The position numbers and the translations under genes were made by a program. Under the pieces are notes generated by a model. It was not told the origin of the DNA and made no database searches. It worked only from the letters and a program-made list of their open reading frames with translations. This document shows, piece after piece, positions 1 through 64,000 of a stretch of DNA of 64,000 nucleotides. Every line of letters begins with the position of its first letter. The stretch's first letter is position 1. This DNA is from Sorex araneus (lineage: Eukaryota > Chordata > Mammalia > Eulipotyphla > Soricidae): the NCBI RefSeq assembly GCF_027595985.1, contig NC_073312.1, forward strand, positions 8,448,673 through 8,512,672. The letters run 5' to 3'.

Positions 1-3000
1 CCCGGCGGTGCTGCCACCCTCTGCCAGGCCCTGTGCCCTGTGCCAGGCCCTGTGCCCTGTGCCAGGCCTGCCGCTTGCTTTCAGTTCCCCTCGCTGGCTG
101 CACTGTGGTGTTTGGGGCTGGCAGGTAGCACAGTGGTCAGGGCTCCTGCCTGGCGTGCGTCCGACCTGGGCTTCATTCCCGGTATGCTAGGTCCCACACA
201 TCACTGGGTGTGACCTGGGTCTCTGAGCACTGTTGGGGGGACCTGGGGACCGAGCACTGTCAGGGGGACCTGGGGACTGAGCACTGTCAGGGGTTCCTGG
301 GGACTGAGCACTGGCAGGGGGACCTGGGGACTGAGCACTGGCAGGGGGACCTGGGGACTGAGCACTGTCAGGGGTTCCTGGGGACTGAGCACTGGCAGGG
401 GGACCTGGGGACTGAGCACTGGCAGGGGGACCTGGGGACTGAGCACTGTTGGGGGTTCCTGGGGACCGAGCACTGTTGGGGGAACCTGGGGACTGAGCAC
501 TGTCAGGGGGACCTGGGGACCGAGCACTGTCAGGGGTTCCTGGGGACTGAGCACTGGCAGGGGGACCTGGGGACCGAGCACTGTCAGGGGGACCTGGGGA
601 CTGAGCACTATCGGAGGGACCTGGGGAGTGAGCACTGTCAGGGGCTCCTGGGGACCGAGCACTGTTGGGGGTTCCTGGGGACCGAGCACTGTCGGGGGAC
701 CTGGGGACTGATCACTGTCAGGGGTTCCTGGGGAGTGAGCACTGTCAGGGGTTCCTAGGGAGTGAGCACTGGCAGGGGACCTGGGGACTGAGCGCTGTCG
801 GGAGTTCCTGGGGACTGAGCACTGGCAGGGGCACCTGGGGACTGAGCACTGGCAGGGGCACCTGGGGACTGAGCACTGGCAGGGGTTCCTGGGGACCGAG
901 CACTGTCGGGGGACCTGGGGACTGAGCGCTGTCGGGGGTTCCTGGGGACTGAGCACTGGCAGGGGTTCCTGGGGACCGAGCACTGGCAGGGGGACCTGGG
1001 GACCTGCAGGGCGAGGCAGCCTTGCGTCTTTGCACCGTTGTGCGACCGGACAGACTGATTGGCTGGGAATCGTGCAGCCCCTGTGCGTCCTGGGGACCCC
1101 CCCCAAGAGCTGTTGTTTCCTGAGACGCCTCCTGTGTTTCCTGAGACGCCTCTGCTCTTCCCTAGAACCGCGGCCCGGTGGAGAGCCTGCTGCTGGGGGC
1201 AGGCGTCACGGCGTCCTGCACCTTCTTTGGAGTAGGTATTCGAAAAGCGCCTTGACTGTGTCCCCTCACATCCTTAAACCGTTTTCCTCGTCCGGGGAGA
1301 TGCTCAAAGCCCTGGGGCTCCGGGCTGACCCCCAGCACCCCTTGCTGCGTTCGGAAACCGGAACCCAGAACCCTAGTTCCTCTGCTTGCAGAGGAACGTT
1401 CCCTCTTAAACGGGTTTGTTGGGGGGTGGGGGCCGTGTGCCCGGGAACTGCTCAGCTGTGAGCTTGGGTGATTCCTGCGTGTTCGGGGCCCTGGGGACAG
1501 TGGACTGAACGGAGCTGGGCCGCATGCAAGGCCAGTACCATCTCTCCGGGCCCTAAACATGGAAGTTTTAGCGTCCAATAAGCCTGGATTGCTTCTCAGC
1601 CCGAATGCTCAGTGGCCAGTGGTTCTGGCAAGGCTTGGCCCAGTTCTCGCGGGTTGGGCAGACACCTCTCCAGTAGAGTGAGCGTTGCCATGAAGCATGT
1701 CACCCCCACTTCGGGGGTTCCCCCATTCCTATTTGCGCTGCCTTGGGGTCTACTCAGAGTATAATTGCCTTGCACGTCGCCAACCCGGGTTCGATCCCCA
1801 GCAGCTCATATGGCTCCCTGAACAGAACCAGGAGTGATCCCTGAGCACAGAACCAGGAGTCAGCCCTGAGCATTGTGGGTGTGGGACACACACACACACA
1901 CACACGCACACACACGTACACAGTATCCCTAAGGAAGCTACCTGCATCCAGGCCTGGCACTGAGCTGAGGGACTCTTTGTTGCTCTCTGTCCCCGGAGGG
2001 TGAAGGCCGTGCGGCCGGGCTTTGTCACCCGAGGCCAGGGAGGAGGCCCAGGCAGCGGGCGTGAGGACTAAGGGTGCCCAGGAGCCCTGGCAGGCCGGGC
2101 TGGGGCCTTGCTGGACGGGCCCGGCTCTCTGCGCCTGAGCCCCCCAGCGGGCGGGTTTGTTTGGTCCCAGACCAGGAAGGTTCTTGTCTCGTTGGCAGCT
2201 GATTCCTCGTTGGGTGTTGAAGGCGCCACTGAAGAACTCTCTGCTGAGGAAATCCTTGCCCGTCTTCCTCCTGGGTAAGCCCGGGGCCCCGCTCGTCCTG
2301 GCCGCCCCGTGTGGAGGGGTCATGGCTGCAGATGCCCAGATCCCGCCCTGGGTCGCCCGGGCGACCTTTGCTCTGCAGCTCTGCCTGGTAGCTTCCTTCG
2401 GCCCAGCCTGGGGACAGAGGCCACCATAGGGCTGGCGTGGCCCCTCGAGTACAGGTGACAGTGCAGGGGCTCGTGCTAACACTCTGGGCTGGCCGGCCTC
2501 GTTGTCGCCCCTTTCACAAGCCATGCCCCCGCCCCCATGAGCCGGGGTTCTGATTCCGGGGTGCTCACTGATATCACCCCGCCTCAGCAGTGATGGGGTG
2601 ATGATGTCAGTGGGGATATTTGGAAGTGACCGTCCAGGGATCTGGTCAAACCAGCTGCAGCAGAGCAGGGCTGGGGGTTAGCTCCAGGGTCCTGGGGTCT
2701 CTAGAGTCTGGGTGGGAGGGAGCCAGGCTGGGTTTGGGGGGTGCCAGAGTAGCGGGGAGCAAGGATGGTGGCCTCAGGCATCTCTCCCCCGCCCCCGACC
2801 CGGGTGCATCCCGGGTGGGTGACGTCAGGGTGGAGAAGGGGGCGGTGGGCAGGGAGCTGGGGGTCCCCGAGCCGTCGCCCGTGACGTAACGGCCGAGACC
2901 GGCCCTATCCTCACGCCTGTCTCCGTGCCCCAGCGTACATCAGCGGGATGAACGTGGTCGCCACCCGGAGCCTGGAGCCCATGCGCGGGATCGAGGTGAT

Positions 3001-6000
3001 GGACAGAGAAGGGAACATCATCGGCTACTCCCGGAAGGCCGGGACCAAGGTGGGAGCCGGGCTGCAGCTGCCCGACAGACAGGCGTGCTCTACCCTCGGC
3101 TTCCTCCCCCGCCTCCCCCCTCCCTTCCCTCTCTCCCTCCCCCCTTTCCCTCTTCCCATCACTTCCTCTCCTTCCTCCCTCTCCCTCCTCCCTTCCCACC
3201 TTTCCCTCCCTCCCTCCTCCTGTCCCTCCCTTTCCTTCTCTCCTTTCTTCATTCCTTCTCTCCTCCCTCCTTCCCTCCTGACTTCCCTTCATTTCTTTCT
3301 TTTTTTTTTTGCTTTTTGGGTCACACCCGGCGATGCACAGGGGTTACTCCTGGCTCATGCACTCAGGAATTACTCCTGGTGGTGCTCAGGGGACCATATG
3401 GGATGCCAGGGGTCGAACCTGGGTTGGCCTCGTGCAATGCACATGCCCTCCCCGCTGTGCTATCGCTCCAGCCCCTTCCCTGTGTTTTCTTTCATTCCTT
3501 CCTTCTTCCCTTCCTCCTTTTCTCCACCCCCCTCCCCCGCTGTTTGTGTGTTTATCGTGACCAGGACTCTCACTCCGGGGATGCTGTGTGCATGTTCTTG
3601 CCGTGTCCCAGGCATGTGGTGCTCCCCCAGGGTCACTGCTGTGCTCGAGGGGTCGCACCCTGGCCTTAGTGCTTGCTCATCTCTTGTCCGGGGCCGGTGA
3701 GTGATCTATAGCCTGAGTTCGATCCCTGGGATCCCATGTAGACCTCAGAGCCCCCTAGGAGTGATCTGAGTGCAGAGCCAGGAGTAAGCTCTGAGCTGTG
3801 CCGGGTCTGGGTGCCCCCTCCCCCACCCCAAAAGAAACTAGTAAATACAACAGAATGACTGTGGGTGGCCGCCCCAGCTGGGAAACACCCTCCCGCACGG
3901 TAGGGTCTGTCCTGGCCTGGGGTGTGGAGACGAACAACCAGCCACGTGGACCCGGAACTGATGACCACGATGACCACGGCTTAGCATCAGCAAGAGCCCT
4001 TATTTATTTATTTTTTTAATAATTAATTGGGGGCTGGAGCGATAGCACAGCGGGGAGGGCATTTGCCTTGCACGCGGCTGACCTGGGTTCGATTCCCAGC
4101 ATCCCATAGGGCCCCCCGAGCACCGCCAGGAGTGAGTCCTGAGTGCAGAGCCAGGAGTAACCCCTGTGCATCACCGGGTGTGACCCAAAAAGCACAAAAA
4201 AGAAAACTAAGAACTAATTGTGAGGGTCTGGAGGCGTTGGCAGGGGACATGCATGCCTTACACGTGGCCAGCCTGGCTTCGGTCCCTCACCCCACAGTTG
4301 GTGCCCTGAGCCCTCCAGGGGTGAGCCCGGAGCACTGTGCCAGGAGCAAATCCTGAACACTGCTGAGTGTGGCCCCAAACAAAAAATAATCCAAGTGAAT
4401 TTTTGTCTTCTGGGCCACCCCTGGCTCTGGTCTGGTGTCTGCTGGTTGAATATCCCTGTTGTAAAGTCAAGGAGCATTTTCGTTGGGGGGAGAGGAGGAA
4501 GGCACCCAGGCTCTGCCCGGGCACTTGGGACCAGGCGAGAGACGGTCCATTTGCCGGGCCGGGCCAGGGATGGAGCCGCTTCTCTGCCTTCAAGGCTGGA
4601 GCAAGTCTGAAATCTGCGGGTGTTTCCTTGGCACCACCCTCTGGCCATGCCCTTGCCTGTCCCTTCCCTGCCGTCTCTGTCCCTGGACTGGAAGCCCCTC
4701 CACCCCCGCCCCCGAGCCCCAGCCTGCCAGCGGGATAACCCCGTTCTCACCAGCAGCGCTTCGTGTCTGCTGCAGGAAGGCCAATTGAGGGGGAAAAGAA
4801 AGGCTCTTTTTTTTTTTTCTGCTGCTCTGCTTTAAGAAGAAAAACAAGATAGGGAAAGTTATCTTTTTATTTCTTTTTTTTTTTTTTTTTTTGCTTTTTG
4901 GGTCACACCCGGCGATGCACAGGGGTTACTCCTGGCTCATGCACTCAGGAATTACCCCTGGCGGTGCTCAGGGGACCACATGGGATGCTGGGATCCGAAC
5001 CCGGGTCGGCCGCGTGCAAGGCAAACGCCCTACCCGCTGTGCTATCGCTCCAGCCCCGGAAAGTTATCTTTTTAGATAACCAGTTCCTCAAGACCCTTGT
5101 GGCTGCTGTGCATGGCCCTGCGTGTGTAAGCAGCTGGTCCCTCGCAGGGCGTGTGACGAGGCTCAGCTATGGTTTCAGGAATGCGTAACTGCGCTATCTG
5201 AGCTATCTGCTGGTCACGGCCCCTGATCAGATGGCCAGTCCACGCTGTCCTCCTGGGCGGGCCCGGCGAGCTGCGTGCTTGCATCCTGGGCCACGTGACA
5301 TCAGCCCCACAGACAGACAGGCAGACAGACAGACAGACAGACAGGGGCGCTGGCTGCCCCCGCAGCAGGGACCCCTTGATTCCGCTGATGTTCTCACTGA
5401 CACTGAGCACGTTGCTTTGCTTTGATGCTCCAGGAAGCGCCTGTTTATTGCCCCGGTGAGGGAACTGAGGGGCACGTTGGTGGCCTGGGCAGAGAGGGGA
5501 GCCAGGAAGGTAGGTGGAGGCCGGAGGTGGGAGGCTCAGGCCAGGAGGGTGCAGTAGGCACCCACTCTGAGCAGAGACCACCCCCCCAGGCCCCCTTGTT
5601 TTGCAGTACAGGAAAGGGGCCGGGCACACCACACCCCAGCCCCACAGGCTGAGCACTGAGCAGGGAGTGATCTCTGAACACCACGGGGTGGCCCAGTGGC
5701 CCAACCTCAAATCAGTTCAGTGAAAGGTGTAATGATGTTAGAGAGAAGATGGTAGAATGTTCAACTCTGCGATTCCTTTTTGTTTTGTTTTGTTTTTTGT
5801 TTTTTGGCTATACTTAGTAATACTTGAACTAACTCCTGGCTCAGTGCTCAGGGATCTCTCCTGGCAGGGCTCCAGGGACCTTAGGGAGGGGGCGCTGGGG
5901 GTAGAACCCAGGCCGGTCACTCCCTCTCTCCTGTCTCCCTGACCTCTTTCTTTCATTTTCTTAATGTTTGGCTAACCTGTTTGACTTCGGGGCTAGAGAG

Positions 6001-9000
6001 AGCACAGGAGTAGGCCATGTGCCTTGCACATGTCTCACCCAGGTTTGATCCCCAGCACCCCATATGGTCCCCCGAGCACCACCAGGAGGAATTCCTGGGT
6101 GAAGAGCCAGGAATGAACCCTGAGCATCGCCGGGTGTCGCCCAAGGCGGCAGGGGTGGGAGGAAGTACAAAAAAAGTTTCAGTTCATTCACAGTTGTGGC
6201 CTGTTATCTTTGGATTGTTCATTACTGCTCTAGGCTGTTTTGTGGGTCTGTGTTTGGAGGCTGGGGCCCAGGGAACCCTTAGTTTGTTACAAACTGTACG
6301 TGTTCGGTCCAACTGGGGTTTACAGCAAACTTGACTCCATGAATCAAAGCTGCATGCACGCAGCGACCTGGCCAGGCCCTCCTAGCTGGGCTCTAGGGGG
6401 CACCCACAGGAGGGGGTGCCCTCGGCGGCTCTCTGGCCTTCCTCGAGGCTGCTCGCTGCATTGCCAGTGAAGCCGCTTTGCCTGTGCTGGTTGATGTGGG
6501 GTGGGGGGGGCATCTGCAGAGACCCTGGCGGAGACGGGAGGGGATTCCATGTCTGACGCCAGCGCCACCCCCGTGTTTGTGTGACTGTGGGAGAGACAAG
6601 AGCTGCCGCCTGCCTGGCGCGGGCCCCGGGCGGTGCAGGGATGCAGGGATGCACCTGGTCCCGGCCCACCGCCCACACCCCTCCCCCACCAGGCCGTGAA
6701 GGACACGGCGACGTCCAGGGTGCTGCTCTTCGGGACCTCGGCGCTCATCCCCGAAGTCTTCTCCGTCTTCTTGAAAAAGTGAGTGGTTGGGGCTGGAGCG
6801 ATAGCACAGCGGGTAGGGCGTTTGCCTTGCACGCAGCCGACCCGGGTTCAAATCCCAGCATCCCATATGGTCTCCTGCGCACCGCCAGGGGTGATTCCTG
6901 AGTGCATGAGCCAGGAGTGACCTCTGTGCATTGCTGGGTGTGACTCAAAAAGCAAAAAAAAAAAAAAAGTGAGTGGTAGCTGGCGCGAGGGTGCACCGGG
7001 AGGGCGCTTGCCTGCCCGCGGCCGACCCAGGCTCGATCCCCAGAGCCCCAGACGGTCCGTGGAGGCCAGCAGGCGTGATTTCTGAGCGCAGAGCACCGCT
7101 GGGTGTGGCCCCTACACAAACAAGAAGGTCTTCCCTTGGCCCGAGGCCCCCCGGGGGAGGAGGCCACCGAGTCCAGCTGGTGGCCCCGTGTCCTGCTTGG
7201 CAGTCTGGGGACCCACGGGGACGCCACGGCTGGTGTCCAGGGAGCAGCAGAGCCAAAGGCACCCACTGTCCCTTCCGTGGCTGCTCACTGGGCGGGACGC
7301 TGCTGCCAGCCCGCAAGGGGAGAGAAGCTGCTCACTGCCCGCTGCCCTAGGGCCCCGGGGGTGACCCACGGGGTGTCCCCCAACCCTGTCACTCAACCCT
7401 GTCATCGTCCTGTGGCTAACAGCCCAGGAAGGGACTCCTGCTCCTGTCTGCAATTCTTGGCATCTCCCCACCACAGGGGTCAGATCTCTGACCCAGGGCC
7501 CATGGTCAGAGGTCAAGGTTACGGTCAGAGGTCAAGGTCACATCACTGCCCAGAATAAGGCCCAGCTGCCTGCGGTGGCCTAGCCTGGGAGCCCTGGGGT
7601 ACAGGGTGAGCTACTTGGTGAGAGTGACTGCCGCCTCCGGTGTGGGCCCAGGGGGTGACGAGTCTCCTAGGGGCGGGGCTGGGAGAGGAGGCCCCACGCG
7701 TGCTCCCCACCGGGTGCTGGGGGTGAGTGTTCCCGGGGTGCCCGCAGGGGTCCCTCAGGGCTGGCCGCTGCCCCTCCAGGTCGCAGATCTTCGTGCGGTT
7801 CCCGTGGTCGCTGTGGCCCCTGAAGCTGTCGTGCACGGTGCTGGTGCTGGGGCTGATGGTGCCGCTGTCCTTCAGCATGTACCCGCAGATCGGACAGGTG
7901 AGGCCCCGCCCGCCTCCCCCCTCCCCCTCTCCCCTCCCCTCTCCCCCAGGACCAGAGCCCGAGGTTTCCTTCCCGTAAACCTGTAACAGCGGGAAGCGAG
8001 AGCAGGTGAAGGTAGTTACCCCTGTTCGATCCCCGGCAATCCATCTGGTCCCCTGAGCCCCGCCAGGTGTGGCCCCCAGAACCAAATTAAATTAAAACTA
8101 TTTAGTGATATTCAAGGTGTTTTCTGGGCTGGAGCGATAGCACAGCGGGTAGGGCGTTTGCCTTGCATGTGGCCGACCCAGGTTCGATTCCTCCGCCCCT
8201 CTCGGAGAGCCTGGCAAGATACCGAGAGTATCCCACCCGCACAGCAGAGCCTGGCAAGCTCCCCGTGGCGTATTCAATATGCCAAACACAGTAACAACAA
8301 GTCTCACAATGGACACGTTACTGGTGCCTGTTCGAGCAAATCGATGAGGAACGGGATGACAGTGACAGTGATTCAAGGTGTTTTATAATGTCCTGTAGGG
8401 ATGCCCTGTCCAGCAGTTCTTTCTCTATGGCAGTGTTCTAGAACTTTCTGTCATGTTTGGGAGCTGCTAGCCACTGTCGCCATCAAACCCATGAACCGTG
8501 GCCCCGATTTCATGCCGAGGGTCTCAGTCGGAATGCATACCCCAACATTCAGTCCTTGGGGACCACACTGTAAACCGGGCCCCCGGGGCTGACCACCAAG
8601 ACGCAGGGAGGGGAGTGCCCGGCTGGATGGGGGACAGGATCTCAGAGGCCAGAGTGGAGCAGGAAATGGAGTTCAGGATTGCTTGGGGGCTCGAACCCAG
8701 AGCCACGCACCCCACTCCCTGGAGCCTCCTCCATCCACCCCCCCCCCCAGCCCAGCAGGTTTGGCGTTTGCTGGATCTTGAACTTACGTCCGAGGTGGGC
8801 TTGGCAGGGAGGGGCCGCATGGGGGTCTGCACGGGTGAGGCGCCACCTCCCCACTTTGCCTGGGGCGGTGAGCGAGGGGTCGGCTCTGTGAGGAGGCTTT
8901 CCCAGGGCTGTCCGGCCTGCCCGTCCCCGCACCCAGAGACCCTCGTTTGTTTACGGGACAGTGGCACTGGCGTTCCAGGCGGGATATTGAGCAGTGTCAG

Positions 9001-9507
9001 GCGGCCCCCTCTGAAACCTAGGCGGCACTTAACGTCAGTGACTCATCAATCCAGTTTCATGAGATACATTTAGGGCCCAGAGAGATAGTACGTACGAGGC
9101 TGAAAGCGCTGACCTCTCATGTGGCCGGCCCCAGTGGAACCCCAAAGCCACCGAGGAGTGACCCGTGGGCACAGAGCCAAGAGTAGGGCCTGAAGGTAGG
9201 GCCTCAGCCCCCTCCCTCCTAAAACTTTCATCTCGAAATTAAAATAGGGGCCAGAGCCATGAGTCTCTGGGGCGGGAGCTTGCCTTGCACACAGCCCACC
9301 CTGGTTTGATTCCTGGTACCCCGTAGGGTCCCCAGAGCACTGCTGAGAATGTCCCCCAAACCAACCCCATTCAGATTTGAGTCGGTGTTTGGGTGCCGCT
9401 GCAGAGTGACCTTCCGCTGTGTTTTGCAGATCCCCAGCAGCCAGCTCGAGGAGGAGATCCAGGCGGCCACGGAGGAGGCGGAGCTGTTCTATAACAGAGG
9501 GGTGTAG
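1..9507 (+). CDS. SFXN4: SFXN4, sideroflexin-4, 3' half (six coding exons, 5' end outside window)
   Basis: Six exons at 1166-1231, 2199-2274, 2934-3049, 6693-6778, 7780-7897 and 9430-9507 join in consistent phase to give 179 C-terminal residues and a TAG stop. The product aligns by eye along its length with the C-terminal half of human SFXN4, including the blocks LLFGTSALIPEVF, LKLSCTVLVLGLMVP and the end FYNRGV. Hydrophobic segments fall in exon 1166 into 2199, at the 2199/2934 junction, in 6693 and in 7780, as expected for a multi-pass sideroflexin. The family block R-x-E-(x)-G-I-x-V-x-D-x-x-G-N-x-x-G-x-S-R is in exon 2934. From family knowledge, SFXN4 is a mitochondrial inner-membrane protein needed for complex I assembly, and human mutations cause a mitochondriopathy with anaemia. 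SFXN1-3 are less likely because the C-terminus and the EIF3A-DENND10 synteny are specific to SFXN4. The N-terminal half is not in the window. Confidence 0.95.
112..232 (+). mobile_element. Diverged A-type SINE that grades into the 27-bp minisatellite
   Basis: The head (GGCAGGTAGCACAGTGGTC) and a GGGTGTGACC-like 3' body are recognisable. The element runs without a break into the tandem array that follows. Confidence 0.6.
222..1003 (+). repeat. 27-bp minisatellite, about 28-29 units, in an SFXN4 intron
   Basis: The unit is close to GACTGAGCACTGGCAGG followed by GGGACCTGGG. The motif GAGCACTG recurs about every 27 bases from 225 to 978. Units differ mainly at GGCA/GTCA/GTTG and GACC/TTCC. Because 27 is divisible by three, the array stays open in several frames on both strands; none is a gene. 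Bases 1-110 also contain a short imperfect CCCTGTGCCAGG repeat. Confidence 0.93.
1166..1231 (+). CDS. SFXN4: SFXN4 coding exon a
   Basis: The acceptor follows a pyrimidine run ending CCTAG at 1165. The 22 codons read NRGPVESLLLGAGVTA and on to TFFG, matching the human segment with ERSLLMAGAVASSTFLG. The donor GTAGGT starts at 1232. The alternative donor four bases downstream breaks the frame into the next exon. Confidence 0.85.
1236..1743. other. SFXN4 intron, no recognisable element
   Basis: Intron sequence without a clear SINE, ORF or tandem repeat. The same holds for 1925-2198 and 2280-2933. Confidence 0.6.
1744..1921 (+). mobile_element. Diverged A-type SINE ending in a (CA)n microsatellite
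   Basis: The B box GGTTCGATCC and the paired AACCAGGAGT motifs identify the SINE body. Where the A-rich tail would be, a CA array runs from about 1884 to 1921, so the microsatellite probably grew from the SINE tail. Confidence 0.75.
2199..2274 (+). CDS. SFXN4: SFXN4 coding exon b
   Basis: The acceptor GGCAG ends at 2198. The exon reads LIPRWVLKAPLKNSLL and on to LPVFLL, then one base of a split Ala codon. The donor GTAAGC starts at 2275. Confidence 0.88.
2934..3049 (+). CDS. SFXN4: SFXN4 coding exon c (sideroflexin signature)
   Basis: The acceptor CCCCAG ends at 2933. The exon reads YISGMNVVATRSLEPMRGIE and continues through DREGNIIGYSRKAGTK, the most family-typical block in the window. The donor GTGGGA starts at 3050 and the phase is 0. 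Confidence 0.95.
3098..3545. repeat. Pyrimidine tract interrupted by a SINE
   Basis: Irregular CCCT/TTCC sequence covers about 3098-3296 and resumes at 3476-3545. The inverted A-type SINE at 3297-3475 sits inside it. The tract starts only about 50 bases after the exon c donor. Confidence 0.85.
3297..3475 (-). mobile_element. A-type SINE, full length, inverted
   Basis: It runs from the T-rich tail complement through GGGTCACACCCGGCGATGC to CGCTCCAGCCCC. It is little diverged. Confidence 0.93.
3693..3833 (+). mobile_element. Diverged A-type SINE
   Basis: It lacks the 5' head and is recognised from the B box, AGAGCCAGGAGTAAG and a degraded 3' end. Confidence 0.6.
4029..4388 (+). mobile_element. 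Two A-type SINEs head to tail (4029-4205 full length; 4221-4388 diverged)
   Basis: The first copy is near consensus with a tail of AAAAAGCACAAAAAAG. The second keeps a CCTTACACGTGGCC-like box region and a GAGTGTGGCCCC 3' motif. Confidence 0.85.
4874..5057 (-). mobile_element. A-type SINE, full length, inverted (reference copy)
   Basis: A clean example of the family. On its own strand the head has an A box of the TAGCACAGCGGG type. About 30 bases on is TTGCACGCGGCC, then the B box GGTTCGGATCC. The body carries GAGCACCGCCAGGGGTAAT and a GTGCATCGCCGGGTGTGACC end, then A-rich sequence. The head resembles Ala-tRNA (TGC), which suggests a pol III internal promoter. The A tail implies L1 machinery for mobilisation (inference). 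Confidence 0.95.
5310..5344 (+). repeat. (CAGA)n microsatellite
   Basis: About eight near-perfect CAGA units with one GCAG interruption. Confidence 0.95.
5777..5938 (-). mobile_element. Diverged A-type SINE, inverted
   Basis: A (TTTTG)n-like tail complement leads into GGCTATACTTAGTAATACT. The head end is eroded. Confidence 0.65.
5989..6174 (+). mobile_element. Diverged A-type SINE
   Basis: All parts are present, including GCCTTGCACATGTCTCACCC and CATCGCCGGGTGTCGCCC, but the head is altered and the tail is G-rich. Confidence 0.8.
6693..6778 (+). CDS. SFXN4: SFXN4 coding exon d
   Basis: The acceptor CCACCAG ends at 6692. The exon reads AVKDTATSRVLLFGTSALIP and on to EVFSVFLK, ending two bases into a Lys codon. 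The donor GTGAGT starts at 6779. A SINE inserted 10 bp inside the intron has duplicated this donor at 6969. Confidence 0.93.
6788..6968 (+). mobile_element. A-type SINE with target-site duplication of the SFXN4 exon d donor
   Basis: A full-length, young copy. The 14-base target sequence AAAAAGTGAGTGGT occurs at 6774-6787 and again at 6964-6977. The duplicated target contains the exon d 5' splice site, so two near-identical donors flank the SINE. Confidence 0.95.
6980..7122 (+). mobile_element. Diverged A-type SINE
   Basis: It follows the previous SINE directly. The box region GCCCGCGGCCGACCCAGGC and the GCTGGGTGTGGCCCC end are clear. Confidence 0.75.
7504..7540 (+). promoter_or_regulatory. 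Direct repeat of nuclear-receptor half-sites (ERR-like)
   Basis: GGTCAGAGGTCAAGGT occurs twice, about 19 bases apart, within the SFXN4 intron. The second copy extends to TCAAGGTCA at 7532-7540, the consensus for estrogen-related receptors. Function is inference only. Confidence 0.35.
7780..7897 (+). CDS. SFXN4: SFXN4 coding exon e
   Basis: The acceptor CCTCCAG ends at 7779. After completing the Lys codon the exon reads SQIFVRFPWSLWPLKLSCTV and ends MYPQIGQ. The donor GTGAGG starts at 7898. It carries the last long hydrophobic segment. Confidence 0.95.
7990..8096 (+). mobile_element. Diverged A-type SINE fragment
   Basis: It has a B box GTTCGATCCCCGG and CCCCGCCAGGTGTGGCCCCC, but much of the body between is lost. 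Confidence 0.55.
8124..8370 (+). mobile_element. B-type SINE (tRNA head, RTE-derived 3' end), full length
   Basis: The head is the same as in A-type copies. After the B box the sequence turns to CTCCGCCCCTCTCGGAGAGC and two GAGCCTGGCAAG repeats. It ends with a segment reading like the RTE C-terminus and GATGACAGTGACAGTGAT. A perfect 14-base target duplication, ATTCAAGGTGTTTT, flanks it at 8110-8123 and 8371-8384. Confidence 0.93.
8385..9072. other. SFXN4 last intron, no recognisable element
   Basis: GC-rich intron sequence. No SINE, exon or tandem repeat was recognised. Confidence 0.55.
9073..9363 (+). mobile_element. Two diverged A-type SINEs (9073-9220, 9247-9363)
   Basis: The first keeps AGAGATAGTACGTA and GAGCCAAGAGTAG. 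The second keeps GCCTTGCACACAGCCCACCC and ends early. The second lies only 67 bases upstream of the last SFXN4 exon. Confidence 0.65.
9430..9507 (+). CDS. SFXN4: SFXN4 terminal coding exon
   Basis: The acceptor TTTTGCAG ends at 9429. The exon reads IPSSQLEEEIQAATEEAELF and ends YNRGV, followed by TAG at 9505-9507. Human SFXN4 ends in the very similar FYHRGV. Confidence 0.95.
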   Translation: MPSSQLEEEIQAATEEAELFYNRGV

Positions 9508-9731
9508 GCGGGCCTCGCACCCGCCTCTGGGGCTGTGCGCCCGGAGCCCACGGCCCCATCTCCAGCACCCGGGGCCTTGACTGCAGGACGCTCGCCCCAG
9601 CCCGCCCAAGTGCCCCACGGCCAGTGGGGTGCCCTCAGCCTTTGTGGGTGCCTTGTCCGGGGCTGCTGAGGGGCGCGAAGGCTACCTCTGCTGTGTGTCC
9701 TCTGACCTCTGGCAGGACCCTGGAAACGACC

Positions 9732-9769
9732 ATTAAACTTGTCTCAAGGGCCTGATTTGGATGAATAAA
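9732..9769 (+). promoter_or_regulatory. SFXN4: SFXN4 polyadenylation signals
   Basis: ATTAAA lies at 9732-9737 and AATAAA at 9764-9769, about 225-260 bases after the stop codon. The 3'UTR between them and the stop holds no repeat. Which signal is used cannot be told from sequence alone. Confidence 0.75.
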
Positions 9770-9986
9770 GGGGTCACGGGGGCACTGTCCAGGGCAGCAC
9801 GAGCACAGCTGTGTCCACCCCCACTTGGCTCCTTCCTGTTCTCAGCTGCTGGCCGTAGTGCCACCACCAGCCCCTCAGCCCGGACCGGGCTCTCGGTCTC
9901 CCCGACGGACCCGTCTCCACACCCCTGTGGCCTCCAGCCTGCAGCCGTGAAGCAGCTTGATTTGTTACCTCACTTAAAAATAGAAA

Positions 9987-10404
9987 TGGGGGGCTGGGGA
10001 GAGAACAGCGGGGATGGGGGGGGCTCTTGCCTTGCACGCTGACTCAGGTCCACCAGTGCTCCCTGGGTGCAGAGCCAGGAGTAAGTCCTGAGCACTGCTG
10101 GATGTGACCCGCAAACCAAACCAAAAAAGAGCAAAACTGCAGGGGGGAGGGAGCACAGAGAATATCGAGGGGGTTTGCCTTGCACAAGGCTGACCCAGGT
10201 TCAACCTCCAGTATTTCATATGGTCCCCCAAGCCCCGCCAGAAGTGACCCCTGAGCGCCCAGCTAAGCGTAATCAGGTGTGGGCCCAAAACAAAAGGGCA
10301 GAAATGGGGGCTGGAGCACGTACAGGAGATTGGGCACTTGCCTTGCACACGGCCGACCCTGGTCCAGTCCTGCACCACGTGGGCCCGAGCACAGAGCTGC
10401 AAGT
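9987..10404 (+). mobile_element. Three diverged A-type SINEs in tandem (9987-10137, 10141-10298, 10306-10404)
   Basis: Each starts with a GGGGCTGG-like head. The first two end in CAAACCAAACC- and CCCAAAACAAAAG-type tails; the third is truncated. They lie just past the SFXN4 poly(A) signals. Confidence 0.75.
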
Positions 10405-10469
10405 AGCCCTCCACCTCCACCAGCCTGGGACCCCAACTGTTCCCCTTCAGCTCCCTCCCCCCTCCACAC

Positions 10470-10644
10470 TTTTATGTATTTGTTTTGGGGTCACACCCAG
10501 CGATGCTCAGGGGTTACTCCTGGCTCTGCACTCAAGAGTTTCTCCTGTCGGTGCTTGGGGGACCATGTGGGATGCTGGGAATGAAACCCAGGCCAGTCAC
10601 GTGCAAGGCAAACGCCCTTCCCGCTGTGCTATCGCTCCAGCCCT
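10470..10644 (-). mobile_element. A-type SINE, near full length, inverted
   Basis: It reads TTTTGGGGTCACACCCAGCG through to CGCTCCAGCCC with modest divergence. Confidence 0.9.
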
Positions 10645-10992
10645 ACTCCACACAAATTTAAAAGCAAAGCCCCTGCATTGCCAAATGCTTCATTTGGGGT
10701 CACACCTGATTGCATGCTTCTAGGGCAACTCCTGGCCAGGACCCAAACTCGGGCCATGGTCTGGGTATTTGCTCCCACCCGTGAGCTCCCTCCCTGCGCC
10801 GGGGTCAGCCTTGCCCGGAGCACAGCCTCCGCCTGCTGTCCGGGCACTCTGTCCAATGGAGACCATCTTTCCCTTGCAGCCCACCCAAACCCCTCGGATG
10901 GAAAGAGCGTTACCCTGACACGCCCCTGCCACAGGGCCTGGGCTCCAAAACACATCTGCAGGGCCACGTGGGCTAGCCCAGCTCAGGCCGAC

Positions 10993-11010
10993 GGCGCCCC
11001 CTGCTGGCAC
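10993..11010 (-). promoter_or_regulatory. CTCF-like motif between the convergent SFXN4 and DENND10 ends
   Basis: On the minus strand the sequence reads GTGCCAGCAGGGGGCGCC, very close to the core CTCF consensus. Confidence 0.5.
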
Positions 11011-11094
11011 TGCCTGAGGCCTGCAGCCCTGCTCCCCCATAGTCTTTCCTGCCCTTAGAAAGCAGGTCCGAAAAGGGAATCTGCCCACCACAGA

Positions 11095-11265
11095 GGCGGA
11101 AGGCTGGGGGTGGGGTTGGTGGGAGGGATACTGGGGACATTGGTGGTGGAGAATGGGCACTAGTGGAGGGATGGGTACTCAAATACTATATGACTGAAAC
11201 GTAAGCACGAAGGTTTTAAGTCTGTAACTGTATCTCATGGTGATTCATTTAAAAAAAGTTTTTAA
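11095..11265 (+). mobile_element. L1-like 3'-end fragment
   Basis: The fragment contains GGTGGGAGGGATACTGGGGA, GGTGGTGGAGAATGGGCACT and TATATGACTGAAAC, then TGTATCTCATGGTGATTCA and A-rich sequence. The reverse complement of 46388-46560 is clearly related. The L1 assignment is from general recognition of mammalian L1 3'UTRs. Confidence 0.6.
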
Positions 11266-11493
11266 GGGCTGGAGCGACAGCACAGCGGGTAGGGCGTTTG
11301 CCTTGCACGTGGCCGACCCGGGTTCGAATCCCAGCATCCCATATGGTCCCCTGAGCACCGCCAGGGGTGATTCCTGAGTGCATGAGCCAGGGGTGATTCC
11401 TGAGTGCATGAGCCAGGGGTGATTCCTGAGTGCATGAGCCAGGAGTGACCCCTGTGCATTGCCAGGTGTGACCCAAAAAGAAAAAAAAAAAAA
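11266..11493 (+). mobile_element. A-type SINE with an internal 26-bp triplication
   Basis: A young copy, longer than usual. The segment CCAGGGGTGATTCCTGAGTG plus CATGAG occurs three times in a row at 11361-11438; normal copies have one. Confidence 0.95.
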
Positions 11494-11555
11494 TGTTTTT
11501 AAAAAAGAAAGCAGGTCTAGTCACCCCCAGGGGACAAAACAATGAAAGCCACTTT

Positions 11556-11612
11556 CGTTTTGGCCACACCCAGCCGTGCTCGGGGGCCACTCCCGGCAAG
11601 TCTTGGGGGTTG
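11556..11612 (-). mobile_element. A-type SINE fragment, inverted
   Basis: It is only TTTTGGCCACACCCAGCCGT and adjoining bases. The rest of 11613-12620 has no recognised element. Confidence 0.4.
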
Positions 11613-12442
11613 CCCTCCCCTCTGCCCCATCACCCCAGCCGCTGCTCTCTGGGGCCTGCTTCAGACTTGCAGTTTCCCAGTGCCGGCGCCTTTGCCCAGA
11701 GCCTTGCTCTCGCCTTCCGGACCAGCACGCAGGTCCCCTCGCAGCTATGGTCTCTGGGCCTGTGTCCACTTCCCTCTGCTGTTCCCTCAGCTCTGACTCC
11801 AGCTTAGGCCTCAGATTGCATTTGGGTAACAACCACTCCTCCGGGAAGCCTTCCAGGAGTCACCATCCTGGACGAGGTACCCACCCATGTCCTCCCACTT
11901 ATGGGTGAATCCGGTGTCCCTGGAGGTCGCCATGAGGTCCCTGTGCCGCGCTGGTTCTGGTACAGCACAACACACAGCTCACACTTGTGGACCAGAGGGA
12001 CCTTTCCTGCACCCGGGACCCACCCTCAATGTCCCTGGGCCATCGCGAGGGCTAATTCCAAGTCTGCTGAAAGGGGAAGAGAGCCCTCGGGGCCAGAGCA
12101 CGCGCTTGCGTGGTTCCCGATATACCAGGTTTGAGCCCTGCAAAAATAAGGGGGATTCACAACAGCTGGAGGGCCACAGCGACCTGCTGGACAGCCCCGC
12201 ACACAGTGTGCCAGGGCTCCTGCACTGCCCGGCCCCGCAGGGGGCATGGGAAGGTGAGCTCAGGTCAGCTCTGGGCAGTGCGGGCAGGAGCCAGCCGGTG
12301 GCACAGGAGCGTGGACAGGACCCCTTAACTGCCAGAGGGGTCTCTGGGCAGGGCCAGAAAGGGATTCTTATACCGCCGAGAGTCAATTCCAGAAGTAGGT
12401 CACAGTGCTTCCTCTGCCCTGTTGAGTATGAAATATTTCCAT

Positions 12443-12448
12443 TTTATT
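12443..12448 (-). promoter_or_regulatory. DENND10: Candidate distal DENND10 polyadenylation signal
   Basis: This is the first canonical AATAAA noticed on the minus strand downstream of the stop, about 1.6 kb away. The SINE-free sequence 13209-14024 may be 3'UTR. An earlier non-canonical signal is possible. Confidence 0.25.
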
Positions 12449-12627
12449 TCTGCATCAAGTTTGTCATGAACAAGGTTGATCATTAACTAATATCGAAAGA
12501 AAAAATGAGGGAGAAAAGGTGTTAGTATTAATTTTCATAAAGTGCAGGTTGAATTTTCAGTTGCTTGCCCAAGGCCACGCCATCATTCCCACCCTCCCTG
12601 GCCCTACCCAAGGATGAGAAAAGAACT

Positions 12628-12798
12628 TTTGTTGTGTTTGGGGGCCACACCCGGCAGTGCTCGGGGCTTAGTCCTGGCTGTGCTCAGGAGAACCCTCCTG
12701 GCAGGGCTCCAGACCACTTGGGGGTGCCGGAGGCTGAGCCCAGGCCGGCTGCATGCAAGGCAAGTGCCCTGTCCACTGTGCTCGCTCTTGCCCGCAGG
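12628..12798 (-). mobile_element. Diverged A-type SINE, inverted
   Basis: GGGGGCCACACCCGGCAGTG is at the tail side and GCATGCAAGGCAAGTGCCCT at the box region. Confidence 0.75.
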
Positions 12799-12825
12799 CC
12801 TCCTCTGAACCTTTCTGCCCAACAG

Positions 12826-13208
12826 CATCTGGGAGAGACGGCGAAGGGCAGTGTGTGTGCCGGAGGCCCAGGTTTGATCGCCGGTACCACCGGGTCCCCT
12901 GAGCACTGTCACATATGACCCCAGAGCTAAAGAAGAAACAAGGATCTAACACCGAGGGGAAAGGCAAGATCTGACAGACGGAAGAGCTTACAGAGTGTTT
13001 TTCTGGGTAAGATTTCTCAGGAGAACAGTACTGGTGAGGAGACAATCTTCTGAGGGCTGGAGAAACAGCGCAGCAGGAAGCGCACACGCTTGGCGTGCAG
13101 GGCCAGTGCCCTGGGCCTTGGGGTGCCCCGAGCAACTGCCAGGAGCCAGCCCTGAGCACTGGGCGGGGAGCAGCCCCTGAGTACTGTTAAGTGTGGTCCA
13201 CAAAACAA
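12826..13208 (+). mobile_element. Two diverged A-type SINEs (12826-12943, 13052-13208)
   Basis: Both are recognised from B-box and GAGCACTG motifs; the second ends TTAAGTGTGGTCCAC. They would lie in the DENND10 3'UTR if the distal poly(A) site is used. Confidence 0.6.
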
Positions 13209-14024
13209 AGCCGTCTCTTATAAGGACTGTGACTGGGTGAAGTGACCAGTGCATAAGCGAATCCTCCCCGGTCTGCAGGCGTGAACACGGTCCGAATGAA
13301 CGACATCGCGGCCAGCTTACTTTTACTGAAGTGACTGAACACCGTCTCTGGCTGGCCCCGGCAGGAAGCTCTGCCTTTCTCGTCAGAGTGGGCGTGCTTC
13401 CCTCTCCCGTGTGCGGACAGAATGTCTTTCTCCACGAGAACTTGCGAGCAACAGGGTTAGCGCGGCGGGGTTAACGGCGGAGCCCTCGACAGTATAAATA
13501 TGGATTATTAAAGTTGTCTACTCAAGTATAAAAATCTATGCAAAACCCGCCTAGGCAAAATATTCAAAGGCCAAGAAAAAAAAATTTTTTTTCTTTCTTT
13601 TCTTTTCTTTTTTTTTGCAAGAAAGTGCGGCTGTCGGGTCTCCAGACAGTTCTGCGGGAAGCGTCGGTCTGGCTCAGAGCAGAGAGTTCCTCGCGAGGAA
13701 TTTAAAAATTCTTCCTAGAAGAATACAAAGCAGAATTTCAGGCAGCTTTCTGAAAATGAACCGCTGGCTTGTGTCGGCAGAGACACGGGGGACCCTTCGG
13801 CGCAAGGCAGGCTCCGGGTCTGCGGGCGTCCGCAGGAAGATCGCCCCGGGGGGAGGCGGGAGCCCCCGCCAGAGAGCCGAGAGTGTTTTTCATACGTGTT
13901 TCAGTGCTTCTTCTCAAGTCAGATTGCCATTCTTGCCAACGGATCGTGGGAACGAGGACCTTCCTGTGTTCCTTGACGTCACACGGTCTCGGGAGCGCGG
14001 CGAGAGAGGGCCGGCTGGGCGCCG
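13209..14024 (-). other. DENND10: Probable DENND10 3'UTR
   Basis: SINE-free sequence directly after the stop, with AT-rich blocks such as 13490-13560 and a T-rich run at 13587-13617. No polyadenylation signal of canonical form was found inside it. Confidence 0.4.
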
Positions 14025-14201
14025 TCAGATTTTCAGCATCTGTTCAGCCGCTGCGAGGTGGTAGAGGAAGTTCTCTGTGGCCGACGGGAACCGCCTCTGC
14101 TTCAGCGCCTCGACGCTGAGCACCCGCTTCCCTCCGTCGCCCGAGGCCTCCGAGAACGGCGTCAGGATGGCGAGGACTTCCCGGGTCTTTTGGGAAATGT
14201 C
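14025..14201 (-). CDS. DENND10: DENND10 exon 9 (stop)
   Basis: The acceptor CTTAAAG at the upstream edge precedes [20 protein letters not shown]. The exon ends [10 protein letters not shown] with TGA at 14027-14025. Confidence 0.96.
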   Translation of the reverse strand, partial: DISQKTREVLAILTPFSEASGDGGKRVLSVEALKQRRFPSATENFLYHLAAAEQMLKI

Positions 14202-17200
14202 CTTTAAGAGAGCAGGAGAATGGGCTCTGTCGGTCTCGGTTTGAACCATTTACAGGTGATTAGACTAACTCTATGCATTAAGAAATAGGGGCTGGAGCAA
14301 TAGCACAGCGGGTAGGGCGTTTGCCTTGCACGCGGCCGACCCGGGTTCGATTCCCAGCATCCCATAGGGTCCCCTGAGCACCACCAGGAGTAATCCTGAG
14401 TGCATGAGCCAGGAGTAACCCCTGTGCATCACCAGGTGTGACCCGAAAAGCAAAAAAAAAAAAAAGAAAAAAGAAAAAAAGAAATAGGGGCCAGAGGGGG
14501 GACTGGAGCAATAGTTCAGCGGGTAGGGCATTGTACGCGGCCGACCCAGGTTCGATTCCCAGCATCCCATATGGCCTCCTGAGCACCACCAGGGGTGATT
14601 CCTGAGTGCAGAGCCAGGAATAACTCCTGTGCATTGCCGGGTGTGACCCAAAAAGCAAAAAAAAAAAAAAAAAAAAAAAAAGAAGAAACTGGGGCCGGAG
14701 AGATAGTATAGCGAGCAGGGCAGCCTTGCATGCTGATGACCAGGTTCCATCCCATATGGTCCCCAGGCCCCTGAGCACAGAGCCGGGAGTCAGCCCCGAG
14801 TACTCTGCATGCTGCAGGTGTGGCCCGAGCACAAAACAAACGGGGGTTGGAGCCAAGCACAGAAGGGAGGGCACTGCCTTGCGCGCAGCTGACCCGGCCG
14901 GATCCCCTGCATCCCCCAGATGGTCCTGCGAGGGGGCCGGAGCAACAGTACCCCAGATGGGCCTGCGAATCTGCCAGGAGTGATCCCCGAGCACAGAGCC
15001 AAGAGTAAGTCCCGAGCACTGGGTGTGACCCAGAAACCAAAACTAAACCAAATAATAATAAAAAAGGAAACAGGGATTGGAGCGATAGCACAGCGGGGAG
15101 GGCGTTTGCCTTGCACGCGGCCGACCCGGGTTCGATTCCCAGCATCCCATATGGTCCCCAGGGCACCACCAGGAGTAATTCCTGAGTGCAGAGCCAGGAA
15201 TAATCCTGTGCATTGCCAGGTGTGACCCAAAAAGCAAAAAAAAAAAAAAAAAAAAAAGGAAGCATAAGAAACGGGCCCGGGGGACCTGCAGAGCCAGCTG
15301 AGGCCTAAGCTGGGCCTCCTGTCTCTACCCCACGCTGCGGGGTGGTGCTGCCACTGGGTCCCCAGCGCCTAAGTGTGCGTCTCCGGCTCACGGCGCCCAG
15401 TGCATGAGCACCACAACCAAGCTGTGGGCCTGGACACACAATGACAAGGAAGAGAAGCGGGCAGAGTGTGAGAGAAACACAACAAACCCACATTCCCGAC
15501 ACGGGCTAAAGAGAAGCCAGAGAGAATGGACACGGGCCGTGGGACAGTCCAGCGCGCAGGCCCCTGCCTCGCCCTGCGGGCAGCCGGGACCCGTGGGGTG
15601 GCGTGTACTCTGAGCTCCTGCGCCCTCGGGCTCGATCCCGGTACCCCGCAGGGTCCCCCCGAGCACGGCCAGAAGCGATCCCGAGTACTGCTGGGTGTGG
15701 CCCCCACACCAAATCCAAACCTCACATAGTGCCGCATTCATTCCCACAGAAAGCGCGGCCCGAGGGAGGCCTGGTCCTGGAGCGGCACGGCGGGCCCAGA
15801 CAGACACGGGCGGACGGGAAGCTGTGGCTCAGTCTCCCCGGGTCGCCGTGGGCCACGCGGCACCTCTCCCAGATCTCCCACCGTGCTCTGCCGCCCTCTG
15901 TCCCCACGGGCACATGGCGAGCCCCGGGTACCTGGATGACTTCGCCGTCGGATTTCTCCGGGTCCTCGGCGGACTCCACGATGAACTGCCCGACCTCTCT
16001 GTGCAGCTTGCCCATGGTCATGGCCTCTGGGGGGTGGAAGAACAGGCTGTGTGAACAGTCGGGAACTTGGAGCAGGCCGTGACAGAGGGAACGACCCCGA
16101 AGCCGGTGGCACCACGCCCACGTCACCGTCTTACTCCCGAACTCGGAGCCGGCAGAGCTAGGGAAGGGGGGCGAGGGGGAAGGAGAGCCCGAAGGCGCCC
16201 GGCGCTCTGCTCTCACCTTTGGCGGGAGGCGCGACGGAGATCTCGCGGTCTGCGAGGTTCACGAACACGTCGTAGAGGTCTGATCGGCGGCTCACCTCGG
16301 GGTCCACAAAGCCGGCCACGTAGCCTACGCGGGACACGGACACCCGGCGTGGGTTGGGAGAGAGCGAGGCTGGGCCGCAGCCCCCGACCACGGTCTACCC
16401 TGCTCAGCTGACCAGGGCAGGTGCTGCGCCCCCAGAAATAACCACCCCCCCCAACTCCATGCGTTCCCAGAGCAGACTCAAGCACCCGGCAGGAGGCTGC
16501 GGGAAAGTGTTTCCGTCGCGGTTCCTGCCCTCCGGGCCCAAGAGACGGGCTGTGGGAGCCGGAGGGATTCTTCCCTTCTGTCGGTGTGGGGGCCATGCCC
16601 GCGCTGCTCAGATGAGCTGCTGGGGACGGGACCCTGGTAGGTCGAGTGCAAGGCAGGCGCCCTGAGCCCCATGGCTATCTCTCCAGCCCGTTACGGAGAC
16701 TTCCGGATGGGACCTTCCCCAGCTGAACACGAGCTGCTGAGTGAGGGACCCGGCAGGCAGGCTGGAGCCCGGCTGGAGGGGCAGAGCCTGGGCCTGATCC
16801 CCCCAGCACTCTGGGAGTGACCACTGAGCGCTGAGCACTGAGCTGGGAACAGCCCCCGAGCACCGCCAGGTGTGGCCCCTGAACACCAAAATAACTTGCA
16901 ACTGGGGTTGGGGCACCAGTGCGAGAGCCCAGGCCTCACACACAGCAGGCCCTGGCCCTGTCCCAGGCAGCGCGCCAGGCAGAGCCCTGCTACCCCCAAA
17001 CACCGCAGGCCCCGAGCACTGTCCGACATGAGCATCTCAGGGGAGGTCCTCGCTGCTCCCACCCCCAAAAGGAAGAACATTTTAAGAGTCGCGGTAGCTC
17101 AGTGGAAGAATACTTGGCAAAGAATTTGTTGGCCAAAGAAATAAGGAATGCTCAGAACTGCCCTTTAGAGTTTGTGCACGCACACACACAAACATGCATA

Positions 17201-18495
17201 TGCACAAACATGCACACATGCGCACACACACACATGCATACACGTGTGTGCACACACATACCTGTGCACGCCTGCAGGGCTTCCAGCTCCTCCGCCTGGA
17301 GGTGCACGAAAGGGTGGAGGATGGTCCAGTCCTGCCGGTGCCACACCAGGGCAGGCAGAGTCCTGGGGAGCCAAGCGAGGGGTCCGGCCCCATCATCAGT
17401 GTCCGCTGACGGGCCCCCGGCCTCCCTCTCCCCTCTCCAGGACGGGGAACTGTGCCCACACCTCCGGACGTCTAACCCAAGCAAGGGAACGTCTGGGCCT
17501 CCTCCAGGAACCAGAAAGACAGTTCAAGGGCTGAGCCCCTGCTTAGCACACGGGGGTCCAGTGACTACGCTGCTGGGAGCGACCCCTGAGCACAGAGCTG
17601 GAAGAGCTTCTGTTCCTCACCAGCCCCCACCCCTGAAAAAAAAAAAAGGTTCCCTCCAACCCCAGGGAAGGGGGGCTGGAGGGTGAGGGTCCCAGAGCCG
17701 GAGCCAGGAGTAAGCCTTGAGCTCGGGGATGAGGTTCCAAACCCTGGCCTAACACGCGCTACTTAACACCCCATGAACAACTGAACCTGGCACATGGAAA
17801 CCTCGAGGCCCCTCTTCCAGGCAGCCCCCCGGAGCTGACGCTGTAATGACCGGGGACCAGACCTTGTAAACTCCTGGACGGCTTCTACTTTGGGGTGATA
17901 GACGACGATCCTTTTCTTGAGCATCAGTGCGGTATGTAAGATAACGGTTTCCATTCCAAACTGGGATACAATGTCTTAAAATAAAGGAATTACCACGTCA
18001 CTACATCAGATAGAAAAAAATAGGGTTTTGCTTCCAAAAAAAAATTTGTGTTTGTTTTTGGACCACATCTGGTGGCACTCAGGAATTACTCCTGGCAGTG
18101 CTCGGGGCCATCTGGCGTGCTGGGGAGCAAGCTCAGATGGATCCTGCGCAAGGCACGAGCCCTCAACCCGCTGCCCTGTCTCTCTGGCCCCAGAATCTTT
18201 GTTGTTTAAACACAAAGGGCTTTTTCCTTCAGAGAGCAGATGAGAAATGCGGGTGTCTGTCACCAGCGGCCAGGTGACAGACACCTGACTCTGTCAATCA
18301 GACTGGCCGGATGTGTCAAAGTGATAGCACAGCAGGGGCCGGAGCGATAGCACAGTGGGTAGGGCGTTTGCCTTGCATGCAGCCGACCCGGGTTTGATCC
18401 CCGGCATCCCATATGGTCCCCCAAGCACTGCCAGGAGTAATTCCTGAGTGCAAAGCCAGGAGTAACCCCTGAGCATTGCTGGGTGTGACCCAAAA

Positions 18496-18531
<36 letters not shown>

Positions 18532-21500
18532 GATAGCACAGCAGGCAGGGCTCTTTCCTTGCATGCGGCCGCCCCGGGTTCAATCCCCGGCATCCGACAT
18601 GGTCTCCCGAGCACTGCCAGGAGTAACCCCTGAGCACTGCTGGGTGTGACCCAAAAGGGGGACAAGGATGACACAGTGTCACTGAGACCCCCATTGAACT
18701 CCAGGTGGTGGCTTAGCTGTGGGCTGTCACTTTGGACTTTCCAGCAAGAGAAGAGCAGGGAGTTGAGGGGCCCCAGTTAAGGCCCTTGCCTCGAGTGCGG
18801 CTGACCCGGGTTCCACCCAGGGAATCCCACGGTCTGCTAAGCACTGCAGAGAGCGGCCTCAAATCAGTCAGGGGCCGTCCCCTCAGCACAGAGCCAGGAG
18901 TAGCCCCCAAGCACCGCCGGCATGGCTCAATTGGCCCACCGCGCCCCGCCCCACTCAGGGAAAAAGAAAGAGAAGTGGGTCGGGAGCTTGAGCTCTGCAG
19001 AAGGAAGCGACTGCCCAGGTCTCAGGAGACCGACACTGTGGAAATCAGAGGGGAGAGTGCTGGATTTATATGAGGCCGACCCGGGTTCGATCCCCCACAC
19101 CCCATAGGGCACCCTGAGCACTTCCAGGAGAGATTCCTGAGTGCAGAGGTGGGAGTAAGCCCTGAGCTCTGCCAGTGTGACCCCAGATGCTCAAAAATTA
19201 ACTAAAAATTAGTGAAACCAAAAATTAATCTAGGGGCTGGAGCGATAGCACAGCGGGTAGGGCGTTTGCCTTGCATGCGGCCGACCCGAGTTTTATTCCC
19301 AGCATCCCATATGGTCCCCTGAGCACCACCAGGGGTAATTCCTGAGCAAGTGCAGAGCCAGGAGTAACCCCTGTGCATCGCCAGGTGTGACCCAAAAAGA
19401 AAAAAAAAATTAATTAAAAAGAGCATCAGTGGCTGATGCAGTTAACTCCCCTCCCTCCTGCCCGCCCCGGAAAGCAGTTTTCCCGAGATGCAAAGAACCT
19501 GTGGGAAGACGCTGCTGGGGGCTGGGGCGGGGCGGGGCTGGGCGGGCTGGGGAATGGTGCTTAGGGGCTCAGTTCTCCTCCCTGCCAGCGCCTGGCTCAC
19601 CTTTGACGGAGCCTGCCAGGTAGGCCTTGCGGGCGGAGAAGTCCTTGCTGAGGAAAGAGCCGTTCTCCTCACTCTGGCAGGCGCCCTTGGTGAGCACGGC
19701 GATGTAGCTCTCCATCATCCGCACCGGGGTCCCGTGCTTCACATACATCCTGCAGGGACAGGAGGCCGAGCGCTCGCCTTTCGCCGGAGCCCGGAGCCCG
19801 GAGCCCGGAGCGCAGGGGAGAGACGCGCGGGCAGAGCTGGGGCCCGACGGGAGGGCCTGAGCCCGGGTCTGTGCGTGACAGGACGGCCTGTACTGTGGGT
19901 GGGGACAGCGTTCACAGCACGGCAAAGCAGCCTTGAGAGTGGGCCGGAGCAAGAGCCCAGCGGGGAGGGCGTCTGCCTTGCAGGCGGCCGACCCAGATTT
20001 GATTCCCGGCATCCCATAGGGTCCCCCGAGCACCTTCGGGAGTAACCCCTATGCACCGCCGGGTGTGACCCCAAAGTCAAACAAACAAAAAAAGCCTCGA
20101 GAGACCCGTGGAACGGCTCTCTGAGTTGGCCCCCGGGTGACTCTGGGGGGCCCCGTCATGCTCCCGGCCGCTGTCCACTGGGCCGCTGACGCCTGACGCG
20201 CACTAGCAGCATACTGTCGTGACAACTGCCGTGGTCCCGGGGAAGGAGCGAATCAGGTGTCGGCCCCCACTCAGCCCCGGAGCCCCCAGAGGATGCTGCA
20301 CTTGGGTCATTAAGAAATCCAACTCCTTCCCTTTCTGGCGGTAAGTTCCCTCTTGACGGCCCCCTCTGCCCCTCCCTGAGAGCCCCTTCCTGTGAGTAAC
20401 TGAATCCAAATTGTGCTCAAGAAGCACAACTGGGTCTTTCGGTAGCTGATGGGATAGAAAACTGGGAAGTAAATAAAAATCATTACTTACAGATTACCCA
20501 ATGTTTATGGCAGAGCCTGGCAAGCTCCCTGTGGCGTGTTTGATGTGCCAAAAACAGTAACAAGTCTCACAATGGAGACGTTACTGGTGCCCGCTCGAGC
20601 AAATCGATGAGCAACGGGATGACAGTGATACAGTGATACTCAATGCTTACATTTAGTATAGGTAAGTGGAGGGAAAGCCAATATTTTTACCTATATCCCA
20701 GTCATCAATGATTTTTTTTGTTGGTTTGTTTTTGGGTCACACCTGGCAGTGCTTGGAGCCCTGGGAACCCTCTGAGGTACTGGAGGTGAAGCCCGGGCCA
20801 GCGGCGTGCAAGGCCAGTGCCCTACTACTGTCCTACCTCCCCAGTCTTTTTTTTTTTTTTTTTTTTTGCCTTTTGGGTCACACCCAGCGATGCTCAGGCG
20901 TTACTCCTGGCTTTGCACTCAGGAATTACCCCTGGCGGTGCTTGGGGGACCATATGGGATGCCAGGGATCGAACCTGGGTCGGCCGCGTGCAAGGCAAAC
21001 GCCCTCCCCGCTGTGCTAGCTCCGGCCCCTACCTCCCCAGTCTTATCTGTTTTCACTATTTCAATGCACAGATTGAACAATAAGTGTGAAAGCAAATATG
21101 TAAGGCAGGAGTCAAACCCATAAACCCAGTCGCGTGCCTCTCTGGGCGGGTCCAAAGAAAACAGTCCCCAGAGCCCTGGCGACTGGTGACCCAAAAGGTG
21201 GGAGCCTGGGAATGAGGGGGACGGGGGACCGGACCGCATCCCCTTCCCTAGCACCTGCCTTTCCCCTCCGTGCTCACATCAGCACCAGCAACGGCAACTG
21301 AAAAGCCGGACAGAGGCCGGAGGGCTGAGCACCTGCTCACGTGCCAGGAGCCTCACATTTGAGCCCAGCAACGTCGGGTCCCTGGAGCCCCCCTCCCCCC
21401 ACCGGAACCCCCAAACAAACCAAAGGTAGCAAAATAGAAACATTCTCTGGTGCCAGAGATGAGACAAAGATTGGGGGGAAGGGATGGGGACCGACAATCG

Positions 21501-24500
21501 ACAACCTCGGGCCATGAAGGATCACTCCCCACGCCCCCCGCCTGACAATGTGCAGGACACTAGGACCCCGTGCCGAAGGGGTCCTGGCAGCACCTGGATC
21601 CCTCAGAAGGAACGGCCTTCTCCCATAGCCGTGGGGGCCCAAGGGAAGGGGAGAGCCCTGCCCCTGGGTGCCGGGAACGTCCCCACACACACTCTGCACT
21701 GCAGTTGTTGGGTGTGGGTGAAAGCTGGTGCCGGGGTCTGAGATGGCAGACCTGGAGGTGCTCAGGGGCCCCTGATGTGCTCCAGTCCGCCCAGTCCCGC
21801 CGTTGGGCCTGTGCATGCAGACGCCTCGTGGCTGGAGGTGGGGAATAGCGCCCACCGACGTGTGCATGCACAAGGGGAAACAGGCGTGCAGCGAGGAGGA
21901 GGCAGAGGAAGTGGCGGCCCGTGGCCGAGTCCTCCTAGCACTGCCACTTTGGAATGCGATAATGCTGACACCGCAGATGCAGAGAAACTCCCCATCCCCC
22001 GCCTCCAGCCTTCTTCCTGGGCAGGCAGCGGGGTCCAAAGCAACTGTGCCTTCTGGGCCCCTGAATATTTCACGAGAATTCAGCTGAGTAATCTAACCCC
22101 GGCCCAGTGCAATGACAGGAGCCCCCTGTCAGCTCACAGATGGCCCCGCGGGGTGCTGAGTTCCCGGCCTGGCAGCCAGAGCATCTCCTGAGTCAGGGTG
22201 ACGCTCCTCAGCATCCAGCACCACCCCGGGGCCACACAGCTACGACTTCACTTAGGAAGGACCAAGTCTGCCTTAGCAGAGCGGGCTGCAGAAACGGTAA
22301 ACCTTGGGGCCGAAGGGATAGTACGGTGGCTAGGGCCCTTGCCTTGCACATGGCACCTGGTTCAATCCCCAGCACCCAACATAGGTCCCCCAAGTCCCAC
22401 CAAGAGTGATCCCTAAGCACAGAGCCAGGAATGAGCCCTGAGCACTGCTGGGTATGGCCCAAAAGCCAAAAGAGAAAAAGGAAGGTTTTCTGTTTACTGG
22501 CAAGGAAGTGAGTAGAAGTAACAGACTGAAAGAAGTTCAGGAGGGGCTGCAGTGATAGCACAGCGGGGAGGGCATTTGCCTTGCAGGCGGCCGACCCGGG
22601 TTCGATTCCCAGCATCCCATATGGTCCTCTGAGCACCGCCAGGGGTAATTCCTGAGTGCGTGAGCCAGGAGTAACCTCTACATTGACAGGTGTGACCCCC
22701 CCTCCCCACACCCTCCTGCCAAAAAAAAGTTCAGGAACTACAGGAATTATGCAAGCCGCTGCTTTTTCTGCCCACCCTCAACCATTTTCCCAACTTAAAA
22801 AAAAAAAAAAAGCACTGAAGTATCACTTAAGCAGAAGAGAAAAGTTCCTCTTTCTAAAACGGTCTCTGGAAGGCCAGCAGTGGCTGAAATGTGCTTCCTT
22901 GGGAGAGAGACGAGCCCTGAAGCGGCCGAGGGGAGCGTTTGCGTATTAGTGTTGGATACAGTTTCATACAGACCTACACAATATCCTAGTGAAGGCGGCA
23001 TATTTCTCTGGGTTAAAATCTTTGGCGGTCAGAACAATAGAAAAATGAGTCACCTGCACAAAAGAAACACAAAAGAATACCTTGAAAAGGCTATTTAAGG
23101 CTACTTAAAATACCATTAAATGAACACTTTTTAGGGGCCGGAGTGATAGTGAAGAGGGTTAGGACCTTTGCCTGAACATGCGGTCAACCTGGGTTCAATT
23201 CCCCCGCACTCCATTGGGTCCCTGAGCCAGCCAGGAGATACACTAAACCAGGAGCAGAGCAGAAATTAGATTTTCTAATGCAGAGCCAGGATAAGTCCTG
23301 AGCACACCCAGCTGTGACCCCCAAAACAAACAAACAAATGAAGTTCCCACAGTGCACTAGAATAAAACCAGAGTCGCTGTACCAGACCTTCTCATTTAGA
23401 AACTATTTCAGTAATTAAGCAAAAAATAATTTAAAAATGAACATAACTGTCTCAGTCAAATTCCTATCACGAAAATCATCCAACTCCTGAAATAATCAAT
23501 TCTCTATAGGTTGCTATAAACTTAAAGGGCCCTAGGAGCTTATAAATAAGATTCAATTCTTTGTATGCATATGCCCCTATGATCATAGATGCAATTTCTG
23601 ATAATCATGGCCTAGTCAGGAGACAAAATTCAAAATTTTGGGGGTTTTGTCTTGGGGGGGGTCATACCTGAAAATGCATAGGATCGCTCCTGGCAGTGCT
23701 CAGGGGACCAGATGGGGTGCCAGGGAACAAACCCAGGTTGGCCGTGTACAAGGCAAAGTCCCTACCCGCTGTACCCACTCCCCGGCCCAAAACTCAAACC
23801 TTTCTAAGAAGCAAAGCACGGGGTTACATCCTCAGAGGCCCAGGGGTGCAGCCCCCTGGCAGACCCTGGCAAGGCTGACGGCCCCGCGTCTGGCGGCCAG
23901 CACTGCGCCATAGCACCAAGAGCGACCCTGGCACCGCAATGAAGGGTGCGAGCTTCGGCATACCGTACCCACCTCTGTGTGAAGGACACAAAAGAAGAGC
24001 ACAGCAGCCAGAGACAGGACAGCAGGCCGGGCGCTGTCCTGGCACGCACCCAACGCAGCGCCCCCTGTGGTCCCCTGGTCCCCTCCAGGAGTGATCCCTG
24101 AGCGCAGCAAAGAAACCACAAGGCTGGCACCGGGGAAGCAGGCTCAGTGACAAAGCACTCGCCTTGCACGCGTGAGGCTCTGGGTTCTATTTCCCACACC
24201 ACGAAAAACAAAAAGAAGAAAAAAATGAAACACAAAAAACATGTTAAGAACGTTGATGTCCAAAACTAAGCAATATAGAAATGAGGGGCAGGAGAGACAT
24301 ACAGTGGGGAAGGTGTGCTTGCCTTGTGCACATCGGTTCTGGGTTGAACCCCCATCATCCCCCCCAAGGCTGCCAGGAGTGATGCCTGAGGACAGAGCCA
24401 GGAGTCAGGTGTGGCCCAAGAAACAAACAAACAAACAAAAAAAGTGAGAAGTTTCAGAAATGAGGGCCAGGAGGGGCCAGAGAGGTAGTACACTGGTAAG

Positions 24501-27081
24501 GCTTTTTTCCTTGCACCTTCGGACTCAGGTTCAATCCCTGGCATCCCACGTGGTCTCCCAAGGCCTGCCAGGAGTGACTCCTGAGTGCAGCGCCAGAAGT
24601 AAACCCTGAGCATTGCCAACTGCAGCCCAAAAACAAAAAACAAAACAAAAAAATTAAAAAAGAAGAAGAAAAAAAGAAACAAAAAGAAATGAGGGACTGA
24701 AGAAAAGAGAGAGCACAGTGGGTAGGGTGCCTGCTTTGCACAGCACTGACTGGGTTCAAACCCTGGCATGTTACATGGATTCCCCCAAGCCCTGCCAGGC
24801 ATGATCCCTGAGCACAGACCCAGGAGTAAGCCCTGACCACCACCATGTGTGGCCCCCAAAGCAAGAGTTAAGAGAAATGCTATTTAGGGGCTGGAGCAAT
24901 AGCACAGCAGTTAGGGTGTTTGCCTTGCACGCGGCCGACCTGGGTTCGAATCCCAGCATCCCATATGGTCCCCTAGCACCGCCAGGGGTAATTCCTGAGT
25001 GCAAAGCCAGGAGTAACCCCTGAGCATCGCCGGGTGTGACCCAAAAAGCAAAAAAAAAAAGAGAAATGCTATTTACAAAAAAATAAAAATAATTAACTTT
25101 TTAAAAAAGAGAGAAATGCTCTTATTTAAACATTTGGGATTGGGGACAGGGGACACCCACCCCACTCCGTGCCAGGAGTGAAACCCACCCTGGGCTTCCT
25201 GCATGCCCGGCACACGCCCAGCCCTGGGTACCCCCTCCCTGCCCCACGAAAGCACGGCCGGCCCCTGGCCCCTCTGCTGCCTTACCTTTTTCAGAACTGA
25301 AGAATCCGGCACCTCGGCTGTGGTGATGTAAAACCACATTCGGCGGTACTGACCGAAGACGAAGGGGTGGAGGAGCTTGCTCTCGTCCGTCAGGCAGCAT
25401 TTCCTCAGCAGCAGGGCCCGCTTGCTCGCGGTGGTGGACGGGTAGCACCAGGCCCACAGAACTTCCCCGTTCGTGTCCTTTTCTACGGTGGAAAGATGGT
25501 CACTGAGAATGTCAAACAGCAGCAAGGACGTGAATTGATTCAGAAGCACGGCAGGGAGTCAGTCCTCACACCCCACTTGACCAAGCAACCCGAAGCAGGG
25601 GAGATGCCCACCTACCTCTCCTGGCCCCAGGATCTAGCTCTCAGGATCAAGGCTTAGGTGCCCCGAGTAAAAAGCTTTACAACCCAGCCTGAATGACATG
25701 TTGACCTTCCACCTTTGACACGTCTTCCCTCTAAATTCTCAGAAGCTTATCATTTCATTATTTATTTTTGGTTTGGGGGCCACACCCAGCCACACTCAGG
25801 GCTCACTCCTGGCTCCGCGCTCAGGAATCATTCCTGGCGGTACACGGGGGACCATACGGGATTCTGGGGATCGAGCCCAGGCCAGCCAAGCACCCACTGT
25901 ACTATCATCTCTCCAGCCCCCACATCCTTTTTTAATTTAATCTGGTTGGGAAGATCTTTTACAATTACATCGAGGATTTATTTTTAAAATTAAAAGAAAA
26001 AACTGGTGTTGAGGGCAAGCAAGATGGGCTGCAGCAAGAATGGGCTAGAGGATTTGCCTGCACGTGTCCTGGGTTCGACCCCCAGCACTACATGGTCCCT
26101 CCCCCGACCCCCGAGGCCCCAGCACTGAGCAGGAAGGGACCTGCAGCAAAAATCTGGGGCTGGGGCGGAGCTAGTACACAAATTAAGCACTTGCCTTACC
26201 TGCCGCAGACCTGGGTTCCATCCTCCCCACCCCCACTGCGGTCCCCCAAGTTCGACCAGAAATGATCCCGGAGCAGGGAGCAAGCCCCGAGAACCGATAG
26301 GTGTGGTTCCAAAGCCAAATTACTGGTGTCTGCTCGAGCAAAATAATTAATAATAATAATAATAATAAAAGTCTTTAGAAAAAGAGCAGCACGCTTTGCC
26401 ACTTTGCGCTACTTTGCTCAACTCTACGTGACGGTGCACAGAGCTCAGGGGGTCTAAGGAGGTGGTTCGAGGGATACCCCGCCAGTTGCAGAGCACATTC
26501 TCCCAGGTCTACACTGCCCGGGACGTGGGCAGCGGCTGCCCAAAGGTCCGGGCGTAACTTGCGGGGACCCTCATTCCCCTAACCCAGCCCGGAGCCCCCG
26601 AAGGCCACTGTGCAGACGGCCCTGCCGCACGGAGACGCGGAGCAGGACGCGACCCTCACTCGGCGCCCTCCAGGCGTGCAGCCCGCGCGCCCCCGGGGCC
26701 TCCACCTGCTCCTCCGCCCGGGGCGGCCCCCGCGGTCACGCGGCTCCCCGCACGCTCCGGGGGGACCCGGGCGCGGCCCCCGGCCCGGCCCCGCCTGCGC
26801 CCCGCTCCGCGGCCGTCAGGGGCCGCCCAGGGCGCGCCCGGCCGCACGTGCGAGTCCGCGGCGGGGCCGGGGCGCGGGCCGAGCCCCTGCACCGGGTGGC
26901 CGGACCCCGCCGCCCCGGCCCGGGCCCAGCGTGGAGGGGGCCGCGGGAAGCGCCGGGGACGGCGGGGCAGGGCGAGCCCCGGGCCCGGGCCGAGGTGGAG
27001 CGGACGGGGGGCGCCCGGGTCCTCACCGATCAGCCCGACTCCGAGCATCAGCTGCGGGTCCGCCGCCTCGGCCGCAGCCAT
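14025..27081 (-). CDS. DENND10: DENND10 (FAM45A), complete coding region in nine exons
   Basis: Nine exons sum to 1074 bp (357 residues plus stop), the length I recall for the human protein. The product aligns from [18 protein letters not shown] to the end [15 protein letters not shown], and every junction phase closes. It is a compact DENN-domain protein. From published work, DENND10 sits on late endosomes, has been linked to Rab27, and co-purifies with the Commander complex. No frameshift, stop or missing exon is seen, so the gene looks intact. The ATG is the first in the exon and lies in a CpG island. It converges with SFXN4 and diverges from EIF3A, as in human. Most SINEs within it are antisense to it. 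Introns carry the B-type SINE at 20511 and many A-type copies. Confidence 0.96.
14288..14682 (+). mobile_element. Two young A-type SINEs (14288-14480, 14500-14682)
   Basis: Both have long A-rich tails. The second has lost part of the box region (GGGCATTGTACGCGGCC). GAAATAGG repeats beside the first mark a short target duplication. Confidence 0.92.
14691..15050 (+). mobile_element. Two diverged A-type SINEs, the second with a repeated head
   Basis: The first is at 14691-14840. In the second (14842-15050) a new GGGGGCCGGAGCAACAGTAC head appears at about 14932 after the box region, suggesting partial duplication or two fused copies. Confidence 0.7.
15073..15256 (+). mobile_element. A-type SINE, full length
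   Basis: Head GGGATTGGAGCGATAGCAC, intact B box GGTTCGATTCC and a 22-base-class A tail. Confidence 0.93.
15530..15722 (+). mobile_element. Diverged A-type SINE
   Basis: Recognised from GGGCTCGATCCCGGTACCCC and TACTGCTGGGTGTGGCCCCC. Confidence 0.6.
15932..16026 (-). CDS. DENND10: DENND10 exon 8
   Basis: The exon reads [20 protein letters not shown] then [12 protein letters not shown] in phase 0. The acceptor is CCCCCCAG and the donor GTACCC. Confidence 0.95.
16217..16324 (-). CDS. DENND10: DENND10 exon 7
   Basis: The exon reads [20 protein letters not shown] then [16 protein letters not shown] plus one base. The acceptor is CCCGCGTAG and the donor GTGAGA. Confidence 0.95.
16582..16690 (-). 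mobile_element. Diverged A-type SINE fragment, inverted
   Basis: It reads GGGGGCCATGCCCGCGCTGC to ATCTCTCCAGCCC with the middle deleted. Confidence 0.55.
16768..16894 (+). mobile_element. Diverged A-type SINE fragment
   Basis: The paired GAGCACTGAGC motifs and ACCGCCAGGTGTGGCCCCTG support it; the head is lost. Sequence to 17075 may hold another very old copy. Confidence 0.5.
17176..17262 (+). repeat. Imperfect (CA)n array at the exon 6 donor
   Basis: CA/CACATG repeats with ATGCA interruptions reach the first base of the DENND10 exon 6 donor. Confidence 0.93.
17262..17362 (-). CDS. DENND10: DENND10 exon 6
   Basis: The exon reads [20 protein letters not shown] then [13 protein letters not shown] plus one base. 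The donor GTATGTGTGTG runs straight into a CA/TG array. Confidence 0.95.
17863..17974 (-). CDS. DENND10: DENND10 exon 5
   Basis: The exon reads [20 protein letters not shown] then [17 protein letters not shown] plus two bases. The acceptor TATTTTAAG has few pyrimidines and the donor GTCTGG is weak. Confidence 0.93.
18043..18192 (-). mobile_element. Diverged A-type SINE, inverted
   Basis: TTTTGGACCACATCTGGTGG is at the tail side and TCTCTCTGGCCCC at the head. Confidence 0.75.
18319..18668 (+). mobile_element. A-type SINE (18335-18529) nested in an older A-type SINE
   Basis: AGTGATAGCACAGCAG occurs at 18319-18334 and again right after the A tail near 18529. This is the head of an older SINE that continues from there to about 18668. 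The duplicated target is therefore SINE sequence itself. Confidence 0.93.
18758..19198 (+). mobile_element. Two diverged A-type SINEs (18758-18930, 19050-19198)
   Basis: Clear GTGCGGCTGACCCGGGTTC and GAGGCCGACCCGGGTTCGAT box regions; both heads are eroded. Confidence 0.7.
19233..19409 (+). mobile_element. A-type SINE, full length
   Basis: Near consensus, with a small AGCAAGTG insertion-like change in the body. It is flanked by AAAATTAAT-type sequence on both sides. Confidence 0.93.
19601..19749 (-). CDS. DENND10: DENND10 exon 4
   Basis: The exon reads [20 protein letters not shown] and [17 protein letters not shown], ending AGSVK plus one base. The acceptor is CCTGCAG and the donor GTGAGC. 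Confidence 0.96.
19939..20093 (+). mobile_element. A-type SINE with short body
   Basis: Head, boxes and a GCCGGGTGTGACCCC end are present; about 25 bases of the body repeat are missing. Confidence 0.85.
20094..20510. other. DENND10 intron, no recognisable element
   Basis: Unique-looking intron sequence with no SINE or exon. Confidence 0.55.
20511..20640 (+). mobile_element. B-type SINE, 5'-truncated
   Basis: It starts within the body at CAGAGCCTGGCAAGCTCC and keeps the entire RTE-like end. The last part reads [19 protein letters not shown], then ACAGTGATAC. CAATG(T/C)TTA flanks suggest a target duplication. 5' truncation is typical of target-primed reverse transcription. Confidence 0.9.
20710..21043 (-). 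mobile_element. Two inverted A-type SINEs, the younger inserted at the head of the older
   Basis: The older copy is 20710-20846 and the younger 20847-21029. CCTACCTCCCCAGTCTT, the older head end, is duplicated on both sides of the younger. Confidence 0.92.
21313..21426 (+). mobile_element. Very diverged A-type SINE
   Basis: Only the GAGCACCTGCTCACGTGCC box region and a CCCCCAAACAAACC tail remain. From 21427 to 22304 no element is recognised. Confidence 0.4.
22305..22472 (+). mobile_element. Diverged A-type SINE
   Basis: Head GGGGCCGAAGGGATAGTACG, box CTTGCACATGGCACC and tail CCCAAAAGCCAAAAG. Confidence 0.82.
22543..22727 (+). mobile_element. A-type SINE, full length, with target duplication
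   Basis: AAAGTTCAGGA lies on both sides. The 3' end is C-rich (CCCCCCCTCCCC) before a short A run. Confidence 0.92.
22974..23053 (-). CDS. DENND10: DENND10 exon 3
   Basis: The exon reads [20 protein letters not shown] then FTRILC plus two bases of an Arg codon. The acceptor is TTGTGCAG; the donor GTCTGT is weak. It was found by reading the minus strand, since the exon gives no useful long ORF. Confidence 0.93.
23133..23340 (+). mobile_element. A-type SINE with an internal 30-base insertion
   Basis: An unrelated AT-rich stretch (about 23245-23280) interrupts the body. The copy sits 80 bases from exon 3. Confidence 0.75.
23638..23789 (-). mobile_element. Diverged A-type SINE, inverted
   Basis: GGGGGTCATACCTGAAAATG to CACTCCCCGGCCC. 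Confidence 0.75.
24056..24070 (-). promoter_or_regulatory. CTCF-like motif in a DENND10 intron
   Basis: On the minus strand it reads CCACAGGGGGCGCTG, a good match to the CTCF core. Confidence 0.45.
24124..24217 (+). mobile_element. Short tRNA-like SINE without the A-type body
   Basis: A head with CAGTGACAAAGCACTCGCC and a GGTTCTATTTCCC B box passes directly into an A-rich tail. It may be an older head-only SINE or an internally deleted A-type copy. Confidence 0.5.
24283..24863 (+). mobile_element. Three diverged A-type SINEs in tandem (24283-24442, 24473-24663, 24693-24863)
   Basis: All run in the same direction with CAAACAAAC- or CAAAAAACAAAA-type tails between them. Confidence 0.8.
24887..25059 (+). 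mobile_element. A-type SINE, full length, 16-base target duplication
   Basis: AGAGAAATGCTATTTA lies at 24871-24886 and 25060-25075. A related GAGAAATGCTCTTATTTA occurs once more at about 25110. Confidence 0.95.
25286..25482 (-). CDS. DENND10: DENND10 exon 2
   Basis: The acceptor ACCGTAG precedes [20 protein letters not shown]. The exon continues through [19 protein letters not shown] and ends PDSSVLKK with donor GTAAGG. It carries the start of the DENN module. Confidence 0.96.
25760..25920 (-). mobile_element. Diverged A-type SINE, inverted
   Basis: GGGGGCCACACCCAGCCACA to CTCTCCAGCCCC. Confidence 0.85.
26013..26140 (+). mobile_element. Diverged A-type SINE fragment
   Basis: GGGTTCGACCCCCAGCACTA marks the B box; the 3' body is short. 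Confidence 0.6.
26155..26345 (+). mobile_element. A-type SINE body joined to an RTE/B-type tail fragment
   Basis: A diverged A-type copy runs to about 26320. Instead of an A tail it continues TTACTGGTGTCTGCTCGAGC, the sequence found in the 3' end of B-type SINEs and the RTE copy. A (TAA)n microsatellite follows to 26369. Confidence 0.65.
27027..27081 (-). CDS. DENND10: DENND10 exon 1 (start codon)
   Basis: ATG at 27081-27079 reads [18 protein letters not shown] plus one base of a Glu codon. The donor GTGAGG follows on the minus strand. Confidence 0.95.
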
Positions 27082-27115
27082 CTTCCGCCGCCGCCGCCGC
27101 CGCCCGCGCCCAGCT

Positions 27116-27130
27116 CCGCCCCCTGTGGTC
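27116..27130 (-). promoter_or_regulatory. CTCF-like motif in the DENND10 promoter
   Basis: The minus strand reads GACCACAGGGGGCGG, 35-50 bases upstream of the ATG. Confidence 0.4.
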
Positions 27131-27199
27131 CCGCCCACCGCAGGTCCCACCCTATCGTGGGCCGCCCACCGCAGGCCTCTGCGACGGGGCCCGCCCTCC

Positions 27200-27235
27200 A
27201 TTGGCCCCGGCTTTCACGGGCCGGCTCTCCATTGG
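27200..27235 (-). promoter_or_regulatory. DENND10: Two CCAAT boxes upstream of DENND10
   Basis: CCAAT on the minus strand at 27200-27204 and 27231-27235, spaced 31 bases, with GC boxes (CCCGCCC) between and around. This layout is usual for an NF-Y/Sp1 TATA-less promoter. Distance to the ATG is 119-154 bases. Confidence 0.55.
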
Positions 27236-27479
27236 GCCCTCTTTCTCCTAGACCCGCCCTCCTCGGGCCCCGCCTAACGCAGGCCCCGCCCCTCCCACCG
27301 CCTCCTGCAGCCTCCGACGTCCCGCCGCTCCCGCCCAGCGCCCCGAGTCCTTCCGTCCCGCCCCGCAACGTCCCTCTCTCGGGCCGCCGCGCTGTCCTCT
27401 CTCCGCTCCCGCCGCTCTCCGCGCCTCCCCTCCGACCTTCGGCACGCCCCGCGCTCCTGCTCCGGGGCAGGAGTGTCCT

Positions 27480-27968
27480 GAGACTCGAGGCAGAGAGAGT
27501 CTCCGCTCATTAATCATTCATCCCGCCTGGCCCCCGGCCGAGCAAAGGAAAATTGCAGGACTCAGTCCGATAACGAGGGAGCACTCCGGCGGAGGAGAGA
27601 CCCGCTCTGGGAGAAACAACGCCGAAGCAGTCCTGGGGTTAGCCCGTAGGAAAACGGGCCAGGGATCAGCAAACAAGGACCACTGTCCGTGCCCCGGAAG
27701 ACAAGGGCAGTTTGTCCACAGTTTACCTCTCCCTGGAGCCTACCCTTTACTTTGTCTCTGTCCCCACCCCTTCCCCCAGCAGCTGAGAGGTGATGTTATT
27801 GCTCATTCCGGAGCGGATCGCCTCCCGTTTGCCTAAAAACGTGCTTCCCTGTTTTCTTTCTGTATTAAGAGCCCTTCTGGGGGCCCTACAAGAGGAGCTG
27901 GTCGTTCCCAGGCAGGCGTTTCCCAGCCTGCCACTTCCTCCTCAGTCACTGGTGCTGCGAGCCTTCAC
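27480..27968. other. DENND10 upstream flank, no recognisable element
   Basis: GC content falls away from the island; no repeat was recognised before the minisatellite. Confidence 0.5.
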
Positions 27969-28690
27969 TGCAGTGAGAGTAATAGGAACCACTGCAATAA
28001 GTAATAGGAATACCGCAATAAGAGTAATAGGAATCACTGCAATAAGAGTAATAGAAATCACTGCAGTAGGAGTAATAGGAATCACTGCAGTAAGAGTAAT
28101 AGGAATCACTGCAGTAGGAGTAATAGGAATCACTGCAGTAAGAGTAATAGGAACCACTGCAGTAAGAGTAATAGGAATCACTTCAGTAAGAGTAATAGGA
28201 ATACTGCAATAAGAGTAATAGGAATCACTGCAATAAGAGTAATAGAAATCACTGCAGTAAGAGTAATAGGAACCACTGCAGTAAGAGTAATAGGAATCAC
28301 TGCAGTAAGAGTAATAGGAACACTGCAATAAGAGTAATAGGAATCACTTCAGTAAGAGTAATAGGAATACTGCAATAAGAGTAATAGGAATCACTGCAAT
28401 AAGAGTAATAGAAATCACTGCAGTAAGAGTAATAGGAACCACTGCAGTAAGAGTAATAGGAATCACTGCAGTAAGAGTAATAGGAATCACTGCAGTAAGA
28501 GTAATAGGAACCACTGCAGTAAGAGTAATAGGAATCACTGCAGTAAGAGTAATAGGAATCACTGCAGTAAGAGTAATAGGAACACTGCAATAAGAGTAAT
28601 AGGAATCACTTCAGTAAGAGTAATAGGAATACTGCAATAAGTGTAATAGGAATCACTGCAATAAGTGTAATAGGAATCACTGCAGTAAGT
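27969..28690 (+). repeat. 24-bp minisatellite with higher-order structure
   Basis: The unit is close to AATAGGAATCACTGCAGTAA plus GAGT, about 30 copies, with 23-bp variants lacking a base in ATCACTG. A marker unit with CACTTCAG recurs at 28179, 28345 and 28607, spacings of 166 and 262 bases. The difference, 96, is four units. The array is open in an 8-residue period on both strands and is not coding. Confidence 0.95.
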
Positions 28691-28710
28691 ACCGTGTGCA
28701 AGTGAGTGTC

Positions 28711-28871
28711 AGAGGGCCGGAGAGAGTGCAAGGGTAAGCTCCTCGCCTTGCATGCAGTGGGCAGGGTTTGATTCCTGGCATCACATCTGGTCCCTCAAGC
28801 ACTGTCAGGAGTGATCCCTGAGCCCTGGGTACTATGGGGTGTGGCCCAAACCACGCCCCAAAATACAAATT
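28711..28871 (+). mobile_element. Diverged A-type SINE
   Basis: CCTTGCATGCAGTGGGCAGG box region and TATGGGGTGTGGCCC end. From 28872 to 29255 nothing is recognised. Confidence 0.78.
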
Positions 28872-29255
28872 AAAAAGTGGGTGTCAGGAGGCCTCCTCGG
28901 AGGAGGGCATATTTAGGCTGCAATGTAAATAATGGAAGGACTCTGGCAGTTTGGAATCTGACCAACTCAAATCACAGAAAAACTAATCAGGGAGGGTCCT
29001 TGGGGTCTACAGGACTACATCTCATGCAGTGCCTCGAGTGTACAGCTTGCAAGTGGGGGTGTGTGCGCCCACATTAGGGGTTCACGTGCCCACAGTGGAG
29101 TTTGGAGTTCCAGACAGGTGTCATATCATGAGTCACAGTACCCCTCCCAATGGGCCGCAAACTGGATTTCTTTGTAACTTGCTCTTTTTGCTTAATTTTA
29201 CTTCTTATTTTACTTATTTTTATTTAATAATGTATTAGATTACTTCTTTACTTAT

Positions 29256-29418
29256 TTGGTGTTTTACCTACACTTGACTGTGCTCAGGGCTTACTCATGG
29301 CTCTGCACTCAGGAATCACTCCTTCCAGCCTTTAGACACCTTTGGGATGCCTGGGATTCAACCTGGGTTGGTTGTATGCAAGGCAAGTGCCTTATCCACT
29401 GTACTACCTTTCTGGCCC
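29256..29418 (-). mobile_element. Diverged A-type SINE, inverted
   Basis: ACTTGACTGTGCTCAGGGCT to CTTTCTGGCCC. Confidence 0.75.
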
Positions 29419-29447
29419 TAATTTTGTTTCTCCTTTAAGATTTTTTA

Positions 29448-29636
29448 TTTATTATTATTATTATTATTATTGCTCTTTGGGTCACACCCGGCAATGCACA
29501 GGAATTACCTCCTGGCTTTGCACTCAGGAATTACTCCTCGAGATGCTCAGGGGACCATATGTGATATTGGGAATCGAACCCGGGTCAGCCGCGTGCAAGG
29601 CAAATGCCTTACCCGCTGTACTATTGCTCCAGCCCC
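29448..29636 (-). mobile_element. A-type SINE, full length, inverted, tail replaced by (TTA)n
   Basis: The tail complement is a (TTA)n microsatellite at about 29450-29470, then CTCTTTGGGTCACACCCGGC to TTGCTCCAGCCCC. Confidence 0.92.
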
Positions 29637-29669
29637 TCTTCTTTAAAATCTTATTTTTAAAAATGTATC

Positions 29670-29839
29670 TGGGAATGGAGCAGTAATATGGCAAGGAAGG
29701 CACTCTTGCCTTGCACATGGCTGACCTGGGTTTGAACCGGCACCCACATAAGGTCCCCAAGGCCCACCAGGAGTGTTCCCTGAGTAAACAGCCATGAGTA
29801 GTAAGTTGTGAACACAGATGAATGTACCCCTTCAAACCA
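29670..29839 (+). mobile_element. Diverged A-type SINE
   Basis: GGCACTCTTGCCTTGCACAT box region; the 3' end is poor. Confidence 0.65.
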
Positions 29840-30139
29840 ATAGGGACAAAATAATTTACCCAAACCTCTCACGATCTAGGTCTATAATTTTACCTGTCAA
29901 GTGACTTTTGTGTTCATGTTGACACTACATTTATGATGATCAAGTGACCCTTGATGATCACTGTGCTATAGATTGGCCTCTAGCAGTAGCTCATGTTTCC
30001 AGTTCTCCCCGAACGTGCTGAGGCACTAGGGGCAGCTAGGCAGGCTCAGAATCTGTTTGGAAGCCTCCTGGAACACTTACACCCCACCTGTAATCACATT
30101 TCATAGTTCTTAGCGTGTGGATCAATAATTTACGGAAGC

Positions 30140-30565
30140 AGGAGCTGGATCAATAATGCAGTGGGTAGGGTGCTTGGTTTGATCCCGGACATCCTATATA
30201 GTCCCCCGAGCGCTGCCAGGACTAATTGCTGAGTGCAGAGCCAGGCGTGAGCCCTGAGCGCAGCCAGATGTGTCCCCAAAACAAAAACAAAGAATTTCCG
30301 GAAGTAGCAAAGACAAGAAAAATGGTTCCTCCTGAATCCCCCATTAACTACCAAATAAGACATTATTGTCTTGTGAGTACTTGCTTCCACTGGCGAGCAC
30401 TATTCTCAGTCTAACCGACTAGGGTGATCATCTACCAAATGCTAACAGAGGGGCTGGAGAGATGCTCAGTGGAGTAGGGCTGGGTTAATCCCTGCCACTG
30501 TATGATCCCCAAAGTACTGAGTCAGAAGCAGTCCCTCCGCATGCCAGATGTGGCCCCCAAAACTG
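30140..30565 (+). mobile_element. Two diverged A-type SINEs (30140-30291, 30448-30565), the second with a (TA)n tail
   Basis: The first lacks the box region between GTGCTT and GGTTTGATCC. The second is followed by TATATATATG repeats to about 30595. Confidence 0.7.
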
Positions 30566-30594
30566 TATATATATGTATACATGTATAAATATGT

Positions 30595-30858
30595 AGCACT
30601 GTAGCACTGTCGTAGCACTGTTGTCCTGTCGTTCATCAATTTGCTCGAGTGAGCACCAGTAACATCTCCATAGTGAGACTCGTTGTTACTACGTTAGGCA
30701 TATCAAATACGCCACGGGTAGCTTGCCAGGCTCTGCCATGCAGGCGGGATACTCTCGGTAGCTAGCTGGGCTCTTCGAGAGGGATGGAGGAACTGAACCC
30801 GGGTCGGCCGCGTGCAAGGCAAACGCCCTACCTGCTGTGCTATCATCGCTCCAGTCCA
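30595..30858 (-). mobile_element. B-type SINE, full length, inverted
   Basis: The end repeat GTAGCACTGTAGCACTGTCG is followed by CATCAATTTGCTCGAG (the RTE-like end), the paired CTTGCCAGGCTC and the tRNA head. TATAAATATGT at 30584-30594 and 30859-30869 is the target duplication. Confidence 0.93.
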
Positions 30859-31203
30859 TATAAATATGTGCATATATAAAACATTTACATATATATGCCA
30901 CTTGAGTGCTATATATGTAATATAAATGTATCGCTGGTTCTTCAGAGTTTCAATGTGCTTTTGAATGGAGACTGGGACTTTAAAGGGTTAGATGGAGTCA
31001 AAATGAGCCCATTGAGCAAACTCAACCTGATGGGTGTCCTTAGGAGGACATTTCCAGGCTGGAGAGATTCCTGAAAGGGCGGGAGCTCGTGCTTTGCAGT
31101 GGAGGGACCCTGAGAACAGAGCTAGGAGTAACCTGGCTCTGGATGGAGCACTGTGTGGACAGAGCTCCGCCCCCTCCACCAAGCGAGAGGAAGTTTAGAT
31201 TTT

Positions 31204-31408
31204 TTTTTTAAATAATAGCGTTTATTTATTTATTTATTTATTTTTCTTTTTGGGTCACACCAGGCAATGCACAGGGGTTACTCCTGGCTCTGCACTCAGG
31301 AACTACTCCTGGCAGTGCTCAGGGGACCATATGGGATGCTGGGATTCGAACCCGGGTTGGCCGCATGCAAGGCAAACGCCCTAGCCGCTATGCTATTGCT
31401 CCAGCCCC
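31204..31408 (-). mobile_element. A-type SINE, full length, inverted, with target duplication
   Basis: AGGAAGTTT(A/G)GATTT flanks the insertion. The tail complement contains (TTTA)n. Confidence 0.93.
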
Positions 31409-31612
31409 AGGAAGTTTGGATTTACAACTGGAGACGCCAGAGATGAGTTCATGCAGGACTAGAAGCCACCCGCGCGCCAAAGAGCGGCCTGAGAAGGCGG
31501 CTCCCCTTGATCTGGGGCTTCTCACCTGCGGACAGCGAGGCGGTCAACGCCCCCCGCAGCCCGCGGGGCTTTGCACCAGCAGCCCTGACTCAGGAACCCG
31601 CACCGAGACTGG

Positions 31613-31629
31613 CCTGCAGGGGGCGCGCT
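31613..31629 (+). promoter_or_regulatory. CTCF-like motif (intergenic, first)
   Basis: CCTGCAGGGGGCGCGCT on the plus strand matches the CTCF core. Confidence 0.45.
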
Positions 31630-31843
31630 GCCGCAGTGCCGTCCCCGCCCCGCGCTCTCGGGTTCAGGCCCCAACCGGAAACGGCCGTCTTACACTTCCG
31701 GCGGAAGTCGCCTTCTCCACCACCCCCGTGCCCTCTAAAGCAGCAGCCCGTTCCCGCCTTGGTTTCCCCTCCTTTGGCTTGTGGCTCTTTGATCGTGAAA
31801 GTTCGGCTCCGCAGTGCTCAAGAGGCAGGAAGGAGCTTCAGGG

Positions 31844-31860
31844 GCCGACAGGGGGCGTAG
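31844..31860 (+). promoter_or_regulatory. CTCF-like motif (intergenic, second)
   Basis: GCCGACAGGGGGCGTAG on the plus strand, same direction as the motif 230 bases before it. Confidence 0.4.
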
Positions 31861-32441
31861 AGATGAAGGCTCGTGCCCACGCGCTGCTGACCACTGGCAG
31901 TCCTGACCACGACTGCCAGGCGCGACCTCAACCCTCTCCCCCGTGGAGGGGGAAAAAAAATGAGCTTTATTGGCAGCACATCGGCAGGTTGAAAGGTGGC
32001 AGATTTGTCCTCAGACCAACCACCCTGCCTGCACCTCCAGAGGCGTTTTCCTAGTAGAGAACAGGAAGAAATGGTGGGCTGCAGACCCCCGGCTCCAAGG
32101 GATGAATGATAAAAGCCCCTCTGGGGTGGTTCCCTGTCTGCAATGTAAACCAAGTAGGGGTGAGGCTATGGGGAGAAGACACGGAGAATAAGCTGTTCTG
32201 ATCTCCGGGATTTGGGGCCGTAACAATAGTATTGATCACTGGGTTCGATAGGACTGCAGGTACAGGCCTGCTGCAGCCTTAGTTTCCCAAATTGCCCCTC
32301 ATCTGGCGTTGCAGAGTAAATCAGTTGTGTTAGTAAAATAACAGAGGGTTTCTATTTTAGGTAACAGAGAAATTAATTCAATGTATAGGCCATGTCCAAC
32401 CTATTTCTCTGAGGTTTCTCTCCTCTTGTCTCTCTCTTGAG

Positions 32442-32600
32442 TTTGTGTTTTGGGGCTATACCTGTGCTCAGGGCTTACCCTGGCTCTGTACTCAGGGATT
32501 GCTCCTGGCAGGCTCTGGAAACCAGGTGGTGTGCCAGGGATCCAACCGGGTTTGGCTGCAGGCACGGCAAGAGCCCTGCCCTGTTGTCTCCCCAACCCCC
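32442..32600 (-). mobile_element. Diverged A-type SINE, inverted
   Basis: TTTTGGGGCTATACCTGTGC to TCTCCCCAACCC. Confidence 0.75.
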
Positions 32601-32688
32601 CTCTCATTTATTTCTAGAAAATACACATGCACACAAATATTCTTGTATGAGGCTGTTTGTGCTGTGTCACTGGTAACCGTGAAGAATG

Positions 32689-33055
32689 TGGGGGTGCTAG
32701 AGAGACAGTACAATCATTAGGGTGTTTGCCTTCTATGCAGCCAGCCCAGGTCAGAGCTCTAGCATCCCAGGTAGTCCAAAAGGCCCCATTAAGAGTCATT
32801 CCTGAGGGGCTGCAGCGATAGAACAGTGGGTAGGGCGTTTGCCTTGCACGTGGCTGACTTGGGTTAGATTCCCAACATCCCATATGGTCCCCCAAGCACC
32901 GCCAGGAGTAGTTCCTAAGTACGAAACTAGAAGTAACCCCTATGCATCACCGGTGTGACCCAAAAAGCAAAAAAGCAAAAAAAAAAAATCAATGATTCCT
33001 GAGTGCAGAGCCAGGAGTAAGCCCTAAATAGTTCTGGGTGTAGCCCAATGTTTAC
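32689..33055 (+). mobile_element. Old A-type SINE split by a younger one (32807-32988)
   Basis: The older copy is 32689-32806 and 32989-33055. ATTCCTGAG from its body is repeated on both sides of the young insert. Confidence 0.88.
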
Positions 33056-33336
33056 CCCCCCACAACAATGAAAATTACTTAAAATTATATATTTATCATT
33101 GTATAAGCTAAAGTTATATATTTTATACTGTAGGATTCTGTGAAATTGTTAAGGAGAATGAGGTAGACATACGTGTGCTAAGTCACTCTTATTCCTATCT
33201 CTGCTATTGAGATGCACCCTATCATTATAATTGGGAACGTTTATTTTCCTTAATAGTATGTAAAATGATACACTTGACCCCCAATGGTGTTTTTACATTT
33301 GATGACCCATGCAAATAGGATAAATGGAGAAAGCAG
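33056..33336. other. AT-rich intergenic stretch
   Basis: No element recognised. Confidence 0.5.
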
Positions 33337-33493
33337 AGGCCAGAGGTATGGTTCAACAGGCTGGAGCACAGGCTGTACATGAAGGAGACAGGGGTTTGAG
33401 CCCTAGAACTGAATGTTCCCTGAGTCAGTGCACAGTCCCCTGGGGTGATCCTGAAGCACTGAGCCCTGAGCATCACTAGTGGCTCAAAAAACA
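33337..33493 (+). mobile_element. Diverged A-type SINE
   Basis: GAGCACAGGCTGTACATGA box region and GAGCCCTGAGCATCACTAG end. Confidence 0.6.
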
Positions 33494-33520
33494 CTCAAAA
33501 ACAAACAAACAAAAAACGAA

Positions 33521-33702
33521 GGGCTGGAGTGATAGCACAGCGGGTAGGGCGTTTACCTTGCACGCGGCCGACCCGGGTTCGAATCCCAGCATCCCATATG
33601 GTCCCCTGAGCACCGCCAGGGGTAATTCCTGAGTGCATGAGCCAGGAATGACCCCTGTGCATTGCCGGGTGTGACCCAAAAAGCCAAAAAAAAAAAAAAA
33701 AA
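33521..33702 (+). mobile_element. A-type SINE, full length
   Basis: Near consensus with a pure A tail of about 17 bases after AAAAAGCC. Confidence 0.95.
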
Positions 33703-33867
33703 GAAGGAGACCTGTTAAATCCATAGAGCCCAGATTCTTGCACCTTATAGTACTTATTTGCTGAACCTCACAGAGTGACGACTTTAGCCCCAGATACAGG
33801 AGACACTTTTCTGTGGATGTGGACTTGTGGAGCCACTGTCCATTAAACAAGGAGGAATGTGGGATAG

Positions 33868-33958
33868 GGGGCTGGAGAGACAGTACAGGGGGAGGGTGCA
33901 TGTCCTGCGTCCCTGACACTTGATCCCTGAGCACTGCTGGGTGCGTCTCTGGGAGCCC
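33868..33958 (+). mobile_element. A-type SINE with large internal deletion
   Basis: Head GGGGGCTGGAGAGACAGTAC and end GAGCACTGCTGGGTGCGTC; the box-to-body middle is missing. Confidence 0.6.
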
Positions 33959-34130
33959 CTGGCACTGCCTGGATGACCGAGTAATCTCCCATACCCCAGG
34001 GCCTGAGCAGCAACTGGATCCTCAGGTCCTCGCACTGAGTCACTGGCCTGGTTGGCATGAGGGTCTCCCCACCCTGCCCTTTACTAAGACTGCAGGCTCA
34101 GTCAAACTCCATTTTCCTTGCAAATCAGAT

Positions 34131-34509
34131 ACTTTTTATTTTTGTTTGGGATTGGCAATATTCTGGGCTTGCTCCTGGCTCTGCACTCAGGGATCACTCC
34201 TGGCAGGCTCAGGGCACCACATGGGATACCAGGAATCAAATTCAGGTGGGCAGCTTGCAAGACAAGCACCCTAATTTTTTTTAATTAAAAAAAAAGACAA
34301 GGGGCCGGAGCGATAGCACAGTGGGTAGGGAGTTTGCCTTGCACGCGGCCGCCCGGGTTCAATCCCCGGCATCCCATATGGTCCCCCAAGCACCTCCAGG
34401 AGTAATTCCTGAGTGCAAAGCCAGGAGTAACCCCTGAGCATTGCTGGGTGTGACCCCCCCCAAAAAAAAAAAGACAAGCACCCTACCCACTGTACTATCT
34501 CTCAGGTCC
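34131..34509. mobile_element. Old inverted A-type SINE split by a young plus-strand A-type SINE (34301-34472)
   Basis: The older copy is 34131-34275 and 34473-34509. AGACAAGCACCCTA is duplicated. A short TTTTAATTAAAAA stretch lies between the first duplicate and the insert. Confidence 0.88.
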
Positions 34510-35414
34510 CACAAAGTAGATGTTGAGAGGGGATGAGAGATGGAGGGTGTTAGGGAGCTCCCCCAGTCACCTAGGCAGTGCCAGGGGTTCCCCCTGTGGT
34601 GCTCAGGGCTGGTTACCTCTGGGTGGTTGGGAGGACTGGAATCAATACTTCCTCCTGCTGCCCTCCCATTTCACCACTGGGCTCACTGCTGGCTGGGCGT
34701 GGTGTGATGCGGGTCAGACCAGCCAGACTGGTTCATCAATGTGAAGGGTGAGGGCGGGAGCATTCCCAAACTTTAGCCATAGTATAGACTGCTGCTCTCT
34801 TTACAGACAGAAAGCGTGTGTGCAGATCTAAGCTGCAGTCCAACCGAGCTCATCATGGATGCAAAAGCTCACCCCATCCCCCGATTTTTCCACTCACACT
34901 CCAATTATCCTGGGGCCTCTCCTCTGTGCCTCTCCCAATGGCTTGAATGGAAAAAATCCTTCTGCTTATTTATCTCTTAAGAGAGCCTTGAGGAGGGGGT
35001 TCCCAAGACTGCCTACAGAGTCGGTGGTTAGGGGACTTGGGAGTCAGCTCGTAACTATACTTTCCTCATGGCTATGACAGATCGAACTGCAGCAACAGAC
35101 ACTCGAGGTGATGCCCAGAGGCTTCAAAGCTCCCAGTGAAGTCACAGAGGAGGTCCTTACTTTGGGGCCATGCTCTGAGGCACTGGGGGTTGGGTAAGGA
35201 AGGTTACTCCAGAGTCAGTGCTCAGGGGTCGCTCTAGGAGTGCTCAGGGGGCCACAGTGCTGGGATTATGCAGAGTATTTGCTCATCTGGTCCTAGAATG
35301 AGCTGAACTCCAGCGGATGGCAGACAGCTCCATGAGACCCTGTGACCCCCTCAAGCTCAGAAGATTCAGCCCGAAGCTCTCTCTCTCTGACTCTGTCTGT
35401 CCCGTCGGTCTTCC
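34510..35414. other. Intergenic, no recognisable element
   Basis: No SINE, exon or tandem repeat recognised. The same holds for 35561-36165. Confidence 0.5.
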
Positions 35415-35560
35415 TCTGCCTTTGCCACACCTGGCATTGCTCAGCTCTTTCCCCTGACTCTGGGGTACTCCCAGCAGCACTTGGAGGAACCATGTGGTGC
35501 CACCAGGAAGTGAGTCCAGGCCTCCTGCGCGCAGAGCCTGCCCTCTGAGTCAGTCCAGTG
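35415..35560 (-). mobile_element. Very diverged A-type SINE, inverted
   Basis: Only GCCACACCTGGCATTGCTCA and weak later matches. Confidence 0.4.
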
Positions 35561-36169
35561 AGTCAGCTCCCTGCCCTGTGCCTGAGCTTTTTCTCGGGGG
35601 GAGAGGGGACAGTCACATAGGTTCTTTGCACCTAGCATGCAGCCAGCCCCTCAGCAGGCCGCGGGTGTCTGCATCCGGCCCTCCATGGGCACGGGGAGTG
35701 CGGGCTCTGTCAGGCACCCTGCATCCTCGGACCGACAGGAGCCTTCCCTGTTTCCAAGGCTCCAGACACCAGCTGACATGACCCACAGGCTCGTCGTTTC
35801 TTCTTGGACTTCTGTGTGGCTGGGGGTCTAACCCAGGGTCTCAGGTGCAAACAGTACCCCCCTGCTGAGCACCTCTCCTTGGACAAGCTCCTGCAGAATT
35901 CCCTGAAGAAAGAGCTCCTCAGACAGAGCTGGCTCACCGTTGGCTCTCCAGGAACGAGTGAGAGGGGCTGGCATCGATGATGACTTGAGAACCCCCTAAA
36001 GGACGCTGGCATCTTCCACACGCAGTCTGACCCCCAGGGCCCGGGGAACACTGTAGCTCTTCTTTCCCTCTTTTTTTCACCATTGAATTTAGTCAGAGAT
36101 CAGAGGGCAATGAGCTAAAACCATAGGGGTGAGGAGGGGGAGTCAGGGCATGGGGGGCAGCTCTTCTTC

Positions 36170-36290
36170 TAAAATAATTTTTTAATTTTATAAAGTAGTT
36201 CACAATATTTCATTACATTTAATATTCAAAAACCAAACATCACCATTACACCTTCCCACCACCTTATTTCGGGTGTTTCCATCCTGAATC
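36170..36290 (-). mobile_element. L1-like 3'-end fragment, inverted
   Basis: On the minus strand it contains GGTGGGAAGGTGTAATGGTG and ATGTTTGGTTTTTGAATATT, then A/T-rich sequence, a pattern I associate with mammalian L1 3'UTRs. Confidence 0.4.
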
Positions 36291-36389
36291 CCAATCCCTG
36301 CCCTGACACAGAACCAATATAATAATTTTTGTATTGTTTGGTATGAAAAACTGCTGAAAATGTTGTTAGAAGTTAAGCCTTGTGTCCTT

Positions 36390-36565
36390 TTATTTTTTTT
36401 TTCTTTTTGGGTCACACCCAGCAATGCTCAGGGGTTATTCCTGGATCTTCACTCAGGAAGTACTCCTGGCGGTACTAGGGGGACCATATGGAATACTGGG
36501 AATTGAACCCGGGTCAGCCGCATGCAAGGCAAACGCCCTACCTGCTGTACCATTGCTCCAGCCCC
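36390..36565 (-). mobile_element. A-type SINE, full length, inverted, with target duplication
   Basis: GCCTTGTGT flanks both sides. Confidence 0.93.
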
Positions 36566-36661
36566 TGCCTTGTGTGATTTTATATAAATCTCTGTAAAAA
36601 TAAAAACTTCTCTCTAAGATTGGTTGCCTCCGACTTTGAACTCCATTAAAAAATGTGGTGT

Positions 36662-37523
36662 GGGCTGGAGTGATAGCACAGCGGGTAGGGCTTCGCTGAT
36701 GACATCGTCCTCATAACGCCAAACATTAGCCAAGCGGCACAAATGCTGGCCGACTTCGACCGCGAGTGTGGAAAGGTCGAACTGCAGCTGAATCTCAGCA
36801 AAATAATGTTCATGAAAAACAAAATAGTTCTTGACGTTCCATTTGCTCTCAATGGAACGAACATCTCTGAATGCAGCAGCTATGCTATGTATATCTGGGT
36901 CGAGAATTCAACATGAGGAACGACTTGGCGCCAGAACTGTGCAGGAGGAAGAGAGTAGCGTGGAACGCCTTCAAAAGTGTCGAAGAAGTGGTTAAGAGGA
37001 CGAAGAACCTCTGGCTTCAGGCACATCTTTTCGATTCCATCGTTCTTCCTGCACTAACGTATGCCTCAGAGACCTGGGCCCTACGCAAACAGAATGAGAA
37101 TGTTATTTGGGTATCCCAAAGAGGAATCAAAAGAGCCATGCAAGGAGTATCACCTTTCACTCAAATGAGAGAAGGAATCCAGAGTTCCAACTTCCGTCAA
37201 TTATCAAGAATCAGGGATGCTGTCTCGTTTGCCAAGGCATCAAAAATCAGATAGGCCAGACACGTAATGCGATTCAGAGATGACCACTGAACTAGAGCTG
37301 TTACTGACTGGATTCCACGGGACGTCAAAAGACCGCGTGGCCACCCACCAACGAGGTGGGCAGACTTCTTCGTCAAAACCCTGAATGAATGGCTTGAGGC
37401 TCTTCCTGTTCCTGGAGTGAGCAGGTATCATTGGGCTACACTCACATGCGACAGGGACAAATGGAGATGTTACTGGCGCCCGCTCAAGCAAATCGAAGAT
37501 TGAAGGGATGACAAATGATACAA
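36662..37523 (+). mobile_element. RTE-clade LINE (RTE1_Sar-like), 5'-truncated and decayed, fused to a SINE head
   Basis: The first 29 bases are the A/B-type SINE head. At 36691 the sequence switches to an RTE reverse transcriptase starting at the catalytic FADD motif (FADDIVLIT). It continues through LPALTYASETWALRKQNEN, WIPRDVKRPRGHPPTRWADF and the C-terminus DKWRCYWRPLKQIED. Decay is visible as a frame shift near 36885 and two Trp codons turned to stops, at 37253-37255 and 37287-37289. The C-terminal region closely resembles RTE proteins I know from hookworm-type nematodes. A possible 6-base duplication GTGGTG flanks it at 36655-36660 and 37524-37529. The upstream endonuclease and most of the RT domain are absent, so it is not autonomous. 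Confidence 0.88.
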
Positions 37524-37529
37524 GTGGTG

Positions 37530-38040
37530 GCTACTCATTGAGTATTGGAAGGAGGGATGTCTTTCCATTTAGGGTAACCCTATGTGTGTGTGTGGGGGGT
37601 GGGCTGGGGAAGAGCTCACTAAGGAGCCACATCAGCTGCTCCAGGAGAAGATACTACATGAAAGGTGCAATATCTCCACAAAGGCTGATAAGCCCACACC
37701 CTGGCTTCCAAGCGCCTCTAATCACGTTTTACACATTTCACAGAGGGGCCTGTTTGAAAACCACGCCCGAAACACTGAGCACAGTCTGGCTTTGCCTTCC
37801 TTTGTCTGGTCGGGGCAGTTCTGGGACCAAGCTCCTAAATCCCCAAGCAGTAGAGTAGAGCAGGTCAGTATACGTGACAAGGGCGTGAGGAGTGTATGTG
37901 CAAGTTCCCACAAGTGTCCCCCTTCCTCCCCGGCCTTCTCGGGGAGACTGACATAAAATTAAGCTTGAAGATGCCTGAGTGTCAGAGGAATTTTGTACAA
38001 TGAAAAAAACCCGAATATTGTCAGGTTGGCTTTCTTGCTT
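37530..38040. other. Intergenic, no recognisable element
   Basis: A short GTGTGTGTGTGG run at 37580 is the only simple sequence. Confidence 0.5.
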
Positions 38041-38046
38041 GTATGT

Positions 38047-38400
<354 letters not shown>

Positions 38401-38516
38401 CTCACCCAGGGATCAATCCTGGATGGCTTGGGGGACCACATGGGTACAGGACATTGAACTCAGGCTGGCTGCATGCAAACCAAGTGCCTTACCCACTATA
38501 CTATCGCTCCAGCTTC
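38401..38516 (-). mobile_element. A-type SINE fragment, inverted, bordering the pyrimidine array
   Basis: GGGGGACCACATGGGTACAG to TATCGCTCCAGCTTC. The SINE 3' end is missing and the array takes its place. Confidence 0.8.
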
Positions 38517-38766
38517 AGTTTTTGTTAAAAAAAAAAAATTCTCAGTTGAATCTGCGTTCCAATTTTCCTGCTTTCAATTTGCAGACTCCAAAAGTTTCAT
38601 CTGACTCGGCCTGGGCACGGCCACTGGGCTACTCTCTGGCTCTGGTCAGGGACCAAGACTGAGCTTTCAGACCTGGTCACGCAGTTGCACTGAAACACTG
38701 AACAAACATTTCCTGAGCACGGGCTGTGGTGACGCACACGGAGGGCTGGCCTGCAGAGACAGCTCA

Positions 38767-39181
38767 GAGGGGCTGGAGCACGAGCTTCGCATGCCGGAGC
38801 CCTGGGGTTGGTGCCCAGCGCTGCAAGGTCCCCCAAACACTGCTGGGATAGCCCCAGAGCATCACTCTAAAACAACAATGAAACTACAGAGGACTATAGG
38901 GCGTGCCTGGCGTACATGGCAACACTTAGCCTGTGTGGTTTCTCTAGCTCCCTGTAGTCCTGGTGGCCCTCAACACGGCTGGGGAAGTCCCCCCTCCAAA
39001 AAAAAAAAAAAAAAAAAACAGACAAAGTCAAAGAAACAAACACAAAGAATGAGGGGTCAAAGTGCAAATGTGCACGCTCTGTGTGCAGGAGCAGCAGGCT
39101 CTGTCCCTGGAGCTGTGCGGTCCTCAGCACTGCTGGGAGTGAGCCCTGAGCACCCGGGGTGTGACCCCCAAACCACAAGCA
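38767..39181 (+). mobile_element. Diverged A-type SINEs (38767-38880, 39051-39181) with a poly(A) run between
   Basis: Heads GGGGCTGGAGCACGAGC and GGGTCAAAGTGCAAATG. An 18-base-class A run at 39000-39018 may be the tail of a third, unrecognisable copy. Confidence 0.6.
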
Positions 39182-39249
39182 AGACTGGACACAGAGACGG
39201 CGTGTTGCAGGGGATCCAATCCCGGGCTGCCTGGGCCACAGAGAGGAAT

Positions 39250-39785
39250 TGGACCAGGAGGCGGGTTCCAAACAACACTTTGCTACCCAGAGACCTGGGG
39301 CCAATCCTTAGCACCACATGAAGTTCCCTGAGCACCCCCAGGAGTGACAACCAAGCACAGAGCTGCTAGTAGCTCCCACCCTCTGCCAGGTGTGTCCCCT
39401 CTCCCTCAAAAAAGACAAATGTCGGGGCTGGAGCAATAGCACAGCGGGTAGGGCATTTGCCTTGCACGCAGCCAACCTGGGTTCGATTCCCAGCATCCCA
39501 TATGGTTCCCTGAGCACCGCCAGGAGTAATTTCTGAGTGCAGAGCCAGGAGTAATCCCTGTGCATCGCCTGGTATGACACAAAAAAAGCAAAAAAAAAAA
39601 AAAAGACAAATGTCTTGGGCTGGAGCAATTGCACAGTGGGGAGGGTACTTGTTTTACATGCAGGGATTGACCTGGGCTCAATCCCTGCAACACATATGGT
39701 CCCCTGAGTCTGCCAGGAGAGATCCCTGAGCACAGAGCCAGGAGGAAGCCCTGAGTACCACTGGTATGGTTCCCAAACTAAAAAA
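39250..39785 (+). mobile_element. Three A-type SINEs in tandem (39250-39417 old, 39424-39604 young, 39617-39785 old)
   Basis: The young copy is flanked by AAAAAAGACAAATGTC on both sides, duplicated from the end of the first copy. Confidence 0.9.
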
Positions 39786-39787
39786 TG

Positions 39788-39840
39788 CAATAAAATTTTA
39801 TTGAGTGCCTATTCTGTGTCAGACACTGTTTCAGGTATTA
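39788..39840 (+). mobile_element. MIR-like fragment
   Basis: TTTTATTGAGTGCCTATTCT and GTCAGACACTGTTTCAGGTA resemble the MIR core start. Confidence 0.45.
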
Positions 39841-39934
39841 AAAAAAGAGAAATTGGACAAAAGAAACACAATTTTCTGCCGTTGGCAAATTTTCTATATT
39901 CTTCAGGGGTAGACAATAAAGGAACCACCTCAGA

Positions 39935-40292
39935 AGGGCTGGGATTTGACTCAAGTGATAGAATACATGCCTTGCATTGAGAAATCTTGGTTTTGATTCC
40001 TAGCACAGTATAGCCCCAGAGCACCGCAGAGGGTGGTCCGGGCCCCCAAACACCATAGTGTGAAAAAACCTCATAATAAAAATGTACTGATGGTGAAACA
40101 GCCTCTAGTAAGCCAGAATCTTAAAAATGATGGGAAGACAGCACAGCAGGTAGGTCGCTTGCCTTGCCTGTGGTGACCCAAGTGTAAGCCCCAGCATCCC
40201 ACATGGTCCTCTGACCCCAACTAGAAGTTACCCCTGAGCAGAGAGCCAAGAGAAAACCCTGAACACTACCACATGTGTCCCCTAAAGACAAA
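39935..40292 (+). mobile_element. Two diverged A-type SINEs (39935-40053, 40128-40292)
   Basis: Both keep GCCTTGC boxes; the second ends CACATGTGTCCCCTAAAGAC. Confidence 0.65.
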
Positions 40293-41311
40293 CAAAAACT
40301 TCAAAAAGGGGAATCAAGGATGCCGCTGGTATTTTTAGCTTGAGCAACTGGAAGACTTGGGCTGGCAGAGTTTCCACTGGGAAGATGAGAGCAAGGTGGA
40401 CGCATTGGAGCAGGGGGTATGGTCTGCGGCGTTGGAACTGGGTGTATGCTGGAGTCAGGCGTTTCATGGAAGAGTCTGCGAGGTGTCCAGGTGTGGGGCT
40501 GGCTGTAGGAGGGGCCCCGGCTGGAGATGCAGTCTTGTGACATGTGAGCACTCCAGTGACGCCTCGCCATGAGTTAGAACCAACGGTGGCGTGGCGTGAA
40601 GAAAGAGGTCCTGGTGCTGAGAGCTGGGACTTCCCGACCAAAGAGGTCAGAGAGATGAGGCGACAACCACAAAGGAGCCCAGGGAGTTGTCACCAGGCAG
40701 GAAGAAAATCGGATCAGGGTGACTGTGGACATTTAATGCCACAGGATGGGGATGGAGGGAGCAGCCATGAGTGAGAGGAGCTGGAAGGGCTGTGGGCTGA
40801 CCTCGACAGGCGCCTGAGTGACAGGACCAGGAGACAGGCGGAGTCTGCGAGCAGAGGGCAGGTGGGCAGGGAGATGGACGGAAGCCCAGGTCCTCTTCTA
40901 GCTGCTGTGAGAGTGGCGTTGCTGCTGCGTGAGGCCATCTGCTGAGAGCACAGGCCTGGAGCAAGAGAATGGTCTGACGGGAGGGGGCTTAGAGAAGTGC
41001 GGTGACAGGGCCGGATGGCCACAAGGTACTCGTGGGGGCTTATGGCTGAAGGTGGTACTTGTCGATGTAGCTGCACATTTTTCTCCAGTCATCTAAGGCT
41101 GCAAAGGAGGCACGACAGATTTGACCAGGGCTTAGAGTCTGATGGTGTAAGGTGAAGGAAGAGAGAGAATGTTCTAGAAGGAGCTAATGGGAAGAGTCAG
41201 TTGCTCATTGACCCCCTCCTTCTCCAGGGCCCAGGTTTGTGAGGATCTAGTCACCCCTTGGTTGCATTTCAGGGGCAGCAGAGCACTCAAGTCATAGAAT
41301 CAATAACAGCA
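40293..41311. other. Possible ancient interspersed repeat, family unassigned
   Basis: The opening (AAGGATGCCGCTGG, TTGAGCAACTGGAAGACTTG, TGGGAAGATGAGAGCAAGG) is reminiscent of an old mammalian repeat, but I cannot name the family. No coding signal is seen. Confidence 0.3.
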
Positions 41312-41482
41312 CAGGGGCCTGGGCGATAGTGCAGAGGGTACAGCCTTGCATGTGGCCGATCTGGAGTTGCTGTTCCTGGCATCCCATAGTCCCCTGAGCC
41401 CACTGGGCTCAGGAGTAAGCGCGCCTTTGGATCACAGCCGGATGTGATCCAAAAACAAAAAAACAAAAGAAAACAAAAAAAA
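41312..41482 (+). mobile_element. Diverged A-type SINE
   Basis: GGGCGATAGTGCAGAGGGTA head; GCCGGATGTGATCCAAAAAC end. From 41483 to 42056 nothing is recognised. Confidence 0.75.
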
Positions 41483-42056
41483 AGAATCAATAGTGGCACA
41501 GACCAAAGGGCAACTAGGTCCCGTCTGACTTTCCTGGCTGCAGAAAAGGTTTTACAGCCAAGGCTCAGACTATTAGCACGGTTAGTGAGGTGAAGGTGGG
41601 AGAAAAGGGGGCGCTGACATCTGAAACTGTCAGTGAACCATTGCAATGAGAAGCTTTGGTTATTTTTTTTTCTTTCATCTTTGTGTGCCAAAGACCCAGG
41701 TACATTTAGAACTCTGGGGAGCTGGCAAATACTCCATAATTAAAGAAGACACACATTGTTGGAGTTTTAAATGTCCACGCAAATAGAGCAGGATGTTGGT
41801 TTATGTTATAGATGCCGACTGTTCATGTGGGCAGCCACGCGCTCTTCTCCCCAGCAGATTCGAGAGCACCTCGAATTTGAGAGCACAGCTTGAGTCTGCC
41901 TGGCTTTGGCAGGTACGCGGGACGCAGGGGTGGCAGACACAAGCAAGGTCACTCTTCCTGGGCTCAGTCTGCCTGAACAACAGTGGCCCCTGGCTTATCT
42001 GCAGTTTCGCTTTTCTAGGTTTGCTTAGCTGAACTATGACCCAAAAAAATCACACA

Positions 42057-42502
42057 CAAGGGACAGAGAAAGAGCACAGAGGTGAGGTCACTTGCCTTGG
42101 ACGAGGCAGACCTGGATTTGGGCTGCCTCATCCCATATGGGCCCCCAAGCACCAGAAAGATGATTCCTGAGCACAGGGCCAGGAGTAAGCCCTGAGCACC
42201 CTGGGGGCTGTGGTGTTCAGCACAAAAAAAGTCATGAACAAAGATATTTTGAGATGATTCATGCAATTTTCATTGCATTCATCATTTGAATTTTTCTGTT
42301 TTGTTTTTTATTCTTTTCAAAAATTTGGGGCCTGGGGCTGGAGCTCTGGTACCACGGGTAGGGCGTTTGCCTTGCATGCGGCCGGCCTGGGTTTGATTCC
42401 CAGCATCTCATAGGGTCCCCTGAGCACTGCCAGGAGTAATTCCTGAGAGCAAAGCCAGAAATAACCCCTGTGTATCATCGGGTGTGACCCAAACCCCCCC
42501 GG
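42057..42502 (+). mobile_element. Two A-type SINEs (42057-42230 diverged, 42333-42502 full length)
   Basis: The second has an altered A box (GCTCTGGTACCACGGG) but an otherwise young body ending ATCGGGTGTGACCC. Confidence 0.85.
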
Positions 42503-42666
42503 CCAAAATTGGGGCCAAGCCCCATAGTGCTGGGGTTATTACTTTCTCTTGACTTCCCTCATTCCCTTTGTTGCCGCTGCTGCGATTATTAAGGACAGGC
42601 AGTCCTGCCTTCAGTGCTGCTCATCACTGAATGCTCACTGGGGGCTGCATTTCTTTGTTTTTTTGC

Positions 42667-42836
42667 ATATATATATGTATATATATATATATATATATTT
42701 TTTTTTTGCCACACCTGGTGGTGCTCAGAGTCACTCCTGGTGGTGCTCAGGGGACCATAGGGGGTGCTGGGGATTGAACCCAGGTTGGCTGTGAGCAAGG
42801 CAAACGCCCTCCCTGCTGTCCCATCGTTCCAGCCCC
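42667..42836 (-). mobile_element. Inverted A-type SINE with (TA)n tail
   Basis: A TATATATG array (42667-42699) takes the tail position, then TTTTTTTTTGCCACACCTGG to TCGTTCCAGCCCC. From 42837 to 43107 only loosely repeated GTGCT-rich sequence is seen. Confidence 0.85.
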
Positions 42837-43107
42837 TGGAAGCTGCATTTCTTTTGGCTGCGATGCTTGGCCATGTGTCTGCCGAGGCCCGGTCTCCTTC
42901 AGTTCTGGTGCTCACACACATTCTGGTTGCAGTGCTTGCTAAGCGTTGCTGTGGTGCTCCCAGTGTGTGTGCTGGGGATCATGCTCCCAGCCACAGTGCT
43001 CACGCATCTTTAGCTGTGGTGCCTGCTAGGGGTTGCAAACTTTGGCTGCAGTCAAAACTGTACGCGCTTTTGTGTGCATTGCGGGTCTTTTCTTTAAGTG
43101 TGTATGC

Positions 43108-44259
43108 GGGGGCCCATGTGGTGGTGCTCAGGGGCCACTCCTAGGCCTGTGCTAGGAGCCACACCGAGCAGTGCTCTAAAGGCACGTGCAGTGGCAGGAT
43201 TCGAACCACGGTTGCGACTGCAGCAGCATCTAGGCAAGTGCGTTAGCCTTTGTACCATGTCTCTGCCTCCAGTCAGGGGTCTTAAGAGCAGAGCCGCCGA
43301 GACCATGTCCTACACGGGTACATGGCATCGGAGATGACCCTCTCGGCCTCAGCTGGGAAGGCAGGTGGCTCTAGTCCCCGTGAGTCACCCCAGGGGCTCC
43401 GTTTCTGTCTTGTTTTTGGGGCAATACCTGACAGTACTCGGGGGCTGTTCCCAGCTCTGAGATCAGGGTCACTCCCCAAAACGCTGTGGGGACCATGAGG
43501 TACCAGAGTCGCCCACCTGTAAAGCATGCACTCAGCACTCTGTGCTCTCTTTAGCCGACCTAGATGACTTTAAAATATTCTACTTACTATTGTTGATCTC
43601 TAATGTGCTAATTGTATTTTATTATATATAAAACAATATATGCAATAAACCTTCATCGTTAATCTCTAATTTATTATAATCACATTATTAATTATTAATA
43701 TAATCACATATATGAAAACACAATATATACAATAAATCACCACACGCCTATCATGAACATATTATTTAAAGTCACAATATTTATCTACTCGTTTTTTGGG
43801 TCCAAACCTAGTGTTGCTTAGTGATCACTCCTGGAAGTGCTCAGGGGACCAGGTGCAGTGCTGGGGATCTAACAGGGCTTGGCTGTGTGCAAGGCAAGTG
43901 GCTTACACATCGTACTATAGCTCTTAGCTCAGAAACCACAATTTTTGAGCAAGGCAACATATAACAATAGTGGTAATAAGTTAATTGATAGATGAATTAT
44001 TTTCTATAGCATATTTCTAGTCACAAAAACATCCTCAAACTTCTAAATGAATAACCCAACACTTCCAACACTCAACTGTCATTCCCTCGTCCCCCCACCC
44101 CCACCCATATCCAGTGGTGCTCAGGGTTGATACCTAGCTCTGTGCTTGGGGCTCACTCTTGGCAGGGCTTAGGGGGACCATTTGGGATGCTGGGGTTTGA
44201 ACCAGGGTCAGTTGTGGCAAGGCAACTGTCCTGACTGCTGTACTATCCCTTTGATCCCA
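43108..44259 (-). mobile_element. Four diverged inverted A-type SINEs (43108-43271, 43409-43556, 43791-43927, 44096-44259)
   Basis: Each retains a GGTGCTCAGGG-like body and a GCAAGGCAA-type box complement. AT-rich sequence without other elements separates them. Confidence 0.7.
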
Positions 44260-44299
44260 GAATCTGGAAGTTCAACCTGGAAGAGAAACTGGTTGTTAT

Positions 44300-44421
44300 C
44301 GGGTCTGGAAGGATAATACAGGGGTTAAGGTGCACACGGCCTGGGTCCGATCCCCAGCACTACATATGACCAGTGTCCTGAGTACCACCAGGACTGAGCC
44401 CTGAGCACTGTTGGCTGCAGG
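44300..44421 (+). mobile_element. Diverged A-type SINE
   Basis: GGGTCCGATCCCCAGCACTA B-box region; ends CTGTTGGCTGCAGG. Confidence 0.65.
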
Positions 44422-44756
44422 TGGGAGTGGGCTGCTTATGGCACCAGAGCGGGTGGGAAGGGGCTGGAGGGACTGTGAAGGCTGGACAGGGCAGTGGAAC
44501 TGCATCCCTCCCCTAGAGTTCTGGTGACTGGGGTCTTCCTCTCCCTGCATTGCAGTTTCCAAGAAGACAAGATGGGTGTGACCACTGCCATGGCCTCCCT
44601 CTCCTGCCAGCTTGTGACCAACCCTTGCAAAGGGCTGGAGGAATGAATGTGTCACCCTGAGCATTAGTTGGCGGCAGAAATGGACCAGCCCTTCTAAATA
44701 CCTTTATTTGCAGAAAAAATGCCAGAACAGGTTGGAAATTGTAAAGCATGTTACTT

Positions 44757-45038
44757 TTGTTTCTGTAGTTTTGGGGTTCATACCTGGCTGTGCTCAGGGC
44801 TTGGGGGACCACATGAGGTGTCCTGGATCGAGTCAAGGCCTGTTGCTTGCGAGGCAAATGCCTTACTTGGTCTATTATTTCTCCAGCTTCAACACGTTAC
44901 TTTTGGGGGTTGGGGGATGCTCAGGGTTACTCCTGGCTCTGTGCTCAGGGACCACTCCTGGTGGGCCTGGTGGACCATATGTTGTAGAGCCTGGGATCAA
45001 ATCTGGGTCAGCGGAGAGAAACGTAAGCTGCTTACCTC
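44757..45038 (-). mobile_element. Two diverged inverted A-type SINEs (44757-44890, 44901-45038)
   Basis: TTTTGGGGTTCATACCTGGC and GGGGGATGCTCAGGGTTACT. Confidence 0.75.
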
Positions 45039-45290
45039 TTTAGTTTTTAGGGTTTTTTTTTTTAAGTTGCAATATGTTGCAAATATGTATTATAAAGTAC
45101 TTTCTTGCATTCCTAACTACATTTAAAAAAAAAAATCTCTTTATCCACTCAATGGGTGTGAGGGAGTGGGGCTTGGAGGCTACTGTGGTGGTCGGTGCTG
45201 GGGAACTCAGGAAAACACTCTATCAGAGACATCATCTAGTCATGTTGTACCAGTGGCTTGAGCAGGAAAAAATATTCACCAGCCTGGTTC

Positions 45291-45466
45291 CTTTTTTTTT
45301 TTCTTTTTTGGGTCACACCCCGTGATTATCAGGGGTTACTCCTGGCTCTGCACTCAAGAATTACCCCTGGCAGTGCTCAGTGGACCATATGGGATGCTGG
45401 GAATCAAACCTGGGTCGGCTGCATGCAAGGCAAACGCCCTACCCTCTGTGCTATTGCTCCAGCCCC
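45291..45466 (-). mobile_element. A-type SINE, full length, inverted
   Basis: AGCCTGGT(T)CC on both sides is a likely target duplication. Confidence 0.93.
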
Positions 45467-45588
45467 AAGCCTGGTCCCTTCTTAACACATTTTTTTTTAA
45501 CATTTGGGGAGGTTTTTTTTTTTACGTTTTATTAATTTTGTTTATATTTTATTGTTAGACATTTTACTTAAGTTTCTCAAGTCTTCTT

Positions 45589-45764
45589 GATTTTTTTTTC
45601 CTTTTTTGGGTCACACCCAGTGATGCTGAGGGGTTACTCTTGGCTCTGTGCTCAGGAACTACTCCTGGCAGTGCTCAGGGGACTATATGGGATGCTGGGG
45701 ATTGAACCCGGGTTGGTCGCGTGCAAGGCAAATGCCCTACCCGCTGTACTATTGCTCCGGCCCC
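45589..45764 (-). mobile_element. A-type SINE, full length, inverted
   Basis: TTTTTTGGGTCACACCCAGT to TTGCTCCGGCCCC. Confidence 0.93.
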
Positions 45765-45909
45765 CCTTAGCACTTTCTAAATGAGTTTCTAGCATATTCA
45801 GTTTTGCGTGCGTTCTACTAAGTGAGCATTAACCAGCAGCAGTAATTAGACATTTCTCTCGGCCAGAATAGATAGTATCTGGTTCATTGTGTGCTCGTCT
45901 TTCTTCACC

Positions 45910-46012
45910 GGTGAATCATCTACTCCTTGAAAGCCGGCATCTTACTTCTTTTATACCCAGCATCTAACTTTTAGCCTGCTAACTGGCACTGAGTATCTGT
46001 TGCTTGAATTTA
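45910..46012 (+). mobile_element. L2-like 3'-end fragment
   Basis: CTACTCCTTGAAAGCCGGCA, TTATACCCAGCATCTAAC and TGGCACTGAGTATCTGTTGC resemble the conserved end of L2. Confidence 0.45.
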
Positions 46013-46017
46013 TTACA

Positions 46018-46188
46018 ACTTTTTGTTTGTTTCTGGGCCGCACCCAGCTGTACTCTGGGCTTACTACTGACCTCCTCAGAGATCACTCCTGGTAGGGGTT
46101 TGGGGAATCTTCTGAGGTACCCACTACACAGCCTGGGCAGTCTGTATGAATGGCAAGTACCTCACTCACTGTACTACCTCTCTGGCTC
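46018..46188 (-). mobile_element. Diverged A-type SINE, inverted
   Basis: TTTCTGGGCCGCACCCAGCT to CTCTCTGGCTC. Confidence 0.75.
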
Positions 46189-46387
46189 TGAATGGGGAAA
46201 TTTACTCTGGATGTGATACTATAACTTTACTCATTCATAATGATGATACCACACTCTTAAATAGTTGGACTTGTTGCACTTAATTGGTCTTTAGCTATTT
46301 TACCAGATGCTTCTTGTGTACTTTGATTTGAGAGGCAAAGAACCAAGATGTAGATATTGGATTTCATTCTACCTCCAAATTTATTTT

Positions 46388-46650
46388 TTATTTTATTAAT
46401 ATTTTTAATTGGCTATCCGTGACATAGACTATTACAAAGATGTTCATGTTTGGGTTTCAGGCATACAATGTTCCAACACCCTTCCCTCCACCAGTGTACA
46501 CTTCCCACCAGCAATGTCTCCTTCCCACCATCCCCAAACCTCCACTTCCCCCTCCCCCCTCCCCTGCCTCTATGGCAGGCAATTTTCTTCTTTCTTTCTC
46601 TCTCTCCTTTTGTGCACTATGATTTGCAGTACAGGTATGAAAAGGTCATT
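46388..46650 (-). mobile_element. L1-like 3'-end fragment, inverted
   Basis: The reverse complement shares GGTGGGAAG, CACTGGTGGAGGGAAGGGT and ATTGTATGCCTGAAACCC with 11095-11265. 46651-47364 has no recognised element. Confidence 0.6.
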
Positions 46651-47364
46651 GCATCTGTTTAGGGCGTTCATTATTTTTATTGGGAAGGTAAGGCTGGAGT
46701 AGCCTTTTTAACTGGGTGGCGGCTTAGAGATGTGGATGTGACTGCAGAGGCTTCTGGAAGTACGGGGAGGTGGGGGGAGGTAGCTCACAGACCCTGAGAA
46801 AACCTGAGATTTTAGTCACAAAACCTGTTTACCCGAATTTTCAGCAGATTATATCTTGGTGAGGTCCGTCTGGAGATGATGGAGTCTGGTCGGGGGCCCT
46901 GGCAGTGTTTTTGATTATGCAGGTGGCTGCCAGAGGCTCTGCTTGGGCAGGCACCAGCTGACCCACACCCCTCCGATTCACCCTGGTCTGTTCAGCCGCA
47001 CTCGGACCCGAGATTAACTATAACTTTTGATCTCTTTTGAGATTTATTTATGGGTCTCTAAATCAAGGCCGATAAATGAGCTTGTATAGCTGGGTGGTTC
47101 GAGGAGGTGGCTTGAGGGCGTGGCTCCCATGTACCTAACTTTTGGCCCTTTAATTTCTTGGGAAACTTGGTCCAGAGTTGTTTGGGTCTGGCCAGAGGTG
47201 CAGTGGCAATTTTGGGGGTATCAGGAAGCCTGAAGACTCCATCAGGCTGCTGATGCACTCACCCCCAGGGCACAGGTTGACCTGCTGGCAGCACCGCACC
47301 CCACTACCTCCACATTTTTTAAGTCTGATAGAACAACTCAAGCCAGCCAAAAAAAAAAAAAAAA

Positions 47365-47507
47365 AGGCCAGAGATGAGCCGATGCGCTGAGGTGCATGCT
47401 TTACACGTGGGAGGTCCAGGGTCTATTCCTGGTACCGCACGGATCTCCCAACACTGCCAGAAGTAGCCCCTGAGGCAGGGTCTGGTGGCTAAACCCAAAC
47501 AAACACA
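47365..47507 (+). mobile_element. Diverged tRNA-derived SINE
   Basis: GCGCTGAGGTGCATGCTTTA head and CAGGGTCTATTCCTGGTACC B-box region; the end is TGGCTAAACCCAAAC. Confidence 0.65.
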
Positions 47508-47629
47508 AACCCAATTTGTAGGTCTCACAAATAATGTCTAATAAACAGAGGTCATGTGACCACTTAAGCCACGTGTATGGCAATGTGAGGGTGTTGGATT
47601 TTCTTCTCTTTCTTCTCTTATGGCCGTTT

Positions 47630-47803
47630 CTTTTTTTTTTCTTTTTGGGTCACACCTGGCGATGCACAGGGGTTACTCCTGACTCTGCACTCAGGAATCA
47701 CCCCTGGCAGTGCTCAGGGGACCATATGGGATGCTGGGAATCGAACCCGGGTCAGCCGCGTGCAAGGCAAATGCCCTACCCGCTGTGCTATCGCTCCAGC
47801 CCC
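47630..47803 (-). mobile_element. A-type SINE, full length, inverted
   Basis: TGGCCGTTT on both sides is the likely target duplication. Confidence 0.95.
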
Positions 47804-47835
47804 TGGCCGTTTAATTTCTTAGGGTGGTGAGGGCA

Positions 47836-47945
47836 TATGTGACTGTGCTCTGGGCATCTCTGGGGACCAGGCGGGATGCTGGAGATTGTGCCCAGTCAGC
47901 CCTGCTCGAGGCAAATGCCCTCCCTGCTGCACTATCACTGGGACC
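47836..47945 (-). mobile_element. Diverged A-type SINE fragment, inverted
   Basis: GTGACTGTGCTCTGGGCATC to CACTATCACTGGGACCC. 47946-48307 has no recognised element. Confidence 0.65.
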
Positions 47946-48307
47946 CTGAAGCTTTTTCTTTTATTTAGGCCAGGTTTCTTTTTTTAGTTGTTGCATGGCT
48001 CCATGACCTACTAACTAGTTTCCTATCTCCAGCACTTAAAAGCTTATTTGCTCGGATGTAGCTCTGTAATTCTGACTTAATTATTACGTACATAAAGGAG
48101 CCTCTTGATCCTGCCCTATAAAACAGTTCCTTCAGCTTCTCAGTACTTATGGCCCATCCCTGTCTGGCTCTCCTTTGAGTGACGTTAAGTTCATACATAA
48201 AAGTCTAGGCTTTTAGAAGGTGAACTCTGAGATTAATTTTATAGCAAACTTCCTTAGAAGTTGTATTTGGGGAGGGGGTCTATATCTGCACTTTGCCATC
48301 CAAATGT

Positions 48308-48622
48308 CTTTTTTTGAGGGGGGAGAAGCACACCTGGCAATGTTCAGGGATCACTTCTGGTGGGGCTCCGGGTACCATACTTTGTGTCATAATTGAACCC
48401 CTGTTGGCTGCGTTCAAGGCAAGAACTTACCCCCTGTACTATCTCTCTAGCTCCTCAAATTTCCTTGTGATACATTATTAATTTTATTTTGTTTTGGGGC
48501 CATGGGCCATTGGTGCTCAGGGTCTACTCCGGGTATGAGAGGTACTCAGGACCATGTGGTGACAGGGACAGGGACAGGAACCAGGTTTTCCTCAATGCCA
48601 TCCAGCTTACTGAGCTCTCTGC
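48308..48622 (-). mobile_element. Two diverged inverted A-type SINEs (48308-48455, 48486-48622)
   Basis: AAGCACACCTGGCAATGTTC and TTTTGGGGCCATGGGCCATT. A 24-base-class A run at 48974-48999, after TACCAGC, has no SINE attached that I can see. Confidence 0.68.
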
Positions 48623-48973
48623 TAACCTTAATTGATAAATTTAAGTAGGAAAATGTTTGGGGTGAGGGGTTAGGGAAGTGGGGGGCAATCGCTCACGGCG
48701 GTATACGATGTATATTATATGCTCCTGCTTTACTGTGTAACTCTGAATTCACATATTCCATCTAGCATTACAAGACGTGTCATAGATTTTATTTTCCCAC
48801 TGTTGCTGGCTGTATTTTCTCCTAAATTCATCTTCATTGCAGATACAGGACTTAAGTAATTAGCTTTGGATCAGATAGCTTTCAAGTTCTAGGTGTAATT
48901 ACTCTTTGCAAGTGTTAAAAATAAAAGATCAGATCTGTGGCTCAGTACAGGGTTTGCCTTCCCTCGTACCAGC

Positions 48974-49004
<31 letters not shown>

Positions 49005-49631
49005 CAGCAACAGGGCTTGCTAGCTTGTTTCTTCCCACCAACACTCCTTGCACTCAAAGGCTTGAGATCTGTGCCCGAGGAAAGCGCGAGCGCACGCTCA
49101 CGTATTCTCAAGTATGATGCAACTCCCTTCTGCAGCGGGGGCTTTCGCTCTCAGTCGGATTGCGGTACCCACCTTTAAGTTTTTCGGGGTCCAAACCCAC
49201 TTTCTGGGGGGAGGTGAAATGGCACGCCCCCTTCCCCCGGGGCAATTTTCGAGCTGGGTTTCCCGATGGCAGCGAGCTAGGCGGTTAGGCGGCCCGCGGA
49301 GCCCGGCGTGCTCGCCCCATCCCCCCAGGTCACGCCGCCCTTCCCCGGCCCCTTTCGGGCAGCGGCTAAATTCGGTCTTTCCCCGGATCCCCGCCAGGTC
49401 CTTCCGGCCGGGGCACGCGGGACCCGGGCGGCACTGCCGTGGGGAAGGCGCGCCGGTGCGGACGCCTGCCTCTCCTCCGGGGGGACGCCCGGACCCCGAC
49501 CTCACCATTGCCCAGCCCCACTGCCGCGGGGACAGGGACGGGCCCCGTCTCCCAACGTGCCCGCGGCGGAAGCCAGCGAGGGCTGCGGGGTCCAACGCCG
49601 CCGCCGCCGCCACCGCCACGTCAGCCGCCGC

Positions 49632-49757
49632 GCGTGACGCCAGCGCGCCTGCGCGCCGCGGAGGGGCGGGGCGAGGGCGGCGGCCCCGCCCCCTACATCC
49701 GGGGCCCGGGCGGCGGCGGCGCGGCGCGGCGCGCGGTCACGTGGCCCTTCCTTTCCG
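49632..49757 (+). promoter_or_regulatory. EIF3A: EIF3A core promoter: CRE-like, NRF1-like, E-box and TOP-like start
   Basis: CGTGACGCC (about 49632), GCGCGCCTGCGCGC (about 49644), the E-box CACGTG at 49738-49743, then CCCTTCCTTTCCG at 49745-49757. The last is a pyrimidine tract of the sort that begins 5'TOP mRNAs. No TATA box is seen. If transcription starts in the tract, the 5'UTR is about 130 bases with no upstream ATG. Confidence 0.5.
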
Positions 49758-49881
49758 TCTCGGGGCGGCTGGGCGCGGGCGTCTGCTGGCGGCGCGTGGA
49801 GCCTCGCGCTGCTTCCCCGGCTCCGCTCTCCGGGCCCCCGAGGAGTTCGCCGACGCCGGGTGAACCGCGCCTGCCGCCACC

Positions 49882-49930
49882 ATGCCGGCCTACTTCCAGA
49901 GGCCCGAGAACGCCCTCAAGCGCGCCAACG
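49882..49930 (+). CDS. EIF3A: EIF3A exon 1
   Basis: [16 protein letters not shown] plus one base of a Glu codon; donor GTGAGC. Confidence 0.97.
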
Positions 49931-52900
49931 GTGAGCCGCCGGGGGGTCGGGCCTGCTTCCTGCCGCCGCCGCCGCGGCCCCTCGGGCCCCGACCCGCGGG
50001 CGCCCGCGAACCGCCGCCCCGGCCGCCCCGTCAGCCGGCGCCGCGCCGGGCCGGGCGCTCCGGGCCGCGGGCGCCGCGTCCGCCCGCTGCGAGCCGCGGC
50101 CCGGCCGCCATCTGGGAGCGCCGGGGCGGAAGGAACATGGCTCCCTCCCGGGGACAAAGCACGCGAGGGCCGCGGCTCCTCCTCCCGCGGCCGGCCGGCC
50201 CCCGCCCCGGCCCCGGCCCCGCCGCCCGCCCGCCCGCCGGCCCCGCCCCGGGCCTCCGCGACCCCCGCCCCGGCCCCCACCGCCCGCCCGCCGGCCCCCC
50301 CGCCCCGGGCTCCGCGACCCCCGCTCCGGGCCCCGCCCCGGGACCCGGGCCTTGGGCCTCGTCCCGGCGCCTCCGCGACCCCCGCCCCGGGCCCCCGCGA
50401 CCCGCCCGCCGCCGCCCGGTCGGCCCCCGCCCCACATTCCTCTCCCCGGGCGCCCGCGGTCCCCGCCCCGACCCCCGCGACCCGCCGCCCGAGTTCCGGG
50501 AAGCCGGGCGGGTTCCGACGGGGTGAAACTTGGCAGGTGCCGCCCGCCCTGCGACCCCGACGCCCGCGGCGGGCTCGGCCGCCCAAGGTCACGCCGGCCG
50601 GGGCTCCGGGAACCTGGCGGCGGCTGCATTTTTTTTTATCTTCAACTCCTCCTCGTTCTTCCTTTTCTCTGGCCGCAGCGCCGCCGCCCGCCCGTTTCTC
50701 GCCGCCCGGTGCCGTCCGCGAGAGGCTTGGGGCCCTGCTTGGGGGGGCGCCCGGGCGCCGTGCACACGGCCCCGCCGGGCGTCGGGGCACTCGGTCGTTG
50801 GAGGCTGGGTTGGAAAGACTTTTTTTTTTGGGGGGGGGGCGGGAGGAGGGGTGTTGTGCGGACAGAATTGCCCGCCGTGCCCGTCCCTGATAGCTGCTGG
50901 CCCTCCGCGCTGCCCGGCGGTTCTGCCCCAGGGCCCGAGCGCTTGCACGGCCCCGACGGGCACGGGGGTCTGCAAACAGCCTTCCTCCTCGCTCCTCTGG
51001 GGTCCTAGGAGCATAATGTCTCAACAACTTCTTAAACTGAGGCTATCAGCCATGACGCAATCGCCCTGCCATCTTTCACGGCTCCTGGGCTGAAATAGAC
51101 TAATGTGATTCTTGGAGGACGGTTGGGAGGAAGTAACCGGAAGTTCAAGTGGGCAAGAAAAAAGGATAATACTGTGTTTGTAGCTCCCCCTCACCCCGCA
51201 AAAAAAAATTAAATAAATAAAAGGTACCCCTCAAAAAGATTGTACTTGCTCCTCTTGATTCCATTGTCGGACCAAAAAGTCGTGCCACCCGGGATGAAAC
51301 TCCTGTACCTGCTCAGAGGGAGCAGAGAAATGGCTCAGGACCCCCCCCTAAGAAACTTTTTATTCTCTGCAAGTGTCATTTTTTTCTACATTTTTACCTA
51401 AACTCTTGTGCTCCTGAACCTTTTTAGATCTGTCTTAATAAAATCGCAATACATTTAAGTAGGAGAGTCTAGAACTTTGGCAACTTGCGATTACTCAGAA
51501 AGATGAGTTGTGGGCTCATACCCCTGCCTGTCAGAATCTTTTGGACAAAATCCCTTTTCCAGATGATTGTTTGGTGTGCCAAATTGGTTGCTTCTGACTC
51601 TCAGAAACAGCCTCTTTAACTATACAACCTGTGGCCTCAAGTTGTTATTAAGCCAGTAAATTGTGTAACATATTAGCTTGCACAAAGACTAGTAACTATG
51701 AAGGACTGATGTAAACCTTTGGAGCTAGACACATGTTATCTTCGCTGTGTTTGAAAAGTACTAGGAAAGGCCACTTCATGAAAATGGTTTATAATTTCAG
51801 GTTTTTGTATTTTGTGTCAAAAGCAGCAACCTAAGAATGAGCCTGTCCTTATTAAAACAGAGACATTGGCGTGTGATAGTTCGTATCAGCCCTAGAAACT
51901 TTCGTAAATCATAGGAACTACCTGTATAATAGGGCAAAGACCCACTTTTACCACCAGGTTATCTTGATCAGTCCCTTCCCTTTCTAAAAACATTCTTCTG
52001 GTTTTTTTCCTCCTTGATCATGGTGGGTGTTTATCCTACATTTTCATAAAGAATGCATTCATTTGCTTTGACTGGTTGGAACATAAGTATTTCAAGAGTT
52101 TGAAATTTTGAAATTTTGCTCTTTGGAATCATAAATATGATTGGCTGTCTAGGAAGTGAAAATCCATGTGTTCCTAAACAGGCTTTTTTTCCCCCTGGAG
52201 TGATATTAAGCCACCACATTCTCCCATTTGAAATAAGAGGTTTTTCTTACTGTGAAGTGCTCTTGGGCAGCGTAGTATTTTATCATTGTCTTCCTGAGAC
52301 CAGCTTTGCATCTGTCCTTGTTACGAGCACATTGATCGTGCTTAGCTATTAGTGTAAGATTTAAGTTCTCAATAAAATACTGGGAATTAGAAATAAGGTA
52401 TCTTAGTGCTGGAGTGATTTTTATTTGGGGGAGGGTTTGGGCCACAGCTCACAGTGCTCAGGGCCGCTCAGGACTCTGCTCTGGGGTCACGACGCCTCAT
52501 GCTGAGACCAGTGTGCAGAGCTGGGGGGTGGTGTGCTCTGCTGCCCCGGAAGTGATGTTGGTAATGTGAAGGGTAAACTTAGAAGCACCTATTACCTAAG
52601 GTGTGCCGTAATGGCAGGATTCATACTCAGATCACCGATTTGGAATATTGAAAAGGGATTTGATTTTGTTAGTGAGGATTATTGGTATTATTTATACGTG
52701 GAACTGAACCAGGACCTCACCTAAATACAAAGCATATGCACTATGACTGTCAGCCCCAGCTTTTAAGAAATACACTTATTTCTATAGTCTTGTGATTTCG
52801 CTTGTTATAATTTCCTTTCTCAATCTCTCTCTCTCTTCTAGTTGGAATATTTGTGGTTTTTTTAAATGAATATTTAGAGGAAGGAATGTTTGGATGCAAC

Positions 52901-55900
52901 ATTCCTGAAAGATGTAGTTAGAAATCATTGATAGAGAATTACTAAAGTCTGTGACTATTATACCTTTGCCTATTTATAATACTGTTCTTGGAGCACAGTA
53001 TCATCTGGGAGATAGTGCTATATGTTCACTTAATTTTTTTTTTATTAACTGTTAACTGATTTACAAAGTTATTGGTAGCTCAGTTTTAGGCATGTTTATT
53101 TTTAAGATATATATATATATATATTTTGGGGGGTCACTCTGGTGCTCAGGACTTAACTGTTCTGTCTTAGGCATCACACCTGGTGAGGCTTGGGGGACCC
53201 TATGGGATGCTGGGGATTGAACCCAGGTCAGTTGCAAGCAGGTCCAGTTCCACTGTATTGCTCTGGCCCTAAAATAAATATTATATATATACATATCTTG
53301 TCGAAATATATTTTTTTTCTAGGAGGAAAGCTGTTTGAAATAAAATTGGGGAGCTAGTGATAATACAATGGGTAGGGCGCTTAACCATGGCCGACATGGG
53401 TTCCGTCTCCGGCATCCCATATGGTTCACCGAGCAGAGCCAGGAGTAACCCATGAGTATGGCTGACAGTGACCCAAAAAACTTAAAAAAAAAAGAAGGGT
53501 AAAGTGTTTGTCTTTCATGAGGCCTGTCACCCCACGGGGGTCTCCTGAGTGAGACCAGGAGTGATCTGAGTATAGGGTTTGGCCTCCAAACAAAACAAAA
53601 ACCAAAAACAAGCCCTCCCCCAAAATAAAGCAGAGATAGCAAAATGGGGATGTGGTGTTTAGAGGCTTGAACCTAGTGTCTTAGAGCCCCAGTTTCTTTT
53701 TTTTTTTTTTTTGCTTTTTGGGTCACACCTGGCGGTGCTCAGGGGACCATATGGGATGCTGGGAATTGAACCCGGGTCAGCTGCGTGCAAGGCAAACACC
53801 CTACCCGCTGTGCTATTGCTCCAGCCCCACACCTCAGATTTTTTAAATGTGTAGAAAGACTTTGTTGTGAAAATTGTCAATTATTGAAAAAATATTAAAA
53901 AGAAAATTATTTTGGCTTTATACCCTGAATTGCTCAGGGCTCCTCTGGCTCAGCTCTGGGTATCTGTCATGCCAGAGACCAGGCATTACGGCTTCTCTGG
54001 CCCACAGTTACTGAGTTTTATGTTGAGTGTAGTCATGTGACTTAGCATAAACTATTAAAAGGTTTTGGTCAGGTCAAGTGGGCAGAACTTACACTTTCCC
54101 GCAGGAACTCTGGGTTGCAGTCTGGTGTACTTCATGGCCTGTAGTTGAGGGTCGGGTCTTCTGCTTTGTTTCCTTTTTTGGAGGGGCCACCCTGGTGAAG
54201 CTCAGGGATTATGCGGTGTGCTCAGGAAGTCACTTCTACCCGTGCGGGGGCTTGACCTTGAGACAGCCGCAAATCACCTTCTGTTGGACTGTCTCTGGCC
54301 CCAATTTTGGGGTCTTTTGGGATCACATTGCAGTGTTTGGGAGGTATTTCCCATTAGCAGGTGTTTCTCTGCCCTGATTTCTCAATTTTAAAATAAGCTT
54401 TATTTATATATATATTTTGGTTTTGGGGTCATACCTGGTGATACTCAGAGGGGTTACTCTTGGCTCTGTACTCAGGGATCACTCCTGGCGGGCTTAAGGG
54501 ACCGTATGGGATGTCAGGAGAGGAACTGAGTCAGTTGCGTGCAAGGCATACCCACTATGCTATATGCTATGCATTATATCAAGGCATGCACTATCTGCTT
54601 ATACTGTAATCCTGGCCCTAAAATAGGCTTTAATTTTTTTTCTCATCTTTGGACATGGATACACAGTTCACACTTATGGATTAGAAGACAAAGTGATAGT
54701 TTCTCCTAAATTAGAGCTAGTTTGATTCCAGTGAACTAATTTTTTTTAGATAGCTACATGTTAATCCGAATGTGTCTTTGGAAAGGCAAAAGACAATATA
54801 GTAGTGAAGAACCAATTTGAGCTTTCACACCACCTGATCTTGAGACTGCTGTAGGCTCCAAGACTCAGACACATGGATCACTAAAGAATTTGCTCAGACT
54901 AGAGATCCGAGGTAGAGCCAACACCGTCCACTTACAAGGAGCAAAGGGAATATGATTTTGTCTCAAGGCTGGTGTGACAAGAAGAACTTTCTTTAGTTGA
55001 ATGTGTGACTGAAGTCATACTGAACTTTCTGTGTTTTTGTTGGGGGAAGATACCTTTGGTCATTGCTCTAGTGTCTGTAACTTAAGTTACATTTTGAGAT
55101 TTTCATTGTTTTACCTTAGGTAATTTTGGTAGAGTAGAGCCTTAGAAGTTAAGAATAAAGGTGAAATTATAAAACAGTTAAAAAAGCAAGATTTGGACTG
55201 TTGAAGGTTATACATAATTAACTGGTCTTAATTCTTTCTTTACAGAATTTCTTGAGGTTGGCAAAAAACAACCTGCTCTGGATGTTCTTTATGATGTTAT
55301 GAAAAGTAAGAAACATAGAACATGGCAGAAAATACACGAGCCGATTATGTTGAAATACTTGGAGCTATGTGTGGATCTTCGCAAGAGCCACCTGGCTAAG
55401 GAAGGGTTATACCAGTATAAGAACATCTGCCAGCAGGTATGCGCAGGGTCGGATTTTATGTTTCTGTGGGTGCTTCTGCTGAAATGCCTTAAATCTGTTA
55501 CATAGTTAATAAACCCTGCTTTTAAAATACTTTCTGGTTCTTTGGGGAAAGTTTTTAAGTTTCTGTTTTGTTTTGGGCCCTTAGGTAAACATCAAATCTC
55601 TAGAAGATGTTGTTAGGGCATATCTGAAATTGGCAGAGGAAAAAACTGAAGCTGCAAAAGAAGAATCCCAGCAGATGGTTTTAGACATAGAAGATCTGGA
55701 TAATATTCAAACTCCTGAGAGGTATGTGGGTTCCAGTGCTAGTAAAGGTTTTTCTTTTAAAGTACTTCTCTCTCCATTTGAAGTAAACACTTAGAAACAT
55801 CTGTTACAATTTAACCAAAAAGTTGTTACTTAAAATTTGTAGAAGAAATTACAACCTATAGATTGGAAACTGTGTGCCCCTAAATGATAGTCTGAATAGA

Positions 55901-58900
55901 TGTTGGAGTTGAACTTGTAGTTTAAAGTATTGATTTTTTTTTTTTTAAATACGGTGAAGTGGGACACCATGTCTAAGATGATTTTTAACATGTTTGTTTC
56001 TGTGTTTTTGCAGCGTTCTTTTAAGTGCTGTGAGTGGTGAAGACACTCAGGATCGAACTGACAGATTACTCTTAACTCCATGGGTTAAATTCTTGTGGGA
56101 ATCATATAGGCAGTGTTTGGACCTTCTTAGGAACAATTCTAGAGTGGAGCGTCTCTACCATGATATTGCCCAGCAAGGTAAAATAATAACCGATTTGAAA
56201 AGTTGAATGGGTTTTGCAGTTACTAACTACATTTAACGATCTTTTTTATAGTACTTTGTATTTTAGTTTTTATTCTTTGATTGGTGTTTAATTTGATTGA
56301 TGTTTAGTCAAAAATTATGGCATAAGCATTTGGGATTTTAGGGGTTTGGACCACACCTGGAGGTGCTCAGGAATCTGATTTTCTGACCTGGAGTGACCCC
56401 AGCATTGCTTATAATTCCATACGCAGTGGTGGGGATTAAACTAGGTTGACCACATGCAAGGCAAGCACCATACTTGCTCTACTATTTCTTACACCTAGAC
56501 AATTGATTTTTAATAGGACACTTTGCCAAAAAATATATTTATATTTAAAAGGTTTTTTTTTGTTTGTTTCTGTTTTGGGGCCACACCTGGCTCTGCACTT
56601 TAGAATCACTCCTGGCAATGCTTGGAGGCTTAAAATGCTGGGAATTGAAACTAGGTCGGCTGCGTGCAAGGCAAGTGCCTTGCATGCTGAGCTGTTTCTC
56701 TGGCCCTATATCTAAAAGACTTCTAAAAGTTTTAGGACTTTTATGGTGACTGGGAAAGTTGTTCCTTTCTGGTAAGTTTAAGTTCTGCTTTTGACTCTGT
56801 TACTGTATATTCTTGGATAAGCTACCTTAACAGTACCTGTATTTATTATTTTTTTTTGCCACATCCACTGATGCTCAGAGGTTATCCCTGAAATGCCAGG
56901 AATTGAACCGTGGTCATCGGCACTGTAAGGCAGATGCCCTTCTTGCCAGTCCTTGGGTTCCTATGATCTTTTTCTTTCTTGTTTCAGGCCACTCCTGGTG
57001 GTGTTGAGGGTTTTTCTCAGCTCTGTTTGGGACCTAGTGTCGCTGGGCAATCAAGCTGGGCCTCCAGCCTGCAAAGCAGCTGCACAAACACTTTGAACCG
57101 TCCGTCTACTTGGTCTTTTATTTTGGAGGGCCACACCTGGCTCTGATTAGGGATCCCTCTTGGTGGGGCTTGGGATAGCATATGGGGTGCCTAGAATTGA
57201 ACCCGGGTCAGCTGTGTGCAAAGGAAATGCCCTACCGACTATACTGTCTCCGGCCCCCAGACCAGAAATTTTGGTTTCAAAATGGTTTTAAAATTTGAGG
57301 TGGTTATTTTGAAAAGTGAGTTTTTTCTTGACCCAGATTTGTATGATTGGTATTTGTAAACTCTTTGAGAATCACTTTCAGGCCTAGGGTGCCAGAACTG
57401 ATGGTTTTGACTTCCTTAATTTTTTTAGTCAAGGTTCAAAAAGGTGTTTTAGGCTTATCTTGAGTTAGGGCTCATCTGATGATTTCTAGAAAACTGATGG
57501 ATTTGATAAGTTTTGTAAAAAATTGCTTACCTTAACATATAGAAATAAAATCTGTTCAAATACTGAGATTGGTGGTGGAAAGTACCTAATATATTTTACA
57601 ATTATGCTTTTAGCTTTCAAATTCTGCCTTCAGTATACCAGAAAGGCTGAATTCCGTAAACTGTGTGACAATCTGAGAATGCACTTGTCGCAGATTCAAC
57701 GCCACCATAACCAAAGCACTGCAATCAACCTCAATAATCCAGAGAGCCAGTCCATGCATTTGGAAACCAGGCTTGTTCAGCTGGACAGTGCTATCAGTAT
57801 GGAGTTATGGCAGGTAGGTGGTAACTACTGGTTACTGGTTTGTGGGGGTTTGTCACTTCTCCCCCATTCAGTATTTGGTGTTTATTTTTTTCTTTTTTAT
57901 TTCTTTGTTTGTGTTCCAGTAGCAGTTTCACAGGAAGGTTGTGTCTTTACTGTGATAACAAAAACACTGGGGCTTGTCAGAAAGTTTTTTATTGTTTTGT
58001 TGTGGTGTTGGATTGAAACCAGGACTAATTTAGATCACAAATGATTTTACCACTGAACTGCATCCCTGACCCATACTTTCATTTCATTTCATTTTTTGGT
58101 TTCTGGGCCATGCCTGGCTGTGCTCGGGATTTATTTCTGGCTCTGTGCTCAGGGATCACTCCTGGTGATGCTTGAGAGACCCTATGCGGTGCTGGGATTG
58201 AACTTGGTTCAGTGAGTGCAAAACAAGAGCCGTACCTGCTGTACTATCTCTAGCACTTACTCCATTTTCATTCTATGGCGGTAATTTGGTGGTTGTTTTG
58301 GAGCCTCACCTAACGATGCTCAGGGGTTACTCTTGGCTCTGCACTTAGGAGTTACTCCTGGTGGTACAGGGGGACCATATGGGATGCTGGGAATTGAACC
58401 CAGGTCATCTGTGTGCAAGGCAAGTGCCCTACCTGCTGTATTGTCTCTTCAGCCCCAATTAAAGTTTTTTTTTTTGAAATTTATTTATTTATTTTGCTTT
58501 TTGGGTCACACCCGGTGATGCACAGAGGTTATTCCTGGTTCTCGACTCAGAAATTACTCCTGGCGGTGCTCAGGGGATCATATGGGATGCTGGGAATCAA
58601 ATCTGGGTCAACTGTGTGCAAGGCAAACGCCCTACCTGCTGTCCTATCATTCCAGCCCCCCCAATTAAAGTTTGGTTTTTTTTTTTTTTTTTTTTTTTTC
58701 TTTTTGGGTCACACCTGGCGATGCACAGGGGTCACTCCTGCACTCCTGGCTCTGCACTCAGGAATTACCCCTGGCGGTGCTCAGGGACCATATGGGATGC
58801 TGGGATTCGAACCCAGGTCGGCCGCGTGCTAGGCAAACACCCTACCCGCTGTGCTATCACTCCAGCCCCCTCATTTAAAGTTTTTTAGAGTATTGGTAAT

Positions 58901-61900
58901 GAGAGTTTGGAAATGAACAAAGACCTAAACTTATTCTTAAATATCTGAGAGAGAGGCACTAGGTGGTGTTTTTTTCTTTTTTAAATTTTTATTTAAATGT
59001 TTATACGCTATTGGAGCTGGAATTACCATGGCTGCTGGCACCAGACTTGCCCTCCAGTGGATCCTCATTAAAGGATTTTAAGTGGACTCTTGACAGTTAC
59101 GGGGCCTCGAAAGAGTCCTGTATTGTTATTTTTCGTCACTACCTCCCTGGGTCGGGAGTGGGTAATTTGTGCCCCTGCTGCCTGCCTTGGATGTGGTAGC
59201 TGTTTTTCAGGCTCCATCTCTGGAATTGAACCCTGATTCCCCGTCACCCGTGGTCACCATGGTAGGCACCGGGACTACCACATTGAAAGTTGATAAGGCA
59301 GACATTTGAATGGGTTGTCGCCGCCATGTGGGGGGGGGGGGCGTTGGATCGGCCCGTGGTTATCTGGTCACCGAAGCTGCCAGCGCCCACCCTGTGGCCT
59401 CCGAGGGGAGGCTGACCGGGTTGGTTTTCGGTATCCAGGCGGCTGGGGCCTGCTTGAACACTCTTAATTTTTTCAAGTGATAGAAGTGATAAGTGCTTAT
59501 GGGTCATTGCCTTGGGCCAGGAACTCATTAGGGGATTATGTGGCCTGGAGACAGCCCAGTGGCACCTGGCTTCTTCTGAGCCTACTTGGCATTTTTTTTA
59601 CTACTGAACAGATATTACTCTTTTTTGTTTTGTGTTTTTTTTTTTTTGCTTTTTGGGTCACACCCAGCAATGCTCAGGGGTTACTCCTGGCTTTGCACTC
59701 AGGAATTACTCCTGGCAGTGCTTGAGGGACCATATGGGATGCCGGGGATTGAACCCAGGTCGGCCGCATGTAAGGCAAACGCCCTACCCGCTGTGCTGTC
59801 GCTCCGGCCCAAGATATTACTTTTTTTTGAAAGTGTCTTTGCTTAGGGGCAGGCAAGGCATTTTGAGCCACACTTGCTGGGTACTTCCGCCTGTGCTTGG
59901 TAGTTACTCTGGTGTGTGCTCAGAAAACCAGGCACTGCTAAGTATTGAACCTGGACCTCCTACGTGCAGATCATGTGCTCATCTTTCTGGTCTTTTCATT
60001 CACTATCTTAACACTACAAAATAAACCTGATTGTATTGTATGTCTTTTCATACTTTTTTATTTGTGGGGTTTTGGGATATATGGGGTGCAAGAGATCTTA
60101 ATGTGGGTCTACCATGTGCAAGACAAGTTTGTTCCCCATTGTGTTATTTTTTATATATTTTTGGCTATACCCAACGTTCCTCAGGGCTTATTTCTGGCTC
60201 TGCTTAGGGACTGTATGGTGGTGTCAGAGACCCAAACTGGCGTTGGCCATATATAAGGCAAGAACCCTAATCCTGTACTCTTTCTGGCTCCTATGTTTTT
60301 ATTCTTTTTTTTTTTTTGGTGGGGGAGGGGACACCTATCGATGCACAGGGGTTAGTCCTGGCTCATGCACTCAGGAATTACTCCTGGCAGTGCTCAGGGG
60401 ACCATATGGGATGCTGGGAATTGAAGCTGGGTCAGCCGCTTGCAAGGCAAATGCCCTACCCGATATGGTATCGCTCCAACCCCTGTTTTTATTCTTAAAG
60501 CATTGAGATTTCATTAAGAGAATTAGATGTTTGCTTAGACTCCAATGATTGTGACTATAATACTATTAATTTTAGGAAGCATTCAAAGCTGTGGAAGATA
60601 TTCATGGGCTGTTCAACTTGTCTAAGAAGCCACCTAAGCCTCAGTTGATGGCCAATTACTATAATAAAGTCTCAACTGTGTTTTGGAAATCTGGAAATGC
60701 TCTTTTCCATGCCTCTACCCTTCATCGTCTTTACCATTTGTCTAGAGAAATGAGAAAGAATCTTACACAAGAAGAGATGCAAAGGTAAGAATATAGGGGT
60801 GTGGAAGTTACAACTGCTATATATACTTTTTTTTTTTTTTTTTTGGCTTTTTAGGTCACACCCGTTGATGCTCAGGGTTTACTCCTGGCTCATGCACTCA
60901 GGAATTACTCCTGGAGGTGCTCAGGGGACCATATGGGATGCTGGGAATCGAACCCAGGTCGGTCGTGTGCAAGGCAAACGCCCTATCTGCTGTGCTATTG
61001 CTCCAGCCCCACAATTGCATTTCTTTTGGGTCCAGTTAACCAGAAGTTCACTGAGAATAAAGAATTATTAGGACAAGGTGTCAAGATCTGAGCTTTGTGT
61101 CAGTGTATATAGTATTCGGGGCTGGAGCGATAGCACAGCGGTTGGGCTTTCGCCTTTCATGCGCCGACCCGTGTTCAATTCCTCCGCCCCTCTCGGAGAG
61201 CCTGGCAAGCTACCGAGAGTATCCCACCCGCACGGCAGAGCCTGGCAAGCTACCCGTGCGTATTGGATATGCCAAAAAACAGTAACAATAAGTCTCTCAA
61301 TGAGAGATGTTACTGGTGCCCGCTCGAACAAATCGATGAGCAACATGATGACAGTGATAGGGTGTTCAGTATAGTCTTAGAAATTAAGCTAGACAATTAA
61401 GAAAAATGCTTCCATAGAGGTTTTTTTTTTATGGTTATAAAATCATATACTTAGGATATTTGATACTACTTTGCATGTGGCTGTATTTACTTGGTTTTTG
61501 GCCATCCGCTCCCATACTCAAGGCTTAACTCCTGGCTCTACTTGGGGATCAGATGGTGTTGGGGACCAGATCCTGCTCAGTGTGTGCCAGATAAATGCCC
61601 TACCCACTGTACTGTTGCTGTAGCCCCAGTCCCTTTCTGCATTCACCTTTTTAGAGAATATTGGAATAGTGAGTATTAATCTGTTTAGCTGTATTTTATC
61701 CTCAGTAGCCATTGACTGCAGTGTACAAAAGCGTTCATTCTGCCATTGATTCCACAGCTAGGAAACACTGGGTGTAGTAAGTGGAAGGGTGAAGCTGTCT
61801 TTTCCCTCACTGTTCTTTTTAGCAGTGTCTTTTCTTAGTTAAGTGTGTGCTGTGATGAACGCTCTTTGCAAAGACAGTTTACCATGACGGTGTTACCGGC

Positions 61901-62119
61901 ATATTCTGCGACACGTCTTAGAGCATTCCCAACCTTGTCTCCCGCAGAATGTCGACGAGAGTTCTCTTGGCCACTCTTTCCATTCCTATTACTCCTGAAC
62001 GCACGGACATTGCCCGGCTCCTGGACATGGATGGCATCATAGTTGAAAAGCAGCGTCGCCTTGCAACCCTGCTGGGACTTCAGGCCCCACCAACACGAAT
62101 TGGTCTTATAAATGATATG
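49882..62119 (+). CDS. EIF3A: EIF3A, eIF3 subunit a, N-terminal 374 residues (seven exons, 3' part outside window)
   Basis: Exons at 49882-49930, 55246-55436, 55585-55721, 56014-56177, 57614-57813, 60576-60784 and 61948-62119 join in phase. The product starts [16 protein letters not shown] and, by eye, is almost identical to human eIF3a as I remember it. Human eIF3a is about 1380 residues, so roughly a quarter is here: the N-terminal helical repeats and the beginning of the PCI domain. From established knowledge, eIF3a is the largest eIF3 subunit and part of the PCI/MPN core that scaffolds the 43S preinitiation complex in the cytoplasm. The start has a strong GCCGCCACCATG context. Intron 1 is 5.3 kb and begins GC-rich. 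Introns are full of inverted SINEs, and intron 5 holds an 18S rRNA retropseudogene. No coding damage is seen. Confidence 0.97.
50160..50500 (+). repeat. Degenerate GC-rich repeat in EIF3A intron 1
   Basis: Loose tandem copies of CCCCGGGCCTCCGCGACCCC-type sequence. The minus strand is therefore full of short G runs. Confidence 0.6.
50991..52419. other. EIF3A intron 1, SINE-free stretch
   Basis: About 1.4 kb with no recognised repeat or exon, in contrast to the dense SINEs elsewhere. Confidence 0.55.
52420..52549 (-). mobile_element. Diverged A-type SINE, inverted
   Basis: GGGTTTGGGCCACAGCTCAC and later weak matches. Confidence 0.55.
53108..53268 (-). mobile_element. Diverged inverted A-type SINE with (TA)n tail
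   Basis: ATATATATATATAT precedes TTTTGGGGGGTCACTCTGGT; it ends TATTGCTCTGGCC. Confidence 0.78.
53347..53610 (+). mobile_element. Two A-type SINEs in tandem (53347-53495, 53497-53610)
   Basis: The first has a GGGGAGCTAGTGATAATAC head and lacks part of the body. The second starts inside the box region. Confidence 0.75.
53697..53828 (-). mobile_element. A-type SINE, inverted, with a clean 45-base internal deletion
   Basis: GGTCACACCTGGCGGTGCTC passes directly into AGGGGACCATATGGG. The deletion removes sequence between two similar GGYGnTGCTCAGGGG-like motifs, so it may be a recombination between them. Confidence 0.93.
54173..54619 (-). mobile_element. Two diverged inverted A-type SINEs (54173-54302, 54406-54619)
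   Basis: The second is longer than usual because of repeated CTATGC(A)TTAT-like sequence near its head. 54620-55245 has no recognised element. Confidence 0.72.
55246..55436 (+). CDS. EIF3A: EIF3A exon 2
   Basis: Acceptor CTTTACAG. Reads [20 protein letters not shown] and ends YQYKNICQQ; donor GTATGC. Confidence 0.97.
55585..55721 (+). CDS. EIF3A: EIF3A exon 3
   Basis: Acceptor CCCTTAG. Reads [20 protein letters not shown] and ends DLDNIQTPE plus two bases; donor GTATGT. Confidence 0.97.
56014..56177 (+). CDS. EIF3A: EIF3A exon 4
   Basis: Acceptor TTTTTGCAG. Reads [20 protein letters not shown] and ends LYHDIAQQ plus one base; donor GTAAAA. Confidence 0.97.
56338..57258 (-). mobile_element. 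Five diverged inverted A-type SINEs in EIF3A intron 4
   Basis: Copies at 56338-56497, 56552-56705, 56848-56955, 56986-57100 and 57116-57258, all antisense to EIF3A. The fourth is the weakest. Confidence 0.72.
57614..57813 (+). CDS. EIF3A: EIF3A exon 5
   Basis: Acceptor GCTTTTAG. Reads [20 protein letters not shown] and ends SAISMELWQ; donor GTAGGT. Confidence 0.97.
58086..58257 (-). mobile_element. Diverged A-type SINE, inverted
   Basis: TTTCTGGGCCATGCCTGGCT to TATCTCTAGCAC. Confidence 0.8.
58287..58873 (-). mobile_element. Three inverted A-type SINEs stacked at one target site
   Basis: Copies at 58287-58456, 58466-58659 and 58674-58868. CCAATTAAAGTTT follows the first and second; CATTTAAAGTTTT follows the third. 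The third contains a CACTCCTGCACTCCTGGC duplication. Confidence 0.92.
59002..59428 (-). pseudogene. 18S rRNA retropseudogene fragment in EIF3A intron 5
   Basis: Read on the minus strand this is a diverged stretch of 18S rRNA, roughly from the AACCAACCCGGTCAGCC block to CCAGCTCCAATAGCGTATA. Landmarks include CCATGGTGACCACGGGTGAC, GGACTCTTTCGAGGCCC and GGCAAGTCTGGTGCCAGCAG. The normally invariant CCGCGGTAA reads CCATGGTAA. The fragment is followed on its own strand by A-rich sequence at 58960-59001. That fits LINE-mediated copying of a broken rRNA. It is not a functional rRNA gene: both ends are missing and it is mutated. Confidence 0.92.
59636..59809 (-). mobile_element. A-type SINE, full length, inverted, with target duplication
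   Basis: AGATATTACT lies at 59610-59619 and 59811-59820. Confidence 0.94.
59857..60291 (-). mobile_element. Two diverged inverted A-type SINEs (59857-59992, 60150-60291)
   Basis: GAGCCACACTTGCTGGGTAC and TTTTGGCTATACCCAACGTT. Confidence 0.65.
60305..60483 (-). mobile_element. A-type SINE, full length, inverted, with target duplication
   Basis: TGTTTTTATTCTT flanks it; the copy lies about 90 bases upstream of exon 6. Confidence 0.92.
60576..60784 (+). CDS. EIF3A: EIF3A exon 6
   Basis: Acceptor AATTTTAG. Reads [20 protein letters not shown] and ends KNLTQEEMQ plus two bases; donor GTAAGA. Confidence 0.97.
60827..61010 (-). mobile_element. A-type SINE, full length, inverted
   Basis: Its T run starts only about 43 bases after the exon 6 donor. 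Confidence 0.94.
61118..61362 (+). mobile_element. B-type SINE, full length
   Basis: GGGGCTGGAGCGATAGCACA head, CCTCCGCCCCTCTCGGAGAG, paired GAGCCTGGCAAGCTACC, and an end GTTACTGGTGCCCGCTCGAA then CAAATCGATGAGCAAC and GATGACAGTGATA. Confidence 0.93.
61491..61626 (-). mobile_element. Diverged A-type SINE, inverted
   Basis: GGTTTTTGGCCATCCGCTCC to TTGCTGTAGCCCC. Confidence 0.75.
61948..62119 (+). CDS. EIF3A: EIF3A exon 7 (start of PCI region)
   Basis: Acceptor TCCCGCAG. Reads [20 protein letters not shown] and ends GLINDM. Two donors are possible: GTTGGT at 62120 (phase 0, fits human NDM-V-R) and GTATAA at 62124. The first is chosen because the second would put a Gly-type codon where human has Arg. 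Confidence 0.88.
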
Positions 62120-62608
62120 GTTGGTATAAGTTAGAACTTTTTTTTTTTTAGAGCTTTAAGGATTTTAGTTTTTCTGAGGTTATATACGTGGTAGCACTAG
62201 GAAACAGTCCTGGTTCTCTGATGAACGGTGCTTCTGGCATGCTGAGGGCCTAACGCCTGCAGGAAAAGCCTGGGTCTGGCTCGTGGAGCTATATCTCTCA
62301 CCGCAGTGTAACTTGGAACAGAAAATGTTTTGGTCAGGTTTCACAGCTTAGCACTGGGAATTCTGGTGCATTTGTGAAGAGTTTTGATGCGTGCATGAGT
62401 TTGAAACCAGATTTGAATCAGCAGTGTTGAGTCAAGGCGAATTTCCTCCGGTTAGCTGGTGATGTTGTGGATATTACTGGGGAGAAAAAAAAAAGACATC
62501 ACCGGGATACTTGACAGGGGTTATGCCCCGGCCCCCATCCCTGGTAGGTATCAGCACCACACGACCTCTTGGGCCGGGAGGGGGCCCGAGTATTTCTCCA
62601 GACCACAT
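62120..62608. other. EIF3A intron 7, no recognisable element
   Basis: No exon of EIF3A is seen after 62119 in the window. 62799-63272 and 63616-64000 are likewise unassigned. Confidence 0.5.
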
Positions 62609-62798
62609 TCTTTTCTTTTCTTGGGGTGGGGGTGGGTGGCTGTTTCACCCAGTGATGCACAGGGTTTACTCCTGGCTCCTCACTCACTAGGAGTTACTCC
62701 TAGTGGTCCTTGGGGGACAGTAGATGTCAGGGATCAAACCCGGGTTGGCCACATGCAAGGGCAAATGCCCTACCCTCTGTACTATCGCGCCAGCCTCA
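62609..62798 (-). mobile_element. A-type SINE, moderately diverged, inverted
   Basis: TTTCACCCAGTGATGCACAG to TATCGCGCCAGCCTC, with a small CTCACTCACTAGG insertion. Confidence 0.85.
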
Positions 62799-63272
62799 GG
62801 ACCACTTTCTTGGACATTCTCCTCCTAGCTTTCTCTCCACGTTGCCACTACACATAGTTCAACTTTGAGAACTAGATTTTGTGGCATTACATTCAGATTA
62901 GATGAAGTGAATACATTGTCTATAGAAAGCAATGCCAATAATTACGTTTCAGAGGTTTGTATTTTAACTGAAGGAATGGGAACATTGGAAGGATTATCCA
63001 TTATTTCCTGGTAGGATAATTACACAATGAGTGCTTTGCTAGTAATTGAATATATACCTTTGATGTGAGAGTTGGGCTGTTGTACTGATGGAGTCAGTGT
63101 TGGGAGAGCATTGAGTCAGCAGTCAAAATACTCAATTTCAATTCTTCTTGTGCCCATAGATCAAACTGTAGACCTTGAGAAGTTATTGGTTCATTTCTGT
63201 TGAATAGATGAGCCGTTCCCCAAGAGGTATATTTAAACCCGTACGTCCAGCTTTTGATAGCTCAGAGGCCCT

Positions 63273-63615
63273 GGGCTGGAGAGCAAGTACCTTAAGAGTG
63301 ACTGACTTGATTTTGTTTTTTTTCTTTTTTTGGCTTTTTGGGTCACACCCAGTGATCCTCAGGGGTTACTCCTGATTGCACTCAGGAGTCACTCCTGGCA
63401 GTGCTCAGGGAATCATGGGATGCTGGGGATCGAACCTGTGTAGCCTGCGTGCAAGGCAAATGCCCTATCAGCTGTACTCTCTTCTGGCCCTGCAAATGGC
63501 TGACTTGGGTTTGATTGATCCCTGACTCCACATTATGGTCTTCCTCGCTTGCTCAGGGGTCATCCCTGAACACAGCCAGGAGTAAACCCTGAGCACTGCT
63601 GGGTGTGGACGTCCA
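63273..63615. mobile_element. Old plus-strand A-type SINE split by an inverted A-type SINE (63314-63490)
   Basis: The old copy is 63273-63313 and 63491-63615. (G/A)CTGACTTG from its box region flanks the insert. Confidence 0.85.
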
Positions 63616-64000
63616 CACCCCCTGGGTCTCTCCTGAAAATTGCAGAGCTTTATCTGTTTAGCTTGAGAGCACCATGAGAAAATTTCATCGGAAACAGACA
63701 AAATCCTGAATCCAATTTTAAATCATAAAGTCATTAATTCTGGTCAAATATAACCTATTTTAGCCCATTCTCTATTTGAAGGAGTTGTGAGTCAATTCAC
63801 TGGAATAATTTGATAGGGATGAAATTAGAGCTCGTGTAATTTTATTTGTATGGTCACACTAACTTCGTTCCAAGAAAGACAGAAGGAAAATATACTCAGA
63901 TATTTCTGGATATCAGTCATGCACCCATTTTGTGTTGGAGTTAAACTTAGTCTCATTTCTTGGGAATACGATATGCCAACTGTGACCTGCACCTTCCGAC

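Follow-up and report, generated by a model that had tools for sequence, protein, structure and literature searches.

A low-copy shrew SINE with a Sor-type head and the 3' terminus of an RTE-clade LINE, its probable partner in mobilisation

Introduction

SINEs that carry the tail of an RTE-clade LINE are already known, among them Bov-tA, Ped-2, and the AviRTE SINEs. Mammalian examples are collected in Table 1 of PMC3747384 (Bov-tA, Ped-1, Ped-2, Afro SINEs, SINE2-1_EC, RTESINE1, and others), where Ped-2 of the springhare is given as an ID-SINE head joined to a BovB tail; the main text of that paper mentions neither "shrew" nor "Sorex". In birds, according to PMC4844689, several SINEs with tails made of 5'UTR and 3'UTR pieces arose from AviRTE, another LINE shared with nematodes. 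For the shrew Sorex araneus, PMC6542046 describes RTE1_Sar, an abundant RTE-clade LINE that was transferred horizontally between strongylid nematodes and S. araneus, with the direction from the nematodes favoured but unproven; the word "SINE" does not appear in its main text. Among the open-literature matches listed, no title or abstract opening described an RTE-tailed SINE from a shrew, although a database entry for one may exist.

The stretch of DNA analysed here (the window, 64,000 nucleotides) holds a SINE, called B-type, that resembles these systems in part. Like Bov-tA of ruminants, it is a tRNA SINE with the 3' end of an RTE-clade LINE, which in the case of BovB is thought to have been acquired horizontally; judged by their descriptions, the two SINEs differ in the tRNA head and in the LINE. 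Like Ped-2, it joins a SINE head to the 3' end of an RTE-clade LINE, but the head, the LINE, and the mammalian order are all different. The ID family that supplied the head of Ped-2 is mobilised by L1, as Sor, the SINE whose head B-type bears, appears to be. B-type itself has a body of ~115 nt that matches neither Sor nor the RTE fragment. With the AviRTE SINEs it would have in common that it parasitises an RTE passed between vertebrates and parasitic nematodes. The AviRTE tails are reported to be built of 5'UTR and 3'UTR pieces (PMC4844689), whereas in B-type the 3' piece alone was seen, some two thirds of which is coding sequence. The Sor SINE has the same tRNA-Ala-like head of ~66 nt but its own body, an A-rich tail, L1-type targets, and no RTE end. 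New here are the fusion of the 5' end of an RTE copy to ~30 nt of a Sor head and the finding of 23 nt of the shared tail lodged within the tail of an old Sor copy.

Results and discussion

The 3' ends of the B-type SINE and of the LINE are homologous

The whole sample consisted of four B-type copies and one decayed RTE copy; their coordinates are given in Table 1 with those of the other features. According to a preliminary description of the window, the B-type copies starting at 8124, 20511, 30595, and 61118 end in the 3' end of the RTE, and all four indeed matched it in blastn searches with the RTE end, over 39 to 63 nt at 80 to 88% identity (E values of 4e-13 to 1.3e-6). The best match was that of the copy at 20508-20636, with 84% over 63 nt (E value of about 1e-13). 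In local alignment, the consensus of the B-type 3' end scored 83 against the RTE, while the maximum among dinucleotide shuffles was 41 and 0 of 1000 reached 83. A profile of the four B-type bodies led to the RTE 3' end at 37460-37521 (E = 6.6e-11); ranked over the whole window, the four B-type copies were followed by this RTE end and then by 26319-26343 (E = 0.0017), with no further match up to an E value of 10. Chance similarity or convergence has in its favour the shortness of the segment (39 to 63 nt), but chance is refuted by the shuffle test, the E value points the same way, and we regard the probability left to this explanation as negligible.

The match starts at ACAATGGAGA/ACAAATGGAGA, passes the RTE stop codon, and enters the RTE tail, and the shared segment comprises ~41 bases at the end of the coding part of the RTE copy and ~20 bases after them. 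The preliminary description had called this the coding end of the RTE. Since the shared part extends ~20 nt beyond the stop, what the two elements have in common is the RTE 3' terminus and not just the coding end. The borrowing is taken to have gone from the LINE to the SINE because the upstream stretch of the LINE continues as protein with an RTE-type C-terminal motif.

The peptides previously quoted for a B-type copy and for the RTE were correct. Each of the three aligned B-type copies departs from the RTE peptide WRCYWRPLKQIED at 5 of its 13 residues, and we reject coding in the SINE on this ground. The RTE frame is open in these copies because the nucleotide identity runs through the coding part without indels; this is not evidence of coding, and the readability of the copies is passive, with no coding constraint. 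Folding of the shared end as RNA gave a z score of -2.9 in one of five single sequences and of -0.4 to 0.7 in the other four, and the consensus fold had 16 pairs, none of them with a change on both sides, that is, no compensatory pairs; we draw no conclusion on structure from these folds.

The LINE at 36689-37523 was tentatively assigned to its clade by a C-terminal motif which we take to be typical of RTE proteins. Among its three protein pieces, the 74-aa fragment matched RVT_1 of Pfam with an E value of 3.3e-5 at 24.1 bits, below the cut-off of 29.6, and the other two had no Pfam match; a PDB search with two of the three pieces gave no match. Published Soricidae-specific SINE primers (PMC8608897) served to place the DNA: the forward primer has 20 sites in the window at no more than one mismatch, and since these sites recur, the window is shrew DNA and its A-type SINE is Sor. 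The A-type profile had 134 matches in the window, including three B-type heads and the head of the fusion described below. Given that the DNA comes from a shrew and that the RTE described from Sorex, where it is abundant, is RTE1_Sar (PMC6542046), the LINE is presumed to be RTE1_Sar, which would then most likely be the partner. DNA patterns had 0 matches in viral and prokaryotic contig collections, two of the RTE protein pieces had no confirmed relative among viral contigs, and one B-type copy had no match in a plasmid collection, results that have no bearing on the distribution in animals.

Table 1. Positions of B-type, Sor, and RTE features in the window
Feature	Position	Strand	Details
5' target-site duplication ATTCAAGGTGTTTT	8110..8123	+	3' copy at 8371-8384, 14/14 identical
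B-type SINE, full length	8124..8370	+	tRNA-Ala(TGC)-like head, body, RTE-like 3' end, tail GACAGTGACAGTG
Segment homologous to the RTE 3' end, first B-type copy	8308..8361	+	79.6% over 54 nt, E 1.1e-7
B-type SINE, 5'-truncated	~20508..20636	+	tail GACAGTGATACAGTGA; flanks TACCCAATGTTTA / TACTCAATGCTTA, 11/13 identical
Segment homologous to the RTE 3' end, truncated B-type copy	20571..20632	+	84.1% over 63 aligned nt, E 4e-13
23-nt fragment of the tail shared by SINE and RTE	26320..26342	+	A-rich flanks; lies within the tail of the old Sor copy at 26156-26313
B-type SINE, full length	30595..30858	-	tail of CAGTGCTA-like units; target duplication ACATATTTATA, 11/11
First ~30 nt of a Sor-type head, fused to the RTE 5' break	36661..36691	+	96.8% over 31 nt, E 3.9e-9; profile E 2.9e-4
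RTE copy, 5'-truncated, broken	36689..37523	+	from the reverse transcriptase FADD motif to the 3' end; one frameshift, two in-frame stops
RTE 3' end common to the B-type SINE	37460..37522	+	stop TGA at 37501-37503; blastn and shuffle test
Example of an A-type (Sor) SINE	39424..39585	+	B-like head, own body, A-rich tail, target duplication AAAAAAGACAAATGTC
B-type SINE, full length	~61117..61358	+	target duplication uncertain: best flank match 8/9, not at the end of the tail

The head of B-type is that of Sor, while its body resembles neither Sor nor the RTE fragment

A B-type copy consists, in this order, of a Sor-type head, a body of ~115 nt, the RTE-like end, and a tail of short non-A repeats. 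The span 8124..8370 given earlier for the first copy proved exact, as it sits precisely between the two copies of ATTCAAGGTGTTTT. Its head was called a tRNA-Ala(TGC) by ARAGORN (8130-8201), and the B box GGTTCGATTCC is present in the copy. Over its first ~66 nt the B-type head follows a consensus built from 30 high-scoring Sor copies, also in letters that separate this consensus from that of all Sor copies; the high-scoring copies would, from their lower divergence, be the younger ones. K2P distances between heads were 0.180 within A-type, 0.151 within B-type, and 0.189 between the two. Pairs of B-type copies ranged from 0.10 to 0.22 with a mean of about 0.15, against an average of 0.18 for the 30 high-scoring Sor copies, and the distances gave no sign that B-type is older than Sor, in a comparison where the Sor set was picked by score and one of the four B-type copies is partial.

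When the B-type body was aligned locally with that of Sor, the scores fell inside the range of the shuffles. In global alignment, the score was reached by 5 to 11 of 500 shuffles if the A-rich ends were included and by 83 to 115 of 500 without them. We ascribe the low global counts to the A-rich ends and do not claim a Sor-derived body. Against the RTE fragment, the body (with the head included in the query) scored 27, which 200 of 300 shuffles reached.

The body might instead be the 5'UTR of the RTE, if B-type is a deletion derivative of that element (5'UTR plus 3' end) to which a Sor head was added. Such a derivation, suggested by analogy with the bird AviRTE SINEs, in which a head is followed by 5'UTR and 3'UTR pieces (PMC4844689), would fit a body unlike both the Sor body and the RTE 3' fragment, as well as the presence of CACAATGG, which closes the body exactly where the RTE 3' part starts. 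On the other hand, tblastn with the three RTE protein pieces found no RTE 5' end in the window. We hold this derivation to be possible but doubtful; it refines the main explanation, a Sor head joined to an RTE 3' terminus, and does not oppose it.

The consensus of the body (8190-8305) also holds an internal duplication, in which AGAGCCTGGCAAGCTACC occurs twice, 40 nt apart.

B-type and Sor insertions differ in their tails and target sites

Clear target-site duplications of 11 to 14 bp flank three of the four B-type copies, one of which is 5'-truncated; the match found for the remaining copy, at ~61117-61358, is of a quality reached by about 3.6% of random pairs. For Sor, 47 copies were examined and 32 had a scoreable duplication. 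The Sor cut sites are T-rich before the cut and A-rich after it, with A in 25, 27, 20, and 21 of the 32 at positions 1 to 4, which we take to be the pattern of the L1 endonuclease; the targets are of the TT/AAAA kind and the tails mostly A-rich. B-type copies, unlike Sor, have no A-rich 3' tail but end in short non-A units of the GACAGTGAT type, and their targets are without the TT/AAAA signature of Sor. Target duplications starting with AA were found in 21 of the 32 scored Sor copies (counted by eye) versus 0 of 4 B-type copies (Fisher p = 0.023; p = 0.056 without the uncertain B-type copy, n = 3).

The tail of the RTE copy contains one unit, GACAAATGAT, which is similar to the B-type tail units, as far as a single decayed LINE copy can tell. 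A run of at least three Ts ended 6 to 8 nt upstream of the cut in two of the three B-type sites, a small number, and a T-run ending 5 to 11 nt upstream occurs at 9.6% of random sites; all three clear B-type duplications can be read as starting with A. These T-runs and A starts resemble, in two of three sites from few copies, the Tn-TA insertion pattern of RTE-clade elements and their SINEs (PMC13295347).

Were B-type mobilised by L1 as Sor is, its RTE-like end would be a passive passenger acquired in one recombination. In favour of this, B-type took its head from an L1-type SINE, and the window abounds in Sor copies that were inserted in the L1 manner, but the missing A-tail, the targets other than TT/AAAA, and the position of the RTE end at the extreme terminus of every B-type copy all speak against L1, and we judge its involvement very unlikely. 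Mobilisation by an RTE-type partner, which the preliminary description had proposed as probable, is favoured by most of the tests made on the window and contradicted by none: in its favour are the shared 3' terminus, the lack of an A-tail, the target duplications, and the non-L1 targets, and the tail repeat and the Tn-TA pattern lean the same way in very few copies.

A Sor head is fused to the 5' break of the RTE copy

The RTE copy is directly preceded by the beginning of a Sor-type head, and the GGC at the junction (36689-36691) is assignable to either the Sor head or the RTE. Only 2 of the 89 5'-complete matches to the Sor model, a set that includes the B-type heads and the fusion head, end before model position 80, namely, the fusion and a match of 40 nt at 34510. 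The fusion looks like the product of a template switch in which reverse transcription left the RTE RNA and went on along a Sor RNA; PMC4476161 discusses template switching as an origin of LINE-tailed SINEs. Alternatively, the RTE could have inserted into a Sor copy, the downstream part of which was deleted later. In keeping with this, the duplication flanking the fusion is weak (GTGGTG, or 8/10 with mismatches; about 8.5% of random pairs score at least as high as its 6). A profile search, however, gave no Sor match between 36693 and 38403, so that no Sor remainder follows the RTE tail, and heads cut short before position 80 are as rare as stated above; we consider insertion followed by deletion unlikely.

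A further trace of the shared tail is the 23-nt fragment at 26320-26342, which has the end of an old Sor copy on one side and an AAT-rich tail on the other. Its sequence is an exact fit to a degenerate pattern for the family, for which 100 shuffles gave an expectation of 0.00 matches; the pattern was written once this match and the B-type copies had been seen.

Proposed mobilisation and origin of B-type

We think it highly probable that B-type is a low-copy composite shrew SINE, made of a Sor promoter head and an RTE-clade 3' terminus and mobilised by an RTE. Its 5' part is a promoter head derived from tRNA-Ala, of the type seen in the less diverged Sor SINEs, and RNA polymerase III is expected to transcribe the element from the A and B boxes of this head. 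Transcription would reach the RTE-like end because there is no TTTT in between, the consensus containing none. The RTE reverse transcriptase would recognise the terminus of ~60 nt and the repeat tail, and the cDNA of B-type RNA recognised in this way would be inserted by target-primed reverse transcription. The family was most likely born when reverse transcription of the RTE switched template onto Sor RNA, and the fusion of Sor head and RTE at 36661-37523 looks like an event of the same kind.

A more specific history, in which the L1-dependent Sor SINE split off a lineage that was re-tailed by a nematode-derived LINE and switched to the reverse transcriptase of this foreign element, and in which the fusion is a direct by-product of such switching, has in our estimate not quite an even chance of being correct. 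If it is, B-type would join the AviRTE SINEs of birds as a second example of SINEs that arose on a LINE linked to nematodes. Should the LINE be RTE1_Sar, its arrival in the shrew lineage sets the upper limit to the age of the SINE, and the copies would therefore serve as a dated clock of the horizontal transfer. A genome holding two SINEs with a common head but different tails and partners is a natural experiment on recognition by reverse transcriptases, and the fusion of Sor and RTE opens the origin of LINE-tailed SINEs by template switching to a direct check.

Other features of the window

A full Sor copy at 34301-34457 (+) is followed by a minus-strand Sor head of 40 nt at 34471-34510, the second unusually short head of the window. 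At 14288-14654 and at 39424-39777, one Sor copy directly follows another, and the later one begins where the A-tail or the target duplication of its neighbour lies, apparently as a result of SINEs inserting beside or into SINE tails. The minus strand at 59002-59600 matches the eukaryotic 18S rRNA family of Rfam (RF01960) with 224.7 bits over model positions 161-603, up to the edge of the searched stretch, where the match is cut off; this fragment is probably a ribosomal RNA pseudogene.
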